DNA of 64,000 nt, taken from the NCBI RefSeq assembly GCF_021172045.1, contig NZ_CP087164.1:310001-374000 (forward strand). Direction: 5' to 3'. The position numbers and the translations under genes were made by a program. The stretch comes from Capillimicrobium parvum (lineage in GTDB: Bacteria; Actinomycetota; Thermoleophilia; Solirubrobacterales; Solirubrobacteraceae). The notes beneath the pieces were generated by a model. It was not told where the DNA came from and did no database searches. It saw only the letters and a list, made by a program, of their open reading frames with translations. Each line of letters begins with the position of its first letter. Position 1 is the stretch's first letter. This document shows positions 1-64,000 of the stretch, one piece after another.

Positions 1-48
1 GGCGCGCAGCGGCAGCACGTCCGGGCCGAGGACGGTGAGCACGTCCAT
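1..48 (-). CDS. Start of a gene cut by the window edge; possibly lipoyl synthase
   Basis: Sixteen codons are visible, starting ATG and reading MDVLTVLGPDVLPLRA before the window ends. The frame is also open upstream to a GTG at 96-94, so the true start could be there. The gene lies downstream of lipB and the 2-oxo-acid dehydrogenase genes in the same direction, and a short leader before the catalytic part would suit LipA. That identity rests on context only: no CxxxC radical-SAM motif is inside the window. No convincing ribosome binding site precedes the ATG. Confidence 0.3.
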   Translation of the reverse strand, partial: MDVLTVLGPDVLPLRA

Positions 49-199
49 GCCGCCCGGGTTGGCCCGCGAGCGCGTCTGGTGGGTGCGCTGGGTCACCCGA
101 CGCAGCGTATCGTGGCGGCTGCTCGTGGAGCCGGCGCCGGCCCGAGCGTCGACGAGGTGGGGCCGGAGCCGCTGCCGGCAGCGGTGGGCCCCCGTGCGT

Positions 200-1393
200 C
201 TACTTGGTCCTGCCGCTGCGCGAGGCCGTGACCTTGTTGCCGGCCGAGTCGGTGACCGTGACCTTCAGCCCGAAGCCCTGGGTGGCGTCCGCGCGCAGCA
301 GCTTCTTCGCGTCTGCGTTCAGCTTGCTGGTCATCGTCACGTACCCGGCGGTGGAGAGCACCTGGCCGGTCACCGCGGTCGTCTTGACCTTGCCGACGGT
401 CAGCTGGCCGGAGACCGAGCATGCCTCGTTGCACGACACGCTGAAGCGGTAGCCCTTCGACGTGAGGTTCGACGCCTTGATCGAGTTCGGCGCGTCGAGC
501 AGCACGCGCGGGTCGACGCCGTCGTCGGGTACCGCGCCGAGCGCGGCCATCGCCACGATCGGCCGGACGGCCCGCGACGTGCTCGAGGACTTGTAGGCGA
601 TCGTCGACTGCGCGGCGTTGCGGACGGTCGGCGTCGCGGCGCCCGTCGAGAGGTCGAGCGTGTAGAGGCTCGGCGTGGCGTTGCCGGTGTGCAGCGCCGC
701 GTAGGCGACGCCCGTCGCGGTCAGGTCCATCGGGGTCTGGCCGTCGGCGTTCAGGCCCAGCGGCCCGATCGTGCGCACGAGAGCGGCGGAGGTCGGCGCG
801 CTCACCAGCGCGTCGCGGCCGGTGTCGATGCCGAACAGCGACGCGATCCCGCCGCCGCCGGCCGGCGGGAGCGAGTAGGCGATGCCGCCGAAGACCGGGA
901 CGGTGCCCGCTCCGGCGTCGCCCGCGTCGTAGGCGTAGGCCGCGTCGACGCCGGCGACCTGGCCGGTCGCCACGGAGATCCGTAGGTTCTGCGCGGTGTC
1001 CGACACCGAGCGGGCCTGGAACGTGCCCGGGTCGATCGAGAACGCGAACGCGGTGCCGTTCAGCGGCGGGCTGAACGGCGTGTTGCTCACGGCCGCGGCA
1101 ACGCCGGTGATCGGGTCGACGACGTAGATGCGGTTCGTCGAGCCCAGCGCGTAGAGGCGCCCGGTGGCGGCGAGGCTGTCGAGGCCCAGGAGCTGCTCGT
1201 TGCTGATCAGCCCGGTGACCGGCACGGCGTTCTGCAGATTGCCGGGCGAGTCGGAGCGGAACAGGAAGATCTGGTTGTCGGCCGTGAGGCCGGCGAGCTG
1301 CTCGGCCGCCTGTGCGGCGGACGGCGCGACGACGGCGGCAGTGGCGACGAGGGCGAGCGCGGCGGCGTGTCGCGCGCGCGGGCGGGGGATCAC
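200..1393 (-). CDS. Secreted DUF4394-type repeat protein
   Basis: A 397-residue exported protein of unknown function. The GTG start is chosen because AAGGAG lies just upstream and a clear signal peptide follows: an Arg-rich N-terminus, a hydrophobic stretch at about residues 10-24, and an AQA-AE cleavage site near 29/30. The mature protein has the features I associate with DUF4394: QLAGLTADNQIFLF, then VTGL, LLGLDSLAATGRLYALGS and YVVDPITG, like blades of a small beta-propeller. The C-terminal ~100 residues form a separate beta-rich region with two Cys (SCNEACS) and a basic end. It sits 92 bases downstream of lipB in the same direction, without obvious functional linkage. The family assignment is from memory of the motif pattern. 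Confidence 0.75.
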   Translation of the reverse strand: MIPRPRARHAAALALVATAAVVAPSAAQAAEQLAGLTADNQIFLFRSDSPGNLQNAVPVTGLISNEQLLGLDSLAATGRLYALGSTNRIYVVDPITGVAAAVSNTPFSPPLNGTAFAFSIDPGTFQARSVSDTAQNLRISVATGQVAGVDAAYAYDAGDAGAGTVPVFGGIAYSLPPAGGGGIASLFGIDTGRDALVSAPTSAALVRTIGPLGLNADGQTPMDLTATGVAYAALHTGNATPSLYTLDLSTGAATPTVRNAAQSTIAYKSSSTSRAVRPIVAMAALGAVPDDGVDPRVLLDAPNSIKASNLTSKGYRFSVSCNEACSVSGQLTVGKVKTTAVTGQVLSTAGYVTMTSKLNADAKKLLRADATQGFGLKVTVTDSAGNKVTASRSGRTK

Positions 1394-1485
1394 GGGCGGC
1401 TCCTTGGCGGACGCATTCGGCGGGCATTGTTCCTCACCGATGCACCGTCTGTTGCAGGATCGCTGGCGCGCCGGTGCGCCGGCGC

Positions 1486-2181
1486 TCAGACGGCGGGCGC
1501 CAGCAGCGGTGCCAGCGCCCGCTCGCGCGACACGATCCGCTGGCGCATGCCGCACTCCTGGGCGAAGCGCCACGCCAGCCGCTTGCGCAGGCAGGGCAGC
1601 CGCGCCCCGGTCGCGCCGGTCTGCTCGGCGACCGACGTCGTGCGCACGCCGGGCAGGCCGCACGGCACGATCCACGACCACGGCTCGAGGTCGTTGTCGA
1701 CGTTGATCGCGAGCCCGTGCGTGGTGATCCCGCGCGAGACGTGCACGCCGATCGAGGCGATCTTCGCCTCGCCGACCCACACCCCCGTCCACGCGGGCCC
1801 CTCCGCGCTGCGTCCTCGCGCCGGCACGCCCTCGTCGGCGAGGGCGGCGACGATCGCGCGCTCCATGCGGGCGACGTGCTCGCGCGCGCTCTCGACGCGC
1901 ATGATCGGGTACGCGACGAGCTGGCCGGGCGCGTGGTGGGTCACCTTGCCGCCGCGGTCGACGTCGACGATGTCGATGCCCCGCTCGCGGTACCAGGCCT
2001 CCGGCAGGGTGAGCTCGCCGGGCGGGGTGCGCCGCCCGCGGGTGTAGCAGAGCGGGTGCTCGAGCATGAGCACGGTGTCGGCGATCGCGTCCGCGGCGCG
2101 AGCGTCGGCGAACCGGTGCTGCAGCTCGAGCGCCTCGCGGTATTCGACGAGACCGAGGTTGACGACGTGCAGGTCGGCCAT
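1486..2181 (-). CDS. lipB: Octanoyltransferase LipB
   Basis: Transfers octanoate from octanoyl-ACP to lipoyl domains, the first step of de novo lipoate assembly, in the cytoplasm. The 231-residue length is normal. Family residues are visible: RGGKVTHHAPGQ at 76-87 (substrate pocket and the RGG..T.H.PGQ signature), the catalytic Lys at 140 in GEAKIASIGVHV, and the acyl-accepting Cys at 174 in PCGLPGV. It starts 16 bases after the E2 gene and so lies in the same operon as the protein it modifies, which carries the lipoyl lysine. The C-terminal tail after residue 205 is basic and not family-specific. Confidence 0.95.
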   Translation of the reverse strand: MADLHVVNLGLVEYREALELQHRFADARAADAIADTVLMLEHPLCYTRGRRTPPGELTLPEAWYRERGIDIVDVDRGGKVTHHAPGQLVAYPIMRVESAREHVARMERAIVAALADEGVPARGRSAEGPAWTGVWVGEAKIASIGVHVSRGITTHGLAINVDNDLEPWSWIVPCGLPGVRTTSVAEQTGATGARLPCLRKRLAWRFAQECGMRQRIVSRERALAPLLAPAV

Positions 2182-2197
2182 GGGCTCGTCCTCGAGA

Positions 2198-3460
2198 CTA
2201 CCCCTCGCGCAGCGCCTCCAGCCGCCGCTTGACCGTGGCCAGGAACTGCGCGGCGACCACGCCGTCGAGCGCCCGGTGGTCCCACGACAGGCCGAGGATG
2301 CAGATCGGGCGCACGGCGATGGCGGGGGTGGGTGGGACGTCGATCACCACCGGTCGCTTCACGACGGCCTCGACGTCGAGGATCCCGACCTGTGGCTGGT
2401 TGATCACCGGCGTGGCCATGATCGAGCCGAACTGGCCCGGGTTCGTGATCGTGAACGTGCCGCCGCGGACCTCGTCGGGGTCGAGCCGCCGCGCCCGCGC
2501 GCGTCGCGCGACCTCGCGGATCGCGCGGCCGAGCCCCTCGGCGCTGAGGTCCTGCGCGTCGCGGATGACGGGCACGATGAGCCCGTCGTCGCCGAGCGAC
2601 ACCGCGATGCCGAGGTGGACGGCGTCGTCGTGGCGGCGGTAGTCCTCGCCGTCGAGCGTGGCGTTCAGCGCCGGGTGCTCGCGCAGCGCGTCGACCGTGG
2701 CGCGGGCGACGACCGGCAGGGCCGTGAGGCCGAGCCGGGCGCGCTCGGCCTCGACGCCGGAGAAGTCCACCTCGATCCACGTGGTGCACGTCGCCGCGGT
2801 GTCCAGCGAGCGCTTCATGTGCTCGCCGATCGTGCGGCGCATGCGCGACAGGGTGCCGCTCGGCTCCGCGGCGGCCGCGCGAGCGGGCTCGCCCGCCGGC
2901 TCGGGGTCGGGCCGGTAGGGCGACTCGATGTGCAGCGGCGGCTCGGGCGCCGCGGCCGGCGGGGGAGCGCCCTCGACCGCCGAAACCGGCGGGGCAGCGC
3001 CCTCGATCGCCGCGAGGACGTCCTGCTTGCGCACGCGCCCGCCACGGCCGGTGCCCGCGATGCCTGCGAGGTCGATGCCGTGCTCGGCGGCGATGCGCTG
3101 GACGACGGGCGAATAGCGTCGCGCGCCGTTGGTCGCCGGCGCCGGCGCCGGCTCGGGGCGGGCGGCGGGCGGCGGCTCCCGGGTCTCGCTCGCGTGCGCC
3201 TCGCCGGGCCGCGCATCGGTCTCGATCCGCGCGAGCACCGTGCCGACGTCCACGGTCTCGCCCTCCTGCACCAGGATCTCGGCGAGCCGGCCGCTGGCCG
3301 GGGCGGGGACCTCGGTGTCGATCTTGTCGGTCGACACCTCGAGCACCGTCTCGTCGGCCTCGACCCAGTCGCCCGGCTGCTTGGACCAGCCGATGACGGT
3401 CCCCTCGGCGACCGATACGCCCATCTGGGGCATGGTGACGTCAGTAATCGAGGAGCTCAC
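2198..3460 (-). CDS. Dihydrolipoamide acyltransferase, E2 of a 2-oxo-acid dehydrogenase
   Basis: Core E2 subunit of a pyruvate or branched-chain 2-oxo-acid dehydrogenase complex. It has one lipoyl domain (residues about 8-80) with the lipoylated Lys46 in STDKIDTE, a linker rich in Pro, Ala and Glu, a peripheral-subunit binding domain (116-153, YSPVVQRIAAEHGIDLAGIAGTG), a second linker, and the catalytic domain (about 203-420) with the active-site HRALDG at 395-400. The GTG start overlaps the end of the E1 beta gene by 20 bases and has GGGAGG eight bases upstream. An internal ATG (3433) would begin at MPQMG but lacks a good ribosome binding site. Sequence alone does not settle the substrate. 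Confidence 0.93.
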   Translation of the reverse strand: MSSSITDVTMPQMGVSVAEGTVIGWSKQPGDWVEADETVLEVSTDKIDTEVPAPASGRLAEILVQEGETVDVGTVLARIETDARPGEAHASETREPPPAARPEPAPAPATNGARRYSPVVQRIAAEHGIDLAGIAGTGRGGRVRKQDVLAAIEGAAPPVSAVEGAPPPAAAPEPPLHIESPYRPDPEPAGEPARAAAAEPSGTLSRMRRTIGEHMKRSLDTAATCTTWIEVDFSGVEAERARLGLTALPVVARATVDALREHPALNATLDGEDYRRHDDAVHLGIAVSLGDDGLIVPVIRDAQDLSAEGLGRAIREVARRARARRLDPDEVRGGTFTITNPGQFGSIMATPVINQPQVGILDVEAVVKRPVVIDVPPTPAIAVRPICILGLSWDHRALDGVVAAQFLATVKRRLEALREG

Positions 3461-4424
3461 GGCAGGCCTCCCGGACCCGGTCGACGGACGGCAGCAGCGC
3501 CTGCTCGAGCGGCGGCGAGAACGCGATGGGCACGTCGGGCGTCGAGACCCGGACGACCGGCCCGTCGAGGTCCTCGAAGCCCTTCTCGGCGATCAGCGCC
3601 GCGACCTGGGCGCCGGCGGCGCACGTCGCGTTGGCCTCGTCGAGGATCACGACCTTCGAGCAGCGGTGCACGCTCTCGAGGATCGCCGCCTCGTCGAGCG
3701 GGACCAGCGTCCGCAGGTCGAGCACGCGGACGCTCGCCCCGTCGAGGTCGTCGGTCGCCTCGAGCGCGGTGTGCACCATCGCGCCGTAGGCGATGACGCA
3801 CAGGTCGTCGCCCTCGCGCGCGACCCGGGCCGTCATCGGCGTCTCGTAAACGCCCGCGGGGACGTCGCCCTTCACGCGCCGGTACAGGTGCTTGTGCTCG
3901 CAGAAGAGGACCGGGTTGGGGTCGCGGATCGCGGCGATCAGCAGGCCCTTGGCGTCCTCGGCGGTCGACGGCGCGACCATCTTCAGCCCGGGCGCGTGCA
4001 TGAACCACGCCTCAGGGTTCTGGGAGTGGTACGGACCGCCCGAGAACCCGCCGCCCGTGGGCAGGCGCACCGTGATCGGCACGGCGAGCCCCATCCGATA
4101 GTGCATCTTGCCGGCGACGTTGACGAGCTGGTCGAAGCCGCACGAGACGAAGTCCGAGAACTGCATCTCGCACACCGGCCGCAGGCCGACGACGGCGGCC
4201 CCGACGGCGGTGCCGATGATCCCCGACTCGGCCAGCGGCGTATCCATGACGCGCGACGCGCCGAACTCGTCGATGAAGCCGTCGGTGACCTTGAACGCGC
4301 CGCCGAAGACGCCGATGTCCTCGCCCATCAGCAGGACGCGCTCGTCGGCGCGCATCTCCTCGCGCAGCGCGTCGGAGATCGCCTGCAGGTACGTCATGGT
4401 GCGGGGGGCCGCGGAGACGGTCAT
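3441..4424 (-). CDS. 2-oxo-acid dehydrogenase E1 component, beta subunit
   Basis: Beta half of the thiamine-diphosphate-dependent E1 decarboxylase (327 residues). It shows the transketolase pyrimidine-domain features GEDIGVFGGAF, MDTPLAESGIIGTAVGAA and EMQFSDF, and the C-terminal domain DLRTLVPLDEAAILESV. The stretch PYHSQNPEAWFMHAPGLKMVAPS is closer to branched-chain-type beta subunits, which carry HSQSPEA, than to pyruvate-type ones. The start ATG overlaps the E1 alpha stop as ATGA, so translation is coupled. A branched-chain or acetoin-type substrate is plausible; this is inference from the family pattern. Confidence 0.92.
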   Translation of the reverse strand: MTVSAAPRTMTYLQAISDALREEMRADERVLLMGEDIGVFGGAFKVTDGFIDEFGASRVMDTPLAESGIIGTAVGAAVVGLRPVCEMQFSDFVSCGFDQLVNVAGKMHYRMGLAVPITVRLPTGGGFSGGPYHSQNPEAWFMHAPGLKMVAPSTAEDAKGLLIAAIRDPNPVLFCEHKHLYRRVKGDVPAGVYETPMTARVAREGDDLCVIAYGAMVHTALEATDDLDGASVRVLDLRTLVPLDEAAILESVHRCSKVVILDEANATCAAGAQVAALIAEKGFEDLDGPVVRVSTPDVPIAFSPPLEQALLPSVDRVREACRELLDY

Positions 4425-5461
4425 CGCGCGAACCCCGACCAGGGCGCGTGGCCGTCGCCGAGCGGCTCGGCCTCGGCGGCGAACACGCCGTCGGCCGCGG
4501 TCGCCGGGTCGGGCATCGGCATGGCCAGCGCCTCCTGCACGCCGGCCTCGATCTCGCCCTCCACCTCCGCGCGCAGGGCCGCGGTGTCGACGCCGAGTTC
4601 GCGCACCCGCGTCTCCTGGCGGTCGATGGGGTCGCGCTCCCGCCACAGCGCGACGAGGTCCTTCGGCACGTACTTCATGTCGTCGTGGGCGGCGTGGCCG
4701 TGCATGCGCATCGTCACCGCCTCGATGAGCGTCGGGCCGGCGCCGGCGATCGCGCGCTCGCGGGCGCGGCGCACCGCGTCGAACATCGCCTCGGCGTCGT
4801 TGCCGTCGACCGACTCGCCCGGGAAGCCGTAGGTCTCGGCGCGCCGGACCGGGTTGACGGCGAACTGCTGGTCGACCGGGGTGGAGTAGGCGAACTGGTT
4901 GTTCTCGAGGACGAAGACGACCGGCAGGCGCTGCACGCCGGCCCAGTTCATCGCCTCGTGGAAGTCGCCGCGCGACGTCGAGCCGTCACCGAACCACGTG
5001 ATGGCGCAGCGCGCCTCGCCGCGCAGCTTGAACGCCATCGCCATGCCCGTCGCGACGAGCATCATGTCGGGGAGCATCGAGACCATCCCGACGCAGCCGA
5101 GGGCGCGGTCGCCGAAGTGGATGTTGCCGTCGCGACCGCCCGTGACGCCGCCCGCGCGCCCCATGTACTGGCCGAGGATCCGCGCCGGGGTGACCCCGCG
5201 CACGATGTGCGCGCCGAGGTCGCGATGCAGGATGCAGAGCCGGTCCTCGGCGGCCATGGCGAACGCGGCGCCCACGGAGACCGCCTCCTGGCCGAAGCCG
5301 TCGTAGAACGAGCCGGGCACCTTGCCCTGGCGGTAGAGCGTCATCGCCCGCGCCTCGATGCCGCGCATGAGCAGCATGTAGCGCAGGAGGGCCGTCCGGT
5401 CCGTGGTGGTGAGGTGGTCGCTGGCGGCAGCCTCCGCCGTGCGAGCCGTCTCGGTCGCCAT
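4421..5461 (-). CDS. 2-oxo-acid dehydrogenase E1 component, alpha subunit
   Basis: Alpha half of E1 (346 residues), which binds thiamine diphosphate. The ThDP motif starts at GDG (158-160) and ends at NN (187-188). YRQGKVPGSFYDGFGQEA, HRDLGAHI and MRMHGHAAHDD are typical of alpha subunits. The ATG is preceded by GGGAGAGACACAGGAG. This is the first gene of the operon E1 alpha-E1 beta-E2-lipB; the 225 bases before it separate it from a divergent membrane-protein gene and should hold the promoter. Thiamine synthesis genes with a TPP riboswitch lie 5 kb away, which fits supply of the cofactor. Confidence 0.93.
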   Translation of the reverse strand: MATETARTAEAAASDHLTTTDRTALLRYMLLMRGIEARAMTLYRQGKVPGSFYDGFGQEAVSVGAAFAMAAEDRLCILHRDLGAHIVRGVTPARILGQYMGRAGGVTGGRDGNIHFGDRALGCVGMVSMLPDMMLVATGMAMAFKLRGEARCAITWFGDGSTSRGDFHEAMNWAGVQRLPVVFVLENNQFAYSTPVDQQFAVNPVRRAETYGFPGESVDGNDAEAMFDAVRRARERAIAGAGPTLIEAVTMRMHGHAAHDDMKYVPKDLVALWRERDPIDRQETRVRELGVDTAALRAEVEGEIEAGVQEALAMPMPDPATAADGVFAAEAEPLGDGHAPWSGFAR

Positions 5462-5686
5462 CTCCTGTGTCTCTCCCTGGTTGACGCCGGATTCCGGGAT
5501 CGCCGATCCGGCGCACGTCTCGTGCCGCGGGCGGGATCGCCGCCGTTGGCACCGGGTCCGGGCCAGAGAATACCGGCTCGCGCGGATCCGGCCCGCCCGC
5601 GCGAGGCGCGGATCCGGCCCCGCAGGCCGTGCGCGCGGGCACGCCACGAGGGCGGCGGGACCATCGCCGGGGCGTACGCTGCGGGG

Positions 5687-6280
5687 ATGGAGCGGGTGTG
5701 GCCGTCGCGGCTTCGCTGGCGGCTGCGCGGCGCCTGGCAGTGGCCCACGTTCGTCACGCTGACCGCGGTCGACGCGGTGATCGTGCACCAGCTGCCCCCG
5801 GCCGGCGACCGGACCGCCGGGTGGATCCCGGCTCTGCTGCTCGCCGCGTTCTTCAACCTCATCGCGGTGGCGGCGATCGCTCCGCTCCTGGGCGCGCTGC
5901 TGCGCCGGCGGCGGGCCGACCTGCCGCGGATCGTCGCGCGCGACCGCGGCGGGACCGCCGCGCTGCTCGCGGTCAGCGCCGCGTTCCTCGGCATCGGCCT
6001 CGCGCACCGGCCGGAGCGCGAGGCCGGCGAGCAGGAGCTCATGGCCGTCTCGACCGCCGTGCGCCGCTACGTCGCCCATCAGGCCGACCCGCGCTACCGC
6101 ATCCACATCGAGCAGGCCACGCTGGTGCGACTCGGCGACGTCTACCGCAGCTGCGTCCCCGGCGGCGCCGGGGGGCGGGCGCTGTGCCTGTTCGTCGACG
6201 TCAGCCAGTCGCCGCCGGGCATCCGGGTCGATCCGAACCCGGCCCCGAACTCGACGTTCGTGCACGGGCTCGTCCAATGA
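5687..6280 (+). CDS. Membrane protein of unknown function
   Basis: I do not recognise this 197-residue protein. It has likely membrane segments at about 19-36, 47-72 and 88-106, with a basic loop (LRRRRADLPR) between the second and third. A soluble C-terminal domain (107-197) contains two Cys, in YRSCVPGG and RALCLFVDV, that could form a disulfide outside the membrane. The ATG has GGGG upstream. The gene stands alone between two minus-strand operons and ends at a hairpin terminator. Confidence 0.8.
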   Translation: MERVWPSRLRWRLRGAWQWPTFVTLTAVDAVIVHQLPPAGDRTAGWIPALLLAAFFNLIAVAAIAPLLGALLRRRRADLPRIVARDRGGTAALLAVSAAFLGIGLAHRPEREAGEQELMAVSTAVRRYVAHQADPRYRIHIEQATLVRLGDVYRSCVPGGAGGRALCLFVDVSQSPPGIRVDPNPAPNSTFVHGLVQ

Positions 6281-6320
6281 CGCGAGATCGGGGAGCCCGA
6301 CGGGACGGGTGGGCATCCAT

Positions 6321-6335
6321 GCCCGCTCAGCGGGC
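6321..6335. terminator. Hairpin between converging genes
   Basis: A perfect GCCCGC-TCA-GCGGGC hairpin lies in the 70 bases between two converging genes, the membrane-protein gene and the methyltransferase gene. It could serve as a bidirectional terminator. There is no T-tract, so intrinsic termination is not certain. Confidence 0.45.
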
Positions 6336-6350
6336 TCGAACGCCCACACG

Positions 6351-7181
6351 TCAGCGCGGTGCCCGGCGCCCGTAGACCGAGACGGCCACCGACGCCGTGA
6401 CCTCCGCCGGCTCCGCCAGCCCGGCGATCCGCCGCGCCCGGTCGTCCCGGTCTGCGTGGAACGCGCTGGGCCCCATGCCCGCCAGGGCAGCGACCGCGTC
6501 GCGGTCGAGCGTCATCGCCCACTCGTGCTCCTCGCGGTGGTCGAGCGTCAGCGGGCCTTCGAGCTGCGCCGCCAGCCGCTGCTGCTTGTGCGCGTCGACG
6601 CCGAGCAGGCCGAGCGGCTCGACGAGCTCGCGCAGGTGCCGCGGCGTGGGGGTCGAGACCACGAGCGCCCCGCCGGGGACGAGCACGCGCGCCGCCTCCG
6701 CCGCGTTGCGCGGGGCGAACACGCCGAGCACCGCGGCCGCGCATCCGTCGCCCAGCGGCAGCGCCCGCCACGCGTCCGCGCCGACGGCCGCGATCCGGGG
6801 GTGCGCCCGGGCCGCGCGGCGCAGCGCCGGCTTGGAGATGTCGAGCGCGAGGCCGAGGCGCCCGGGCAGGCGGTCCAGCGCGCCGGCGAGATACCAGCCG
6901 GTCCCCGCCCCGATGTCGACGACCAGGCCGTCGCCGGCCCGGTCGGCGACGCGCGCGACCGTCTCGGCGACCGCGTCGCGCAGGGGATCGAACGCCCCGC
7001 CGGCCAGGAACACCGCCCGTGCCGCCACCATGGGCGCGGTATCGCCGGGCGCCGCGGGCGCCGCCCCGGCCAGCAGGCTCAGGTACCCCTGGCGCGCGAC
7101 GTCGAACGCGTGCCCGCGCTCACAGCGCACGACCGCGCCAGCCCGCGACAGCGCGCCGCCGCAGTGCGGACACCGCAGCAC
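6351..7181 (-). CDS. RlmA-like 23S rRNA (guanine-N1) methyltransferase
   Basis: SAM-dependent methyltransferase of the RlmA/TlrB group (methylates a guanine in 23S rRNA). The N-terminal zinc site is CPHC (residues 4-7) with CERGH (20-24). It is followed by HAFDVARQGYLSLL, matching the E. coli layout HQFDMAKEGYVNLL, and then by the SAM motif VVDIGAGTGWYLAG. I chose the GTG at 7181, which has GAGG eight bases upstream and gives 276 residues, close to E. coli RlmA. An upstream ATG (7247) would overlap the preceding gene by 31 bases. RlmA (G745) and TlrB (G748, linked to macrolide resistance) cannot be told apart here. Confidence 0.85.
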   Translation of the reverse strand: MLRCPHCGGALSRAGAVVRCERGHAFDVARQGYLSLLAGAAPAAPGDTAPMVAARAVFLAGGAFDPLRDAVAETVARVADRAGDGLVVDIGAGTGWYLAGALDRLPGRLGLALDISKPALRRAARAHPRIAAVGADAWRALPLGDGCAAAVLGVFAPRNAAEAARVLVPGGALVVSTPTPRHLRELVEPLGLLGVDAHKQQRLAAQLEGPLTLDHREEHEWAMTLDRDAVAALAGMGPSAFHADRDDRARRIAGLAEPAEVTASVAVSVYGRRAPR

Positions 7182-7216
7182 GGGGAGCGCCTCGGTGAGC
7201 GGGTCGCGGCGGCCCG

Positions 7217-7465
7217 TCAGCTCTCCTCGGGCGCGATCGCCGACCACTTCGCGAGGAAGTCCTCGACCTCCAGCTGGGCGAGGTCGGCGTGCAGCATGCG
7301 GGCCATGCGGGTCGCCTCGCGCGCCTCGCGGTCCCAGAACAGGACCGTCTCGACGGTCTCGATGTCGACGATCTCCAGCCGGTCGATGCGGCCGGGCCCG
7401 GCGAGCCAGGCCGGCATCCGGCTGCCCCGCCCGTGCAGGAGCCGCAGCCGGCGGTTCGCCCTCAC
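7217..7465 (-). CDS. Small conserved-looking protein of unknown function
   Basis: Encodes 82 residues with a basic start (MRANRRLRLLHGRG) and an acidic helical end (ARMLHADLAQLEVEDFLAKWSAIAPEES). The GTG start overlaps the stop of the DsbA-like gene as GTGA, and the frame has the same codon bias as its neighbours, which supports a real gene. The middle, RIDRLEIVDIETVETVLFWDREAREA, reads like a compact alpha/beta fold. I do not recognise a family. Its place between a thiol-enzyme gene and an rRNA methyltransferase gives no clear functional hint. Confidence 0.7.
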   Translation of the reverse strand: MRANRRLRLLHGRGSRMPAWLAGPGRIDRLEIVDIETVETVLFWDREAREATRMARMLHADLAQLEVEDFLAKWSAIAPEES

Positions 7466-8058
7466 CGCGCCACCTGAAGCGCCGCGGCGGCGCGCTCGGG
7501 CGCGTCTTCGCCGGTGAACGACTCGCCGCCGGCGAGCACGATCGCGGGCACGGTGGTCACGCCGTCGCTCGCCCGGGCGAGCGCGGTGCGCGTGGAGCGC
7601 AGCTCCGCGCCCTTGAGCACCGCGCGCGGGTGCAGCTCGCACGCCGCCGCGGCGATGAGGACCGACTGCTCGTCGCCCAGGGACCGTCCGCCGCACCACG
7701 CCTGGCGAAACGCCGCCAGGGCGAACGCGACCGTCCGCCCGGTGACCTTCGCGTAGGTCGCGGCCCGCATCGCGAACGCCGAGTCGAACGGGACCTCCGG
7801 CGGCCAGCGCACCGGCTGCAGGCCGAGCTCGGCCGCCCGCCACTCGATGCCCTCGCGCCAGATGTCCTGCTCGGCGGCGCAGCGGAAGCCGTCACCCTCG
7901 GTCGGTCCGCTTGCGACGTGCACCGGCACCCACTCGGTGGCCACCGGCATCACCTGCAGGATCCGCTCGGCGACCAGCCAGCAGGACGGTGACGCGAGGT
8001 CGAAGAGAAAGCGCGGGTGCGCCGGCTCAGCCGTGGACGAGCCAACCGTCAGCGGCAC
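7462..8058 (-). CDS. DsbA-family thioredoxin-fold protein (FrnE / HCCA-isomerase-like)
   Basis: A 198-residue DSBA-like thioredoxin-fold protein. The N-terminal strand FLFDLASPSCWLVAERI carries SPSC where classical DsbA has CxxC, closer to the 2-hydroxychromene-2-carboxylate-isomerase branch. The helical insert (FRQAWCGGRSLGDEQSVLIAAA) and the C-terminal cis-Pro strand (GVTTVPAIVLAGGESFTGEDAPERAAAAL) are typical. No signal peptide is present, so it is cytoplasmic. The GTG start overlaps the lpdA gene by 32 bases. A redox or glutathione-like isomerase role is possible; the substrate is unknown. Confidence 0.8.
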   Translation of the reverse strand: MPLTVGSSTAEPAHPRFLFDLASPSCWLVAERILQVMPVATEWVPVHVASGPTEGDGFRCAAEQDIWREGIEWRAAELGLQPVRWPPEVPFDSAFAMRAATYAKVTGRTVAFALAAFRQAWCGGRSLGDEQSVLIAAAACELHPRAVLKGAELRSTRTALARASDGVTTVPAIVLAGGESFTGEDAPERAAAALQVAR

Positions 8059-9400
8059 GCGCGGCCTCCATGACCGCCTCCGACATCGTCGGATGGCCGT
8101 GGACCATGCGGGCGACCTCGGGATAGCCGCCCTCCAGCGCGCGCACGTTGACGAGCTCCTGGATGAGCTCCGTCGACTTCGAGCCGACGATGTGGCCGCC
8201 CAGCAGCTCGCCGTACTTGCGGTCTCCGACGATCTTGACGAGGCCGGTGCGGTCGCCGTAGACGGTGCCCGCGCCGACCGCGCCGTACTGGACCTTGCCG
8301 ACGACGACGTCGTGGCCGGCGTCGCGCGCCTGCTGCTCGGTCAGGCCGAAGCTCGCGACGTTCGGCGTGCAGAACGTGGCCCGGGGGATGTCGATGTACT
8401 CGATCGGGTGCGTCGCCTGGCCGGCGGCGTCCTCCACGGCGATGATGCCCTCGTCGGACGCCTTGTGCGCGAGCGCCGGGCCGGGCACCAGGTCGCCGAT
8501 CGCCCAGATGCCCGAGGCCGTGGTGCGCAGTGCGCCGTCGACCTTCAGCAGCCCGCGCTCGTCGAGCTCGACGCCGGCCTCCGACAGGCCGAGCGCGTCG
8601 ATGTCCGGCCCGCGGCCGGCGGCGATGATCAGCCAGTCGACCTCGCCCTGCTGGTCGCCGTAGCTGAACGTCACGCTGTCGGCGCCCTTCTGGACGTTCT
8701 CGACGAACGTCTTGGTGAAGATCTCCATCCCCTGCTTCTTCAGCCCGCGCTCGGCGAGCTTCGAGATGTCTGCGTCCTCGGTCGGCAGCACCCGGTCCAG
8801 CGCCTCGAACAGCAGCACCTCGACCCCGAGGCGCGCGTAGGCCGAGGCGATCTCCGCGCCCGACGCGCCGGCGCCGACCACCGCGATGCGCCGCGGCAGC
8901 TCCGACAGCGCCCAGGCTTCCTCGGTGCCGATCACGCGGCCGCCGAACTGCGCCCCCGGGATCGGCTTCTTCAGGCTGCCCGTGGCGAGGATGACGTTCT
9001 TGGCCTCGAGCGTCTGGTCGCCGACCGCGATCTTGCCCTGGCCGGCGAGGCGCGCCTCGCCCATGACGACCTCGACCTTGTTCTTCTTCATCAGGCCCGC
9101 AACGCCGCCGGTCAGCGTCGTGATGACCTTCTCGCGCCGCGCCATCACGGCCGCGTAATCGATCTCGGGCTCGGCGACCTTGATGCCGAACTCGTCGGCG
9201 TCGCGAACCTCCTGCAGCACGTCGGCGACGCGCAGGACCGCCTTCGCCGGGATGCACGCGTAGTTCAGGCAGCGGCCGCCGATGGTGTCCTTCTCCACCA
9301 CCGCGGTCCTCATGCCGAGTTGGGCGGCCCGGATCGCGGCGACGTACCCGCCAGGTCCCGAGCCGATGACGATGGTGTCGAACGTGGTGGAGTCAGCCAT
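8027..9400 (-). CDS. lpdA: Dihydrolipoamide dehydrogenase (E3)
   Basis: FAD flavoprotein that reoxidises dihydrolipoamide in 2-oxo-acid dehydrogenases (457 residues). It shows the FAD motif VIGSGPGGYVAAIRAAQLG (11-29), the redox disulfide C44-x4-C49 in GGRCLNYACIPAK, the NAD motif VVGAGASGAEIASAYARLG, and the C-terminal acid-base pair H436/E441 in HPTMSEAVMEA. The ATG at 9400 is chosen because the FAD fold begins there; the open frame upstream has no homology. E3 probably serves the E1-E2 complex encoded 3.5 kb downstream on the same strand. Confidence 0.95.
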   Translation of the reverse strand: MADSTTFDTIVIGSGPGGYVAAIRAAQLGMRTAVVEKDTIGGRCLNYACIPAKAVLRVADVLQEVRDADEFGIKVAEPEIDYAAVMARREKVITTLTGGVAGLMKKNKVEVVMGEARLAGQGKIAVGDQTLEAKNVILATGSLKKPIPGAQFGGRVIGTEEAWALSELPRRIAVVGAGASGAEIASAYARLGVEVLLFEALDRVLPTEDADISKLAERGLKKQGMEIFTKTFVENVQKGADSVTFSYGDQQGEVDWLIIAAGRGPDIDALGLSEAGVELDERGLLKVDGALRTTASGIWAIGDLVPGPALAHKASDEGIIAVEDAAGQATHPIEYIDIPRATFCTPNVASFGLTEQQARDAGHDVVVGKVQYGAVGAGTVYGDRTGLVKIVGDRKYGELLGGHIVGSKSTELIQELVNVRALEGGYPEVARMVHGHPTMSEAVMEAARAADGWLVHG

Positions 9401-9414
9401 GGCGTCGCGGGAGT

Positions 9415-9984
9415 CTACGAGATGCCCTCTCGCCCGCCTGTCCGCGGACCCCGGTCGTAGGCCTGGATGCGGGCCATGACGCGGATGAGCTTCCACGCCA
9501 GCCAACCGCTGAGGACGATCACGGCGACGCACACCAGCAGGCCCCACCAGTTCGACACGACGACGAGGGCGATGGTGGCCATGATGATCTGGAAGGCCAG
9601 GAACGCCTCGAAGCCGATGACCGCCCAGTAGCGCGTCCGGAACATGCCGAACGCGGCGAGCAGCAGGACGCCGGCGATGAGCGCGGCCCCGATCCACGAA
9701 CCGCCGCTGGCGGAGAGATCGTCGTTCGTCGCCGCGCCGGCGATCACGAGGACGGCGAGCAGGATCGCCGCCGCGACGGCCACGTTCAGGGACGTCGTGC
9801 GCTCGCCGGGCGGCAGGGGCGCGAGCGCCGCGCGGATCGCCTCGTCGCGCTCGCGGCCGCGGGCGTAGCCGGCCTCCATGCGGTCGCGCGCCGCGGGCTC
9901 CTGCGGGGGCGCGGGCCGAGCCGGCGCGGGTGCGGGCGCGGGCGCGGTGACGCCCCGCCGCTTACGCCGCGTGCGCTGGCCCAT
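9415..9984 (-). CDS. Membrane protein with Ala/Pro-rich N-terminus
   Basis: Encodes 189 residues. The N-terminus is basic (MGQRTRRKRRG), followed by an Ala-Pro-rich linker (12-30), a short charged helix (31-62), and four predicted membrane segments (about 66-84, 97-115, 120-143, 146-167). It ends in a charged tail. The ATG overlaps the end of thiE by 23 bases, and the gene lies 14 bases before lpdA, so all three may be co-transcribed. No family is recognised. Confidence 0.75.
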   Translation of the reverse strand: MGQRTRRKRRGVTAPAPAPAPARPAPPQEPAARDRMEAGYARGRERDEAIRAALAPLPPGERTTSLNVAVAAAILLAVLVIAGAATNDDLSASGGSWIGAALIAGVLLLAAFGMFRTRYWAVIGFEAFLAFQIIMATIALVVVSNWWGLLVCVAVIVLSGWLAWKLIRVMARIQAYDRGPRTGGREGIS

Positions 9985-10618
9985 GATGCAGCGCCACCGT
10001 TTCCACCATCCGCCGCAGACGATAGGCGGCGGCGCGCGGATCGGGCGCATCGGCGATCGCGCGCACCACCGAGATGCGCGCGGCTCCGGCGCCGATCACG
10101 GCGGCGGCATTGTCCTCGTCGATGCCGCCGATCGCGAACCACGGCACGCGGGCGTGGGCGGCGGCGTGGCGGACGAGCTCGAGACCGACGGCGGGACGCC
10201 CGGCCTTCGTCGGGGTCGCGTGCACCGGCCCGACACCGATGAGGTCGGCATCGGCGGCGTCGACCTCGGCGGGCGCGTGGGTCGACAGCCCGACCAGCCG
10301 GTCCGCGCCGACGATCTGGCGGGCGCGGGAGACCGGCATGTCGTCCTGGCCGACGTGGACGCCGTCGGCTCCGGCGGCGGCGGCGAGGTCGGGGCGGTCG
10401 TTGACGAAGAACAGCGCGCCCGCGGCGGCGCACAGCTCGCGGGCGACCTCCGACGCGGCGAGGACCGTTTCGTCGGCGGCGTCCTTGCAGCGCAGCTGGA
10501 ACAGGTCGACGCCGCCCTCGAGCGCCGGGCCGAGCACGTCGGCCAGCGGCCGCCCGCCCGGGCGGTCGGAGGCGATCAGGTACAGGCGCGCGGTCTGCAG
10601 CCGGGCACGGCGGTCCAC
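9962..10618 (-). CDS. thiE: Thiamine-phosphate synthase
   Basis: Joins hydroxymethylpyrimidine pyrophosphate and thiazole phosphate to thiamine phosphate (218 residues, TIM barrel). Family features: YLIASDRPGGR, VDLFQLRCKDA, FFVNDRPDLAAAAGADGVHVGQDD, GLSTHAPAEVDAADADLIGVGPVHATPTKAG and AIGGIDEDNAAAVIGAGA. The usual LR[DE]K is LRCK here. The GTG start diverges from the TPP riboswitch and the thiO-thiS-thiG operon, so the whole thiazole and coupling branch is clustered. thiE itself is outside the riboswitch transcript. Confidence 0.94.
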   Translation of the reverse strand: MDRRARLQTARLYLIASDRPGGRPLADVLGPALEGGVDLFQLRCKDAADETVLAASEVARELCAAAGALFFVNDRPDLAAAAGADGVHVGQDDMPVSRARQIVGADRLVGLSTHAPAEVDAADADLIGVGPVHATPTKAGRPAVGLELVRHAAAHARVPWFAIGGIDEDNAAAVIGAGAARISVVRAIADAPDPRAAAYRLRRMVETVALHHGPAHAA

Positions 10619-10640
10619 CCGTCCGAGGCTACACTCGGAT

Positions 10641-10724
10641 CAACGGGAGCCTCATCGGCTGAGAGGGCGACATCGAGGTCGCCGACCGTCAGTACCTGAC
10701 CCGGGTAATGCCGGCGAAGGGAGG
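10641..10724 (+). promoter_or_regulatory. TPP riboswitch (THI element)
   Basis: The consensus blocks of the thiamine pyrophosphate aptamer appear in order: ACGGGAGC (P1/P2 5' side), GGCTGAGAGGG, then GTACCTGACCCGGGTAATGCC and GGCGAAGGGAGG. It lies directly upstream of thiO. The 3' end of the aptamer (AAGGGAGG) is also the Shine-Dalgarno of the TTG start of thiO, and no terminator hairpin is seen after it. This suggests control of translation by hiding the ribosome binding site when TPP binds. An Infernal search with the Rfam TPP model would confirm it. Confidence 0.92.
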
Positions 10725-10731
10725 AGCAGCT

Positions 10732-11850
10732 TTGTCGGGACCGAGCAACGTGAGATGGGACGTGGCCGTCGTCGGAGGCGGCATCGTCGGGCTGTTCGTC
10801 GCGTGGCGCGCCCGGGAGCGCGGGCTGCGCGTGACGGTGCTCGACGCCGGCGCGGACGACGGCACGGCGTGGCCCGTCGCGGCCGGGATGCTCGCGCCCA
10901 CGTCCGAGGCGCAGTTCGGCCCCGCCGGCCAGCGCGCCGTCGAGCTCGGCCTCGCCGCCGCCGCGCGCTGGCCGTCGGCGGCCCGCGAGCTCGGCGAGGC
11001 GTCGGGCATCGACCCGGGCCTGCGTACCCCCGGCACGCTCGTGCTCGGGCGTGACCGCGACGAGGCGGAGGCGCTCGACCGCGAGCGCCGCTACCGCGAG
11101 GAGCTCGGCCTCGCCGTCACCCCGCTGCTGCCGAGCGCCGCCCGCCGCGCGGAGCCCGCGCTGGCGCCGACGCTGCGTGCCGCGATGGAGGTCGCCGACG
11201 ACCACAGCGTCGACCCCCGGCGGGTGGTCGCGGGCCTGCGCGCCGTCCTCGGCGACGCCGTGCGCGCGGGCGAGCGCGTCACCGAGGTCGGCCCCGACGG
11301 CGTCGCGCTCGAGTCGGGCGAGACGGTGGCCGCGGCGCGCGTCGTCCTCGCCGCCGGCGCCTGGTCGGGCGAGCTGCTCGACGTGCCGGTGCGACCGCTG
11401 AAGGGGCAGGTCATCCGGCTGCGCGACCCGGACGGCCCCGGCCTCGTCACGCGCACGCTGCGCTTCTCGAGCACGTACCTCGTCCCGCGTGCCGACGGGC
11501 GCTACGTCCTCGGCGCGACGGTCGAGGAGCGCGGCTTCGACACGTCCGTCACCGCGGGCGGCGTCTACGAGCTGCTGCGCGACGCGGGCGAGCTCGTACC
11601 GGGCATCTCGGAGCTGGTCGTCGAGGAGACGCTCGCCGGCCTGCGGCCGTCGACGCCGGACACCCTGCCGCTGCTCGGAGAGCGCGACGGCGTGATGCTG
11701 GCGACCGGCCATGGGCGCGACGGCGTCCTGCTGTCCGCGCTGACCGGCGACCTGGTGGCGGCGATGCTCGCCGGCGAGGACCCCGGCCCGCCGGTCGCCC
11801 ACTGCGATCCGGCGCGCTTCGACCGCGCGGGCCAGGCGGTGCCGGGATGA
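10732..11850 (+). CDS. thiO: Glycine oxidase ThiO
   Basis: FAD-dependent oxidase giving dehydroglycine for the thiazole ring of thiamine (372 residues). The FAD-binding VAVVGGGIVGLFVAWRA is at residues 11-27; AAGMLAPTSEAQF, PLKGQVIRLRDP and the C-terminal GLRPSTPDTLPLLGERDGVMLATGHGRDGVLLSA are DAO/ThiO hallmarks. The TTG start is chosen because GGGAGG lies seven bases upstream, at the end of the riboswitch. An in-frame ATG at 10708 is inside the conserved TAATGCC of the aptamer and cannot be the start. Its stop overlaps thiS as ATGA. Confidence 0.94.
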   Translation: MSGPSNVRWDVAVVGGGIVGLFVAWRARERGLRVTVLDAGADDGTAWPVAAGMLAPTSEAQFGPAGQRAVELGLAAAARWPSAARELGEASGIDPGLRTPGTLVLGRDRDEAEALDRERRYREELGLAVTPLLPSAARRAEPALAPTLRAAMEVADDHSVDPRRVVAGLRAVLGDAVRAGERVTEVGPDGVALESGETVAAARVVLAAGAWSGELLDVPVRPLKGQVIRLRDPDGPGLVTRTLRFSSTYLVPRADGRYVLGATVEERGFDTSVTAGGVYELLRDAGELVPGISELVVEETLAGLRPSTPDTLPLLGERDGVMLATGHGRDGVLLSALTGDLVAAMLAGEDPGPPVAHCDPARFDRAGQAVPG

Positions 11851-12011
11851 TCCGCGTCAACGGCAGCGAGCGCGAGGTCAGCGGCGTGACGGTGGCCGCG
11901 CTGGTGGCCGAGCTCGGCGTCCCCGCCGGCGGGCGCGGCGTCGCGGTCGCGGTCGACGGCGAGGTCGTCCCGCGCGGGGCCTGGGAGGCCACGGCGGTGC
12001 CCGAGGGCGCT

Positions 12012-12994
<983 letters not shown>

Positions 12995-13133
12995 CGCCCG
13001 TCGATCGCCGCCGTCCGGCGTGCTCGACCACTCGAGATCCCAGTGGGATTCCTGCGGAGCTGCGTCCTTGGCCGGCGGCACCGCCTGACGCCCTTTCGCG
13101 CCGACGCTCACGAGACGAACCGCACCCGGGCGC

Positions 13134-13607
13134 TTGACCGCCGACGACCTGCTCGACGCGTTCGGCTCGGCCTGGTCGGGGCGCGAGCGCTCCGCGTTCG
13201 CCTCCTGCTGCGCACCCGACGTCCACTACGAGGACCCGCTGACGCACGGCGCCCGCCACGGCCTCGACGCCCTCGCCGACCACGCCGCCGTCCTGTGGCA
13301 GGCGTTCCCCGACGCGCGGGTCGAGCGGGCCGGCGAGCGGCTGACCGACGGCCGCTTCGTCGCCGCGCCGATCCGCCTCGCCGGCACGCACCTCGGCGAC
13401 CTCGCGCGCCTGCCCGCGACGAAGCGGGCGATCGCGCTGCACGCCGTCCTGTACTGCGAGCTCGACCCGGAGGGCTCGCTGCTGTGGCGTGTCCGGGCGT
13501 TCTTCGACGCCTACGAGGCGGCGGCGCAGCTCGGGGTGCTGCCGCGCCCGGGCACGGTGGGCGAGCGTGCGCTCATGCTCCTGCGCGGGTTCGGGCTGCG
13601 CGGGTGA
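13134..13607 (+). CDS. SnoaL-like / NTF2-fold protein
   Basis: A 157-residue polyketide-cyclase-like (SnoaL, NTF2-superfamily) protein: LDAFGSAWSGRERSAFASCCAPDVHYEDPLTHGARHGLDAL is the usual cone-shaped fold start, and LHAVLYCELDPEGSLLWRVRAFFDAYEAAAQLGVLP the end. Such proteins act as small hydrolases, isomerases or ligand binders; no substrate can be named. The TTG start is the only one that leaves the first helix intact, and the ribosome binding site is weak. The 139 bases before it hold only a short inverted repeat (13037-13049). Confidence 0.75.
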   Translation: MTADDLLDAFGSAWSGRERSAFASCCAPDVHYEDPLTHGARHGLDALADHAAVLWQAFPDARVERAGERLTDGRFVAAPIRLAGTHLGDLARLPATKRAIALHAVLYCELDPEGSLLWRVRAFFDAYEAAAQLGVLPRPGTVGERALMLLRGFGLRG

Positions 13608-13628
13608 CCGCGGCGGCCGGTGCGGGGC

Positions 13629-14018
13629 TCACCGAACGGTGATCGTCCCCGTCATCCCCGGGTGCAGCGTGCACACGTAATCGATCTTGCCGGCCTTGTC
13701 CGCGGTGAACTTGAACGTCCCGCCGTTGCCGAACTGATCGGACTTGAAGGTGGCGCCGGATTGGGCGACCACGTCGTGGTCGACGGTGTCGAGGTTCTTC
13801 CAGGTGATGGTCTGGCCCTGGTTGACCGTGATGTCCTTCGGCTCGAACTGGATGTTCTTCATGTCGACCGTGACCGCACCGCCGCCGCCGGACGAGCCGG
13901 ACGAGCCGGTCGAGGCCGGCGCCGACGAGCCGGTCGAGGTGGAGCTCGAGCCATTGGAGCCGCAGCCGGCCGCGACGAGCGCCGCGGCGGCGAGGAGTAG
14001 TACGAGAGAGCGTCGCAT
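13629..14018 (-). CDS. Cupredoxin (plastocyanin/azurin-like) lipoprotein
   Basis: A 129-residue exported type-1 copper protein. The N-terminus is a lipoprotein signal (hydrophobic 5-16, lipobox VAAGC with the lipidated Cys at 19), followed by a Ser/Thr/Gly-rich linker to about residue 48. The cupredoxin domain has the copper ligands His in TVDHDVV and the C-terminal cluster Cys-x2-His-x2-Met in YVCTLHPGM. NIQFEPKDITVNQGQTITWKN is the classic first sheet. It probably carries electrons or copper at the outer face of the membrane. Five bases separate it from the preceding nuclease-like gene. Confidence 0.9.
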   Translation of the reverse strand: MRRSLVLLLAAAALVAAGCGSNGSSSTSTGSSAPASTGSSGSSGGGGAVTVDMKNIQFEPKDITVNQGQTITWKNLDTVDHDVVAQSGATFKSDQFGNGGTFKFTADKAGKIDYVCTLHPGMTGTITVR

Positions 14019-14023
14019 TGCAC

Positions 14024-14692
14024 CTACCCTGACGCATCGAGGACGGGATTCCTTTCCAGTGTGACGATGACGGGAGCGTGATCCGACAGATGCCCCCGCT
14101 CGGGCACCTCGACCCGGTCCGGCTGCAGACCCCGGACGAGCACGTGGTCGACGTCGTGGCCGCCGGCGTGCGCGAACCCCGCCGCGTGCACCCGCCGCAC
14201 GTTGAAGTCGCCGCCGAGGACGACCGGCGCGTCGCCCGCCCATCGGCGCACGCTTTCCGCCGCGAGGTCGATGTCCGCCTGCGCTCGCTCGTCGGAGTGC
14301 ACCTGCGCGTGGAGGTTGGCGATCCAGAGCCCCTCCCAGCGGATCGCATGCACGACGCGCCGCTCGGGCCGTAGGCGCAGCCGGCGCTTCGCACGCGCCT
14401 CGATGCGCCCGTGGCGCACCAGGATCGCGTTGGCGCCGCCGCCGCTGGACCTCATGACGTCGGGCCAGCGGCGGGCGAGCGCCCGGCGCACGGGCAGCAG
14501 GCTGTTGCGGGAGGTCAGCGCCGTGTCGTGGTCGGTGCCGAGCAGGGCGGGCGGCCACCACGGCGGGACCTCCTGCAGCAGCGCGACGTCCCAGGCCCAG
14601 CCGCTGAGCGTCGCCGCGAAGGCGTCCTGCAGGTCGCGGCCCGCCGGCGGGACAGCCCGGCCGTGGTAGAGGTTCCAGGTCAGCACGCGCAT
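14024..14692 (-). CDS. Endonuclease/exonuclease/phosphatase-fold hydrolase
   Basis: A 222-residue EEP-superfamily metal hydrolase. All key motifs are seen: MRVLTWNLYHG, ALLQEVP (Glu metal ligand), VVLGGDFNVRRV and the C-terminal SDHAPVIVTL (His catalytic base). There is no signal peptide, so it is cytoplasmic. Substrate may be DNA, a phospholipid head group or another phosphodiester; sequence does not decide. The ATG is chosen at the conserved first strand. It is divergent from argF with 24 bases between the starts, so the two promoters overlap each other's coding sequence or both transcripts have very short leaders. Confidence 0.85.
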   Translation of the reverse strand: MRVLTWNLYHGRAVPPAGRDLQDAFAATLSGWAWDVALLQEVPPWWPPALLGTDHDTALTSRNSLLPVRRALARRWPDVMRSSGGGANAILVRHGRIEARAKRRLRLRPERRVVHAIRWEGLWIANLHAQVHSDERAQADIDLAAESVRRWAGDAPVVLGGDFNVRRVHAAGFAHAGGHDVDHVLVRGLQPDRVEVPERGHLSDHAPVIVTLERNPVLDASG

Positions 14693-14716
14693 GGGTCGTA
14701 TGCTGCCCGCTTCTCC

Positions 14717-15595
14717 ATGGCACGCCACTTCCTCACCGGCGCCGAGCTGTCCTCCGAGGAGCTCGCCGCGCTGATCGACCGAGCGCTCGAGATGAAGCGC
14801 GCGCCGCTCGCCGCCCGGCCGCTGGAGGGCCGTGCCGTCGCGCTCGTCTTCCAGAAGCCGTCGACGCGCACCCGGGTCAGCTTCGAGGCCGGGGTCTTCG
14901 AGCTCGGCGGCCACCCGCTGGTCCTGCGCACCGACGAGATGCAGCTCTCCCGCGGCGAGTCGCCGCGCGACACCGCGCTCGTGCTCTCGCGGCACGTCGC
15001 GGCGATCGGGGTGCGCACGGGGCCGGACGAGATGCTCGCCGAGCTCGCCGCCCACGCGAGCGTCCCGGTCGTCAACATGCTCACGGCCGGACACCATCCG
15101 TGCCAGGCCCTGGCCGACCTGCTCACGCTGCGCGAGGCGTTCGGCCGCCTGGAGGGCCTGCGGCTCGCGTACGTCGGCGACGGCAACAACGTCGCGCGGT
15201 CGCTGGCGATCCTCGGGGCGCTGGCCGGGGTGCAGGTCGTCGTCTCCTCGCCCCCCGGCTACCGGCTCGAGCCGGTCGCCGGAGCCGAGCTGGTCGAGGA
15301 TCCCGCCGAGGCCGTGGCCGGGGCGAATGCGGTCTACACCGACGTGTGGGTGTCGATGGGCGACGAGGCCACCGCGGACGAGCGCCGCAGCGCGCTCGCG
15401 CCCTATCGGATCGACGACGCGCTGCTCGACCGCGCTGCGCCCGGCGCCATCGCGCTGCACTGCCTGCCGGCGCATCCCGGCGAGGAGATCAGCGCCGAGG
15501 TCCTCTACGGCGACCGCCAGCGCATCTGGGACGAGGCCGAGAACCGCCGGCATGCGCAGAAGGCGCTGCTGGAGCTTCTGGTCAGCGCTTCCTGA
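14717..15595 (+). CDS. argF: Ornithine carbamoyltransferase
   Basis: Forms citrulline from ornithine and carbamoyl phosphate in arginine synthesis (292 residues). STRTR at 49-53 (carbamoyl-phosphate site), HPCQ at 127-130, and the ornithine-site HCLP at 248-251 identify it as an ornithine rather than aspartate transcarbamylase; the SMG motif (VSMGDE) is also present. It is a little shorter than the usual 300-330 residues because the N-terminal helix is short. No other arg gene is nearby, so it is a stand-alone arginine gene here. Confidence 0.93.
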   Translation: MARHFLTGAELSSEELAALIDRALEMKRAPLAARPLEGRAVALVFQKPSTRTRVSFEAGVFELGGHPLVLRTDEMQLSRGESPRDTALVLSRHVAAIGVRTGPDEMLAELAAHASVPVVNMLTAGHHPCQALADLLTLREAFGRLEGLRLAYVGDGNNVARSLAILGALAGVQVVVSSPPGYRLEPVAGAELVEDPAEAVAGANAVYTDVWVSMGDEATADERRSALAPYRIDDALLDRAAPGAIALHCLPAHPGEEISAEVLYGDRQRIWDEAENRRHAQKALLELLVSAS

Positions 15596-15638
15596 GGTAC
15601 GCTCGCGGCCGTTCCGCCGCCAGGAGTCCCCATGCCCC

Positions 15639-15794
15639 ATGACGCGCGACGACGCCGAGGACCTCGTCCAGGCGCTCGTCCAGACCGGGCGCAAGCAGAC
15701 CGACGATCTGCGCGCGGACATCGAGGCGCTCGTCCGCTTGGCGAAGAGCTTCGCCTGGGGCGACGCAGATCGCCAAGCGCCGTGGCGCGGCTAG
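15639..15794 (+). CDS. Small acidic helical protein
   Basis: A 51-residue protein, MTRDDAEDLVQALVQTGRKQ followed by TDDLRADIEALVRLAKSFAW, ending WGDADRQAPWRG. The pattern of Leu/Val every three to four residues predicts a long amphipathic helix, as in phasin-like or oligomerisation segments. CAGGAG lies upstream of the ATG. Codon bias fits a real gene. A competing ATG at 15632 opens an Arg-rich frame that looks like a shadow. It lies 43 bases after argF and 10 before the next gene, so it may be part of an operon. Function unknown. Confidence 0.6.
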   Translation: MTRDDAEDLVQALVQTGRKQTDDLRADIEALVRLAKSFAWGDADRQAPWRG

Positions 15795-15804
15795 CCTCAG
15801 ACGG

Positions 15805-17160
15805 GTGGAGGCCTCGACCCGCACCCGTCCCGACCTCGGCGCCGAGCTCGAGCTGACCGTCGACGCGCTCGCCCACGGCGGGCGCGGCGTCGCGCGGCTC
15901 GAGGGCTACGTCCTGTTCGTCGCCGGAGCGATCCCCGGCGACCGGGTCAGCGCGGTGGTCACCAAGCGCAAGCGCCACTACGGCGAGGCGCGCGCGCTGG
16001 AGGTGCTCGAGCCCAGCCCGGACCGCATCGCGCCCGTCGCCGACCACCCGGGCGCGCCGTGGCAGGTGCTGGCCTACGAACGCCAGCTCGAGATCAAGCA
16101 GGAGCAGGTCGACGACGCGCTGCGGCGCATCGGCAAGCTCGACGGCTTCGAGCTCGAGCCGATCGTCGCCGCCGTCGAGCAGTGGCGCTACCGCAACAAG
16201 GTCGAGTTCTCCTTCGGCACCGACGAGGCGGGAACGCTGAACTGCGGCTTTCACCCGCCCGGCCGGTGGGATCTCGTCGCGCCGATGGACGACTGCCTGC
16301 TCGTCTCCGAGCGGGCGAACGCCGCCCGGCGCCAGGTGCTCGACTGGGCGCGCGCCGAGGGCCTGTCGGCGCACGACCGCCGCAGCCACGAGGGCCTGCT
16401 GCGCAACCTCGTCGTCCGCGAGGGCCGGCGCACCGGCGAGCTCCAGGTCCGGCTCGTCACCGCGTTCGGCGATCTCGACGCCGACTCGCTCATCTCCGCC
16501 GTCGACTGCGACGGCCTGTTCTGGACACGCACCGAGGACCTCGCCGAGACGACGACGGGCGGCGAGACCGACCTCCTGGCGGGGGACGCGACGATGGCCG
16601 AGGAGCTGTCCGGCCTGACGTTCGCGATCTCCCCGAACGCGTTCTTCCAGACGAACACCGAGATGGCCGAGCGCCTCTACGGCGTCGCGCGCGAGTACGC
16701 GGCGCTGACCGGCTTCGAGCGCGTCTACGACCTCTTCTGCGGCATCGGCACGATCGGGCTGTCGCTGGCGCCGCGCGCCGGCGAGGTGTGGGGCGTGGAG
16801 ATCGTCGAGGCGGCGGTCGCCGACGCGATCGCCAGCGCCCGCGCCAACCAGGTCACGAACGCGAGCTTCTTCGCCGGGGACGTGCGGACGTCCATGCGCG
16901 AGCTCGTCGAGCGCGCCGGCCGGCCGGACGTGGTCGTCGTCGACCCCCCGCGCTCCGGCCTCTCGCAGAAGATCGTTCGCCGGATCGTCGAGGCGGGGCC
17001 CAAGCGCGTCGTCTACGTGTCCTGCAACCCGACGACGCTCGCGCCGAACGCCGCCCAGCTCACCGAGGCCGGCTACGCGCTGCGCCGGGTGCGGCCGGTC
17101 GACATGTTCCCGCAGACGCCCCACATCGAGTGCGTCGCCGTGCTCGACCGTACGGCCTGA
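15805..17160 (+). CDS. TrmA/RlmD-family RNA m5U methyltransferase lacking the Fe-S cluster
   Basis: A 451-residue class I methyltransferase that makes 5-methyluridine in tRNA or 23S rRNA. It has an N-terminal TRAM domain (about 9-65, LTVDALAHGGRGVARLEGYVLF), the central domain, the SAM-binding YDLFCGIGTIGLSLA, DPPRSGL, the catalytic Cys in VSCNPTTLAPN, and the end PQTPHIECVAVL. Where many relatives carry the iron-sulfur cysteines (C-x5-C-x2-C before WQ.LAY..QL), this protein has ADHPGAPWQVLAYERQL and none of them. It is probably an RlmCD-like clusterless enzyme. The GTG start begins just before the TRAM domain. Confidence 0.9.
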   Translation: MEASTRTRPDLGAELELTVDALAHGGRGVARLEGYVLFVAGAIPGDRVSAVVTKRKRHYGEARALEVLEPSPDRIAPVADHPGAPWQVLAYERQLEIKQEQVDDALRRIGKLDGFELEPIVAAVEQWRYRNKVEFSFGTDEAGTLNCGFHPPGRWDLVAPMDDCLLVSERANAARRQVLDWARAEGLSAHDRRSHEGLLRNLVVREGRRTGELQVRLVTAFGDLDADSLISAVDCDGLFWTRTEDLAETTTGGETDLLAGDATMAEELSGLTFAISPNAFFQTNTEMAERLYGVAREYAALTGFERVYDLFCGIGTIGLSLAPRAGEVWGVEIVEAAVADAIASARANQVTNASFFAGDVRTSMRELVERAGRPDVVVVDPPRSGLSQKIVRRIVEAGPKRVVYVSCNPTTLAPNAAQLTEAGYALRRVRPVDMFPQTPHIECVAVLDRTA

Positions 17161-17173
17161 GTAGGGTCCCGGC

Positions 17174-17503
17174 ATGGCCGTCGTGAAGATCAACGCAATC
17201 GAGGTCCCCGAGGGCATGGGACCCCACCTCGAGGAGCGCTTCGCCAAGCGTGCCTCCGAGGTCGAGCAGATGCCCGGCTTCATGGGTTTCGAGCTGCTGC
17301 GCCCGGTCGAGGGCGAGTCGCGCTACTTCGTCTACACGCGCTGGGAGACCGAGGAGCACTTCCGCGCATGGGTCGAGAGCTCTGCGTTCACGCGCGGCCA
17401 TGCCCAGGCCGGCGCGGCGCAGGGCGGCGCCGTGGCCACCGGCTCGAGCCTGCTCGAGTTCGAGGTCGTGCAGTCGGTGCCGGGCCCCGTCGCGAGCGCC
17501 TAG
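17174..17503 (+). CDS. MhuD-like heme-degrading monooxygenase
   Basis: A 109-residue dimeric ferredoxin-fold protein strongly resembling mycobacterial MhuD: it starts MAVVKINAIEVPEG, then MPGFMGFELLRPVEGESRYFVYTRWET, and ends ATGSSLLEFEVV. The residues used by MhuD are in place: Asn7, Trp66 and His76 (heme ligand, one position later than in MhuD). It likely opens the heme ring to release iron in the cytoplasm. It starts 13 bases after the RNA methyltransferase. It has a slightly longer loop around 76-90 (HAQAGAAQGG) than MhuD. Confidence 0.88.
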   Translation: MAVVKINAIEVPEGMGPHLEERFAKRASEVEQMPGFMGFELLRPVEGESRYFVYTRWETEEHFRAWVESSAFTRGHAQAGAAQGGAVATGSSLLEFEVVQSVPGPVASA

Positions 17504-17654
17504 CCACCTTCGGCGCCGCCGGGCTCGAGGAAGGGCCGGCGCGGGGGCGAGCGGCGACGCGCCAGACCGGCCGGCGCGCGAGACGACCGCCTCGCGCCTA
17601 GGATCCCTTGGGGCATGCGCGGGGGAGAGAGGCAGGGACGCGGGTGATCGCGCC

Positions 17655-18632
17655 ATGACGGTCGGCTTGCACACGTTCTGGGCGCTGGTCCTGGAGCCGC
17701 TCGCGCGCGCCCTGCGCGCCCGCGAGATCGTGCTGGCGGGCGGCCGCGACGTGGAGCTCGTGCGCGACCTGCTGACGTTCGGCGCGACCGTCTGCGTGCT
17801 CGCCCCGCAGCACGGGCTGGACCTCGACGCGCTGCGCAGCGAGTTCGGCGACCGCTTCGCCTCCGCCCCTGGCCCGAGCCTCGGGGCGCTGCCCGAGGAC
17901 CGCGAGCTCGACCTCCTGCTGCTGGAGGGCGACCCCAACTGGTTCGCGACCCGCCGGGCGCTGCGCCTCGCGGAGGAGCGCGCGCTCGCCCACGACCGGC
18001 GGCCGCCCACGATCGTCGTCCACGGCGTCGACGGGCCGCAGGCGCGGCGCGACCAGTACCTCGACCCGGACGCGATCCCGGCCGCGTACCGCCAGCCGTA
18101 CGCCCGCCGCGGCGTGGTGCCCGGGCAGGCGGAGCTCGCCGGCGACGGGCTCGACGCCCACCTGTGCAACGCCCTCGTCCCGGGCGGCGAGCGCAACGGC
18201 GTGCGCACCGCGGTCGAGGACTTCGTGCGCGAGTCGGACGTCGCCTGGAAGCAGTACGACCTGCACGGCGCCCATGGCGTCTCGGTCCTCGTCACGGCCG
18301 AGGCGGTCGCCGACAACGCGGCGCTCTCGGACGTGCTCGACGGCCTGTCGGATGCCGAGACGTTGCGCGCCTGGCTGGAGCGTCTCGAGGAGCTCCGCGT
18401 CGGGGCCGAGCTCGAGGCGGCGCGCCTGCGCGCCGAGCTGGAGCGGGCCTCGGCGTCCGCCGCACCGGTGACGGCGACGCCCGCGCGCGCTGAGCGCCTG
18501 TCGCTCGAGCTCGAGCTGGCCCGGGATGCCCAGCAGCGCCTGCAGGAGCGCTTCGAGCTGCTCGCCGGCGAGCTGGCTCAGGTCCGCGTCGAGCGCGACC
18601 GCTTCGAGGAGCTGGCCCGCCGGTCGCGCTGA
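17655..18632 (+). CDS. Degenerate class I methyltransferase (Methyltransf_24-like) with C-terminal coiled coil
   Basis: A 325-residue protein. The first ~215 residues follow the pattern of Methyltransf_24 proteins found in glycan clusters: EIVLAGGRDVELVRDLLTFGATVCVLAP, DLLLLEGDPNWFATRRALRLAEE and IVVHGVDGPQARRDQYLDPD, then AAYRQPYARRGVVPGQAEL and NGVRTAVEDFV. The usual SAM loop (G.E.G..T..L) and the DGDHNW motif are changed (EGDPNW), so methyl transfer is doubtful. Residues 245-325 form a charged Leu-rich coiled coil (AELEAARLRAELERAS). No glycosyltransferase is adjacent. Confidence 0.65.
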   Translation: MTVGLHTFWALVLEPLARALRAREIVLAGGRDVELVRDLLTFGATVCVLAPQHGLDLDALRSEFGDRFASAPGPSLGALPEDRELDLLLLEGDPNWFATRRALRLAEERALAHDRRPPTIVVHGVDGPQARRDQYLDPDAIPAAYRQPYARRGVVPGQAELAGDGLDAHLCNALVPGGERNGVRTAVEDFVRESDVAWKQYDLHGAHGVSVLVTAEAVADNAALSDVLDGLSDAETLRAWLERLEELRVGAELEAARLRAELERASASAAPVTATPARAERLSLELELARDAQQRLQERFELLAGELAQVRVERDRFEELARRSR

Positions 18633-18744
18633 AGTGATCGCTCCAATCAGCTCGATCGTGCGGGCGACCATGGTGCACCAGTGACGCCCGCGCGGCTCGC
18701 GCGCGATCGGCGCGCTGGGCCGGGAAGCGCGCGAGTCGCTCCCC

Positions 18745-19413
18745 GTGCGGGGTCAGGCGGCTTGCGGTTCCAGGGCGACCGAACGCCAGAATGACCGCCT
18801 GGCCTCCACCGGACAGATATCCCCGGCGCGGTTGCGGCCGCCCCCGACCATCACCCTCGGCGGCGTCGTCTCCGTGCTCGCGTATCTCGCCGCGATCACG
18901 GCGATCGAGGCGACGGGTCGGCCGGACTGGCACTTGCTGGCCGCCTCGCCGGACGCGGTCGCGCACGGGCGCGTGTGGACGATGCTCAGCAGCGGCCTCG
19001 TCGTCGAGGGCCTCGCCTCGGTGCAGGTAGCCGTGCTGGCGGCGGTCCTCGGCCTGGCGCTCTGGCGCTTCGGCGCTCTGCGGCTATGGGCGGTCGCGAT
19101 CGCCGCCCACCTCGGCTCCGCGCTCCTGGCCTACGCGGCCGTCGGCGTCCTGTGGCTCGTCGACGCATCGCTCGTGGACGTCCGCGAGCCGGACTACGGC
19201 ATCTCCGCGGTCATGGCCGGGGAGCTCGGCGCCCTCGCCGCGGGCGGGGGGCGGCGCACCGCGCTGCTCGTCGGCCTCCTCGCGCTGGCCGGCTTCGGCA
19301 TCGGACTGGCGGACGCCTCGACGCTGGCCAACGCCGAGCACCTGCTCGCGTTCGCGATCGGCGCGCTGACGATCGTCCTGCTCGACCGGCGCCGGCTGCG
19401 GCCGGCCGTCTAA
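18745..19413 (+). CDS. Rhomboid-like integral membrane protein
   Basis: About 222 residues with five or six hydrophobic segments. GRVWTMLSSGLVVEG is like the rhomboid loop between the first helices, DYGISAVMAGELGALAAG like the active-site helix (Ser in GIS), and ANAEHLLAFAIGALTI carries a His in a late helix. Sequence similarity is loose, and only GxS rather than GxSG is present, so proteolytic activity is uncertain. The start is uncertain: GTG at 18745 is the longest option, TTG at 18832 would begin just before the first membrane helix. Confidence 0.65.
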   Translation: MRGQAACGSRATERQNDRLASTGQISPARLRPPPTITLGGVVSVLAYLAAITAIEATGRPDWHLLAASPDAVAHGRVWTMLSSGLVVEGLASVQVAVLAAVLGLALWRFGALRLWAVAIAAHLGSALLAYAAVGVLWLVDASLVDVREPDYGISAVMAGELGALAAGGGRRTALLVGLLALAGFGIGLADASTLANAEHLLAFAIGALTIVLLDRRRLRPAV

Positions 19414-19423
19414 CCTCCCCGCC

Positions 19424-20368
19424 ATGAAGGCGGTGACCATCCGCGAGGGCGGCGTGCTCGAGCTCGCCGAGCACCCCGATCCCCAGCCGGGCGCCGGCGA
19501 GGTCCTCGTCCGCGTCCGCGCGGCGGGCCTCAACGGCGCCGACATGCTCCAGCGCAAGGGCGGCTACCCGGCGCCGCCGGGCGCCCCCGCGGACATCCCG
19601 GGCCTCGAGCTGGCCGGCGAGGTCGTCGCGACCGGCCCCGGCGCGATCCGGTTCTCCGAGGGCGACCGCGTGATGGGCATCGTCGGCGGGGGAGGGCACG
19701 CCGAGCTCGCGGCAGTCCACGAGCGCCAGCTCATGCCGGTCCCCGAGGGCCTCGACTGGCCGCAGGCCGGCGGCCTGCCCGAGGTCTTCACGACCGCCCA
19801 CGACGCGATCTTCACCCAGGGCGCGCTGCGGCCCGGCGAGCGCCTGCTCGTCCACGGCGCCGCCGGCGGCGTCGGCACCGCCGCGGTCCAGCTGGGCGCC
19901 GCGACGGGCGCGCGCGTGACCGCGACGGTTCGCAACCCGGACGCGCGGGCGGCCGTCGAGGAGCTCGGCGCCGGCGCCGCGATCGACCCGGACGGCTTCG
20001 CCGAGCACGGCCCGTTCGACGTCGTCCTCGAGCTCGTCGGCGCGCCGAACCTGCCGGACGACCTCAAGGCGCTCGCCACCGCCGGCCGGATCGTCGTCAT
20101 CGGCGTCGGCGCGGGGTTCAAGGCCGAGGTCAACCTGCTGGCCCTGATGGGCAAGCGCGGGACCCTGCGCGCCTCGACGCTGCGCGCCCGGCCGCTCGAG
20201 GAGAAGGCGCTCACCGCGCGGGCGGTCGAGCGCGAGGTGCTGCCCGCCGTGGCCGCCGGACGCCTGCGCGTGCCCGTCGCCGAGACGTTCGCGCTCGCCG
20301 ACGCCACCGCCGCCTACGACCGCTTCACCGCGGGCGGCAAGCTCGGCAAGATCGTCCTGCTGCCCTGA
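19424..20368 (+). CDS. Zinc-independent NADPH:quinone oxidoreductase (MDR family)
   Basis: A 314-residue medium-chain reductase. Features of the quinone-oxidoreductase branch: MKAVTIREGG, VLVRVRAAGLNGADMLQRKGGYPAPPG, PGLELAGEVVATG, the NADPH motif LLVHGAAGGVGTAAVQLG (about 141-158), LRASTLRARPLEEKA (as in PIG3/TP53I3 relatives) and the end GGKLGKIVLLP. Zinc ligands are absent. It reduces quinones or enones with NADPH. It follows the rhomboid-like gene by 10 bases and may be co-transcribed with it. Confidence 0.9.
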   Translation: MKAVTIREGGVLELAEHPDPQPGAGEVLVRVRAAGLNGADMLQRKGGYPAPPGAPADIPGLELAGEVVATGPGAIRFSEGDRVMGIVGGGGHAELAAVHERQLMPVPEGLDWPQAGGLPEVFTTAHDAIFTQGALRPGERLLVHGAAGGVGTAAVQLGAATGARVTATVRNPDARAAVEELGAGAAIDPDGFAEHGPFDVVLELVGAPNLPDDLKALATAGRIVVIGVGAGFKAEVNLLALMGKRGTLRASTLRARPLEEKALTARAVEREVLPAVAAGRLRVPVAETFALADATAAYDRFTAGGKLGKIVLLP

Positions 20369-20373
20369 GGCTC

Positions 20374-20547
20374 CTACACGTCGGGCGGTTCGTCGGGCAG
20401 GGCCTCGGCTTCGGTCGCGTGCACGGTGCACAGCGCCGGGCCGCCGGACTCGAGCGCCACGGCGAGCTCCTGCGCGGTCAACCTGGCGCCGCACTCCTCG
20501 CAGCGCTCGCCGACGGTCTCGGTGCCCTCTTGCTCTTCGAGGTCCAT
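20374..20547 (-). CDS. Small zinc-ribbon-like protein
   Basis: A 57-residue acidic protein: MDLEEQEGTETVGERCEECG, then ARLTAQELAVALESGGPALC and TVHATEAEALPDEPPDV. Cys-x2-Cys (ERCEECG), with a later Cys and His (LCTVH), could bind one zinc. The codon bias matches neighbouring genes, and the stop is only 5 bases from the convergent oxidoreductase stop. It starts 34 bases downstream of the UDG-like gene on the same strand, so it may end that operon. Function unknown; a small zinc-binding regulator or adaptor is possible. Confidence 0.6.
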   Translation of the reverse strand: MDLEEQEGTETVGERCEECGARLTAQELAVALESGGPALCTVHATEAEALPDEPPDV

Positions 20548-20581
20548 GACCGGGACCGTAGCGCGATCCGCCGCGCGACGA

Positions 20582-21238
20582 TCAGTACGGCGGCAGGTCG
20601 GCGTACCAGTCGCCGAGCACGCGGAAGGCCTGCCAGAAGGCGCGCTTGGCGGCCTCCTCGTCGAGCGCGTCGTCGATGTTGGGCACGTAGAGCGCCTCCA
20701 TCGACGGCGTGAGCTGCTGGATCGTGCCGAGCGCCGGGTCGAGCGTGCGCGCCAGGGGCAGCGCGACGTCGTTGAGGGCCGAGAGCGCGTCGGCGCCCAT
20801 GACCACGACGATCTTCGGCGCGACGATCGCGATCTCGTCGACGATCCTCGCGACGCAGCCGGGCTCGGCCAGCGCCGGGTCGCCCACGGGGCACTTCACG
20901 CAGAGCGTGCCGTAGACGGCGAGCGGGTCGATGTCCAGGCGCTTGAGCGACTTCATGAGCGCCGTCCCCGCCCGGCCGTAGAACGCGACGCCCTCCTCGA
21001 TCTCGGACGGGGTCGCCGAGAACTTCAGCAGCATCACGTCGGCCTGGGGGTGGCCCGAGCCGAGCACCGGCATCAGGTTGCCGCGCGGGCAGTGCTCGCA
21101 GGACTGCAGGTCGCGCGTCAGCGCGTTGAGCTCGCGGATGGCGCGCTCGAGGTACTTCTCCCGGATCTGGTCGTCAGTGGCCCGCATGGCGTCGCGGGTC
21201 AGATTCACCGGCTCGCCCTGCGGTCCCTGCGCCTGCAT
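20582..21238 (-). CDS. Uracil-DNA-glycosylase-superfamily protein with altered active site
   Basis: A 218-residue protein of the family 4 UDG fold. The four iron-sulfur cysteines are arranged as in family 4 (LQSCEHCPRGN; LCVKCPVGDPALAEPGCVARI), and GVAFYGRAGTALMKSL aligns with GRPFVGRAGQLL. However the catalytic motif GEAPG is replaced by LKFSATPSE and the C-terminal HPS loop by VPNIDDALDEE. Ordinary uracil excision is therefore doubtful. The ATG overlaps the stop of the glycosyltransferase-PHP gene (TGATG), so it is translated together with a lipid or sugar enzyme, not with DNA repair genes. Confidence 0.75.
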   Translation of the reverse strand: MQAQGPQGEPVNLTRDAMRATDDQIREKYLERAIRELNALTRDLQSCEHCPRGNLMPVLGSGHPQADVMLLKFSATPSEIEEGVAFYGRAGTALMKSLKRLDIDPLAVYGTLCVKCPVGDPALAEPGCVARIVDEIAIVAPKIVVVMGADALSALNDVALPLARTLDPALGTIQQLTPSMEALYVPNIDDALDEEAAKRAFWQAFRVLGDWYADLPPY

Positions 21239-23136
21239 CACGACTTGCGTGTGGCGCGGCGGACGCGGCGGGCGCGGCGGGCGGCTCGGGCGCCCGAGGG
21301 CGTCGCCTTCGTCTCGAGGAACTTCAGCGCCTGCACGTAGAGCAGGCTCGTCGGCGTGCGGATGATGTCGGCCTCGCGCAGGGACTCGAGGAACTCCTCC
21401 GGCCCGTCGAAGTCGCGCATCCGGATGCGCACCGAGCCGAGGCCGGGCGCGACGTGCGAGTCCGAGCCCGCGCCCGCGACGATGCGGTACTTGGCCGCGA
21501 AGCGCTCGGCCTCCTCGTTGAACGCGCCGATGGCCACGCGGGGGTTGAAGACCTCGATGGCGTCGACCTCGTCGACGATCGCCAGCAGGTGCTCGTAGTC
21601 CGGCACCGCGTGCATGCGGTCGAAGGGGTGCGGCACGTAGACGAGGCCGCCCTGGCGGCGGATCTCTGCGACGGTCTCCTGCAGCGTCAGGCCGCGCGGG
21701 ATCTTCTCGGTGAGGAACAGGCCGATGACCTCGCCCTGGCTGGCCGTCTTGACCTCCTCGCCGACGATGACCTTGACGCCGAACTCGGCGGCCTTCTCGC
21801 GCGCCTCCAGGGCGCCCGAGATCTCGTTGTGGTCGGTCACCGCGATCGCCCCGAGCCCCTGGTCGCGCGCGGTGGCGAGCAGCACCTCGACCGGCGTGGC
21901 ACAGTCGCCGGAGTGGTCGGTGTGCATGTGCAGGTCGACGTCGATGAAGCGGCGGTTGCGCAGTCGTGCGCGGGCCTCCGCGTTGCCGCGGCCGTCGTGG
22001 CGGCGTCCGGTGAGCTCGGCGTAGACCGCGTCGAGGTCGGCGGCGACGTCGCGCCACGGGCGCGGCGCGGGCGCGGCGGCGAGGCGCTCGCGCAGCGGCG
22101 CGTCGGCGAGCAGGCGCTGGACCTGGGCGGCGAGCGTCTCCGTGTCGTCGGGCTCGAAGAGCAGGCCGGCGGCGCCGTCGTCGAGGACCTCCTCGTAGGC
22201 CGGCAGGCGGCTGGCGACGCACAGCGCACCGGCGGCGCGCCCGCGCAGCAGCAGGGAGGGCGCCGGGCTGGCGCCCGCGGACGCGGCGACGAGGATGTCG
22301 GCGGACCCGATCAGCTCCTGCTCGCCGACCTCCGAGGGCGTGCAGAAGCGGACCCGCTCGCGCAAGGCGGCGCGCAGGGGCGTCGAGGACGACGGCCCGC
22401 GCTCGCTGAGCACCACCGCCTCCCACGGCGTGTCGAGCGGCATGGACCGCAGGCCGCGCAGGAACGCTCGCAGGGCGGGGCGCTCCTCGCGGTCGACGAA
22501 GACGATCCGCGGCGTGGCGGGGGCCGGGCGGGCGGGCGCGCGGGCGGCCGCGTCCGCGTCTGCGCCGGGCATCACGACGCGGTAGGTCCCCGGGAACCAG
22601 CGCTCCATCAGCGCGGCGGTCTCCGAGTAGCTCGCCGTCCGCGCGTCGAGCCGGCCGAAGATGCGCTCGACGAGCTTGCGCGCCACCTGCGTGCTGAGCA
22701 CGCGCTCGGTCGGCAGGTGAAACGTGCCGACGTTCAGCGCGCGCGAGTGGCGCAGCGCGGTGCTCGCCACGGACGGCGCGAACGGCTCGTGGACATGGCA
22801 GATGTCGAGCGGCACGGCCGCGTGCAGCGCCTCGACGGTGCGCGAGACGTCGATGGGCAGGGCGGCCCGGCGCGTCGCCCCCGCCGGGAGCGCCTCGCCG
22901 ACGGACAGCACGCGCGGGGCCCCGTCGGGCAGCAGGCTCGCGGGGTGCTCGCGCGCGGCGCGCAGGGCGGTCCGCGTCTCGCGCACGGCGCCGTTGTCGA
23001 AGCTCGGGGCGACGATCAGCACGCGGTGCCCGAGCGCGGCGAGCTCGCGCGACGTCGCGGCGACGAAGTCGTTGACCTCGTGCCCCGACTCCCACGCGAA
23101 CGGCGTGACCTGGGCGATGGCGAGCGGCACGGGCAC
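21238..23136 (-). CDS. PimA-like glycosyltransferase fused to a PHP phosphoesterase
   Basis: A 632-residue two-domain protein. Residues 1-375 have a GT-B (GT4) fold resembling PimA: IAQVTPFAWESGHEVNDFV, DICHVHEPFAPSVASTAL, GTFHLPTERVLS. The usual EX7E catalytic patch (GESFGIVLVEA in PimA) is SPAPSLLLRGR here, without either Glu. Residues 398-600 are a PHP domain with all metal motifs: DLHMH (401-405), TDHN (434-437), GEE (459-461), HPFDR (503-507), GSDSH (557-561). It follows the inositol-phosphate synthase gene. The GTG start is uncertain: a second GTG two codons on is equally good. It may glycosylate or dephosphorylate an inositol lipid. Confidence 0.88.
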   Translation of the reverse strand: MPVPLAIAQVTPFAWESGHEVNDFVAATSRELAALGHRVLIVAPSFDNGAVRETRTALRAAREHPASLLPDGAPRVLSVGEALPAGATRRAALPIDVSRTVEALHAAVPLDICHVHEPFAPSVASTALRHSRALNVGTFHLPTERVLSTQVARKLVERIFGRLDARTASYSETAALMERWFPGTYRVVMPGADADAAARAPARPAPATPRIVFVDREERPALRAFLRGLRSMPLDTPWEAVVLSERGPSSSTPLRAALRERVRFCTPSEVGEQELIGSADILVAASAGASPAPSLLLRGRAAGALCVASRLPAYEEVLDDGAAGLLFEPDDTETLAAQVQRLLADAPLRERLAAAPAPRPWRDVAADLDAVYAELTGRRHDGRGNAEARARLRNRRFIDVDLHMHTDHSGDCATPVEVLLATARDQGLGAIAVTDHNEISGALEAREKAAEFGVKVIVGEEVKTASQGEVIGLFLTEKIPRGLTLQETVAEIRRQGGLVYVPHPFDRMHAVPDYEHLLAIVDEVDAIEVFNPRVAIGAFNEEAERFAAKYRIVAGAGSDSHVAPGLGSVRIRMRDFDGPEEFLESLREADIIRTPTSLLYVQALKFLETKATPSGARAARRARRVRRATRKS

Positions 23137-23191
23137 GGCGCCAGCATAGGGAGGGGAGCGCGGCGCCCGCGCTCCCCATCCACAGACCGCC

Positions 23192-24361
23192 TTAGTTCTG
23201 CGCGGCCTCGGCGTCGACCGACGCGGCGACCGGCGCCGTGCCGGGCAGGCCCGCGTAGGTGCTGATGAACTCCTCGGTCGCCTCGCGCGCCTCGTCGTCC
23301 GGACGCTGGTGCTTCGGCGACTTCATGAGGTACGAGCTCGGGCCGTCGATCTGGCCTCCGAGGCCGTGGTTGAGCGCCAGCTTGCAGCAGCGCACGGCGT
23401 CGATGACGATCCCCGCCGAGTTCGGCGAGTCCCAGACCTCGAGCTTCATCTCGACGTTGAGCGGCACGTCGCCGAAGGCCTGACCCTCCACGCGGATGTG
23501 CGCCCACTTGCGGTCGGTGAGCCACGGCACGTAGTCCGACGGCCCGATGTAGACGTCGTCGGCGGGCAGCGTGTGGCCCATGATCGAGGTCACCGCGTTC
23601 GTCTTGGAGATCTTCTTGGATTCCAGGCGCTCGCGCTCGAGCATGTTGTAGAAGTCCATGTTGCCGCCGACGTTCAGCTGCGAGGTGTGCAGCATCTTCA
23701 CGCCGCGGTCATGGAACAGCCGCGCAAGCGCGCGGTGGGTGATCGTCGCGCCGACCTGCGACTTGATGTCGTCGCCGACGATCGGCAGGCCGGCCTTCTG
23801 GAAGCGCTTGTCCCAGTAGTCCTCGCTGGCGATGAACGCGGGGATGCAGTTCACGAAGCCGCAGCCCGCCTCGAGCACCTGCTCGACGTACCACTTGGTG
23901 GCGAGCTCGGAGCCGACCGGCAGGTAGGACACGACGACGTCGGTGTGCGTGTCCTTGAGGATCTGGACGATGTCGGCGGTCTCGCCGGGCGCCTTGACGA
24001 TCTTCTCCTTGAGGTACTTGCCCAGGCCGTCATGCGTCATCCCGCGGTAGACGGGGACGCCCAGCTTGGCCGGCACCTCGGCGAACTTGATCGTGTTGTT
24101 CGGGTCGGCCCAGATGGCCTCGCCGAGATCCTTGCCGACCTTCGTCTCGTTGATGTCGAAGGCGCACGTGAACTCGATGTCGCCCACGTGGTAGCCGCCG
24201 AGATCGACGTGCATGAGGCCCGGCACGCGCTCGTTGGGATCGGCGTTCTTGTAGTACTCGACACCCTGCACGAAGGCCGAGGCGCAGTTGCCGACGCCGA
24301 TGATGGCGACGCGGACCTTCTCCGACTGGTACCGACTGGCCCCGTTGGTGATGCTCGTCAA
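23192..24361 (-). CDS. ino1: Inositol-1-phosphate synthase
   Basis: Converts glucose 6-phosphate to L-myo-inositol 1-phosphate with NAD (389 residues, actinobacterial short form). Features: [22 protein letters not shown] (Rossmann fold), [94 protein letters not shown] and [27 protein letters not shown] chose the TTG at 24361 because AGGAGG lies eight bases upstream. An in-frame ATG at 24397 would place that Shine-Dalgarno inside the gene. It is 60 bases downstream of the phosphatidyltransferase. Confidence 0.95.
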
Positions 24362-24421
24362 GTGGTAACCCTCCTGTGAAGAATGTGGCGCGGTCATCCG
24401 TACCCCGCCATGCTCTCCGTG

Positions 24422-25057
24422 TTACGGAGCAGCGGGCGCGTTGAGGGCCGCCCGCACGTGGAAGATGCGCTGGAAGACCGTGAAGACCGAGAGCGCCGCG
24501 AGCACGTAGACGGCGGGCTCGAGGAGCTCGACGTCCACCAGTGAAGCACCTTTGGCCAATATCAGGCCGGCGGACAGGATCACGACGCGGACCGGCCGCG
24601 TCGCGAGGCCGACCTTGCAGTCGACGCCGAGCGCCTCGGCCCGGGCGCGCGTGTAGCTGACCATGAGCGAGGCGAGGACGGCGATGACGACCGCCCCGGC
24701 GGCCCAGTCCTTGCCGTCCTGGGCGAAGATCACGGCGACCGCGGCGAGGACGACGCCCTCCTCGATGCGGTCGAGCGTCGAGTCGAGGAACGCGCCGAAC
24801 GGCGAGCCCTTGCCGCTCATCCGCGAGTAGCGGCCGTCGAGGGTGTCGCACACCGACCCGACGATGAACGCGATGCCGGCGAGGAAGTACAGCCGCTCGA
24901 GGACGAGCACCGCGGCGACGACGTTGAGGGCGAAGCCGGTGAGCGAGATCGCGTTGGGCGTCAGGCGCGACTCGATGAGCCGGGTGCGCACGACCTCGCG
25001 CCGCTCCGCGGAGCGCGCGACGAAGCGCTCCCGGGTGGGCTGGCGGTCGCTGGCCAT
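24422..25057 (-). CDS. CDP-alcohol phosphatidyltransferase, probably phosphatidylinositol-phosphate synthase
   Basis: An integral membrane enzyme of 211 residues. The family motif D-x2-D-G-x2-A-R-x8-G-x3-D-x3-D is seen at 71-96 (CDTLDGRYSR...GAFLDSTLD) with Ser in place of Ala. Several membrane helices follow (about 104-121, 124-140, 157-173, 181-196). In actinobacteria the homologue joins CDP-diacylglycerol to inositol 1-phosphate. The next gene downstream makes inositol 1-phosphate, which supports that role over phosphatidylglycerophosphate synthesis. The N-terminal 30 residues are basic and cytoplasmic. Confidence 0.88.
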   Translation of the reverse strand: MASDRQPTRERFVARSAERREVVRTRLIESRLTPNAISLTGFALNVVAAVLVLERLYFLAGIAFIVGSVCDTLDGRYSRMSGKGSPFGAFLDSTLDRIEEGVVLAAVAVIFAQDGKDWAAGAVVIAVLASLMVSYTRARAEALGVDCKVGLATRPVRVVILSAGLILAKGASLVDVELLEPAVYVLAALSVFTVFQRIFHVRAALNAPAAP

Positions 25058-25238
25058 GGGTCGAGAGCCTAGTGCAGCCGTCCGGAAGTTCTTCGAGGTA
25101 TTCGGTGGATGATCGTGCGTGACTGGGGGCGGTCGCCGGCCGCTCGCATACTGGTGGTACGTGTGCGGTCGGCGACCGCCGTCAGACGCGTGCGAGCGCC
25201 GCCGAGACCCGAAGAACTTGCGGATGGGTGTACTAGTG

Positions 25239-26012
25239 CTACGCGGTCAGCTCGGCCGAGCGCCGCCCGAAGCGCCAGGCCTCGGGCCGGGCGCGCGCCA
25301 GCCAGGCCGCCGAGTAGGCGGACACGGCGGCGACCATCGCGCCGAGGACCGCGTCGGCCAGGAAGTGGTTGGCGGTCACGACGATCACGAACGTGACGAG
25401 GAACGGGTACGTGAACCAGAAGACCCGCAGCGCGCGCCAGCGCACGAGCTTCGCCAGCGGCCAGCCGATCATCAGCGCGAACGCGACGTGCATCGACGGC
25501 ACCGCGGCGTACGGGTTGAACAGCGCGCTGACCTTCGCCTGGTCCGGGTCGATGCCGGTGAAGTGCGCGACCGAGTCCTGGAAGCCCCATTCGGGGAACA
25601 TCCGCGGCGGCGCCGCCGGGTAGACGATGTAGCCGATGAGGGCGAGCACCATCGCGACGACCATCATGTTGCGCACGAAGTAGAACGACGAGTTGCGGAA
25701 CAGGTAGAGCCACACGAGCGCCGAGACCGACACGGTCGTCTGCGCGTTCAGGTAGATCCAGCTCGCCACGTCGGTGATGACCCCGGAGCCCGACGCCCAG
25801 GCCTGGACGCTCGGCTCGACGAAGACGTGCAGGCCGCGCTCGATGTCGATCAGCGACCGCGCGTTCTCGAAGGCGGTCGCCGCGCGCCCGTCGATGCCGC
25901 CGCGCACCAGCCGGTAGGCGAGGTAGGCGGCCGCGAAGATGGCGACCTGGCGCACCACGTCCCACGGCCCGTGGGGCATGAAGCGGGCCAGCAGTGACCG
26001 CGCACGGACCAT
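25239..26012 (-). CDS. PAP2-superfamily phosphatase/phosphotransferase, AUR1-like
   Basis: A 257-residue polytopic membrane protein with about six helices. PAP2 active-site motifs are present: NPYAAVPSMHVAFALMIGWPLA (PSMH) and VTANHFLADAVLGAMVA (H-x3-D), plus AAPPRMFPEWGFQDSV. This pattern is shared with inositol phosphorylceramide synthase-like PAP2_3 proteins. Lying upstream of CDP-alcohol phosphatidyltransferase and inositol-phosphate synthase genes, it may remove the phosphate from phosphatidylinositol phosphate or transfer a phosphoinositol head group. The 181 bases after it contain no gene that I can see. Confidence 0.85.
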   Translation of the reverse strand: MVRARSLLARFMPHGPWDVVRQVAIFAAAYLAYRLVRGGIDGRAATAFENARSLIDIERGLHVFVEPSVQAWASGSGVITDVASWIYLNAQTTVSVSALVWLYLFRNSSFYFVRNMMVVAMVLALIGYIVYPAAPPRMFPEWGFQDSVAHFTGIDPDQAKVSALFNPYAAVPSMHVAFALMIGWPLAKLVRWRALRVFWFTYPFLVTFVIVVTANHFLADAVLGAMVAAVSAYSAAWLARARPEAWRFGRRSAELTA

Positions 26013-26062
26013 GACCGGCTCGATGTTAACCGCCGCCTCAGCGGTCGAAGGTGCGGCTACCC

Positions 26063-27604
26063 CTACTTCTCGTCGCAGCGTTCGCCGGTGCGACGGAACA
26101 GCGCGCGGGCCAGATCGACGCGCGCGGCGACCTGGATCGTGCCCGCGGTGAGCGCGCGCACGCGCGTGAACCCGCCGGGTCCCTCCGACACGCACCCGGC
26201 CCCGGAGACCACCGCCCAGTGCGGGCTGAAGCGCACCCGGACGACCGTGCTGCCCGGCGCGGTGGCCCGGACCTCGAAGCTGTCGGCGTCCGTGTCGCGC
26301 GCGCGGCTGCGGTCCACGCCGCCGACCCGGTACAGCTTCCAGTTCGCGTTGCTCCAGACCTGGTGCAGGACGGGCAGGCCGGCGCGGATGAGCGCGGCCT
26401 CCTGGCGGGCCGAGCCGTCGAGGCCAACGTCGGGCAGCGCGACGAACGTGACCGCGTTCTCGTGCAGCCACTCGGTGTAGCGCGCGGAGGTCAGCGGCTT
26501 GTCGCTATAGAAGAGCCCGTTGAGCTCGCGGTCGAGCTGGCGCTCCCAGCCGCGCGCGAGGGGCACGTGCGACGCCAGGTGCGCCGCCTCCCAGTGCGCG
26601 CGGGTGAACGGCACCTCCACGCGCAGCTGCCCGCGCTCCTTCTCGAGGCGCTCGATGAGCGGCGTGTAGTAGCTGGCCTGCGTCGACGGGTCGCCCGCCA
26701 CGACGACGACGTCGCGGATCGGCGGCATCAGCTGCCAGTACAGCAGCGGCACCGCGATCGCGGCGAGCAGCCACCGGCGCTGAGGCCACAGGATGCAGGC
26801 GGCGATCGGGCCGAGCGTGAGCGCGGCGAGCCGGGTGACGTTGCCGCCGACGGCGGTCGGGATGGCGAAGCAGGCGATGACCGCGCCCGCGTAGATGATC
26901 GCGCCCGCGCGCAGGACGCCCTGGCCGCGCGGGAGCGCGAACGCGACGGCGACGAGCGCGGCGAGCGCCGGCCAGAACGCTGAGGCGACGAACGGCTCGG
27001 TTCCGCCCTCCGGGAAGATCGCGGTCATCACGGCGACGGGCACGAGGGCCGCCGCGGCGATCCAGACGCCGAGGCGCCGGCGCGAGCCGATCGCCCACGC
27101 CGCGCCCGCCAGCGCGAGGAACGCCCCGGCGACCGGGCTGGCCAGCGGCGTCACCACGGCCAGGCCGACGGCCAGGCGGACGCGCCCGCGCTGCGCCGCG
27201 AGCAGCGCGCCGAGCGCGAACGGCACGCCGAGCAGGAACGGAATGCGCCCGGTCAGCAGCTGCACGGACACGCCCGCGGCGAACCAGAGGCCGCCGATCA
27301 TCGCGGCGCGGCGGCCGTACGCGCGCTCGACGAGCAGCGAGAAGAGCGCCGCGGCCGCGACGCACGCGAGCGCGGCCGCCACGCGCGGGCCGACGAGGGC
27401 GCCCAGCGGCGGCATGACCATCGAGTACGCCGGGACGTTGTGCCCGCCGTACCAGGCGGTGTTCACGACGACGAATCCGTGCTCGGCGAACAGGTGGCTG
27501 CGGAACACTGCGGCGGCGAGGTCCGCGCTGGCCGGCGCCACGGCGAGGTACACCACGCCGATCGCAGCCGCCACCAGCACGCTGGGCAACAGGGGCCGGC
27601 GCAT
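26063..27604 (-). CDS. Polytopic membrane protein with extracytoplasmic C-terminal domain
   Basis: A 513-residue protein with about ten hydrophobic helices in the first ~310 residues, then a soluble domain (about 315-513). The layout resembles GT-C glycosyltransferases or 6-pyruvoyl-tetrahydropterin-synthase-related membrane proteins: an early acidic and aromatic loop (LFAEHGFVVVNTAWYGGHNVPAYS), and later TQASYYTPLIERLEKERGQLRVEVPF. No DxD pair typical of many GT-C enzymes is obvious. The ATG follows a good leader (MRRPLLPSVLVAAAIGVVYL). It ends 50 bases before the PAP2 gene and may share its transcript. Function unknown. Confidence 0.75.
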   Translation of the reverse strand: MRRPLLPSVLVAAAIGVVYLAVAPASADLAAAVFRSHLFAEHGFVVVNTAWYGGHNVPAYSMVMPPLGALVGPRVAAALACVAAAALFSLLVERAYGRRAAMIGGLWFAAGVSVQLLTGRIPFLLGVPFALGALLAAQRGRVRLAVGLAVVTPLASPVAGAFLALAGAAWAIGSRRRLGVWIAAAALVPVAVMTAIFPEGGTEPFVASAFWPALAALVAVAFALPRGQGVLRAGAIIYAGAVIACFAIPTAVGGNVTRLAALTLGPIAACILWPQRRWLLAAIAVPLLYWQLMPPIRDVVVVAGDPSTQASYYTPLIERLEKERGQLRVEVPFTRAHWEAAHLASHVPLARGWERQLDRELNGLFYSDKPLTSARYTEWLHENAVTFVALPDVGLDGSARQEAALIRAGLPVLHQVWSNANWKLYRVGGVDRSRARDTDADSFEVRATAPGSTVVRVRFSPHWAVVSGAGCVSEGPGGFTRVRALTAGTIQVAARVDLARALFRRTGERCDEK

Positions 27605-27726
27605 CGCCCGAGGGTAGTTGTGCCGCACGTTGCGGGATTCTCGTGCAGCGGACGGTTCGGCGCTTGACGGCGCGGGTAGCGTTGGTCGAGCGAGGGGCGC
27701 CACGAACTCGTTGGGAGACATGAGAC

Positions 27727-28149
27727 GTGAGTCCGACGGAGAGCGTGGACCTGGTGGCGGCGCGCCTGCGCATCCGCCCGGGACGACAGAGCGACGACGA
27801 TGAGGTCTGCCTTCGTCTCGAGGGTCAGCTCGACGGCGACAGCGCGCTGTCCTTGGCGCGCGTGCTGCTCGACGCCCAGCGTGCGGGCAGCGTGCTGGTG
27901 CTCGACCTCTCGCGGCTGTCGTTCGTCGACGTCGCGGGCCTGCGGGTGCTCGTCGACGCCGCGCGCCGCGCCGCGGCCGCCGGCTGCGAGCTGTTCCTGC
28001 GCTCGCCGGCGCCGGACGTGCGCCGGCTGTTCCGGGTCACCGGCCTCGGCATGTGGACGCGCCTCGACGAGGACGGCTGCGTGCGCGCCTCGCTGCCGCC
28101 CCTGTCACGGGCGGTCCTGGGCCGGTTCGGCCGGCCCGGCCTGATCTGA
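27727..28149 (+). CDS. STAS-domain protein without the phosphorylatable serine
   Basis: A 140-residue anti-sigma-factor-antagonist-like protein. LRLEGQLDGDSALSLARVLLDAQRAGSVLVLDLSRLSFVDVAGLRVL is a STAS domain, followed by CELFLRSPAPDVRRLFRVTGLG. In SpoIIAA-type antagonists the loop is DSSG or DSTG with a phosphorylated Ser; here it is FVDVAGL (66-72), so control by kinase is unlikely. The C-terminal 25 residues are a basic tail. No anti-sigma kinase lies nearby. The GTG start is preceded by GGGAGACATGAGAC. Confidence 0.85.
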   Translation: MSPTESVDLVAARLRIRPGRQSDDDEVCLRLEGQLDGDSALSLARVLLDAQRAGSVLVLDLSRLSFVDVAGLRVLVDAARRAAAAGCELFLRSPAPDVRRLFRVTGLGMWTRLDEDGCVRASLPPLSRAVLGRFGRPGLI

Positions 28150-28177
28150 GCGGTCCGCGCGGCCGACGGCGCCTGCG

Positions 28178-29182
28178 CTACCCGGTGTCCTCGCCCGCGG
28201 CCAGGTAGACGATCCGGTCGCCCGCCTGCACCGAGGTGGCGCGGGGGTCGTCGAAGCGCAGCAGCTCCCCGCCGCGCTCGACCGCGATGACCGGCCCGCC
28301 GATGGGCAGCGCCGAGCACGGCCCCGCCTCGCCGGGCGCCACCGGGCGCTCCTTGATGTCGAGCCCCTCGCCGATCGACATGAGGTCCTCGAGCACCTCC
28401 ACCACGCGCGGGGCGTGGGTGGCGAGGCCGAGCAGCCGCCCGGCGCTGCTCGACGTCACGATCACCGAGTTCGCGCCGCTCTGGTGCAGCAGGTGGACGT
28501 TCTCCTCCTCGCGCGCGGCGGCGGCGATCGTCGCGCCCGGGTTGAGCTCGCGCACGGTCAGCGTGATGAGGACCGCCGCGGGGTCGCTGTTGGGCGCGAC
28601 GACCACGGAGGCGGCCTGGTCGACCTGCGCCTGGCGCAGCACCGCCGCCTGCGAGGCGTCGCCCGCCACCGCCGCGAGGCCGTCGGCGACCGCCGCCGCG
28701 CGCGCCTCGGCGCCGGATTCGATGACGACGATGTCCTGGGGCGGCGTGCCATGGGCGCGCAGCGTGCGCACGGCGGCGCGCCCCTTCGTGCCGTAGCCGC
28801 AGACGATCACGTGGTCACGCAAGCCGCGCATCCAGCGCGAGACGCGCCAGTCGTGCCGGGTGCGCTCGGCGAGGATCTCGAGCGTCGTGCCGACGAGGAT
28901 GATCAGGAACAGCACGCGCGCCGGCGTGACGAGCAGCGTGGTCAGCAGGCGCGCCGAGTCGCTCTCGGGGCGCACGTCGCCGTAGCCGGTCGTGGTGACG
29001 CTGACGGTCGAGTAGTAGAAGGCGTCCAGGAGCGAGAGGCCCGACCCGTCGGCGTCCGCGTAGCCGGCGCGGTCGAGGTAGGCGACCATCGCGACGAAGA
29101 CGATCATCGACAGCGCGAGCAGCACGCGCCAGGCGATGCGCTGCAGGGGCGGCCGGCGGTTGCCCGGCAGCCCGACGCTCAC
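28178..29182 (-). CDS. Two-helix potassium channel with RCK (TrkA-N) domain
   Basis: A 334-residue channel. Helix 1 (about 18-36), the pore with the selectivity filter TTGYGD (64-69) and helix 2 (about 77-105) are followed by a RCK/TrkA-N domain starting HVIVCGYGTKGRAAVRTL (near 124) and a TrkA-C part at the end (ERPVAPGEAGPCSALPIGG, then ERGGELLRFDD and AGDRIVYLA). It passes K+ and is gated by ligand or Ca2+ at the RCK ring. The GTG start is 21 bases after the hydrolase gene stop. Confidence 0.93.
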   Translation of the reverse strand: MSVGLPGNRRPPLQRIAWRVLLALSMIVFVAMVAYLDRAGYADADGSGLSLLDAFYYSTVSVTTTGYGDVRPESDSARLLTTLLVTPARVLFLIILVGTTLEILAERTRHDWRVSRWMRGLRDHVIVCGYGTKGRAAVRTLRAHGTPPQDIVVIESGAEARAAAVADGLAAVAGDASQAAVLRQAQVDQAASVVVAPNSDPAAVLITLTVRELNPGATIAAAAREEENVHLLHQSGANSVIVTSSSAGRLLGLATHAPRVVEVLEDLMSIGEGLDIKERPVAPGEAGPCSALPIGGPVIAVERGGELLRFDDPRATSVQAGDRIVYLAAGEDTG

Positions 29183-29203
29183 GGGGAGGGCGGCCAGCGC
29201 TCC

Positions 29204-30004
29204 TCACTCCTGCGCCAGGAAGCCGGCGACCCGATCGACGACGCCCGGGTCGGTGGTCCACGGCCAGTGCCCGGCGCCCGGGCGGATGTCGAGCTCGACC
29301 TCGCCCCCGAGCACCGCGGCGTAGCCGTGGGCGAAGCGGACCGGGATGTACGGGTCGTTCTCGCCCCAGACGACGAGCGCCGGCGCCCGGACGTCGCCGA
29401 GCCGCGCGCCGGCCTCGGCCAGCCGCTCCGGGTCCGCCCAGCGGTAGAGGCGCAGGATCGCCCGCTGCGTGCCCTGGTCGAAGTGGGTGGCGACGGTGTC
29501 GAGGAGCGCGGGCGGGATCGACCGCCGCAGCACCGGCTTGATGGAGAGCCCCATCGCCATCTCGCCGACGAAGGGCATGCGCCACGCGCGCGCGACGCGA
29601 TGCCAGCGGTAGCCGGCCATGAGCGGGACCGCGTCGATGAGCACAAGGCGGCGCACCCGCTCGGGCTCCTCCTGTGCCCATCCGAGCGCGCAGGCGCCCC
29701 AGTCCTCCATCACGAGCCGGACGTCGTCGGCCTCCACGAGCTCGAGGAAGCTGCGCAGGAAGCGCGCGTAGCCCGCGATCGAGTAGTCGAGGTCGCCGCG
29801 CTTGCCCGAGCGGCCGAACCCCGGCAGGTCGACCGCGATGCCGCCGGTGCGCTCGAGGAAGGGCGCCCAGACGTCGCCGTTGGCCGGGACCCCGTGGACG
29901 TAGAGCGGGAGCGGCCCGCCGTCGGCCACGGGTGCCGAGCGCCAGAAGACCGGCTGGCCGTCCAGCTGCTCGGTGTGCTCGGAGAGCTCGGAGACCCGAC
30001 CCAT
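29204..30004 (-). CDS. Alpha/beta hydrolase with Asp nucleophile (haloalkane dehalogenase-like)
   Basis: A 266-residue enzyme. The oxyanion segment LYVHGVPANGDVWAPFLERTG, the nucleophile elbow VMEDWGACALGWA with Asp101 rather than Ser, ENDPYIPVRFA (acid) and GAGHWPWTTDP (His) are those of the haloalkane dehalogenase / epoxide hydrolase branch. The Trp after the nucleophile is one of the two halide-binding residues in dehalogenases. Substrate unknown. It lies upstream of the K+ channel and is divergent from the sugar kinase with 28 bases between the starts. Confidence 0.85.
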   Translation of the reverse strand: MGRVSELSEHTEQLDGQPVFWRSAPVADGGPLPLYVHGVPANGDVWAPFLERTGGIAVDLPGFGRSGKRGDLDYSIAGYARFLRSFLELVEADDVRLVMEDWGACALGWAQEEPERVRRLVLIDAVPLMAGYRWHRVARAWRMPFVGEMAMGLSIKPVLRRSIPPALLDTVATHFDQGTQRAILRLYRWADPERLAEAGARLGDVRAPALVVWGENDPYIPVRFAHGYAAVLGGEVELDIRPGAGHWPWTTDPGVVDRVAGFLAQE

Positions 30005-30032
30005 GCGCGCGGCGACGATAGCGTTCCGCGTC

Positions 30033-30926
30033 GTGCGCGTGCTCTGCCTCGGCGAGACACTGGTCGACCTCATCTGCGAGCGCCCCGTCGACCGGCTCGC
30101 CGACGCCGACGCGTTCGCCCCGCACTTCGGCGGCGCGATGGCCAACGTGTGCGTCGTCGCGGCGCGCTACGGCGCGGCGGTCGAGCTGGCCGGCGGCGCC
30201 GGCGACGACGGCTGGGGGCGCTGGCTGCAGGAGCGCCTCGCCGGCGAGGGCGTCGGGCTCGAGTGGTTCGCGCTCGTCGAGGGGGCGCCGACGGCACTGG
30301 CCTTCGTCACGGTCGACGCGGGCGGCGAGCCGGACTACCTCATCTACGGCGCCGGCATCCACGCCGCGATGGCCGCGGTGGCGCCCCGGCTGCACGAGGC
30401 GGTCGCCGCCTGCGACGCGCTCGTCATCGCCTCGAACACGCTCCTGGACCCCGACGAGCGGCGGGCGACGCTCGACGCGCGCGCGTCGATGCTCGAGCAC
30501 GGCAAGCCGGTGGTGTTCGATCCGAACCTGCGGCTGCACCGCTGGGAGAACCCGGGGCGCGCCGTCACCCTGTCGCGCGAGTGCCTGCCCGGCCTGTTCC
30601 TCCTGAAGTGCAACCGCCACGAGGCGCAGCTGCTGTCGGGGGAGCAGGACGTCGAGCGGGCGGCCGAGGCGCTCCTGGCCGCGGGGGTCGCGAACGTCGT
30701 CGTCTCCCTCGGCGCCGACGGGGCGATGCTGCGCGGCGCCGTGCGCGCCAACGTGCCGGGCGTCCCGGCACAGGTCGTAAGCGCGACGGGCGCGGGGGAC
30801 ACGATGCTCGGCGTGCTCGTCGCGCGCCTGGCCGAGACGCGCTTCTATCCGGCGGCGATCGCGGCGGGCCTGGCCGAGGCGGTGTCCGCGGCGGCACGGA
30901 CGACCGAGCGCTGGGGCGCGACGTGA
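30033..30926 (+). CDS. PfkB-family carbohydrate kinase
   Basis: A 297-residue ribokinase-fold kinase: MRVLCLGETLVDLIC, the first PfkB signature GGAMANVCVVAARYGAAVELAGGAGDDGWG, VFDPNLRLHRW, LKCNRHEAQLLSG, and the ATP-site/catalytic SATGAGDTMLGVLVARLA. It phosphorylates a sugar such as fructose or a deoxy-keto-sugar; the substrate is not clear. The GTG start is placed at the first strand. The stop overlaps the start of the endonuclease III gene as GTGA. Confidence 0.9.
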   Translation: MRVLCLGETLVDLICERPVDRLADADAFAPHFGGAMANVCVVAARYGAAVELAGGAGDDGWGRWLQERLAGEGVGLEWFALVEGAPTALAFVTVDAGGEPDYLIYGAGIHAAMAAVAPRLHEAVAACDALVIASNTLLDPDERRATLDARASMLEHGKPVVFDPNLRLHRWENPGRAVTLSRECLPGLFLLKCNRHEAQLLSGEQDVERAAEALLAAGVANVVVSLGADGAMLRGAVRANVPGVPAQVVSATGAGDTMLGVLVARLAETRFYPAAIAAGLAEAVSAAARTTERWGAT

Positions 30927-31597
30927 CGCCCGCGGCCGCGACGTGGTCGCGCCCGGCCCCGCGGCGGGTGCGCGCGATCCGCGACCGGCTGCGCACGATG
31001 TACGGCCGGCCGATCGCCCCGCCACACCGCCGCCCGCTCGACGAGCTCGTCCTGACGGTGCTGTCGCAGTCGACGAACGACCGCAACCGCGACGTCGCCT
31101 ACCTGCGGCTGACGCGCGCGCTGCCGACGTGGGAGGCCGTGCGCGACGCGCCGGTCTCGGTCGTCGAGGAGGCGATCCGCCCCGGCGGCATCTCGAAGGT
31201 CAAGTCGGCGCGCATCCAGGCGATCCTGCGCGCCATCGGGGATCCGCTCTCGCTCGACGACCTGGCCTCGATGTCCGTCGCCGACGCTCAGCGCGAGCTC
31301 TGCGCGCTGCCGGGCGTGGGCCGCAAGACCGCGGCGTGCGTCCTGTGCTTCGCGTTCGGCATGCACGACGTCCCGGTCGACACCCACGTCTCCCGGGTCG
31401 GCTCGCGCCTGCACCTCTTCCGGCCCAAGGCGGGCTTCGAGGAGATGCACGACACCATGCTCGCCCTGACCCCGGAGGGCCAGGCGCTCGAGCTGCACGT
31501 GAACCTGCTGCGCCACGGGCGCAGGACGTGCCACGCCCGCATCCCGGACTGCGCGAGCTGCGCGCTGCGGCGGATGTGTCCTGAGCGGCGCGGTTGA
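30923..31597 (+). CDS. nth: Endonuclease III-like DNA glycosylase/AP lyase
   Basis: A 224-residue helix-hairpin-helix base-excision enzyme. LPGVGRKTAACVLCFAFGMHDVPVDTHVSRV contains the catalytic Lys (GRKTA) and Asp (PVDTHV). The C-terminal 4Fe-4S site is Cys-x6-Cys-x2-Cys-x5-Cys in CHARIPDCASCALRRMC. It removes oxidised pyrimidines from DNA. The start GTG overlaps the kinase stop. The N-terminal 20 residues are basic. It ends 12 bases before the -10 region of the dnaK promoter begins its 5' part. Confidence 0.93.
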   Translation: MTPAAATWSRPAPRRVRAIRDRLRTMYGRPIAPPHRRPLDELVLTVLSQSTNDRNRDVAYLRLTRALPTWEAVRDAPVSVVEEAIRPGGISKVKSARIQAILRAIGDPLSLDDLASMSVADAQRELCALPGVGRKTAACVLCFAFGMHDVPVDTHVSRVGSRLHLFRPKAGFEEMHDTMLALTPEGQALELHVNLLRHGRRTCHARIPDCASCALRRMCPERRG

Positions 31598-31621
31598 ACG
31601 CGTCCAAAAATCTGCCATAAT
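31594..31621 (+). promoter_or_regulatory. Promoter of the dnaK operon
   Basis: TTGAAC and CATAAT are spaced by 16 bases, a good match to the housekeeping sigma-A consensus and rare in such GC-rich DNA. The -35 box overlaps the last codons of nth. The predicted start of transcription is near 31628, leaving a leader of about 38 bases with GAAGGAG before the dnaK ATG. Confidence 0.75.
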
Positions 31622-31633
31622 GTCGCTCAGATT
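31609..31633 (+). promoter_or_regulatory. AATCT-N15-AGATT palindrome over the dnaK promoter (candidate HspR operator)
   Basis: The 25-base inverted repeat AATCT-N15-AGATT (extending to AAATCTG and CAGATTT) covers the -10 box and start site. The same arms and spacing recur at the clpB promoter. HspR, encoded in this operon, represses dnaK and clpB in actinobacteria through HAIR sites, so this palindrome is the best local candidate for its operator. The classical HAIR sequence CTTGAGT-N7-ACTCAAG is absent. Confidence 0.6.
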
Positions 31634-31665
31634 TCATTCGCAAGGGCGAAGGAGCACTTCACAGC

Positions 31666-33588
<1,923 letters not shown>

Positions 33589-33591
33589 GCC

Positions 33592-34239
33592 ATGGTCGAC
33601 CAGCCACGCGACATCGCGGAGCAGCGTGACGCCGCCGTGCAGGCGGACGCCGAGGAGGCGTCCGCCGCGGCGGCGGCCGACGCGCGGCAGGCCGAGGAGG
33701 AGGCGGCCCAGGTCGTCGAGCAGGATCTCGAGGAGCTGCAGGCGCGGGCCGCCCAGCGCGACGAGTACCTCGCGCTGGCCCAGCGCACGCAGGCGGACTT
33801 CGAGAACTTCCGCAAGCGCGCCACCCGCGATGCCCAGGCCGCCGAGGCCCGGGGCATCGCCAAGGTCGCCCGGGAGCTGCTGCCCGCGCTCGACAACCTC
33901 GAGCGCGCGCTCGCGGCCGCCGAGGCCGAGGAGATGGGCACCGCCGCCGGCCCGAACGGCGGAGATGCCGGCCACGTCCATGCCGGTGGTGGTCAGACCG
34001 AGCACCACCTGACCGCGGGCATCCGCCTGGTCCAGCAGGACCTCGTGGCCGCGCTCGAGCGCGTCGGGATCGAGCCGTTCTCGCCGAAGGGCGAGACGTT
34101 CGACCCCAACGAGCACGAGGCGATGGTCCAGCAGCCCGTGGAGGGCGCCGAGTCCGGCACCGTCGTCGAGGTCTACCAGCAGGGCTACCGGCTCAACGGG
34201 AGCATCATCCGCCCGGCCCGAGTGGTGGTGGCCGCGTAA
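33592..34239 (+). CDS. grpE: Nucleotide exchange factor GrpE with a His/Gly-rich loop
   Basis: A 215-residue cofactor that speeds ADP release from DnaK. It has an acidic N-terminus, a long helix (40-113), the motif QADFENFRKRATRD, and the C-terminal beta domain (FDPNEHEAMVQ, GTVVEVYQQGYRLNGSIIRPARVVVA). Between the helix bundle and the beta domain is an insert (about 114-139, GTAAGPNGGDAGHVHAGGGQ then TEHH) with four His residues, not usual for GrpE. The gene starts 3 bases after dnaK. Confidence 0.95.
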   Translation: MVDQPRDIAEQRDAAVQADAEEASAAAAADARQAEEEAAQVVEQDLEELQARAAQRDEYLALAQRTQADFENFRKRATRDAQAAEARGIAKVARELLPALDNLERALAAAEAEEMGTAAGPNGGDAGHVHAGGGQTEHHLTAGIRLVQQDLVAALERVGIEPFSPKGETFDPNEHEAMVQQPVEGAESGTVVEVYQQGYRLNGSIIRPARVVVAA

Positions 34240-34293
34240 AGTGACCCCCTCGACCACCACCCACCACGCCTGGCGGGCCCGGAGGCGTCGCTG

Positions 34294-35442
34294 ATGGCGC
34301 AGCAGGACCTGTACCGGGTGCTGGGCGTCGACAAGAAGGCGTCGCAGGACGAGATCAAGAAGGCGTACCGCAAGCTGGCGCGCCAGTACCACCCGGACCG
34401 CAACCCGGACGACGCGTCGGCCGAGTCGCGGTTCAAGGAGATCTCGGCTGCCTACGACGTGCTCGGCGACCCCGACAAGCGCAAGGAGTACGACCGCCAG
34501 GGCGCCAACCCGTTCGCCGGCGCCAACCCGTTCGGGACCGGCGCGGGGGGACCGGGCGGCGGCTTCGAGGCCGGCAGCTTCTCGGACATCCTGTCGAACC
34601 TGTTCGGCTCCGCCCGGGGCGGAGCCGGTGGGGCGGGCGGCGCCGGCCGCGCGACCCCGCAGCCCGAGCGCGGCCGCGATCTCGAGGCCGAGGTGCGCCT
34701 CAGCTTCCAGCAGGCGGTCGACGGCGCGCAGGTCTCGCTGTCGGTGCCGACGTCGTCGATGTGCGGCACCTGCCATGGGACAGGGGCGAAGCCGGGCACG
34801 ACGCCGAAGGTGTGCCCGCGCTGCCAGGGCCGGGGCGTCGAGAACCAGGGCCAGGGTCTGTTCTCGATCTCACAGCCGTGTTCGATGTGCGGCGGCAGCG
34901 GCGCGATCATCGAAGAGCCCTGCCCCACCTGCCAGGGCACCGGGGCGGTGCGCACCGTCAAGAACTACAAGGTCAACGTCCCGGCCGGCGTGCGGGAGGG
35001 CTCGCGTGTCCGCCTGGCCGGCAAGGGCGAGCCCGGCCGCCGCGGCGGACCCCCCGGCGACCTTTACGTCATCACCCACGTGGATGCTTCGCCTGTGTTC
35101 AAGCGCAAGGGCGACCACCTCGAGGTCGAGGTGCCGCTCACCATCCCCGAGGCGCTGCGCGGGGCCGAGATCGAGGTGCCGACCCTGTCGGGCAGCAAGC
35201 GGCTGCGCGTCAAGCCCGGCACGAAGCACGGCACCGTCCAGCGGCTGCGCGGCGAGGGCCCGCCGAAGCTGTCGGACAAGAAGCACCGCGGCGACATTCA
35301 CTACCGCTTCGTCCTCGACGTCCCCGATCACCTCACGCGCGAGCAGGAGGCGGCGGTCGAGGAGCTCTCGAAGGTCATGAACGGCAACCCGCGGGCGAAG
35401 CTGTTCGCCGGCGGGGCGGGCGCGGCCGGGAAGGCGGCGTGA
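34294..35442 (+). CDS. dnaJ: Chaperone DnaJ (Hsp40)
   Basis: A 382-residue type I J-protein. J domain (1-70) with the HPD motif in YHPDRNPDD, a Gly/Phe-rich linker, four zinc repeats (CGTCHGTGAKPG, CPRCQGRG, CSMCGGSG, CPTCQGTG), and two C-terminal substrate domains (KNYKVNVPAGVREGSRVRLAGKGEPG). It delivers clients to DnaK. The stop overlaps the hspR start as TGATG. The 54-base gap after grpE holds no clear terminator. Confidence 0.97.
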   Translation: MAQQDLYRVLGVDKKASQDEIKKAYRKLARQYHPDRNPDDASAESRFKEISAAYDVLGDPDKRKEYDRQGANPFAGANPFGTGAGGPGGGFEAGSFSDILSNLFGSARGGAGGAGGAGRATPQPERGRDLEAEVRLSFQQAVDGAQVSLSVPTSSMCGTCHGTGAKPGTTPKVCPRCQGRGVENQGQGLFSISQPCSMCGGSGAIIEEPCPTCQGTGAVRTVKNYKVNVPAGVREGSRVRLAGKGEPGRRGGPPGDLYVITHVDASPVFKRKGDHLEVEVPLTIPEALRGAEIEVPTLSGSKRLRVKPGTKHGTVQRLRGEGPPKLSDKKHRGDIHYRFVLDVPDHLTREQEAAVEELSKVMNGNPRAKLFAGGAGAAGKAA

Positions 35443-35951
35443 TGGCCACCCGGCGCACCCGCACGACGGTCCGCGTGGACTCCGACCGGGGCGTCTTCAT
35501 GATCTCGGTGGCCGCCGAGCTGGCCGAGATGCACCCGCAGACGCTGCGCATGTACGAGGCGCGCGGGCTCATCACGCCCAAGCGCTCGCCGAAGGGCACG
35601 CGCCTGTACTCCCATGAGGACGTCGAGCGCCTGCGCCGGATCCAGCAGATGACGACCGAGTACGGCCTCAACCTGGCGGGCGTCGAGCGGGTGCTCGAGC
35701 TCGAGCGCAAGCTCGCGCGCGCCCAGGCCAAGGTCGAGGCGCTCGAGCGCCGCTCGCTCGAGCTGCGCGAGGAGATCCGGGCGCTCGAGGAGCGCCGCAA
35801 CGAGGTCCGTGCCGACCTCGTCCGCTTCGAGCACTCGCGCGAGCTCGCCTGTGCGAAGGACGTCGCGCCAATCAAGCTGCAGGTCGAGCGCCCCCGGAAG
35901 GCCCGGCCGATGCCGCCGGCCGGCGGGACCCCGCCGGGCGGCGCCGCCTGA
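35442..35951 (+). CDS. hspR: Heat-shock repressor HspR (MerR family)
   Basis: A 169-residue MerR-type repressor. VFMISVAAELAEMHPQTLRMYEARGLITPKRSPKGTRLYSHEDVERLRRIQQM is the winged-helix domain typical of HspR. A long coiled coil follows (about 80-130, VLELERKLARAQAKVEALERR), then a tail rich in Pro and Gly. In actinobacteria HspR uses DnaK as co-repressor and blocks dnaK and clpB. Its presence at the end of the operon makes the palindromes at the dnaK and clpB promoters its likely targets. The N-terminus (MATRRTRTTVRVDSDRG) is longer than in Streptomyces. Confidence 0.95.
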   Translation: MATRRTRTTVRVDSDRGVFMISVAAELAEMHPQTLRMYEARGLITPKRSPKGTRLYSHEDVERLRRIQQMTTEYGLNLAGVERVLELERKLARAQAKVEALERRSLELREEIRALEERRNEVRADLVRFEHSRELACAKDVAPIKLQVERPRKARPMPPAGGTPPGGAA

Positions 35952-36039
35952 GCTCCTTCCGCGCTCCGGCTGCTCCAGCGGGTACGGTCCGCCTCGACGA
36001 CCGTGGGGATGCGGCGCGTCTGACCGCCGCGGCGCCGGT

Positions 36040-37704
36040 TCAGGCGTCGAACGTCGGATCCTGCGCGACGATCGCCTCGAGCAGGAGCGGCGTCTCGCGC
36101 TGCGCGAGGTCCACGGTGAGCTCGTCGAGCGTGCGCAGCAGCTCCTCGTGGGTCGCGACGCGACGCGTCTCGCAGCTCTGCGCGCGGGCGAACCCGCCGA
36201 TGTCGAGGCCGTCGAGCGCGGGCCACGGGCCGGCCTGGCCGGTCTTCTCGCTCAGGCGGTCCATGATCGCGTAGCCGCCGTTGACCAGCACGACGAGGAC
36301 CACGCCGGCGCGGTACTGCACCGCGCTCCACAGCGCCTGGATCGAGTACAGCGACGAGCCGTCGCCCAGCACCGCGATGATGGGCCGGTCCGGCCGGGCC
36401 ATCTTCAGCCCGATCGAGGCGGGCATGCCGAAGCCGAGCAGGCCCATCGCGCTGACGAAGCCCATCGGCTCGCGCGCCGGGATGTGCGCGTTGAGCTGCA
36501 GGCGGCTGGAGGGCGACTCCTCGACGACGATCGCGTCGCGCGGCAGCCGGTCGCCGAGGGCGGCGAGGACGTGGGCGGCGCGCAGCGGCTCGCCGGCCGC
36601 GGGGGGCTCCGGCGCCGGGGGCCGGGAGGTCAGCGGCGCGCCGTCGAACGCGCGCCGCGGCGTGACGGCGCCGGCGAGCGCCGCGCAGACCGCCGCGGGC
36701 GAGCCCAGCACCGCGACGTCGACCGGGCTGCGGTGGGCCTCCGCCGCGTCCTGGCTGACGACCGCCACGCGCGTGCCCGGCTCGACAAGCGGGCCCTCGT
36801 CGTACGGGTACTGGCGCAGCATCCCCGTGCCCGCGACGAGCACCGTGTCGTGCGGCGCGAGCACGTCGCGCAGCCGTGCGCGGCGGGCGGGCAGATGACC
36901 GGCGAACTGCGGGTGGTCCTGCGGGAAGCCCGCCTGCGGCCCGAACGGCTCCTGCCAGACCGGGCACCCCAGGCGTTCGGCGAGGGCGACGAGCGCCGCC
37001 CAGCCGTCGGGCGAGTCGGCCCCGGCGCCGGCGACGATGACCGGCGAGGCCGCGTCGTCGAGCAGCGCGGCGAGCTCCTCGACCACGTCGGGGTCCGCCC
37101 CGGCCGAACGCAGCATCCGCGACGCCCCGAAGATCTCGTGCGGCGCGGGCGCGGGGGCGAGCCAGTCGTCCATCGGCACGATCACGATCGCCGGGCCGCG
37201 CGCGGTCACCGCCTCGTGGTGGGCGCGGACGATCGCACCCGGCACGTCCTGGGGGCGCAGCGGCTGGTCGACCCAGACCGGGTACTCGCCCGCGAGCCCG
37301 TTCAGCCGCCCGGCGAGGAACGGGTCGAGCTCGAGATGGCGGCGGTCCTGCTGGCCGACGATGACGACGAGCGGCGCGTGGTTCAGTCGCGCGGTCGCCA
37401 GCGCGGCGACCGAGTTGCCGAAGCCCGGCATCGAGTGCACGAGCACCAGCGACGGCGCCCCTCGCCCGAGCGCGTGCCCGGCCGCCATGCCGACGACCGA
37501 GCCCTCGTGCAGGGCAAGCACGAACTCGAGGTCGTCCGGGAAGCCGGCGAGGAGCGAGACCTCGGTGGACCCGGGGTTGGCGAAGATCGTGGTCATCCCG
37601 AGCCGGCGCATCACGTCGAACGCGGCGTCGCGGACGGTGGCGGCGGGGCGGGTGCCGGCGTCCTGCGCGCCGGCCGCCGCGCGGCCCTGCACCTGGGTCT
37701 CCAT
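36040..37704 (-). CDS. ThDP-dependent decarboxylase, benzoylformate decarboxylase-like
   Basis: A 554-residue enzyme of the acetolactate-synthase fold. IFANPGSTEVSLLAGFPDDLEFVLALHEGSVVGMAAGHALG matches the benzoylformate decarboxylase start, with Ser46 in NPGS, Glu67 for ThDP and His90-Ser91. Further features are IVGQQDRRHLELDP, VPMDDWLAP and the ThDP/Mg motif GDGSSLYSIQALWSAVQYRAGVVLVVLVNGGY. It decarboxylates an aromatic or branched 2-oxo acid to the aldehyde. The ATG lies 7 bases after a -10 box, so the mRNA may be leaderless. It is divergent from a GntR regulator gene. Confidence 0.85.
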   Translation of the reverse strand: METQVQGRAAAGAQDAGTRPAATVRDAAFDVMRRLGMTTIFANPGSTEVSLLAGFPDDLEFVLALHEGSVVGMAAGHALGRGAPSLVLVHSMPGFGNSVAALATARLNHAPLVVIVGQQDRRHLELDPFLAGRLNGLAGEYPVWVDQPLRPQDVPGAIVRAHHEAVTARGPAIVIVPMDDWLAPAPAPHEIFGASRMLRSAGADPDVVEELAALLDDAASPVIVAGAGADSPDGWAALVALAERLGCPVWQEPFGPQAGFPQDHPQFAGHLPARRARLRDVLAPHDTVLVAGTGMLRQYPYDEGPLVEPGTRVAVVSQDAAEAHRSPVDVAVLGSPAAVCAALAGAVTPRRAFDGAPLTSRPPAPEPPAAGEPLRAAHVLAALGDRLPRDAIVVEESPSSRLQLNAHIPAREPMGFVSAMGLLGFGMPASIGLKMARPDRPIIAVLGDGSSLYSIQALWSAVQYRAGVVLVVLVNGGYAIMDRLSEKTGQAGPWPALDGLDIGGFARAQSCETRRVATHEELLRTLDELTVDLAQRETPLLLEAIVAQDPTFDA

Positions 37705-37711
37705 CCGACCC

Positions 37712-37741
37712 ACTGTACGTAAAATCGTTTGGTCCTTTCAA
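37712..37741 (-). promoter_or_regulatory. Promoter for a leaderless decarboxylase mRNA
   Basis: On the minus strand, TTGAAA (37741-37736) and TACAGT (37717-37712) are spaced by 18 bases, and the ATG follows 7 bases after the -10 box. The predicted transcription start therefore falls on or next to the start codon. The spacer contains ACGATTT, whose complement AAATCGT also occurs beside the SDR/dehydrogenase palindrome at 39460-39466. Confidence 0.6.
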
Positions 37742-37780
37742 CCGCGCCGCACCCTCCGGGCGCTCGCGTACGATGGCGCC

Positions 37781-38521
37781 ATGGCGACCGCCCCGGATCG
37801 GCCCGGCGGGCCGTTCACTCCCGCCATCGGCGGCGCCAGCGAGCAGATCGCGCTGCAGATCCGGCGCTATCTCGAGCAGCGCCACCTGCGCCCGGGCGAC
37901 CGCATCGGCACCGAGCAGGAGCTGGCCGACGAGTTCGGCGTCAGCCGGCCGACGCTGCGCGAGGCGCTGCGACTGCTCTCGGCGTCGCACCTCATCCGGG
38001 TCGGGCGAGGGCGCTCCGGCGGCATCTTCGTCGCACGCACGCCGAACGAGGGGATGAGCCGCAACGTCAGCGAGTCGATCGCGCTGATGCTGGCCGCCGA
38101 GACGATCTCGATGCCCGAGCTGCTCGACGCGCGCATGTTCCTCGAGGTCCCGCTCGCGGGCCGCGCCGCGGCGAGCGCCACGGCCGAGACCGCCGCCCAG
38201 CTCGAGCAGGCGATCGCCGACGCGGAGGGCCACGCGCCCGGCACCGAGCCGTTCAACAGCGCCGACAGCCGATTCCACCAGATCCTCGCCAAGACGGCCG
38301 GCAACGACCTGCTGCTCGCGTTCACCGGCTGGATCCTCGAGGTGCTGCAGCCTCAGCTCATCGCCCACCTGGCGTCCGCCATCGACGGTGACGCGATCCT
38401 CGCCCAGCACCGCGCGATCCTGCGCGCCGTGCGCCGCAACCAGCGCTCGGCCGCCGAGCGGGCCATGGCGGCGCACCTCGAGTACCTCGTCCGGGTGCTC
38501 GACCGCGTCGACGCGCCGTAG
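37781..38521 (+). CDS. GntR/FadR-family transcriptional regulator
   Basis: A 246-residue repressor. The N-terminal winged helix (about 20-85) has LEQRHLRPGDRIGTEQELADEFGVSRPTLREALRLLSASHLIRVGRG; the C-terminal FCD domain (about 105-240) has LLDARMFLEVPLAG, NSADSRFHQILAKTAGNDLL and the metal-ligand His residues HRAIL and AHLEYLV. It is divergent from the decarboxylase and lies next to the dehydrogenase/SDR pair, so it probably controls these genes in response to an organic acid. The second of two ATGs (37781) is in frame with the conserved protein. Confidence 0.92.
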   Translation: MATAPDRPGGPFTPAIGGASEQIALQIRRYLEQRHLRPGDRIGTEQELADEFGVSRPTLREALRLLSASHLIRVGRGRSGGIFVARTPNEGMSRNVSESIALMLAAETISMPELLDARMFLEVPLAGRAAASATAETAAQLEQAIADAEGHAPGTEPFNSADSRFHQILAKTAGNDLLLAFTGWILEVLQPQLIAHLASAIDGDAILAQHRAILRAVRRNQRSAAERAMAAHLEYLVRVLDRVDAP

Positions 38522-38522
38522 A

Positions 38523-39473
38523 TCAAGCGGCGCTGAGCTCGCCCGCCGCCGCGCCGACCAGCGCGGCCGCCCGGCGCAGGCCGGCGTCCTCGCCGGCGGT
38601 GAGCACCCACTCGTGGATCGCCCGCACCCCGCCGGGGCCGAGCGTCACCGGCACGCTGAGCGCCACGCCGTCGATCCCGTACTCACCCTCGAGAACCACC
38701 GAGGCGGGCCACGGCTCGTCGTCGCCGTGCGCGAGCGCCGCGACCATGCGCGCGACGCCGCGGCCCGAGGTCCACGTCGACGAGCGGCCCGAGTCGAGCG
38801 CCACGTGGCGCGCGTACCAGTCGCGGACCCAGTCGAGCGCGGCCGCGCGCTGCGACGCGCCGACCGAGATCGGCACGCCGTCGACGCGCACGCGCTCGAG
38901 CAGCGCCACCGCGGCGTCGCCGTGCTCGCCGATCATCCATGCGTCGACCCGGTGGCCGGCGACGCCGAGCTCCTCGCCGAGCGCGGTGCGCAGCCGAAGG
39001 CTGTCGTTGAGCGTGTAGCCCGCGACGCGCTCGCGCGGGATCTCCGTGTGGCCCACCGCCCAGGTGACGAGCACGTCGACCGGGTTGGTCACGACGAGCA
39101 GCACGCCGGGCCAGTCCGGTGCGGCGGCGAGTGCGCCGGTCACCTCGCGCAGGATGCGGACGTTGTCGTCGAGGTAGACCATCCGCGACGTGTTGAGCGT
39201 CAGGGGCGCCGCGGCGGTCACCACCACGATGCCGGCGCCGGCGAGATCTTCGAGCCCGCCGACCCGCACAGACCCCGAAGCGCCCTGGGCCACGACCTGC
39301 TGGAGGTCCATCTCATGGGACACCGCCATCTCGGGGCGGCGGTCGATGAGGGCGACGTCGTAGGGCTCGTCGCGCAGGAGCAGGTTGAACGCCGTGGACG
39401 CCCCGACCCCCCCGCCGCCGCCCACGATCGCGACCTGCGTGCTCGTGTAGGGTTCGCGCAAATCGTCAGGCAT
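38523..39473 (-). CDS. Lactate/malate dehydrogenase-family enzyme with unusual substrate loop
   Basis: A 316-residue NAD-dependent 2-hydroxy-acid dehydrogenase fold: VAIVGGGGGVGASTAFNLLL, DVALIDRR, VVTNPVDVLVTWA and the catalytic IGEHGDAAVAL (His). The active-site loop normally AR(Q/R)KPGETR is AAPLTLNTSR, so the residue that separates lactate from malate use is neither Gln nor Arg. A different 2-hydroxy acid is likely. The region TSGRGVARMVAALAHGDDE is normal. It converges on the GntR gene (1 base between stops), and its ATG is 8 bases from the divergent SDR start. Confidence 0.85.
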   Translation of the reverse strand: MPDDLREPYTSTQVAIVGGGGGVGASTAFNLLLRDEPYDVALIDRRPEMAVSHEMDLQQVVAQGASGSVRVGGLEDLAGAGIVVVTAAAPLTLNTSRMVYLDDNVRILREVTGALAAAPDWPGVLLVVTNPVDVLVTWAVGHTEIPRERVAGYTLNDSLRLRTALGEELGVAGHRVDAWMIGEHGDAAVALLERVRVDGVPISVGASQRAAALDWVRDWYARHVALDSGRSSTWTSGRGVARMVAALAHGDDEPWPASVVLEGEYGIDGVALSVPVTLGPGGVRAIHEWVLTAGEDAGLRRAAALVGAAAGELSAA

Positions 39474-39481
39474 TATCTGAC
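39465..39481. promoter_or_regulatory. GTCAG-N7-CTGAC palindrome between two divergent starts
   Basis: A perfect 5-bp inverted repeat lies exactly in the 8-base gap between the dehydrogenase and SDR start codons and extends into the dehydrogenase gene. CATTAT inside the spacer, five bases before the SDR ATG, could be its -10 box, giving a leaderless transcript. A regulator bound here, possibly the GntR protein encoded nearby, would block both genes. Confidence 0.5.
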
Positions 39482-40243
39482 ATGGGTCGACTCGACAGCA
39501 AGGTCGCACTGATCACCGGCGCCGCCGGCAGCATCGGTGCGGCCACCGCCCGGCAGTTCGCCGCGGAGGGCGCGCGCGTCGTCCTGAGCGATCTCGACGA
39601 GGATCGGGTCGCCGCGGTCGCGGCCGAGCTGGGCGGCGACGAGGTGGCGTGCGCGACGGTCGCGGACGTGACCGACTCGGCCCAGGTCCGCGCCGCCGTG
39701 CAGCTTGCGGTGGACCGCTTCGGCGGCCTCGACGTCGCGTTCGCCAACGCGGGCATCGCCGGCCCCATCGCCCCGGTGTCCGAGTTTCCCGAGGACGCGT
39801 TCGACGCCGTGCTCGCGGTCAACGTGCGCGGGCCGTTCCTCGTCGCCAAGCACGCGCTCGCGGTGATGCGCGACGGCGGCAGCCTGATCATCAACTCCAG
39901 CGTCGTCGGCCTGACGTCGGACCGCGGCATCGCGGGCTACGCCACGTCCAAGCACGCGGTCGTCGGGCTGATGCGCACCGCGGCCAAGGAGGTCGCCGAC
40001 CGCGGCATCCGCGTCAACACGATCCACCCGGGCCCCGTCGACAACGCGTTCCAGCACCGGATCGAGGTCACCGCGACGGGCGCGGCGCAGGACCGGGCGG
40101 CCGAGATCTTCGAGGAGATGATCCCGCTCGGCCGCCATGCGCAGGCGGAGGAGATCGCGCGCTCCGTCGTGTTCCTCGCGAGCGACGACAGCTCGTTCGT
40201 GACCGGCCACACGCTCGCCGTAGACGGCGGCCTGTCGATCTGA
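39482..40243 (+). CDS. Short-chain dehydrogenase/reductase
   Basis: A 253-residue classical SDR: ALITGAAGSIGAATARQFAAEGARVVLSD (cofactor fold with Asp, so NAD preferred), VAFANAGIAGP, INSSVVGLTSDRGIAGYATSKHAVVGLMRTAAKE (catalytic Ser, Tyr-x3-Lys), IRVNTIHPGPVDNAF and the C-terminal FVTGHTLAVDGGLSI. It oxidises an alcohol or 3-hydroxy group; substrate unknown. It is divergent from the dehydrogenase with almost no space between. Confidence 0.92.
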   Translation: MGRLDSKVALITGAAGSIGAATARQFAAEGARVVLSDLDEDRVAAVAAELGGDEVACATVADVTDSAQVRAAVQLAVDRFGGLDVAFANAGIAGPIAPVSEFPEDAFDAVLAVNVRGPFLVAKHALAVMRDGGSLIINSSVVGLTSDRGIAGYATSKHAVVGLMRTAAKEVADRGIRVNTIHPGPVDNAFQHRIEVTATGAAQDRAAEIFEEMIPLGRHAQAEEIARSVVFLASDDSSFVTGHTLAVDGGLSI

Positions 40244-40388
40244 CGTCTGACGACGACGTGTTGGTCCTCGCGGGCTCGGAGGGACGCCCTTGGCGTAGAG
40301 GCTGTCGCGTTCCCGGCACCAGGCGCCGTCAACGCGACAGAACCGAACCGGTGACGTGGGGGCCGGACCCAGCGCGCCGCGCTCGGTC

Positions 40389-40504
40389 GCGGCCTACGTG
40401 CGCTGGCGCTGCCCGGTCCGCTCGGCCGTCGCGTCGTCGCGCCGCGGCGGCCTACATGCGCTGGCGCTGCCCGGTCCGCTCGGCCGTCGCGTCGTCGCGC
40501 CGCG
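40389..40504. repeat. 58-bp tandem duplication at the 3' end of a small membrane-protein gene
   Basis: Two adjacent 58-base copies, 40389-40446 and 40447-40504, differ at one position (GTG versus ATG). The second copy encodes the last residues RRDDATAERTGQRQRM and the stop of the minus-strand gene; the first copy lies beyond the stop. It resembles the 91-bp duplication at thiS-thiG in being recent, direct and centred on a gene end. Confidence 0.95.
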
Positions 40505-40904
40505 TGAAGCGTCCGCCCGCGGCGCCGTGCTCGTTGCCGGTCGTCTCGTGGTGCGCGGCCGCCTGATCCTCCGCCGCCTCGCGGCCCGGATGGTCGGGCG
40601 GCAGGTCGTGCGGGTTGATCTCGTCGTGGACCTCGGGCGTGTCGCCGGCCGGCCGCTCGTCGTCCGGGATCAGGTGGGCCGACGGGAGGGCCCAGTCGTC
40701 CTCGTCCTGCATCGCCTTCATCGGGTCGTTGCCGTGCCGGCGCATGTGGGCGCGCGTCAGGGCGCGCTCGACCACGGCGTAGCCGACGACGAGGGCGAGG
40801 AGGATCGCGCCGGGGATGAGGTAGGAGGGTTCGGCGGCGACGAGCACGGTGGCCGTGTAGACCACGGCGACGACGGCGACGAGCAGCAGCATCCAACGAG
40901 CCAT
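40452..40904 (-). CDS. Small membrane protein with acidic tail
   Basis: A 150-residue protein with two membrane helices (about 5-23 and 30-50) and a long hydrophilic tail rich in Asp, Glu, His and Pro (DERPAGDTPEVHDEINPHDLPPDH). The ATG at 40904 is chosen because earlier starts would lie in the divergent clpB promoter. The C-terminal 16 codons are in the second copy of a 58-bp duplication. It is divergent from clpB with 83 bases between starts. No family is recognised. Confidence 0.7.
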   Translation of the reverse strand: MARWMLLLVAVVAVVYTATVLVAAEPSYLIPGAILLALVVGYAVVERALTRAHMRRHGNDPMKAMQDEDDWALPSAHLIPDDERPAGDTPEVHDEINPHDLPPDHPGREAAEDQAAAHHETTGNEHGAAGGRFTRRDDATAERTGQRQRM

Positions 40905-40921
40905 GCGATCCGCATACCCCT

Positions 40922-40951
40922 CTTGCCATTCACGCAAGCATGTGGGACAAT
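40922..40951 (+). promoter_or_regulatory. Promoter of clpB
   Basis: TTGCCA and GACAAT are spaced by 18 bases, a reasonable sigma-A promoter in a locally AT-rich island. The -10 box overlaps the left arm of the AATCT-N15-AGATT palindrome. The predicted start near 40958 leaves a leader of about 30 bases with AAGGA before the clpB ATG. Confidence 0.65.
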
Positions 40952-40973
40952 CTCAGTCAGGAAGACTAAGATT
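40949..40973 (+). promoter_or_regulatory. AATCT-N15-AGATT palindrome at clpB (candidate HspR operator)
   Basis: The same outer arms and spacing as at dnaK. Here the repeat extends inward to AATCTCAGTC and GACTAAGATT (9 of 10 pairs). This contains AGT-N7-ACT, the inner core of the actinobacterial HAIR element (CTTGAGT-N7-ACTCAAG) that HspR binds. It therefore links the HAIR site and the dnaK palindrome. Confidence 0.65.
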
Positions 40974-40987
40974 TTTCACAAGGAACC

Positions 40988-43576
<2,589 letters not shown>

Positions 43577-43590
43577 CGAACGGAGGCCCG

Positions 43591-43608
43591 CCGCGCCACC
43601 CGGCGCGG
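43591..43608 (+). terminator. Hairpin after clpB
   Basis: CCGCGCC-ACCC-GGCGCGG forms a perfect 7-bp stem 15 bases after the clpB stop. No T-tract follows, as is common in such GC-rich genomes. It is likely the clpB terminator. Confidence 0.55.
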
Positions 43609-43699
43609 CGAGTCCGCCTGTCAGCCGGCATCGAGATCGACCGCAAGGTCGCGGGTGGCCGGCCGGCCCTCGACGACCTTGCCCTCCGGGACCCGGGGC

Positions 43700-43800
43700 G
43701 AGCAGGTCGACGTCACGTTCGGCGGGTTCGGCGCGGACCGGGTGACCGGGTCCGTGATCGCAATCGACGGCGGCAACGCGAGCGGCTGCGCCCCTGAGCC
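43700..43800 (+). pseudogene. Possible remnant of an SDR C-terminus
   Basis: In one plus-strand frame, GADRVTGSVIAIDGGNASG reads like the last 20 residues of a short-chain dehydrogenase (FVTGSVIAVDGG). The frame has no upstream SDR body and no stop at the expected place, and it runs antisense into the depolymerase gene. It could be a decayed gene end or chance; the match is short. Confidence 0.3.
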
Positions 43801-43804
43801 GCGC

Positions 43805-44767
43805 TCACACCAAGCGGGCCGCAGCCAATCTGCGGTAGAGCGAGCTCATCGTCCCCCACGGCTCGCCGCCGCGCCCCGACTCGCGCAGCGCTTCGGCCAC
43901 TTCGTCCTCGTCCACGATCCGGCCCGTCGTCCACGCCTCGGAGTCCTCGAGTGACGGGGCGTCGAGGAAGTCGCGTACGGTCGGAAGCGCGTTGCCGTGG
44001 GCGTCGAGGAGCAGGAGGTGGCCTTCGCCTTCGAGCATCTGTAGGCGTGCGTCGGGCATCCGGGCGGCGATCAGGACGCTGTTGACGGGCGGCGTCAGCG
44101 GGTCGTCGGCGCCGCAGAGCACGAGGGTGGGAACGTTGAGCTCCGGCAGCCAGCGCGCGCTCGACCACGAGCTCATCGTGTAGAGCTGGCCGGTGTAGCC
44201 CAGCAGCGACGGGGGCGCGGCGAGCCGATCGCGGCGGTGCCGGCGGACGAACTCGGGGTCGTGGGCCTGGCCGCCCGCGATCCACGGGATCGTCAACGAG
44301 TAGAACGTCGCCGACCAGTACCGCAGCGGCGTGAGCATGAGCATCAGCGAGGACGTCCGTCCCGGGATCCCGCCCCAGCCCGGCGTGGTCGCGGCGAGGA
44401 CGAGCCGCCGGATGCGCTGCGGCGCCTGGCGCGCCAGTTGCTGGGCCAGCGCTCCGCCGAACGAGTAGCCGACGACGTCGACGCGCTCCTGCTCGCCGAG
44501 TCGGTCGAGCAGCGTCTCGACCATGGCGGCCAGCGACGCCATGGGAAGCGGGCCGATCGGCAGCTCCGAGTGCCCGGTTCCGGGGGCGTCGAACGAGATG
44601 ATCCGACGGTCCGGCAGTGCGCGTTCGAACGGGCGCCACATCGCGGTGTGGGTGCCCAGGCCGTTGAGCAGCAGGATCGGATCGCCATGGCCGGTCTCCC
44701 GCACGCGCAGGCGCATGCCGGCGATCTCGAGGTCGCACTCTTGGTCTGGCGCGGGCGCGGCCGTCAT
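43805..44767 (-). CDS. PHA depolymerase-like alpha/beta hydrolase
   Basis: A 320-residue hydrolase with the layout of Pseudomonas intracellular PhaZ: ILLLNGLGTHTAMWRPFERALPDRRIISFDAPGTGHSELP, the nucleophile Ser102 in VVGYSFGGALAQQLARQAPQRIRRLVLAATTPG, LVLCGADDPLTPPVNSVLIAARMPDARL (Asp) and GEGHLLLLD (His). It probably releases hydroxyalkanoic acids from stored polyester. The ATG overlaps the GNAT stop (ATGA), placing it in the operon behind the PHA synthase. Confidence 0.85.
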   Translation of the reverse strand: MTAAPAPDQECDLEIAGMRLRVRETGHGDPILLLNGLGTHTAMWRPFERALPDRRIISFDAPGTGHSELPIGPLPMASLAAMVETLLDRLGEQERVDVVGYSFGGALAQQLARQAPQRIRRLVLAATTPGWGGIPGRTSSLMLMLTPLRYWSATFYSLTIPWIAGGQAHDPEFVRRHRRDRLAAPPSLLGYTGQLYTMSSWSSARWLPELNVPTLVLCGADDPLTPPVNSVLIAARMPDARLQMLEGEGHLLLLDAHGNALPTVRDFLDAPSLEDSEAWTTGRIVDEDEVAEALRESGRGGEPWGTMSSLYRRLAAARLV

Positions 44768-45297
44768 CGGGCGGTGTCGGCCAGGCCGGTGGTGAGCATC
44801 TCCGCCCAGGCGTCGTCGGCGATGTGGGCCATGCTGACGATGTCGTGCATCCGCCCGTCCGGTTCCTGCAGGTGGTCGACGAGCAGCGCCTCGGGACGGA
44901 AGCCGATCTCCGAGAACATGTTGATCGTCGACTGGTGGGTCGCGGGCACGTCCACGGTGAACTTGCGCCAGCCGTGGCGCAGCCCCTCGGCGAGCGCCAG
45001 GCGCGCCATCTCGCGGCCGAGGCCGCGACGGCGGGCGTCGTGGGCGACGATGAGCCGTAGATCGGCGACGTGCGACGACCGCCCGATGCCGGGCCACAAT
45101 GCCGCGAACGCGACGATGCGGCCGCCCTCTTCGTCGACCGCGACCAATCGGACCGCGATCTCGTCGTCGAGCCAGCGCTCGAGGACCTGCGGCTCCTGTA
45201 CGTCGTCCTTGAGGAAGTTGCGGTCGGCTTCGGGGATCTCCGCGAAGAACCGCGCAAGCTCCGTGCGGTCCTGCGGGGTCAGGGGTCTGGTGTTCAC
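44764..45297 (-). CDS. GNAT-family acetyltransferase
   Basis: A 177-residue N-acetyltransferase: VRLVAVDEEGGRIVAFAALWPG, the acetyl-CoA loop DARRRGLGREMARLALAEG (Q/RxxGxG/A type) and TINMFSEIGFRPEALLVDHL. It lies between phaC and phaZ-like genes with GTGA and ATGA overlaps on both sides, so all three are made together. The acetyl acceptor is unknown; a protein of the granule or a small molecule is possible. The GTG start is fixed by the overlap. Confidence 0.88.
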   Translation of the reverse strand: MNTRPLTPQDRTELARFFAEIPEADRNFLKDDVQEPQVLERWLDDEIAVRLVAVDEEGGRIVAFAALWPGIGRSSHVADLRLIVAHDARRRGLGREMARLALAEGLRHGWRKFTVDVPATHQSTINMFSEIGFRPEALLVDHLQEPDGRMHDIVSMAHIADDAWAEMLTTGLADTAR

Positions 45298-46367
45298 TGA
45301 TGCGGCTCCCTGGTATCGGAGTGCCGGCGCAGCCAGTCGACCACGCCGGGGAACGTGACGTGGACGGCCTTGCGGCTGCCGGCCAGTCCCGCATGCCCAG
45401 CCGGGACCTCGAAGAGCTCGAACTCCGGCACGTCGACCAGCGAGCCGAGCGGGAGAGCGGCCGGGGGCGGCACGATGTCGTCGCGCATCGCGACGACGCT
45501 CAGCATCGGCACGTCGATGTTGGCGAGATCGACGCGCCGGCCCGCCAGACGAAGCGTGCCGTTCGCGAACCCGTTGTCGTACAGCCAGCCCTTCAGAACC
45601 TGGCGGAACAGGGCGCCGGGGACCGGCACGTGCGTGCTCGCCCACCTCGCCATCGCCTGGTAGCTGGAGAGGAACTCGTCGCTCCAGAGGTTCTCCCACA
45701 GGTTCGCGTACTGGACGAGCTCGACCGTCGGCTTGCGGATGCGAAAGAACGAGCTGACGATGTGCGGCGGGACGTTGCCGGTCCAGTCGACCATCGACTC
45801 GGGGTCGATCTCGCCGTCGCGCAGGGCCTCCACGAGGCCGCCCATCTGCGAGAAGTCGACGGGCGTCGCGAAGATGACGAGGTTGCGCAGCGGGATCGAC
45901 ACCTGCCCGCCGACGGCGACCAGCGCAAAGCAGCCGCCCATGCAGTACCCGAGCAGCGTCACGTCGTCGCACTGCGACTCGCGCAGAAGTGCCCGCACCG
46001 CGCGGGGGAGGTAGCGCACGAGGTACGTCTCGAGCGTGTTCTGCGCGTCGCCCTCGTCGGCCGCGCCCCAGTCCAGGATGTAGACGTCGAAGCCGGCATC
46101 GCGCAGCGCCCCTGCGAGCGTGCTCTTCTCGTGGAGGTCGAGGATGTGCGGCAGGCTGACGAGCCCGATGAACATCAGCACCGGCGGCCCCATCGTCACG
46201 CGATCGCTGCGAAGCCGCCAGAGGCGCGCCTTGCCCTGGCTCCACACGAGCTCCCGGGGGGATGCATGTTCCGGCGCCCACTCCGTACCCGAGGCGTACT
46301 TGATCCCGTTGCGGGCGCGGACGACGTTGCGCTCGACCTCGCGCCGGATGTCGTACGCGATGCTCAT
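45294..46367 (-). CDS. phaC: Polyhydroxyalkanoate synthase, class III-like
   Basis: A 357-residue synthase that polymerises hydroxyacyl-CoA. The lipase-like box is GYCMGG (140-145) with catalytic Cys142; VYILDWGAADEGDAQNTLETYL is the DWG region, MRDDIVPPPAALPLG carries the Asp and VPAGHAGL the His. The short length (~355) and lack of the ~200-residue N-terminal extension of class I mark it as class III or IV, which need a partner (PhaE or PhaR). No standard PhaE is next to it. The ATG overlaps the stop of the small gene before it. Confidence 0.92.
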   Translation of the reverse strand: MSIAYDIRREVERNVVRARNGIKYASGTEWAPEHASPRELVWSQGKARLWRLRSDRVTMGPPVLMFIGLVSLPHILDLHEKSTLAGALRDAGFDVYILDWGAADEGDAQNTLETYLVRYLPRAVRALLRESQCDDVTLLGYCMGGCFALVAVGGQVSIPLRNLVIFATPVDFSQMGGLVEALRDGEIDPESMVDWTGNVPPHIVSSFFRIRKPTVELVQYANLWENLWSDEFLSSYQAMARWASTHVPVPGALFRQVLKGWLYDNGFANGTLRLAGRRVDLANIDVPMLSVVAMRDDIVPPPAALPLGSLVDVPEFELFEVPAGHAGLAGSRKAVHVTFPGVVDWLRRHSDTREPHQ

Positions 46368-46660
46368 CGCGGCGGCTCCTGCATCTCGGCGACTTGCTCG
46401 CAGAGCTCCTCGAGCCGCGTGTCCAGCCGGGCCACTGCCGTCTTGACATGGCGGACATCGCGAGCCGTGGGCAGGTTGAGCGTGTGGACCGCTGCTCCGC
46501 GCGCCCACCCGATCACGCGGAGCCCGCGGCGTGACAGGCGGCCGGCCAGCAGTAGGGCGCTGACCCCCTGACCTTCACCGATCCTTCGCTCGATGGGACC
46601 GCCGATGGCGCGCTCGATCCGCTGCACGGTGGGGACGAACCGCGGGCGGGCGAGTCCCAT
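46364..46660 (-). CDS. Small protein coupled to phaC; possible synthase partner
   Basis: A 98-residue protein directly before phaC (ATGA overlap). The first half (FVPTVQRIERAIGGPIERRI, then LLLAGRLSRRGLRVIGWARGA) is basic and amphipathic; the C-terminal helix DVRHVKTAVARLDTRLEELCEQVAEM is a coiled coil like the ends of PhaE and PhaR subunits and many phasins. The ATG at 46660 is preferred over an adjacent GTG because it overlaps the stop of a 26-codon mini-ORF (TGATG). It could anchor or activate the synthase. No family is recognised. Confidence 0.65.
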   Translation of the reverse strand: MGLARPRFVPTVQRIERAIGGPIERRIGEGQGVSALLLAGRLSRRGLRVIGWARGAAVHTLNLPTARDVRHVKTAVARLDTRLEELCEQVAEMQEPPR

Positions 46661-46740
46661 CACGCCGCCTCGCCGACCGGGTGCGGGCCGGTGCGACTCG
46701 CGGTGCGTTCAACCTGAAAGAGCGATTGTCTGTCGTCCAT
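46660..46740 (-). CDS. 26-residue mini-ORF translationally coupled to the phaC operon
   Basis: ATG to stop encodes MDDRQSLFQVERTASRTGPH and PVGEAA; the stop TGA overlaps the ATG of the next gene (TGATG). About 30 bases upstream lies TAATTA in an AT-rich patch that may be the -10 region of the operon. It may be a leader peptide that couples translation or a very small protein. The evidence is only the overlap and position. Confidence 0.4.
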   Translation of the reverse strand: MDDRQSLFQVERTASRTGPHPVGEAA

Positions 46741-46820
46741 GCAGCGACCCGTAGCGGCGCACGATAATTACCCGGCGTCGGGCGATCCAGACGTTGCTCC
46801 ATGCGGATTGGAGGGATGTC

Positions 46821-47087
46821 CTACCGGACGAGCTCGCGCGCTGCCGCGAAGTACGTCGTCGTCAGCTCGCGCGCCACGGTGGCCTGCGACTCGGCGATCG
46901 CGCGGACCCAGCTGATCTTCGTGGCCGTGGCGATGCGCTCCTGGAGGCCGATGACCTCGAGCAGGACCTTCTCGCAGCCGCCCAGATACATGCGGCTGAC
47001 CTTCTTGCTCGCGCCGATCCCGCGCACGCCGATGGCGGTGAGGCGGTCGAGGGGGTCCCGCTCAGGGGCCGTTTCGGTGGTCGTCAC
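46821..47087 (-). CDS. Phasin-like protein
   Basis: An 88-residue protein: VTTTETAPERDPLDRLTAIG, then SKKVSRMYLGGCEKVLLEVIGLQERIATATKISWVRAIAESQATVARELTTTYFAAARELVR. The long helices with ERxATxTxxxWVxxIAExQAxxxREx match actinobacterial phasins, which coat PHA granules. The GTG start is preceded by AAAGG. It is divergent from the Trp-rich pair, across a 287-base region holding a strong hairpin. It lies 80 bases upstream of the phaC mini-ORF and may start the operon. Confidence 0.7.
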   Translation of the reverse strand: MTTTETAPERDPLDRLTAIGVRGIGASKKVSRMYLGGCEKVLLEVIGLQERIATATKISWVRAIAESQATVARELTTTYFAAARELVR

Positions 47088-47296
47088 CAGGAGACCTTTC
47101 ACACCCGAATGTGCTGGCAACGATAGCCGGAGGCGTCGCCGACCGAGTCGACGAGCGTCGTGTCGATCACCGGACCAAAGACCTCGTCGGTCCCAGATCT
47201 CGGCGGTCGGGTGTGACGTCGGTGAGGATCGTCAGCGCCTGGAAGGCGCTGCTCGAGGCGACAAGCGCGCGATGGCGCTGCCGCATGACGGGCGGA

Positions 47297-47327
47297 GGGC
47301 CGCCGCGCCGTTCGGCGCGGCGGGCCC
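47297..47327. other. Strong GC hairpin in the region between divergent PHA-related genes
   Basis: GGGCCGCCGCGCC-GTTC-GGCGCGGCGGGCCC can form a 13-bp stem with one bulge. It lies 48 bases before the Trp-rich gene and would be in the 5' region of one or both divergent transcripts, where terminators are not expected. It could be a regulatory structure or a leftover terminator. The rest of the 287-base gap shows only a short aldehyde-dehydrogenase-like reading, which I do not trust. Confidence 0.4.
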
Positions 47328-47374
47328 GCCACTCGGCTGGACCTCGAGGGTGGCGACCCCCATACTGTCTGACC

Positions 47375-47848
47375 ATGACCGATTGGGCTGGGCAGGCGAG
47401 TGCCGGCGCCGAGCAGTGGATGACGGCGCAGCAGGAGTGGTGGCGCACCGTCCTCGACGCGGGCGCAGGTCAGCCAGGGCCGGTCCCGCCGCAGTGGCAG
47501 CGTGAGGCGATCGAGACGTGGCGGGCGGCCGCGCATCGCGTCGCCGACGCGCAGGCCGACGTCCTGCTGCAGGGTCTCGGCTCAGCCAAGCCGAGCCAGG
47601 CCGAGGACCTCCTCGCGCAATGGACCGCGACACAGCGCCGGCTCTGGGAGGGCTGGATCGCGGCCGTGGGAGGCGCCGCCGGTGGTGGCGCCCCGCCCCC
47701 GGCCGCGGCGACCCCGCCGCCCGGCTTCCAAGAGGCGGGACAGCGTCTCGTGCAGGCACTTCAGGAGTCGGCTGAGCAGCTCGTCAAGGCCCAGGAGGAA
47801 TGGGCTCGCACGCTGCGCCGTCGCCCAGATGACGGCGGCGCGTCGTGA
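47375..47848 (+). CDS. Trp-rich helical protein, candidate PHA synthase partner (PhaE analogue)
   Basis: A 157-residue protein with about ten Trp. MTDWAGQASAGAEQWMTAQQEWWRTVLDAG and TATQRRLWEGWIAAVGGAAGG recall the aromatic amphipathic helices of PhaE subunits of class III synthases. A Gly/Ala/Pro-rich linker leads to a C-terminal helix (GFQEAGQRLVQALQESAEQLVKAQEEWARTLRR) of phasin type. TACTGT eight bases before the ATG suggests a leaderless transcript. The next gene overlaps (GTGA) and shares the motif LW[EQ]GW[IL]A. Function is inferred from the locus. Confidence 0.65.
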   Translation: MTDWAGQASAGAEQWMTAQQEWWRTVLDAGAGQPGPVPPQWQREAIETWRAAAHRVADAQADVLLQGLGSAKPSQAEDLLAQWTATQRRLWEGWIAAVGGAAGGGAPPPAAATPPPGFQEAGQRLVQALQESAEQLVKAQEEWARTLRRRPDDGGAS

Positions 47849-48216
47849 CGCCCGGTCCGTTCGAGCTCTGGCAGCGCGCGGCAGATGCGGTGGTCGGCGC
47901 GCACGTCGACTTCTGGGCGGCAATGGTGGAGGCGGCGATCAGCGCCCCGGCGCGCGCCGGTGCCCCGGGGGCCGCACATGCCGAAGTGGCGCTGCGGCGG
48001 ATGACCGACGCCCACCGCGACCTGTGGCAGGGGTGGCTGGCCACGGCGACAGGCGCTCGCCGCTCGCACGGCCGACGCGACGCCGGCGACGCCGGCACGG
48101 CCATGCTCGACGCGCTGCGCGACGGTGCGCGGCAGCTGATCGACAACCAGGCGGACTGGGCGCGGCGCTGGAACGCCGCCGGTCCGCCGCCTCCCGGGCC
48201 GTACGCCCGTCCCTGA
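47845..48216 (+). CDS. Trp-rich helical protein, paralogue of the preceding gene
   Basis: A 123-residue protein: MTPGPFELWQRAADAVVGAH, VDFWAAMVEAAI, MTDAHRDLWQGWLATATGARR and LRDGARQLIDNQADWARRWNA. It shares LW[EQ]GW[IL]A and the final DxARxW helix with the gene before it, suggesting duplication. The GTG start overlaps the previous stop. Both may form a complex with the PHA synthase or bind granules. It converges on the patatin gene with 2 bases between. Confidence 0.65.
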   Translation: MTPGPFELWQRAADAVVGAHVDFWAAMVEAAISAPARAGAPGAAHAEVALRRMTDAHRDLWQGWLATATGARRSHGRRDAGDAGTAMLDALRDGARQLIDNQADWARRWNAAGPPPPGPYARP

Positions 48217-48218
48217 AC

Positions 48219-49217
48219 CTACGCCGCGCGAAGTCCGCGGCCCCGACCGTTCAGTCGTTCCTCGAGGCGCTCGCGCTCGGCGTGGGCGCGCGCCGAGGCG
48301 CGGACGGTGCGCACAACCGGGACGGTGCGGCGCTCGTCGAGGACGGCCTCGCCGATCAGGCCGCCCATCGCCCGCAGGTCCCGCGCCCCGGGTTCGAACA
48401 GGATGACGTCGGTGCCGGTCGCTCGCAGCTGAGCGACCTCCTGCATGAGCAGCCGCCGGCAGGCCTGGCGCACCATGCGGTCGGGCCGCTTGCCGGTGGC
48501 CTGCGGGTGGAGTGACATCGGTGAGCTCACCAGAACCACGTCGAGCCCGCGCCCGGCGAGGACGTCGGCGTTCGTCGGCGAATAGCCGCCGCCGTCGATA
48601 TAGAGCTGGTCGCCGACCGGGATCGGCGTCGACACACCCGGGATCGAGCATGAGGCGGCGACGGCCGCGCCGACTTCGGCGGCTGGATCGCCCGGCCGGC
48701 CGAACACGACGCGCCGGCCGCGGTCGAGGTCGATGGCGACGGTCCACAGCCGGTCGACCGGATGCGCGCCGCCGTGCAGCCAGCGATGCAGTTCGGTCAG
48801 CCACTCGAGCGAGAGCGTTCCGGGCGACATCGCGGTCGAGATCAGGACGCCCGGCCGCACGCTTCCGGGCGCCATCGTCGCCTTCATCACGAGCCGCCGG
48901 TAGGCGGCGCGGGAGCGCTCGACATCCTGCTCGATGCGCCGTGGCTCGACGACGGGAGCGGGACCGAGCCCGCGCAGCCGCGCCTCGCCCTCAGCCGAGA
49001 AGGGTTGCCCGGAGCGCCGCGCTGCGAGGTCGGAGCCGCTCAGGCCCGACCGCAGTTCGCTGCCGCTTGCCGCGCCTGCGGAGGTCCCGACCACCAGCTC
49101 GGCATCGCGCGGATCCCAGCCCGTCGCCTCGTGTACCGCAGACAGGACGGCTCCGTGGTAGGCCATCCCGACGATCCCGCCGCCTCCCAGGACCAGCCCG
49201 ATCCGTGGTGATTCCAT
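48219..49217 (-). CDS. Patatin-like phospholipase
   Basis: A 332-residue patatin-family lipid hydrolase: IGLVLGGGGIVGMAYHGAVLSAV (oxyanion loop GGGG), LVVGTSAGAASGS (nucleophile GTSAG), and the dyad Asp in YIDGGGYSPTNADVL. ATG start at MESPRIGL. The region PAEVGAAVAASCSIPGVSTPI is typical. Placed within the storage locus, it may turn over lipids or polyester granule surface. The C-terminus (AHAERERLEERLNGRGRG) is a charged helix. Confidence 0.88.
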   Translation of the reverse strand: MESPRIGLVLGGGGIVGMAYHGAVLSAVHEATGWDPRDAELVVGTSAGAASGSELRSGLSGSDLAARRSGQPFSAEGEARLRGLGPAPVVEPRRIEQDVERSRAAYRRLVMKATMAPGSVRPGVLISTAMSPGTLSLEWLTELHRWLHGGAHPVDRLWTVAIDLDRGRRVVFGRPGDPAAEVGAAVAASCSIPGVSTPIPVGDQLYIDGGGYSPTNADVLAGRGLDVVLVSSPMSLHPQATGKRPDRMVRQACRRLLMQEVAQLRATGTDVILFEPGARDLRAMGGLIGEAVLDERRTVPVVRTVRASARAHAERERLEERLNGRGRGLRAA

Positions 49218-49424
49218 TGAACGCGAGCGTACCCGTAACGGCGGCGGTTGGGTCAAGTGGGTCAAGGTTGGTCCTGTTACCCCCATTACTCCTCCAAACG
49301 TCGCCCGCGGCTTCGTTCTCGCGGCGGCGTCACGCCGCGCGGCCGCGATCCGGCAGCCCGGCAAACACGCCCGCTGACCCCGCCGGCCAGGAGAGCGCGC
49401 CCAACCGGAACGGCGCATCCTGCT

Positions 49425-49453
49425 TTGCGAACCACGCAGTTGCTTGATATAGT
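49425..49453 (+). promoter_or_regulatory. Promoter for a leaderless phasin mRNA
   Basis: TTGCGA and TATAGT are spaced by 17 bases; the ATG of the phasin gene begins 8 bases after the -10 box, just where transcription should start. No Shine-Dalgarno precedes the ATG. This predicts a leaderless mRNA. Confidence 0.7.
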
Positions 49454-49460
49454 ACGCAGC

Positions 49461-49751
49461 ATGACCTCCATCGCGCAGAGCCAAGCCGAACTGCAGGACC
49501 GCTTCATCGAAGGCATCAAGCAGACCCAGACGGTCGTCCTCGACGCCGTGAAGACCTGGTCGGACGCCGCCGCCCGCTACACCCCGGCCGTGCCCGACAC
49601 GCTGTCGCCGCTCGCCACTCAGCTTCCGTCAGCGCAGGAGCTGATCAAGGGGCAGTTCGAGTTCGCCGAGCGCCTCCTGGCCGCGCAGCGTGACTTCGCC
49701 CATGAGCTCGTCGCCGTGCTGCCGGCCGAGGCCCCCAAGAAGAAGGGCTGA
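49461..49751 (+). CDS. Phasin
   Basis: A 96-residue helical protein: MTSIAQSQAELQDRFIEGIK, TQTVVLDAVKTWSDAAARYTPAVPDTL, QELIKGQFEFAERLLAAQRDFAHELVAVL and a Lys-rich end (PKKKG). The pattern ELIKGQFEFAERLLxxQRxFAxEL is typical of phasins, which form a layer on PHA granules. The Lys tail may bind DNA or nucleoid as in some phasins. It heads the group phasin-XRE-acyl-CoA ligase. Confidence 0.85.
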   Translation: MTSIAQSQAELQDRFIEGIKQTQTVVLDAVKTWSDAAARYTPAVPDTLSPLATQLPSAQELIKGQFEFAERLLAAQRDFAHELVAVLPAEAPKKKG

Positions 49752-49767
49752 CACCGCCGTCGCCACA

Positions 49768-50142
49768 ATGGGCGGCCCCATGCAGAATCCGTGGGAGCTC
49801 CAGCTCGACGCGCTGGGCGAGTACATCCGCGCCCAGCGCCGCCACGCGAACCTCTCGCTGCGGCAGTTGGCGGCGCAGACCCAGATCTCGAACGCCTACC
49901 TGAGCCAGCTCGAGCGCGGCATGCACGAGCCGTCGGTACGCGTGTTGCGCTCGATCGCCGGCGCGCTGGACGTGTCGGTCGAGACCATGCTGGCCCAGGC
50001 GGGCCTGTTCGAGGACGAGGACCCGTTGACGCCCGGTGAGAGGGGCGCGGCCGAGGCGGCCATCCGCGCCGACCCGCGCTTGACCGACGAGAAGAAGGAG
50101 GCGTTGCTCGCCGTGTATCGGTCCCTGGTTGACGGGTCATGA
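49768..50142 (+). CDS. XRE-family regulator
   Basis: A 124-residue DNA-binding protein with one Cro/CI-type HTH (about residues 15-70: YIRAQRRHANLSLRQLAAQTQISNAYLSQLERGMHEPSVRVLRSIAGALDVS) and a C-terminal helical tail. It lies 16 bases after the phasin and overlaps the acyl-CoA ligase (ATGA). It probably controls the storage genes, in the manner of PhaR/PhaQ-type local regulators, though those belong to other families. A second ATG four codons on (49780) is an equally good start. Confidence 0.85.
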   Translation: MGGPMQNPWELQLDALGEYIRAQRRHANLSLRQLAAQTQISNAYLSQLERGMHEPSVRVLRSIAGALDVSVETMLAQAGLFEDEDPLTPGERGAAEAAIRADPRLTDEKKEALLAVYRSLVDGS

Positions 50143-51842
50143 CGCCGGCCGATCACCGCCGGCGGCCCTGGCTCGCACAGTACGAGCCACGCGTGCCGGC
50201 GACCTTCACGCCCGAGTGCCGCACGACGAACGAACTGTTCGAGCGTGGCGCACTCGCCCAGCCCGACACGCCCGCGTTCCTGTATTTCGGCACGCAGATC
50301 TCCCGAGAGCGTGCCGCGGGCGACGCGCGCGCCCTGGCTGCGGCACTCCGCGGCGAGCTCGGCCTACGGCCGGGCGATCGCGTCGCCGTGATGCTGCAGA
50401 ACATCCCGCAGCTCCCGATCGCGTTTCGCGCCGTGTGGCTGGCCGGCGGCATCGTCACGCCGGTCAACCCGATGAACAAGCGCCGGGAGCTGCACCACCA
50501 GCTCAACGACGCCGGCGTGCGTATCGCGGTCTGCCTGGAGTCGCTGTACTGGACGGTCGACGACGTGCGCGGCGAAACGCCCCTCGAGCACATCGTCACC
50601 TGCTCCGAGCTCGACTACCTCGATGACCAGCCGGCCGCGCTCGACGGACATGAGCGCATCGACTGCCCCGGCGGGTTGCCGTTCATCGACCTCGTCGAGC
50701 GTCACGCAGCGGCAGCGCATCTGACGCCCGTGACGCCGCAGCCCTCCGACCCCGCGCTGCTCACCTACACGTCCGGCACCACCGGCCTGCCGAAGGGCGC
50801 GATCAACACCCACGCCAACGTCGCGCACAACGCCGAGCTGATCACCCGGTGGTTCGACCTCGGCGCCGGCGACGTCACCATCGCCCTCGCCCCGATGTTC
50901 CACATCACCGGCATCGTCTGCCACCTCGCCAGCTCGGCCTACTCCGGCACGCCGCTGCTGATGCTCTACCGGTTCGAGCCGGGCGAGATGCTGCGCCACA
51001 TCGAGCGCTGGCGCGCCACCTGGTCGATCGGGCCGCTCACCGCCTACATCGCCATGCTCAACCACCCGGACTTCCAGAGTCGCGATCTGTCCTCGCTGAC
51101 GAAGGTCGCCGCCGGCGGCGCGCCCGTGTACCCAGCGGTGGTCGAGGCGTGGGAGGCGGCGACGGGCGTCTACATCCACAACGCGTACGGCATGACCGAG
51201 ACATCCGCCCCGACGCACCTGACGCCGTTCCGCGCTCACGCGCCGGTCGACGCCGATAGCGGCGCGCTCTCGATGGGCATCCCCGGCCCGAACGTCGACT
51301 CGACGATCGTCAGCATCGACGACGGGAGCGAGCTTGCGCCGGGCGAGATCGGCGAGATCGTGTCTCGCGGCCCGATGATCACGCCCGGGTACTGGAATCG
51401 GCCGGAGGAGACCGAGAAGGCGATCGTCGACGGCTGGTTGCACAGCGGCGACGTCGGCAAGCGGGACCAGGACGGTTGGTTCTACCTCGTCGACCGCATC
51501 AAGGACATGATCACGGTCTCCGGCTACAAGGTCTGGCCGCGCGACGTCGAGGACGTCCTCTACCAGCACCCCGCGGTGCTCGAGGCGAGCGTCGTCGGCG
51601 TGCCTGACGACTATCGCGGCGAGACCGTCCGTGCGTACGTCGCGCTCAAGCCGGGAGCGCACGCGACGCCCGACGAGCTGATCGCCCATTGCCGTGAGCT
51701 CCTGGCGGTCTACAAGGCTCCGCGCGAGGTGGAGCTCGTCGCCGAGATCCCCAAGACCCTGACCGGCAAGGCGCTGCGGCGCGAGCTGCGCGACAGGGCG
51801 CGCGCCGAGGCCTCTTCCGCCGGCGGGTTCCCGGACGTATAG
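50139..51842 (+). CDS. Long-chain acyl-CoA ligase (AMP-forming)
   Basis: A 567-residue ANL-superfamily enzyme. The P-loop-like motif LLTYTSGTTGLPKGAINTHANV, the YGMTETSAPTHLT motif, GWLHSGDVGKRDQDGWFYLVDRIKDMITVSGYKVWPRDVE (hinge), and the catalytic Lys in PKTLTGKALRREL are present. It activates a fatty or hydroxy-fatty acid to the CoA ester, supplying the WS/DGAT enzyme encoded next or recycling depolymerase products. The ATG overlaps the regulator stop. Confidence 0.9.
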   Translation: MTPADHRRRPWLAQYEPRVPATFTPECRTTNELFERGALAQPDTPAFLYFGTQISRERAAGDARALAAALRGELGLRPGDRVAVMLQNIPQLPIAFRAVWLAGGIVTPVNPMNKRRELHHQLNDAGVRIAVCLESLYWTVDDVRGETPLEHIVTCSELDYLDDQPAALDGHERIDCPGGLPFIDLVERHAAAAHLTPVTPQPSDPALLTYTSGTTGLPKGAINTHANVAHNAELITRWFDLGAGDVTIALAPMFHITGIVCHLASSAYSGTPLLMLYRFEPGEMLRHIERWRATWSIGPLTAYIAMLNHPDFQSRDLSSLTKVAAGGAPVYPAVVEAWEAATGVYIHNAYGMTETSAPTHLTPFRAHAPVDADSGALSMGIPGPNVDSTIVSIDDGSELAPGEIGEIVSRGPMITPGYWNRPEETEKAIVDGWLHSGDVGKRDQDGWFYLVDRIKDMITVSGYKVWPRDVEDVLYQHPAVLEASVVGVPDDYRGETVRAYVALKPGAHATPDELIAHCRELLAVYKAPREVELVAEIPKTLTGKALRRELRDRARAEASSAGGFPDV

Positions 51843-51870
51843 TCGCCCCCAAGGGAGGAGGCAAGGGCTC

Positions 51871-53265
51871 ATGGCCTCATTCGAGACGTTGTCGGCGTTC
51901 GACGCCCAGTTCATCTACTGGGACAGCGACCGCACGCCGATGAACATGGGGAACATCTGCATCTTCGAGGGCGGCCGGCTCTTCGACGAGCACGGCACGT
52001 TCCGCCTCGACGACGTCCGCCGGGCCATCGAGTCGCGCCTGCACCTCGTCCCGCGCTATCGCAAGAAGATCGTCGAGGTCCCGGGCGGCCTCGGGCATCC
52101 GGTGCTCGCCGACGACCCGGACTTCGACATCGCCAACCACGTCAAGCACGTCGAGCTCGACCCGCCGGGCGACGACGAGCAGCTCAAGCAGGTCTACTCG
52201 CGCCTGCACGAGGGGATGCTCGACCACTCCCGCCCGCTGTGGGAGACGACCTTCATCACGGGCCTGGAAGGCGGGCGCGTCGGGATGGTGCAGAAGATCC
52301 ACCATGCGCCGTTCGACGGGGCGAGCACGGTCGACGTCCTGTACCTCATGTTCGACTCGACGCCGGAGCACTCCGACGGGGCCGAGGCACCGCCCTGGAA
52401 GCCGGAGCCGGCTCCCGACCCATGGGTGCTGATGGGCGCCAAGTGGGGCGAGCAGGTCTCGACGATGTGGAACACGCTGCTCGGCGCGCAGCCGTACGTG
52501 CCGACCGGAGCGCCCCAACCGCTCGGCGAGCTCGCCGAGAGCATGGGCGTGCTCGGGCAGATGCCCAAGCCGCCGGCCACGTCGTTGAACCAGTCGGTCG
52601 GGCCGCGGCGGCGCTATGACTGGGTCCACACGTCGCTCGGCGAGCTCAAGAAGGCGCGCGCTCTCGTGCCCGGGTCGACCGTCAACGACGTGATGCTCAC
52701 CGTGGTGGCGGGTGGCCTGCGAGAGCTTCTCGCGTCCCGTGGCGAGGATGTCGACGACCTCGTGCTCCAGGCCATGGTGCCGGTGTCGCTGCGCACCGAC
52801 GCCGAGAAGGCTTCGGCGGTCGGCAACCAGGTCACCGGCTTCTCCGCGCCGCTGCCGCTGTGCGAGCCCGACGGACGGGCCCGTCTCGCCCGCATCCACG
52901 CCTCGACGAAGGAGCTCAAGGAGGGCCGCCAGGCCCAGGCGATCCGGGCGATGACCCAGGCCGCCGACTTCGCCCCGCCCGCGCTCATGGCCGCCGCGGG
53001 GCGCCTCGCGGTCGAGCAGAGCTCGTTCATGAACCTCACGATCACGAACGTCCCGGGGCCCAGGCACGAGCTGTACCTCCTCGGGGCGAAGATGCTCGAG
53101 CTCAACCCGATGTGCCCGATCGGCAACCAGCTCACGCTGAACGTCGCCGTCGAGTCCTACGTCGACAAGGTGAGCATCGGCCTGGTCGCCGACGCCGAGT
53201 GCCACCCGGACCTTCCGGTGCTCAAGCAGGGCATCGAGCGGTCGCTGGCCGAGCTGACGGCGTAG
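51871..53265 (+). CDS. WS/DGAT wax ester synthase / diacylglycerol acyltransferase
   Basis: A 464-residue acyltransferase. The catalytic motif HHxxxDG is HHAPFDG (144-150) in KIHHAPFDGASTVDVL; further motifs are FDAQFIYWDSDRTPMNMG, the C-terminal NDVMLTVVAGGLRELL and NLTITNVPGPRHELYLLGAK. It makes triacylglycerol or wax esters from acyl-CoA. AAGGGAGGAGG before the ATG is a strong ribosome binding site, and TATAGT overlapping the ligase stop with TTCCGC 17 bases upstream could be a promoter of its own. Confidence 0.93.
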   Translation: MASFETLSAFDAQFIYWDSDRTPMNMGNICIFEGGRLFDEHGTFRLDDVRRAIESRLHLVPRYRKKIVEVPGGLGHPVLADDPDFDIANHVKHVELDPPGDDEQLKQVYSRLHEGMLDHSRPLWETTFITGLEGGRVGMVQKIHHAPFDGASTVDVLYLMFDSTPEHSDGAEAPPWKPEPAPDPWVLMGAKWGEQVSTMWNTLLGAQPYVPTGAPQPLGELAESMGVLGQMPKPPATSLNQSVGPRRRYDWVHTSLGELKKARALVPGSTVNDVMLTVVAGGLRELLASRGEDVDDLVLQAMVPVSLRTDAEKASAVGNQVTGFSAPLPLCEPDGRARLARIHASTKELKEGRQAQAIRAMTQAADFAPPALMAAAGRLAVEQSSFMNLTITNVPGPRHELYLLGAKMLELNPMCPIGNQLTLNVAVESYVDKVSIGLVADAECHPDLPVLKQGIERSLAELTA

Positions 53266-53336
53266 GCCGCCCCCCGCGCCCCACGCGGGCGGCGATTGAG
53301 ATACAACGGGCGCACCCGACGCCGGAGGTTCGTGCC

Positions 53337-53618
53337 ATGCCCACCTACATCATGCTGTCGACGCTCACGCCGGAGGGCGTGCAGACGGTCAAGAACAACC
53401 CGCACCGCATCAAGGAGGTCAACCACGAGGTCGAGCAGCTCGGGGCGACCGTCAAGGCGCAGTGGGCGACGCTGGGCCGGTTCGACTTCGTGAACATCGT
53501 CGAGGCGCCCGACGAGGCGACCATGGCGCGCGTCTCGCTCGAGCTCGGTTCCCGCGGGACCGTCCACTACGAGACCCTGTCCGCGCTGCCGATCGACGAC
53601 TTCATCGCTTCCCTCTGA
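53337..53618 (+). CDS. GYD-domain protein
   Basis: A 93-residue protein: [85 protein letters not shown]. The [GR][RY]FD and [10 protein letters not shown] features identify the GYD family, a ferredoxin-like fold with no known activity. ATG with CGGAGG upstream. It lies between the storage island and purD. Confidence 0.88.
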
Positions 53619-53668
53619 CCAACGTGGCCGAACACCGGAGCGGTCACGCGCACTCCAGAAGCGAAGGT

Positions 53669-54928
53669 GTGAGGCCGGGAGCGAAGCGGTTACTCGTCGT
53701 CGGCTCCGGCGGCCGCGAACACGCGCTCATCCGCGCGCTCCATCGGTCGCCGCGCACGCCGGAGGTCCTCGCGACCCCGGGCAACGCCGGCATCGCCGCC
53801 GACGCGCGGATCGTCGAGGGCGATCCGCTCGAGGCGGCGCGCCGTGAGCGGGTCGACCTCGTCGTCGTCGGTCCCGAGGCGCCGCTCGTCGGCGGGCTCG
53901 TTGACCGGCTCCAGGCGGCCGGCATCGCCGCGTTCGGCCCGAGCGCGGCGGCCGCGCGCCTGGAGGGCTCGAAGGCGTTCGCCAAGGAGATCATGGAGGC
54001 GGCCGGCGTCCCGACGGGCGCGTGGTCGAGCCACACGACGGTCGAGAGCGCGTTCGCGGCGATCGACCGCTACCCGGCGGTGCTGAAGGCCGACGGGCTG
54101 GCGGCGGGCAAGGGCGTCGTGATCGCGGCCGACGAGGCCGAGGCGCGCGCCGCGCTCCAGGAGATGCTCGTCGCGCGGCGCTTCGGCGACACGCCGGTGG
54201 TCGTCGAGGAGCACCTGGAGGGCGAGGAGCTGTCGCTGCTGGCGCTGTGCGACGGCGAGCGCGCCCTGCCGATGGCGCCCGCACGCGACTTCAAGCGCAT
54301 CGGCGACGGCGACACCGGCCCGAACACCGGCGGCATGGGCTCGTACTCGCCGGTGGACGGCATCGACGTCGACGCGATCGCCGCCGCCGTGCATCAGCCG
54401 GTCGTCGACGAGATGCGCCGGCGGGGAACCCCGTTTCGCGGCGTCCTCTACGCCGGGCTGATGCTGACCGCCGACGGGCCCAGGGTCATCGAGTTCAACG
54501 TGCGCTTCGGCGACCCCGAGACGCAGGCGCTGCTGCCGCGCCTGCGCTCGGACCTGGTCGAGCTGCTCGAGCGCGCGGCGGGGGTGGGCGGCGCCGATCT
54601 CGACGGCGCGGTCATGGAGTGGGACGACGCGACGGCGGTCACGGTCGTCCTGGCGAGCGCCGGCTACCCGGCGGGCTCGCACAGCGGCGACGTCATCGAG
54701 GGGCTCGACAAGGCGGCGGCGCTGCGGGCGGAGGTGACCCACGCGGGCACGGCGTTCGGTCCGGGCGGCGAGATCGTGACGGCGGGCGGCCGGGTGCTCA
54801 ACGTCACCGCGCTCGGCGTGGGCGCCGACGCTGCTCGGGAGGCTGCGTATGCTGCCGCCGACGTGATCACGTTCGATGGGAGGCAGATGCGGCGCGACAT
54901 CGCGGCGAAGGCGGAGGCGGCGGCATGA
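53669..54928 (+). CDS. purD: Phosphoribosylamine-glycine ligase
   Basis: A 419-residue ATP-grasp enzyme of purine synthesis: [76 protein letters not shown] and [18 protein letters not shown]. The GTG at 53669 gives the usual length; a second GTG at 53624 would add 15 residues without a better ribosome binding site. The stop overlaps purE (ATGA). Confidence 0.93.
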
Positions 54929-55446
54929 GCCCGCAGCCCCGCACGGATCTCGAGCGCGGCGAGGCCGAGCTCGTCGCCGATCAGGAGCTCGCCGCCGAGG
55001 CGCAGTCCGAGGCCGAGGCCGAGTTCGAGGACCTCGACGTCGACGCGCCGCGCGTCGGCATCGTCATGGGCTCGAAGTCCGACATGGACGAGATGGAGAA
55101 GGCCGCGGCCGAGCTGGAGTCGCGCGGCATCATGCACGAGGTCCGCGTGATGTCGGCGCACCGCGAGCCCGACACGGTCGCCGACTACGCCAAGAACGCG
55201 CACATGCGCGGCATCCGGGTCATCATCGCCGGCGCCGGGCTGTCGGCCGCGCTGCCGGGGGTCGTCGCCGCCCACACCGATCTGCCCGTGATCGGCGTGC
55301 CGCTGACGAGCCGGCTGTCGGCCGCCGGGGGGCTGGACGCGATCCTCTCGATCGCCCAGATGCCGCCGGGCGTCCCGGTCGCGTGCGTCGGCCTGAACAA
55401 CGCGAAGAACGCGGCGGTGCTCGCCGCCCGCATCCTCGTCTGCTGA
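54925..55446 (+). CDS. purE: N5-carboxyaminoimidazole ribonucleotide mutase with acidic N-terminal extension
   Basis: A 173-residue purine enzyme. The core (about 42-173) has [82 protein letters not shown] and [13 protein letters not shown]. About 40 acidic residues precede it ([20 protein letters not shown], then [10 protein letters not shown]), not part of standard PurE. The ATG is fixed by overlap with purD; no later start has a ribosome binding site. purK is not in the window. Confidence 0.93.
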
Positions 55447-55463
55447 GAAGGGGCGCGCCGCCC

Positions 55464-55500
55464 GTGGACGTCGAGACCGCGATCGACACGCGGCGCACGC
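55464..55500 (+). pseudogene. Vestigial copy of the nitroreductase start
   Basis: GTG followed by codons for DVETAIDTRRTP is close to the first residues MDLEPAIRTRRTH of the nitroreductase gene that starts 97 bases later. Nucleotides agree at about 27 of 38 positions. After this the frame breaks from the family and stops at 55570. It looks like the remains of a tandem paralogue, or an old duplication of the gene start. Confidence 0.45.
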
Positions 55501-55560
55501 CAGGGGAGCTTCGCCCCCCTTCGTGCGCGGCAGGGCCTCGCCCCACCCCCCGGGTACGTC

Positions 55561-56079
55561 ATGGACCTTGAACCGGCGATCCGAACTCGGCGCACCCACA
55601 AGGTGTACGGGCCGGAGCCGGTCGCGCCGGAGACCGTCGCCGAGCTCGTCGAGCTGGCGCGCTGGGCGCCGAACCACCACCTGACGAACCCGTGGCGCTT
55701 TCGCCTGCTCGGGCGCAGCGCGCTCGAGCGGCTCAAGGCGATCGCGGAGGAGGCCAAGCCCGGGTCGGCGGCCAAGCTCGACCGGGCGCCGACGCTCGTG
55801 GCCGTCACGGTCAAGCGCTCCGGCGACGCCGGTCAGGACCGCGAGGACCTGCTGGCCACCGGCGTGGCCGCCTACATCGTGCTGCTCGCCGCGCACGCCC
55901 GCGGTCTGGCGGGCTACTGGCGCACCGTGCCGGTGCTCGACTCGCCCGCCGGCCGGGCCGCGCTGGGGATCGGCGACGACGAGGAGGCGGTCGGCCTCCT
56001 GTACCTCGGACGCCCGCGCCAGGAGCAGCGCGTGCCCGAGCGCGCGGGCGTCGAGGAGATCTTCACCGAGCTGGACTGA
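55561..56079 (+). CDS. Nitroreductase-family FMN protein
   Basis: A 172-residue flavoprotein: MDLEPAIRTRRTHKVYGPEP, LARWAPNHHLTNPWRFRLLG (FMN site), APTLVAVTVKRSGDAGQDREDLLATGVAAYIVLLAAHARGLAGYWRT and EAVGLLYLGRPRQEQRVPER. It reduces nitro compounds, quinones or another acceptor with NAD(P)H; natural substrate unknown. It lies 114 bases after purE. There is no clear ribosome binding site in the preceding GC-rich stretch. Confidence 0.87.
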   Translation: MDLEPAIRTRRTHKVYGPEPVAPETVAELVELARWAPNHHLTNPWRFRLLGRSALERLKAIAEEAKPGSAAKLDRAPTLVAVTVKRSGDAGQDREDLLATGVAAYIVLLAAHARGLAGYWRTVPVLDSPAGRAALGIGDDEEAVGLLYLGRPRQEQRVPERAGVEEIFTELD

Positions 56080-56082
56080 CGC

Positions 56083-57105
56083 TCACGCGCGCCGCTTGCC
56101 GTGCGCCTGGCCCCGCTTGCGCTTCTTCCTCGCGGCCTTCTTCTTCTCGACCTGCTTCGGCGCGGTGTTCGCCGCCGGGCCCCACGACGGCTCGGCGGCG
56201 CCGGGCAGGATCAGCGCGGGCTGCGGGCCGTCGCACGCGTCGAGGTTCGGCTTGGCCCAGATGCCCGTCGACTCCTCCCACGCGGCCCAGGTGCCGTCGC
56301 CGTTGATCGTCGGGTCCCTCAGGCTCGGGTCCTGGCCGGTCATGCACAGCGGTTGGGGCGCCGGCGGCTTGGGCCCGGACTGGATCGAGCCCTCGACGCG
56401 GTACCAGACGATCTGGGTCGTGGCGTCGTACCCGCGCACGGCCACGTAGCGGGCGCCGTTGCGCGACACCTCGCCGTCGCCGAGGTCGGTCGAGCTGCCG
56501 TGGCCGTAGACGTCCTGGTCCTCGAACCAGTCGAACGGCTCGGCCGGCGACCCCACGTCCCAGACCTGGTTCTGGTACAGGAAGCCGCCGTGGAAAAGGA
56601 CGCGGTCGTTCGTGATCCAGCTCGCCCAGCCGCCGTACAGCCCGGGCGTGTCGTAGACCCGTGAGCCGTCGGCGGCGGCCACGCCGGTCGTCGCCCGCGC
56701 GCCACAGTCGATCGTCAGGTCGCAGCTGAGGCTCGTCAGGGTGAACGCGACCTTCGACCCGTCCGGCGACAGGGACACCCAGGCCGGCGCGCCCGCGGTC
56801 GAGTGCCCGCTCGAGTCCTTCAGGTTCTGCGGGACGAAGCGCGAGACCCGGCGCCCGGAGCGGTCGACGCGGTCGATCGCGTACCCGTGCGCGGCCGCGA
56901 CCGTGCCGCGGTCGTCCTGCGAGGGCGACGAGTAGGGGGCGTCCGCGGTGCCGTCGCGCGTGATCTGATGCGGCGACGACCCGTCGACGCCGGCCGACCA
57001 GACGTTGTGGTCCTTGATGAAGACGATGGAGTCGGCCGATGCCGGGGCGGTGACCGCGCCCGCGGCCGCCAGCGCGGCCAGGCCGGCCAGAAGATGGGTT
57101 CGCAT
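56083..57105 (-). CDS. Secreted TolB-like beta-propeller protein with basic tail
   Basis: A 340-residue exported protein. The signal peptide (MRTHLLAGLAALAAAGAVTAPASA-DS) ends near residue 24. Propeller repeats follow: VFIKDHNVWSAGVDGSSPHQIT, WVSLSPDGSKVAFTL, YLYQN-type blades, and WAAWEESTGIWAKPN. Four Cys may form disulfides. The C-terminal ~25 residues are very basic (KQVEKKKAARKKRKRGQAHG), perhaps binding wall polymers or nucleic acid. The ATG at 57105 is placed directly before the signal; an upstream ATG (57117) is possible. Confidence 0.82.
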   Translation of the reverse strand: MRTHLLAGLAALAAAGAVTAPASADSIVFIKDHNVWSAGVDGSSPHQITRDGTADAPYSSPSQDDRGTVAAAHGYAIDRVDRSGRRVSRFVPQNLKDSSGHSTAGAPAWVSLSPDGSKVAFTLTSLSCDLTIDCGARATTGVAAADGSRVYDTPGLYGGWASWITNDRVLFHGGFLYQNQVWDVGSPAEPFDWFEDQDVYGHGSSTDLGDGEVSRNGARYVAVRGYDATTQIVWYRVEGSIQSGPKPPAPQPLCMTGQDPSLRDPTINGDGTWAAWEESTGIWAKPNLDACDGPQPALILPGAAEPSWGPAANTAPKQVEKKKAARKKRKRGQAHGKRRA

Positions 57106-57181
57106 GGCGGCCAGCATCCGCGGCGCGGCGACGTCCCGCATCGGGGGATCGCCGCGTCGGCCTCCCTGCGATCATCGCCCC

Positions 57182-58447
<1,266 letters not shown>

Positions 58448-58463
58448 GCGCGCCCTTCGCGCC

Positions 58464-61214
58464 ATGACGCTCCTCGGCCGCGACCGCGAGCTCGCCCTGC
58501 TCGACGCGAGGCTCGCGGCGGTGCGCGCGGGCCGGCCGTTCGCGCTCGTCGTGCGCGGGGAGCCGGGCATCGGCAAGACCGCGCTGCTCATCGAGGCCGT
58601 CCGCCGCGCGGCCGGCTTCACGGTCCTCGGGGCCCGCGGCATCGAGACCGCGGCGCCGGTGCCGTTCCGCGCCCTGCGCGCGCTCGCCGCGCCGCTGCTC
58701 GATCTCCGCGACGCGCTGCCGCCGGCCCAGGCGCTCGCCCTCGGCACGGCGCTCGACCTCGAGCCGCCCACCCCGCACGACCGCTTCGCGGTGCCGGCCG
58801 CGCTGCTCGGGCTGCTGCAGGCCGCGGCCCAGCGCGGTCCCGTGCTCGTGGTCGCCGACGACGCGCAGTGGCTCGACGGCGCGTCGCGCGACGCCCTGCG
58901 GTTCGTGGCGCGCCGCCTGCCCGAGGCGCCCATCGGCATCATCGCGGCGGGCCGGGCCGCCTCGACCCCGGCCGACGGCTTCGACGTGCGCGGCCTCGAC
59001 GTGCTCGACGTGCCGCCGCTGCACCGTGGGGCCGCCCGCGCGCTGCTGCAGCGGGCCGCGCCCGACGTGCCCCCGGGGGTCGCCGAGGAGCTGCTCGACG
59101 CCGCGGACGGCAACCCGCTCGCGCTGCTCGAGACGCCGCGCCTGCTGAGCGCCGAGGAGCGCGCCGGCCGTACGCCGCTCATCGAGCCGCCGCGCCCGGG
59201 CGAGGAGCTCGAGGCGGCGTTCGCGCGCGAGGTCGGGTCGCTGCCGGACGCCACGCGCCGCGCGCTGACCGTCGCCGCCGCCATGGAGTCCGGGCCCGTG
59301 CGCCTGCTGCTCGACGCCCTCGGCCGGGTCGGGCTCGACGAGGCCACGCTCGCCCCGGCCGAGCGGGCCGGCACGCTCACGCTCGACGACGGCGAGCTCG
59401 CGTTCCGCCATCCGCTCATCCGCGCGGCCGCCTACCACGCCGCGAGCGAGGCCGAGCGCCGCGCGGCCCATGAGGCGCTGGCCGAGGTCGTCGGCGACGT
59501 CCGCCTGCGCGCCTGGTACCTCGCCGCCGCCGCCCACCGCGAAGACGCCGCCGTCGCCGCCGAGCTCGAGGCCGCGGCGCGCGAGGCGAGGGCGCGGGGC
59601 GGACCCGTCGAGGCGGGCACCGCCTTCGCGCGCTCCGCCGAGCTCTGCACCGAGGCGGCGGAGCGCGGGCGGCTGCGGCTCGAGGCCGCCCAGGACCTCG
59701 CGGTCGCCGGCCGGCTCGACCGCGCGGCCGCGCTCCTCGACGACGCCCGGCGCGAGGCCGGGCCCGAGCACCGGCTGGCGATCCTGCGGCTGCGCGGCAA
59801 CCTCGACGTCCGCCGCGGCAACCCGACCGCCGCGCACGACCGGCTCATGGCCGAGGCGGAGCGTCAGCTCGCCGCCGGGGAGCCGCGCCTGGCCTGCGAC
59901 CTCGCGCTCGAGGCGATCGTCGCGGGCACGATGATCGCCGACGGCCCGGCGCAGCGGCGCACCGTGGACCTCGCGGTGCGCGCGGGGCGCCTGGTCGGCG
60001 GCGGGCACGAGCTGCTCGCCGACAGCGTGGCCGCCGAGTTCCTCGTCGTCGAGGGCCGGGCCGCCGAGGCGCACGCCCGCAAGGAGGCGCTCGACGAGCG
60101 CCTGGCGCTGATGGACCCGATCGTCGCCCAGGAGCTGCTCGGGCTCGTCGCCCAGGGCTGGGTGTGGCTGGGGGACCTCGATCACGCCGAGCGCGTGGTC
60201 GACCGGCTGCTCGCCGCCTACGAGGAGGCGGGCGCCCTGGGCCGCGCGCCGTACCCGCTGAACGTGCGCGCCCAGCTCGCGTTCCGCCGGGGGCGCTGGG
60301 AGCAGGCGCTCACGGACGCCGCCGGCTCGGCGCGGCTCGCGCGCGACACCTCGCAGGACACGATCCTCGCCTTCAACCTCACGACGCTGGGCCGCCTGGA
60401 GGCCGCGCTCGGGCGCGACACCGAGGCCCACGCGCACCTCGACGAGGCCGCGGCGATCATCGAGCGTGAGGGCGCGCTCGGTCACGCCGCCCACGCCGAG
60501 GCGGCGCTCGGCTTCGCCGAGGTCAGCGCGGGCCGGCCGGAGTGGGCCATCGCCGCGCTCGAGCGGGCGGCGCAGCTCGAGCGGCGCGGCGGCATGCACA
60601 ACCCGGCCGTCCTGATGTGGGCCGGGGACCTCGTCGAGTGCCTCGTGGCGACCGGCCGCCGCGACGACGCGCTCGCGCTGGCCGAGGACCTCGAGGGCCG
60701 CGGCGACGGCGACGGCCTGCCGTGGGCGCACATGGCCGCGCTGCGCGGGCGCATCCTGCTCGACGACGGCGACCGGGTCGACGCGCTCGCGGCACGCGTG
60801 CTCGGCTGGCACGACCGGCTCGACGCGCCGTTCGAGCGGGCGCGCACCGAGCTCGTCATCGGTGAGCGCCTGCGCCGCGCCCGCCGCCGCAGCGACGCTC
60901 GCGAACCTCTCGGGCGCGCGCTGGCCGCCTTCACGCTGCTCGGCGCCGAACCGTGGGCGAGCCGGGCCCGCCGCGAGCTCGAGGCCAGCGGCGGGCGCGA
61001 CGACGACGCCGGACCGTCGCGCCTGGACGCGCTCGGCGACGACGAGCGGCGGATCGCGCTGCTGGTCAGCCGCGGCATGACGAACCGGGAGGTCGGCGAG
61101 GCGCTGTTCCTCAGCCCGAAGACGATCGAGCGCCGCCTCGGCGCGATCTACCGCAAGGCGGGCGTGCGCTCGCGCACCGAGCTGGCGCGTCTGGTGACCG
61201 AGTCGGCCTCCTAG
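58464..61214 (+). CDS. LAL-type LuxR regulator (ATPase, TPR, HTH), first of a pair
   Basis: A 916-residue MalT-like transcription factor. Walker A GEPGIGKT at 32-39, Walker B VLVVADDAQWLD, a STAND ATPase region to about 300, an all-helical TPR-like sensor (about 310-830), and a C-terminal LuxR HTH: DDERRIALLVSRGMTNREVGEALFLSPKTIERRLGAIYRKAGVRSRTELARLV. ATP and an inducer drive DNA binding. It starts 16 bases after purB and 13 bases before its paralogue. The signal and targets are unknown. Confidence 0.92.
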   Translation: MTLLGRDRELALLDARLAAVRAGRPFALVVRGEPGIGKTALLIEAVRRAAGFTVLGARGIETAAPVPFRALRALAAPLLDLRDALPPAQALALGTALDLEPPTPHDRFAVPAALLGLLQAAAQRGPVLVVADDAQWLDGASRDALRFVARRLPEAPIGIIAAGRAASTPADGFDVRGLDVLDVPPLHRGAARALLQRAAPDVPPGVAEELLDAADGNPLALLETPRLLSAEERAGRTPLIEPPRPGEELEAAFAREVGSLPDATRRALTVAAAMESGPVRLLLDALGRVGLDEATLAPAERAGTLTLDDGELAFRHPLIRAAAYHAASEAERRAAHEALAEVVGDVRLRAWYLAAAAHREDAAVAAELEAAAREARARGGPVEAGTAFARSAELCTEAAERGRLRLEAAQDLAVAGRLDRAAALLDDARREAGPEHRLAILRLRGNLDVRRGNPTAAHDRLMAEAERQLAAGEPRLACDLALEAIVAGTMIADGPAQRRTVDLAVRAGRLVGGGHELLADSVAAEFLVVEGRAAEAHARKEALDERLALMDPIVAQELLGLVAQGWVWLGDLDHAERVVDRLLAAYEEAGALGRAPYPLNVRAQLAFRRGRWEQALTDAAGSARLARDTSQDTILAFNLTTLGRLEAALGRDTEAHAHLDEAAAIIEREGALGHAAHAEAALGFAEVSAGRPEWAIAALERAAQLERRGGMHNPAVLMWAGDLVECLVATGRRDDALALAEDLEGRGDGDGLPWAHMAALRGRILLDDGDRVDALAARVLGWHDRLDAPFERARTELVIGERLRRARRRSDAREPLGRALAAFTLLGAEPWASRARRELEASGGRDDDAGPSRLDALGDDERRIALLVSRGMTNREVGEALFLSPKTIERRLGAIYRKAGVRSRTELARLVTESAS

Positions 61215-61227
61215 ACTTCCCGGCCGC

Positions 61228-63972
61228 ATGGTCCACGGACGCGCGCGGGAGCTCGCACGGATGACCGACCTTCTCGACGCCGCCCGCCGCGGCCGCAGCT
61301 TCGCACTGCTCGTCGAGGGGCCGGCGGGAATCGGCAAGAGCACCGTGCTCGCCGAGGCGGTCGCCCGGGCCGGCGCCATGGAGGTCCTGCGGGCGCAGGG
61401 CTACGAGTCCGAGGCCGACATCCCGTACGGCGGCCTGCTCGAGCTCGTCGCGCCGCTGCTGGAGCTGCGCGGGCAGCTGCCCGCGGCGCACGCGGCCGCA
61501 CTCGGCGGGGCGCTCGCGCTCGAACCCGCGTCGCCGCACGACCGCTTCGCCGTCCCCGTCGCGGTGCTCGGGCTGCTCGGCCTGGCCGCGGAGCGGTCCC
61601 CGGTGCTCGTGGTCGCCGACGACGCGCACTGGCTGGACGAGGCGTCGCTCGAGGCGATCCTGTTCGCCGCGCGGCGGATCGACGCGGAGGGCGTCGGCGT
61701 GCTCCTGGCCGCGCGCGACGGCGAGGGCGAGCGGCTCGACGCGCCGGGGATCGAGCGCCTGGTTCTCGGCGGGATCGACGAGGCCGCCGCGCGCGGGCTG
61801 CTGGCCGACGGCGAGCCGCTGGCGCCGGCCGTGGCCGAGGCGCTCGTCGCGACGAGTGGCGGCAACCCCCTCGCCCTGCGCGAGCTGCCCAGCGCCCTCA
61901 GCGAGGACGAGCGCACCGGGCGCGTCGCGCTGCGCACGCCGCTGCCCGCGAGCGACGAGGTCCAGGCCGCGTTCGCCGGACGGCTCGCCCGGCTGCCCGA
62001 GGACACGCGGCGCGCGCTCTGCGTCGTGGCGGCGTCGTCGGGCATCGGCGCCGCGCCGATCACGCAGGCGCTCGACGAGCTGGGCCTCGGCCCGGATACG
62101 CTGGCTGCCGCGCGCGAGGCCGGTCTGCTCGACGGGTTCGCGCTCCGGCATCCGCTGCTGACCGCGGCCGCCTACCACGACCGGCCGAGCGGCGAGCGCC
62201 GCGCCGCCCACCGCGCGCTGGCCGCCCACACGGAGGGGGCGCGCCGGGCGCACCACCTGGCCGAGGCGGCGGCGGGGCCCGACGAGGCGGTCGCGGGCGC
62301 GCTCGACGCCGCCGCGCAGGACGCCCGCGCCCGCGGCGCCCACAACGAGGCGGCGCGCACCTCGGTCCGCGCCGCGGACCTGTCCGCCGATCCGGTCGCG
62401 CGAGCCCGGCGCCGGCTCGAGGCGGCGGGCGACCTGGCGGTCTCGGGCCACGGCGGCCGCGCGCTCGAGCTCGTCGCCGAGGCGAGCGCGGCGGCCGCCG
62501 ACCCGGACGCGCGCGCCGACGTCGACCTCATCCGCGCCCACGTGCTCATGCGCGCCGGCCAGCCGGTCCCCGCCCTGGAGATCCTGGAGGGGCTCGCGCA
62601 GCGCGCGAGCCGGGCGGGCGACGGCGCGACCGCGGCCCGCCTGCTCGTGGAGGCGTCCCTGGCGCACATGTTCACCGGCGACATGGTCAGCCTGCTCGAC
62701 ACGGCCGGGCGCGCCCGCGGCGAGGCGGCGGGCGTCTCCGGCGAGCTGGAGCTGCTCGCGACGCTGATCTCCGGCGAGGCGCTCGTCGCGCTCGGTCGCG
62801 CGGGGGAGGGCGACGCGCTGATCACCGCCGCCGAGCCGCTGCTCATGGCCGCGGACCCGGTGTCCGAGATCGCCGAGGTCATCGGCATGGCGGCCATGTG
62901 CTCGCTGTGGGTCGAGCGCTTCGCGCGTGCGGAGCGCGTCGTCGACCGCCTGATCGCCGGCGGGCGCGAGGCCGGTGCCGCGGGCCGCCTCGGGTATCCG
63001 CTGTGCGTGCGCGCGCAGATCCACTGGCGCCGCGGGCGCTGGAGCGCGGCGTACGCCGACGCCGAGGAGTCCGTCCGGCTGTGCCGCGAGACGCAGCAGC
63101 TCGGCACCCTGGCCGTCGCGCTGCCGACCCTGGCGCGCTGCGAGGCGGCGCTCGGGCACCTCGACGCCGCGCGGGCGCTCGGCACGGAGGGCCTCGCGCT
63201 GGCCGACGCCGCCCAGGCCGACGCCACGGCGGCGCACTCGCTGGCCACGCTCGGCTTCCTCGAGCTGACGGCGGGGCGCGCGGAGGAGGCGCTCGTCTGG
63301 TTCGACCGCTCGGCGCGGATCGCACGTCGCCAGGACCACGGCGAGCCCGCGCTGACGATGCATGCCGCGGACCGGATCGAGGCGCTCGCCCGCGCCGGCC
63401 GGCGCGACGACGCGCAGGACGCGCTGGAGCTTCTCGCGGAACAGGCGCAGGCCACCGGCGGCGCCTGGGCGACCGCGGCGGTGGCGCGCTGCCGCGCGCT
63501 CCTGGGCGCCGACGAGGACATCGGGCGCCACGCGCGCGCCGCGCTGGAGTGGCACGCGCGCGTCGACCTGCCGTTCGAGCGCGCGCGTACCGAGCTCGTC
63601 GTCGGCGAGCGCCTGCGCCGCGCCCGCCGGCGCGCCGACGCGCGCGAGCCGCTCGAGCGCGCGCTGGCGACGTTCGTCCGGCTCGGCGCCGAGCCGTGGG
63701 CCGAGCGCGCGCGCACCGAGCTGCGGGCCACCGGGGGCCGCGCGGCCGAGCCGTCCGAGCACGCGCCGGTGGAGGAGCTGACCCCGCACGAGCTGCAGGT
63801 GGCGCTGCTCGTCGCCCAGGGGCTGACGAACCGCGAGGCCGGCACGGCGCTGTTCCTCAGCCCGAAGACCATCGAGCACCACCTCAGCGCGATCTACCGC
63901 AAGCTCGGCCTGCGCTCCCGGACGCAGCTCGCGACGCTGCTGTCCGAGGAGCTCGAGCCGGCCGCCGCGTGA
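61228..63972 (+). CDS. LAL-type LuxR regulator, second of a tandem pair
   Basis: A 914-residue paralogue of the preceding protein. Walker A is GPAGIGKS (31-38), Walker B VLVVADDAHWLDEASLEAILFAARR, then the TPR-like region (RRGRWSAAYADAEESVRLC) and the HTH LTPHELQVALLVAQGLTNREAGTALFLSPKTIEHHLSAIYRKLGLRSRTQLATLL. The two genes share phrases across their whole length (for example FERARTELVxGERLRRARRRxDAREPL), which shows tandem duplication and then divergence. The last 28 bases of the window after it hold no feature. Confidence 0.92.
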   Translation: MVHGRARELARMTDLLDAARRGRSFALLVEGPAGIGKSTVLAEAVARAGAMEVLRAQGYESEADIPYGGLLELVAPLLELRGQLPAAHAAALGGALALEPASPHDRFAVPVAVLGLLGLAAERSPVLVVADDAHWLDEASLEAILFAARRIDAEGVGVLLAARDGEGERLDAPGIERLVLGGIDEAAARGLLADGEPLAPAVAEALVATSGGNPLALRELPSALSEDERTGRVALRTPLPASDEVQAAFAGRLARLPEDTRRALCVVAASSGIGAAPITQALDELGLGPDTLAAAREAGLLDGFALRHPLLTAAAYHDRPSGERRAAHRALAAHTEGARRAHHLAEAAAGPDEAVAGALDAAAQDARARGAHNEAARTSVRAADLSADPVARARRRLEAAGDLAVSGHGGRALELVAEASAAAADPDARADVDLIRAHVLMRAGQPVPALEILEGLAQRASRAGDGATAARLLVEASLAHMFTGDMVSLLDTAGRARGEAAGVSGELELLATLISGEALVALGRAGEGDALITAAEPLLMAADPVSEIAEVIGMAAMCSLWVERFARAERVVDRLIAGGREAGAAGRLGYPLCVRAQIHWRRGRWSAAYADAEESVRLCRETQQLGTLAVALPTLARCEAALGHLDAARALGTEGLALADAAQADATAAHSLATLGFLELTAGRAEEALVWFDRSARIARRQDHGEPALTMHAADRIEALARAGRRDDAQDALELLAEQAQATGGAWATAAVARCRALLGADEDIGRHARAALEWHARVDLPFERARTELVVGERLRRARRRADAREPLERALATFVRLGAEPWAERARTELRATGGRAAEPSEHAPVEELTPHELQVALLVAQGLTNREAGTALFLSPKTIEHHLSAIYRKLGLRSRTQLATLLSEELEPAAA

Positions 63973-64000
63973 CCGGCGGGTGCCGTACCGTTCGCAGCGT

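Follow-up and report, generated by a model that had tools for sequence, protein, structure and literature searches.

Class III PHA synthases combine PhaC with PhaE (PF09712, TIGR01834), a protein of 350-450 aa encoded directly upstream of phaC, and class IV enzymes with PhaR (TIGR02132), a small helical partner subunit encoded together with phaC. Haloarchaeal PhaE is short (about 20 kDa) yet indispensable, and that of Hfx. mediterranei is without the bacterial 'PhaE box' (PMC2939530), so that a small PhaE is not unprecedented; the haloarchaeal genes are arranged in the order phaP-phaE-phaC (PMC7137286). In the open-access literature on truncated PhaE, we found no report of a bacterial PhaE consisting of the C-terminal domain only. 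Here, we compared these systems with a PHA storage cluster of Capillimicrobium parvum, contained in a 64,000-nucleotide stretch of its genome (the window). The cluster comprises four minus-strand genes in the order P4-phaC-GNAT-hydrolase and two plus-strand genes, P1 and P2, followed by genes for a patatin-type protein, P5, and an XRE-type regulator.

The phaC gene (45294..46367, minus strand) encodes a class III-like PHA synthase of 357 aa, the length given in an earlier note on this DNA, which holds if translation starts at 46367. Its assignment is based on a match to TIGR01836 (E 8e-68; 228.9 bits, below the 365.3-bit cut-off) and on a Cys-Asp-His triad (C142/D296/H325) that is invariant in an alignment with relatives, together with a GYCMGG box of the GxCxGG type. 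It is the one PhaC-type gene of the genome, a single 5.95-Mb contig. A search of genome contigs with PhaC as query retrieved merely three distant loci, which were set aside. PhaC reads AMARWASTHVP where the PhaC of genome G149 has the class III signature RMEKWIFDSPD. The start of phaC overlaps the end of P4 (46364..46663, minus strand) as ATGA, with the junction GCGATGAGC, and its stop overlaps, as GTGA, a reading frame for a GNAT-type acetyltransferase (44764..45300, minus strand), which in turn overlaps (ATGA) a reading frame for an alpha/beta hydrolase (43805..44767, minus strand), a candidate intracellular PHA depolymerase. These 4-base overlaps suggest that P4, phaC, and the acetyltransferase and hydrolase genes form one translationally coupled unit. 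By eye, a similar acetyltransferase is encoded downstream of phaC in loci L051, L053, and L054, and L051 also has a hydrolase at the same place.

Profile searches, hhalign, and synteny identified P4 (99 aa) as a short PhaE-type subunit corresponding to the PhaE C-terminal domain only. A P4-family profile built without P4 recovered P4 at E 1.3e-13 among the 578 six-frame ORFs of the window, with no second convincing ORF in this set, and matched PhaE C-termini at E 3e-11. Likewise, hhalign of the family without P4 against the PhaE C-terminus gave a probability of 96.8 (E 2.4e-10, 77 columns), indicating homology of P4 to this domain. Among 399 class genomes, PF09712 detected one full PhaE, that of G149, and several partial matches; those in G065, G298, G184, and G356 proved to be short ORFs directly upstream of phaC that cover just profile positions 223-311, and P4 is their equivalent here. 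The P4 homologue of L050 matched both PhaR (TIGR02132, E 3.5e-6 over 84 residues) and PhaE (TIGR01834, E 2e-5), and a sister set of short proteins encoded upstream of more distant phaC genes matched both P4 (hhalign probability 96.6) and PhaE. Of 31 class loci, 30 had a P4-type member immediately before phaC, the exception being L044; this count of unique loci, tallied from the search output, is for phaC loci of the class whose E-value was at most 3e-45 and whose upstream sequence was long enough. Many of these 31 loci had served to train the combined profile, so that the independent evidence is the subset matched by the PhaE-only C-terminal profile plus the cross-hits between the two sets. 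In G065 (L055), two P4-type mini-PhaE paralogues flank phaC (612-929 and 1985-2311, both plus strand). In L002 (6359-7997, plus strand), from a Dehalococcoidales MAG, a PhaE-like region is spread over two ORFs before phaC (one of 363 aa, followed by a C-terminal one of 194 aa), representing either a natural split or a frameshift.

P4 is divergent within its family: with the PhaE profile alone, it was matched at just E 0.007, over columns 306-344, and hmmscan with PF09712 gave no match. Its sole PHA-related curated matches were TIGR01837 (E 0.024) and TIGR02132 (E 0.19), and no curated model, including PF09712 and TIGR01834, passed its cut-off on P4; the top family member for PF09712, from L055, scored 22.2 of 25.7 bits. 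Like PhaE, P4 is encoded directly upstream of phaC, and its family corresponds to the last ~80 residues of PhaE, including the N[LM]PT-R/S-x-[DE][VL] turn and the following coiled coil. Unlike PhaE, it is without the N-terminal and middle regions (PhaE columns ~1-260 have no counterpart in its 99 aa, and it is not a full-length PhaE), while modules of the N-terminal type are carried here by separate proteins, likewise below curated cut-offs. P4 resembles PhaR in being a small helical protein encoded with phaC, and in the TIGR02132 match of its L050 homologue, but has about half the length of PhaR. Haloarchaeal PhaE and P4 are both much reduced, P4 being the smaller (about 11 kDa) and keeping the C-terminal region that PF09712 matches. 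An AlphaFold model of P4 is all-helical at low confidence (pLDDT 54), and a search of solved structures with the G149 PhaE gave no PhaE sequence match. The earlier note had found neither PhaE nor PhaR evident beside phaC, a premise overturned by P4 immediately upstream of it. A true phaE elsewhere in the genome, which that note said would refute its idea, was not detected: PF09712 found P1 alone (E 0.56) and TIGR02132 nothing. However, both models miss P4 and are thus blind to such short forms.

P1 (47375..47848, plus strand; 157 aa, 10 Trp) and P2 (47845..48216, plus strand; 123 aa, 6 Trp) are Trp-rich, and their genes overlap as GTGA. Codon statistics favour both over the overlapping antisense frames, with a gene signal weaker than that of the neighbours. 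In Smith-Waterman comparison, P1 and P2 scored 121 against 40 +/- 7.5 for shuffled sequences, none of which reached 121 in 2000 trials, and by this alignment the two proteins are homologous to each other. Both contain LW[EQ]GW[IL]A, which occurs in no further six-frame ORF of the window. The two overlapping genes and the shared motif described in the earlier note were thus borne out. The first half of P1 is possibly a second copy of the module in its second half, the internal repeat being just suggestive (score reached by 131 of 2000 shuffles). The AlphaFold model of P1 is all helix, again with low confidence (pLDDT 57).

To compare the pair with PhaE, we searched the complete set of 578 six-frame window ORFs with a profile of 31 PhaE proteins (30 obtained via PF09712 from the phylum of locus L004 and one from G149). 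P1 ranked first (E 4e-8), and none of 2840 shuffles of P1 equalled its score. The match lies in the second half of P1 and covers profile columns 14-71, corresponding to the first ~60 residues of PhaE, a region with the motif W-x(3)-Q-[RK]-x(2)-W-x(2)-W. The resemblance to PhaE claimed before is therefore real for P1, but confined to one PhaE end and below the curated cut-off: P1 reached 12.6 of 25.7 bits with PF09712, in the N-terminal region alone, and the PhaE C-terminal profile matched neither P1 nor P2. By itself, P2 hardly matches the PhaE profile, and it is connected to the N-terminal Trp module only via P1 and the G149 modules; with a module model built only from G149 it scored 18.4 bits, a value reached by 0 of 2935 shuffles. 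Among phasin models, P1 showed matches below cut-off to TIGR01841 (E 2e-4, 21.8 of 30.2 bits) and Phasin_2 (E 6e-4, 20.3 of 24.9 bits), while P2 matched neither; P2 did weakly match Lambda_CIII and Milton, which was dismissed as chance. As in phasins (PF09361, TIGR01841), P1 and P2 are small, helical, and encoded in a PHA cluster, but they differ in their Trp-richness, in the lack of any phasin match for P2, and in missing the curated cut-offs. The best reading of P1 and P2 is that of granule-binding proteins of the phasin type, with the PhaE N-terminal helical module as their building block, the phasin assignment being the most likely one on the basis of these sub-threshold matches.

The module is rare. 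In searches of the 399 class genomes and of 396 phylum genomes alike, G000 and G149 were the only ones with strong matches to a P1/P2/G149 module model. The class sample, in which the genomes whose phaC is closest were represented, had P1/P2-like modules in only one other genome. With P1 alone as query, 146 family genomes yielded chance-level matches only, and a search of plasmids found none. In G149, the module opens a canonical PhaE and is present in two copies in a separate 200-aa protein encoded just before phaE; the P1/P2 motif is common to two proteins of this phaEC operon. G713 has a weaker match, in a protein of 109 aa whose gene immediately precedes that of a full-length PhaE-like protein. 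These small module proteins beside phaEC recall the haloarchaeal phaP-phaE-phaC order (PMC7137286). With a P4-type gene immediately before phaC in 30 of 31 loci, and P1/P2-like modules in only one other class genome, P4, as a PhaE of which only the C-terminal domain is left, can be taken with near certainty as the conserved partner of PhaC.

We consider it probable that PhaC and P4 are the two subunits of a class III/IV-like PHA synthase, with P1 and P2 as duplicated Trp-rich helical granule proteins. P4 and PhaC would be made from coupled cistrons, as their overlap indicates, and, on the analogy of PhaE and PhaR, P4 would bind PhaC and activate it. P1 and P2 would be a duplicated pair based on a module that forms the PhaE N-terminus and, by sequence similarity, resembles phasins. 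Most likely, they coat the growing granule via amphipathic Trp-bearing helices, and hence would work near the synthase rather than as a required subunit.

A less likely arrangement is a naturally split PhaE. In this reading, the C-terminal domain (P4) and the N-terminal module (P1, P2, or both) would come together again on PhaC, on the surface of the granule, and jointly do the job of the one-chain protein. Both PhaE ends indeed occur in this locus on different small proteins (columns 14-71 in P1, 306-344 in P4), and the sole full PhaE found in the class, that of G149, has both in one chain. However, P1 and P2 are encoded on the opposite strand, outside the P4-phaC operon; the relatives whose phaC is closest, among them G079 with its single-contig genome, encode P4 without a P1/P2-like module; and the PhaE middle (about columns 75-270) is without counterpart among the window ORFs. 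We regard it as very improbable that P1/P2 are a required PhaC partner in place of PhaE or PhaR, as the earlier note had proposed from the position of the genes near phaC and the PhaE-like Trp helix of P1: the genome indeed has no full-length PhaE or PhaR by PF09712 or TIGR02132, but phaC has its own conserved, overlapping PhaE-type gene in P4, and the pair is missing from nearly all relatives with the same phaC, so that the replacement inference fails. What that note observed was largely right and is partly confirmed, its missing-partner premise being wrong, and its interpretation is partly supported. That P1/P2 are unrelated helical proteins resembling PhaE only in Trp/Ala/Gln composition would fit the sub-threshold curated matches of P1 and the bare PhaE-profile match of P2, but is the least probable reading of all, given that shuffled P1 never equals the real score, that the motif is common to P1, P2, and two G149 phaEC-operon proteins, and that the neighbourhood is a PHA cluster.

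Besides P1 and P2, the cluster encodes further small proteins that are probably phasins, as judged by weak family matches and gene neighbourhood. P3 (46821..47120, minus strand; 99 aa, with a possible GTG start at about 47088) is a small helical protein without a curated family match; its homologues recur near phaC in seven related loci (L054, L060, L062, L063, L064, L065, and L067), and an L054 homologue matches Phasin_2 at E 0.03. P5 (49461..49751, plus strand; 96 aa) gave a sub-threshold Phasin_2 match (E 0.04) and is followed by the gene for the XRE-type regulator (49780-50142); in L058, a P5 homologue adjoins the same type of regulator. The patatin-type protein encoded between the P1/P2 pair and P5 (48222-49217, minus strand) may be a second mobilising enzyme, since the Synechocystis patatin-domain protein Slr0060 has been proposed as an intracellular PHB depolymerase (PMC7203880). 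After the PHA cluster, genes for an AMP-dependent ligase and a wax ester synthase/DGAT-type protein, judged by eye, follow at 50139-53265 (plus strand), and two kinds of lipid storage may thus be neighbours here.

If the 11-kDa C-terminal domain alone can serve PhaC, the activating part of PhaE is thereby located, and a minimal PhaC-P4 pair would make the mode of action of PhaE and PhaR directly testable. The same would account for genome surveys in which such loci are scored as being without a partner subunit.
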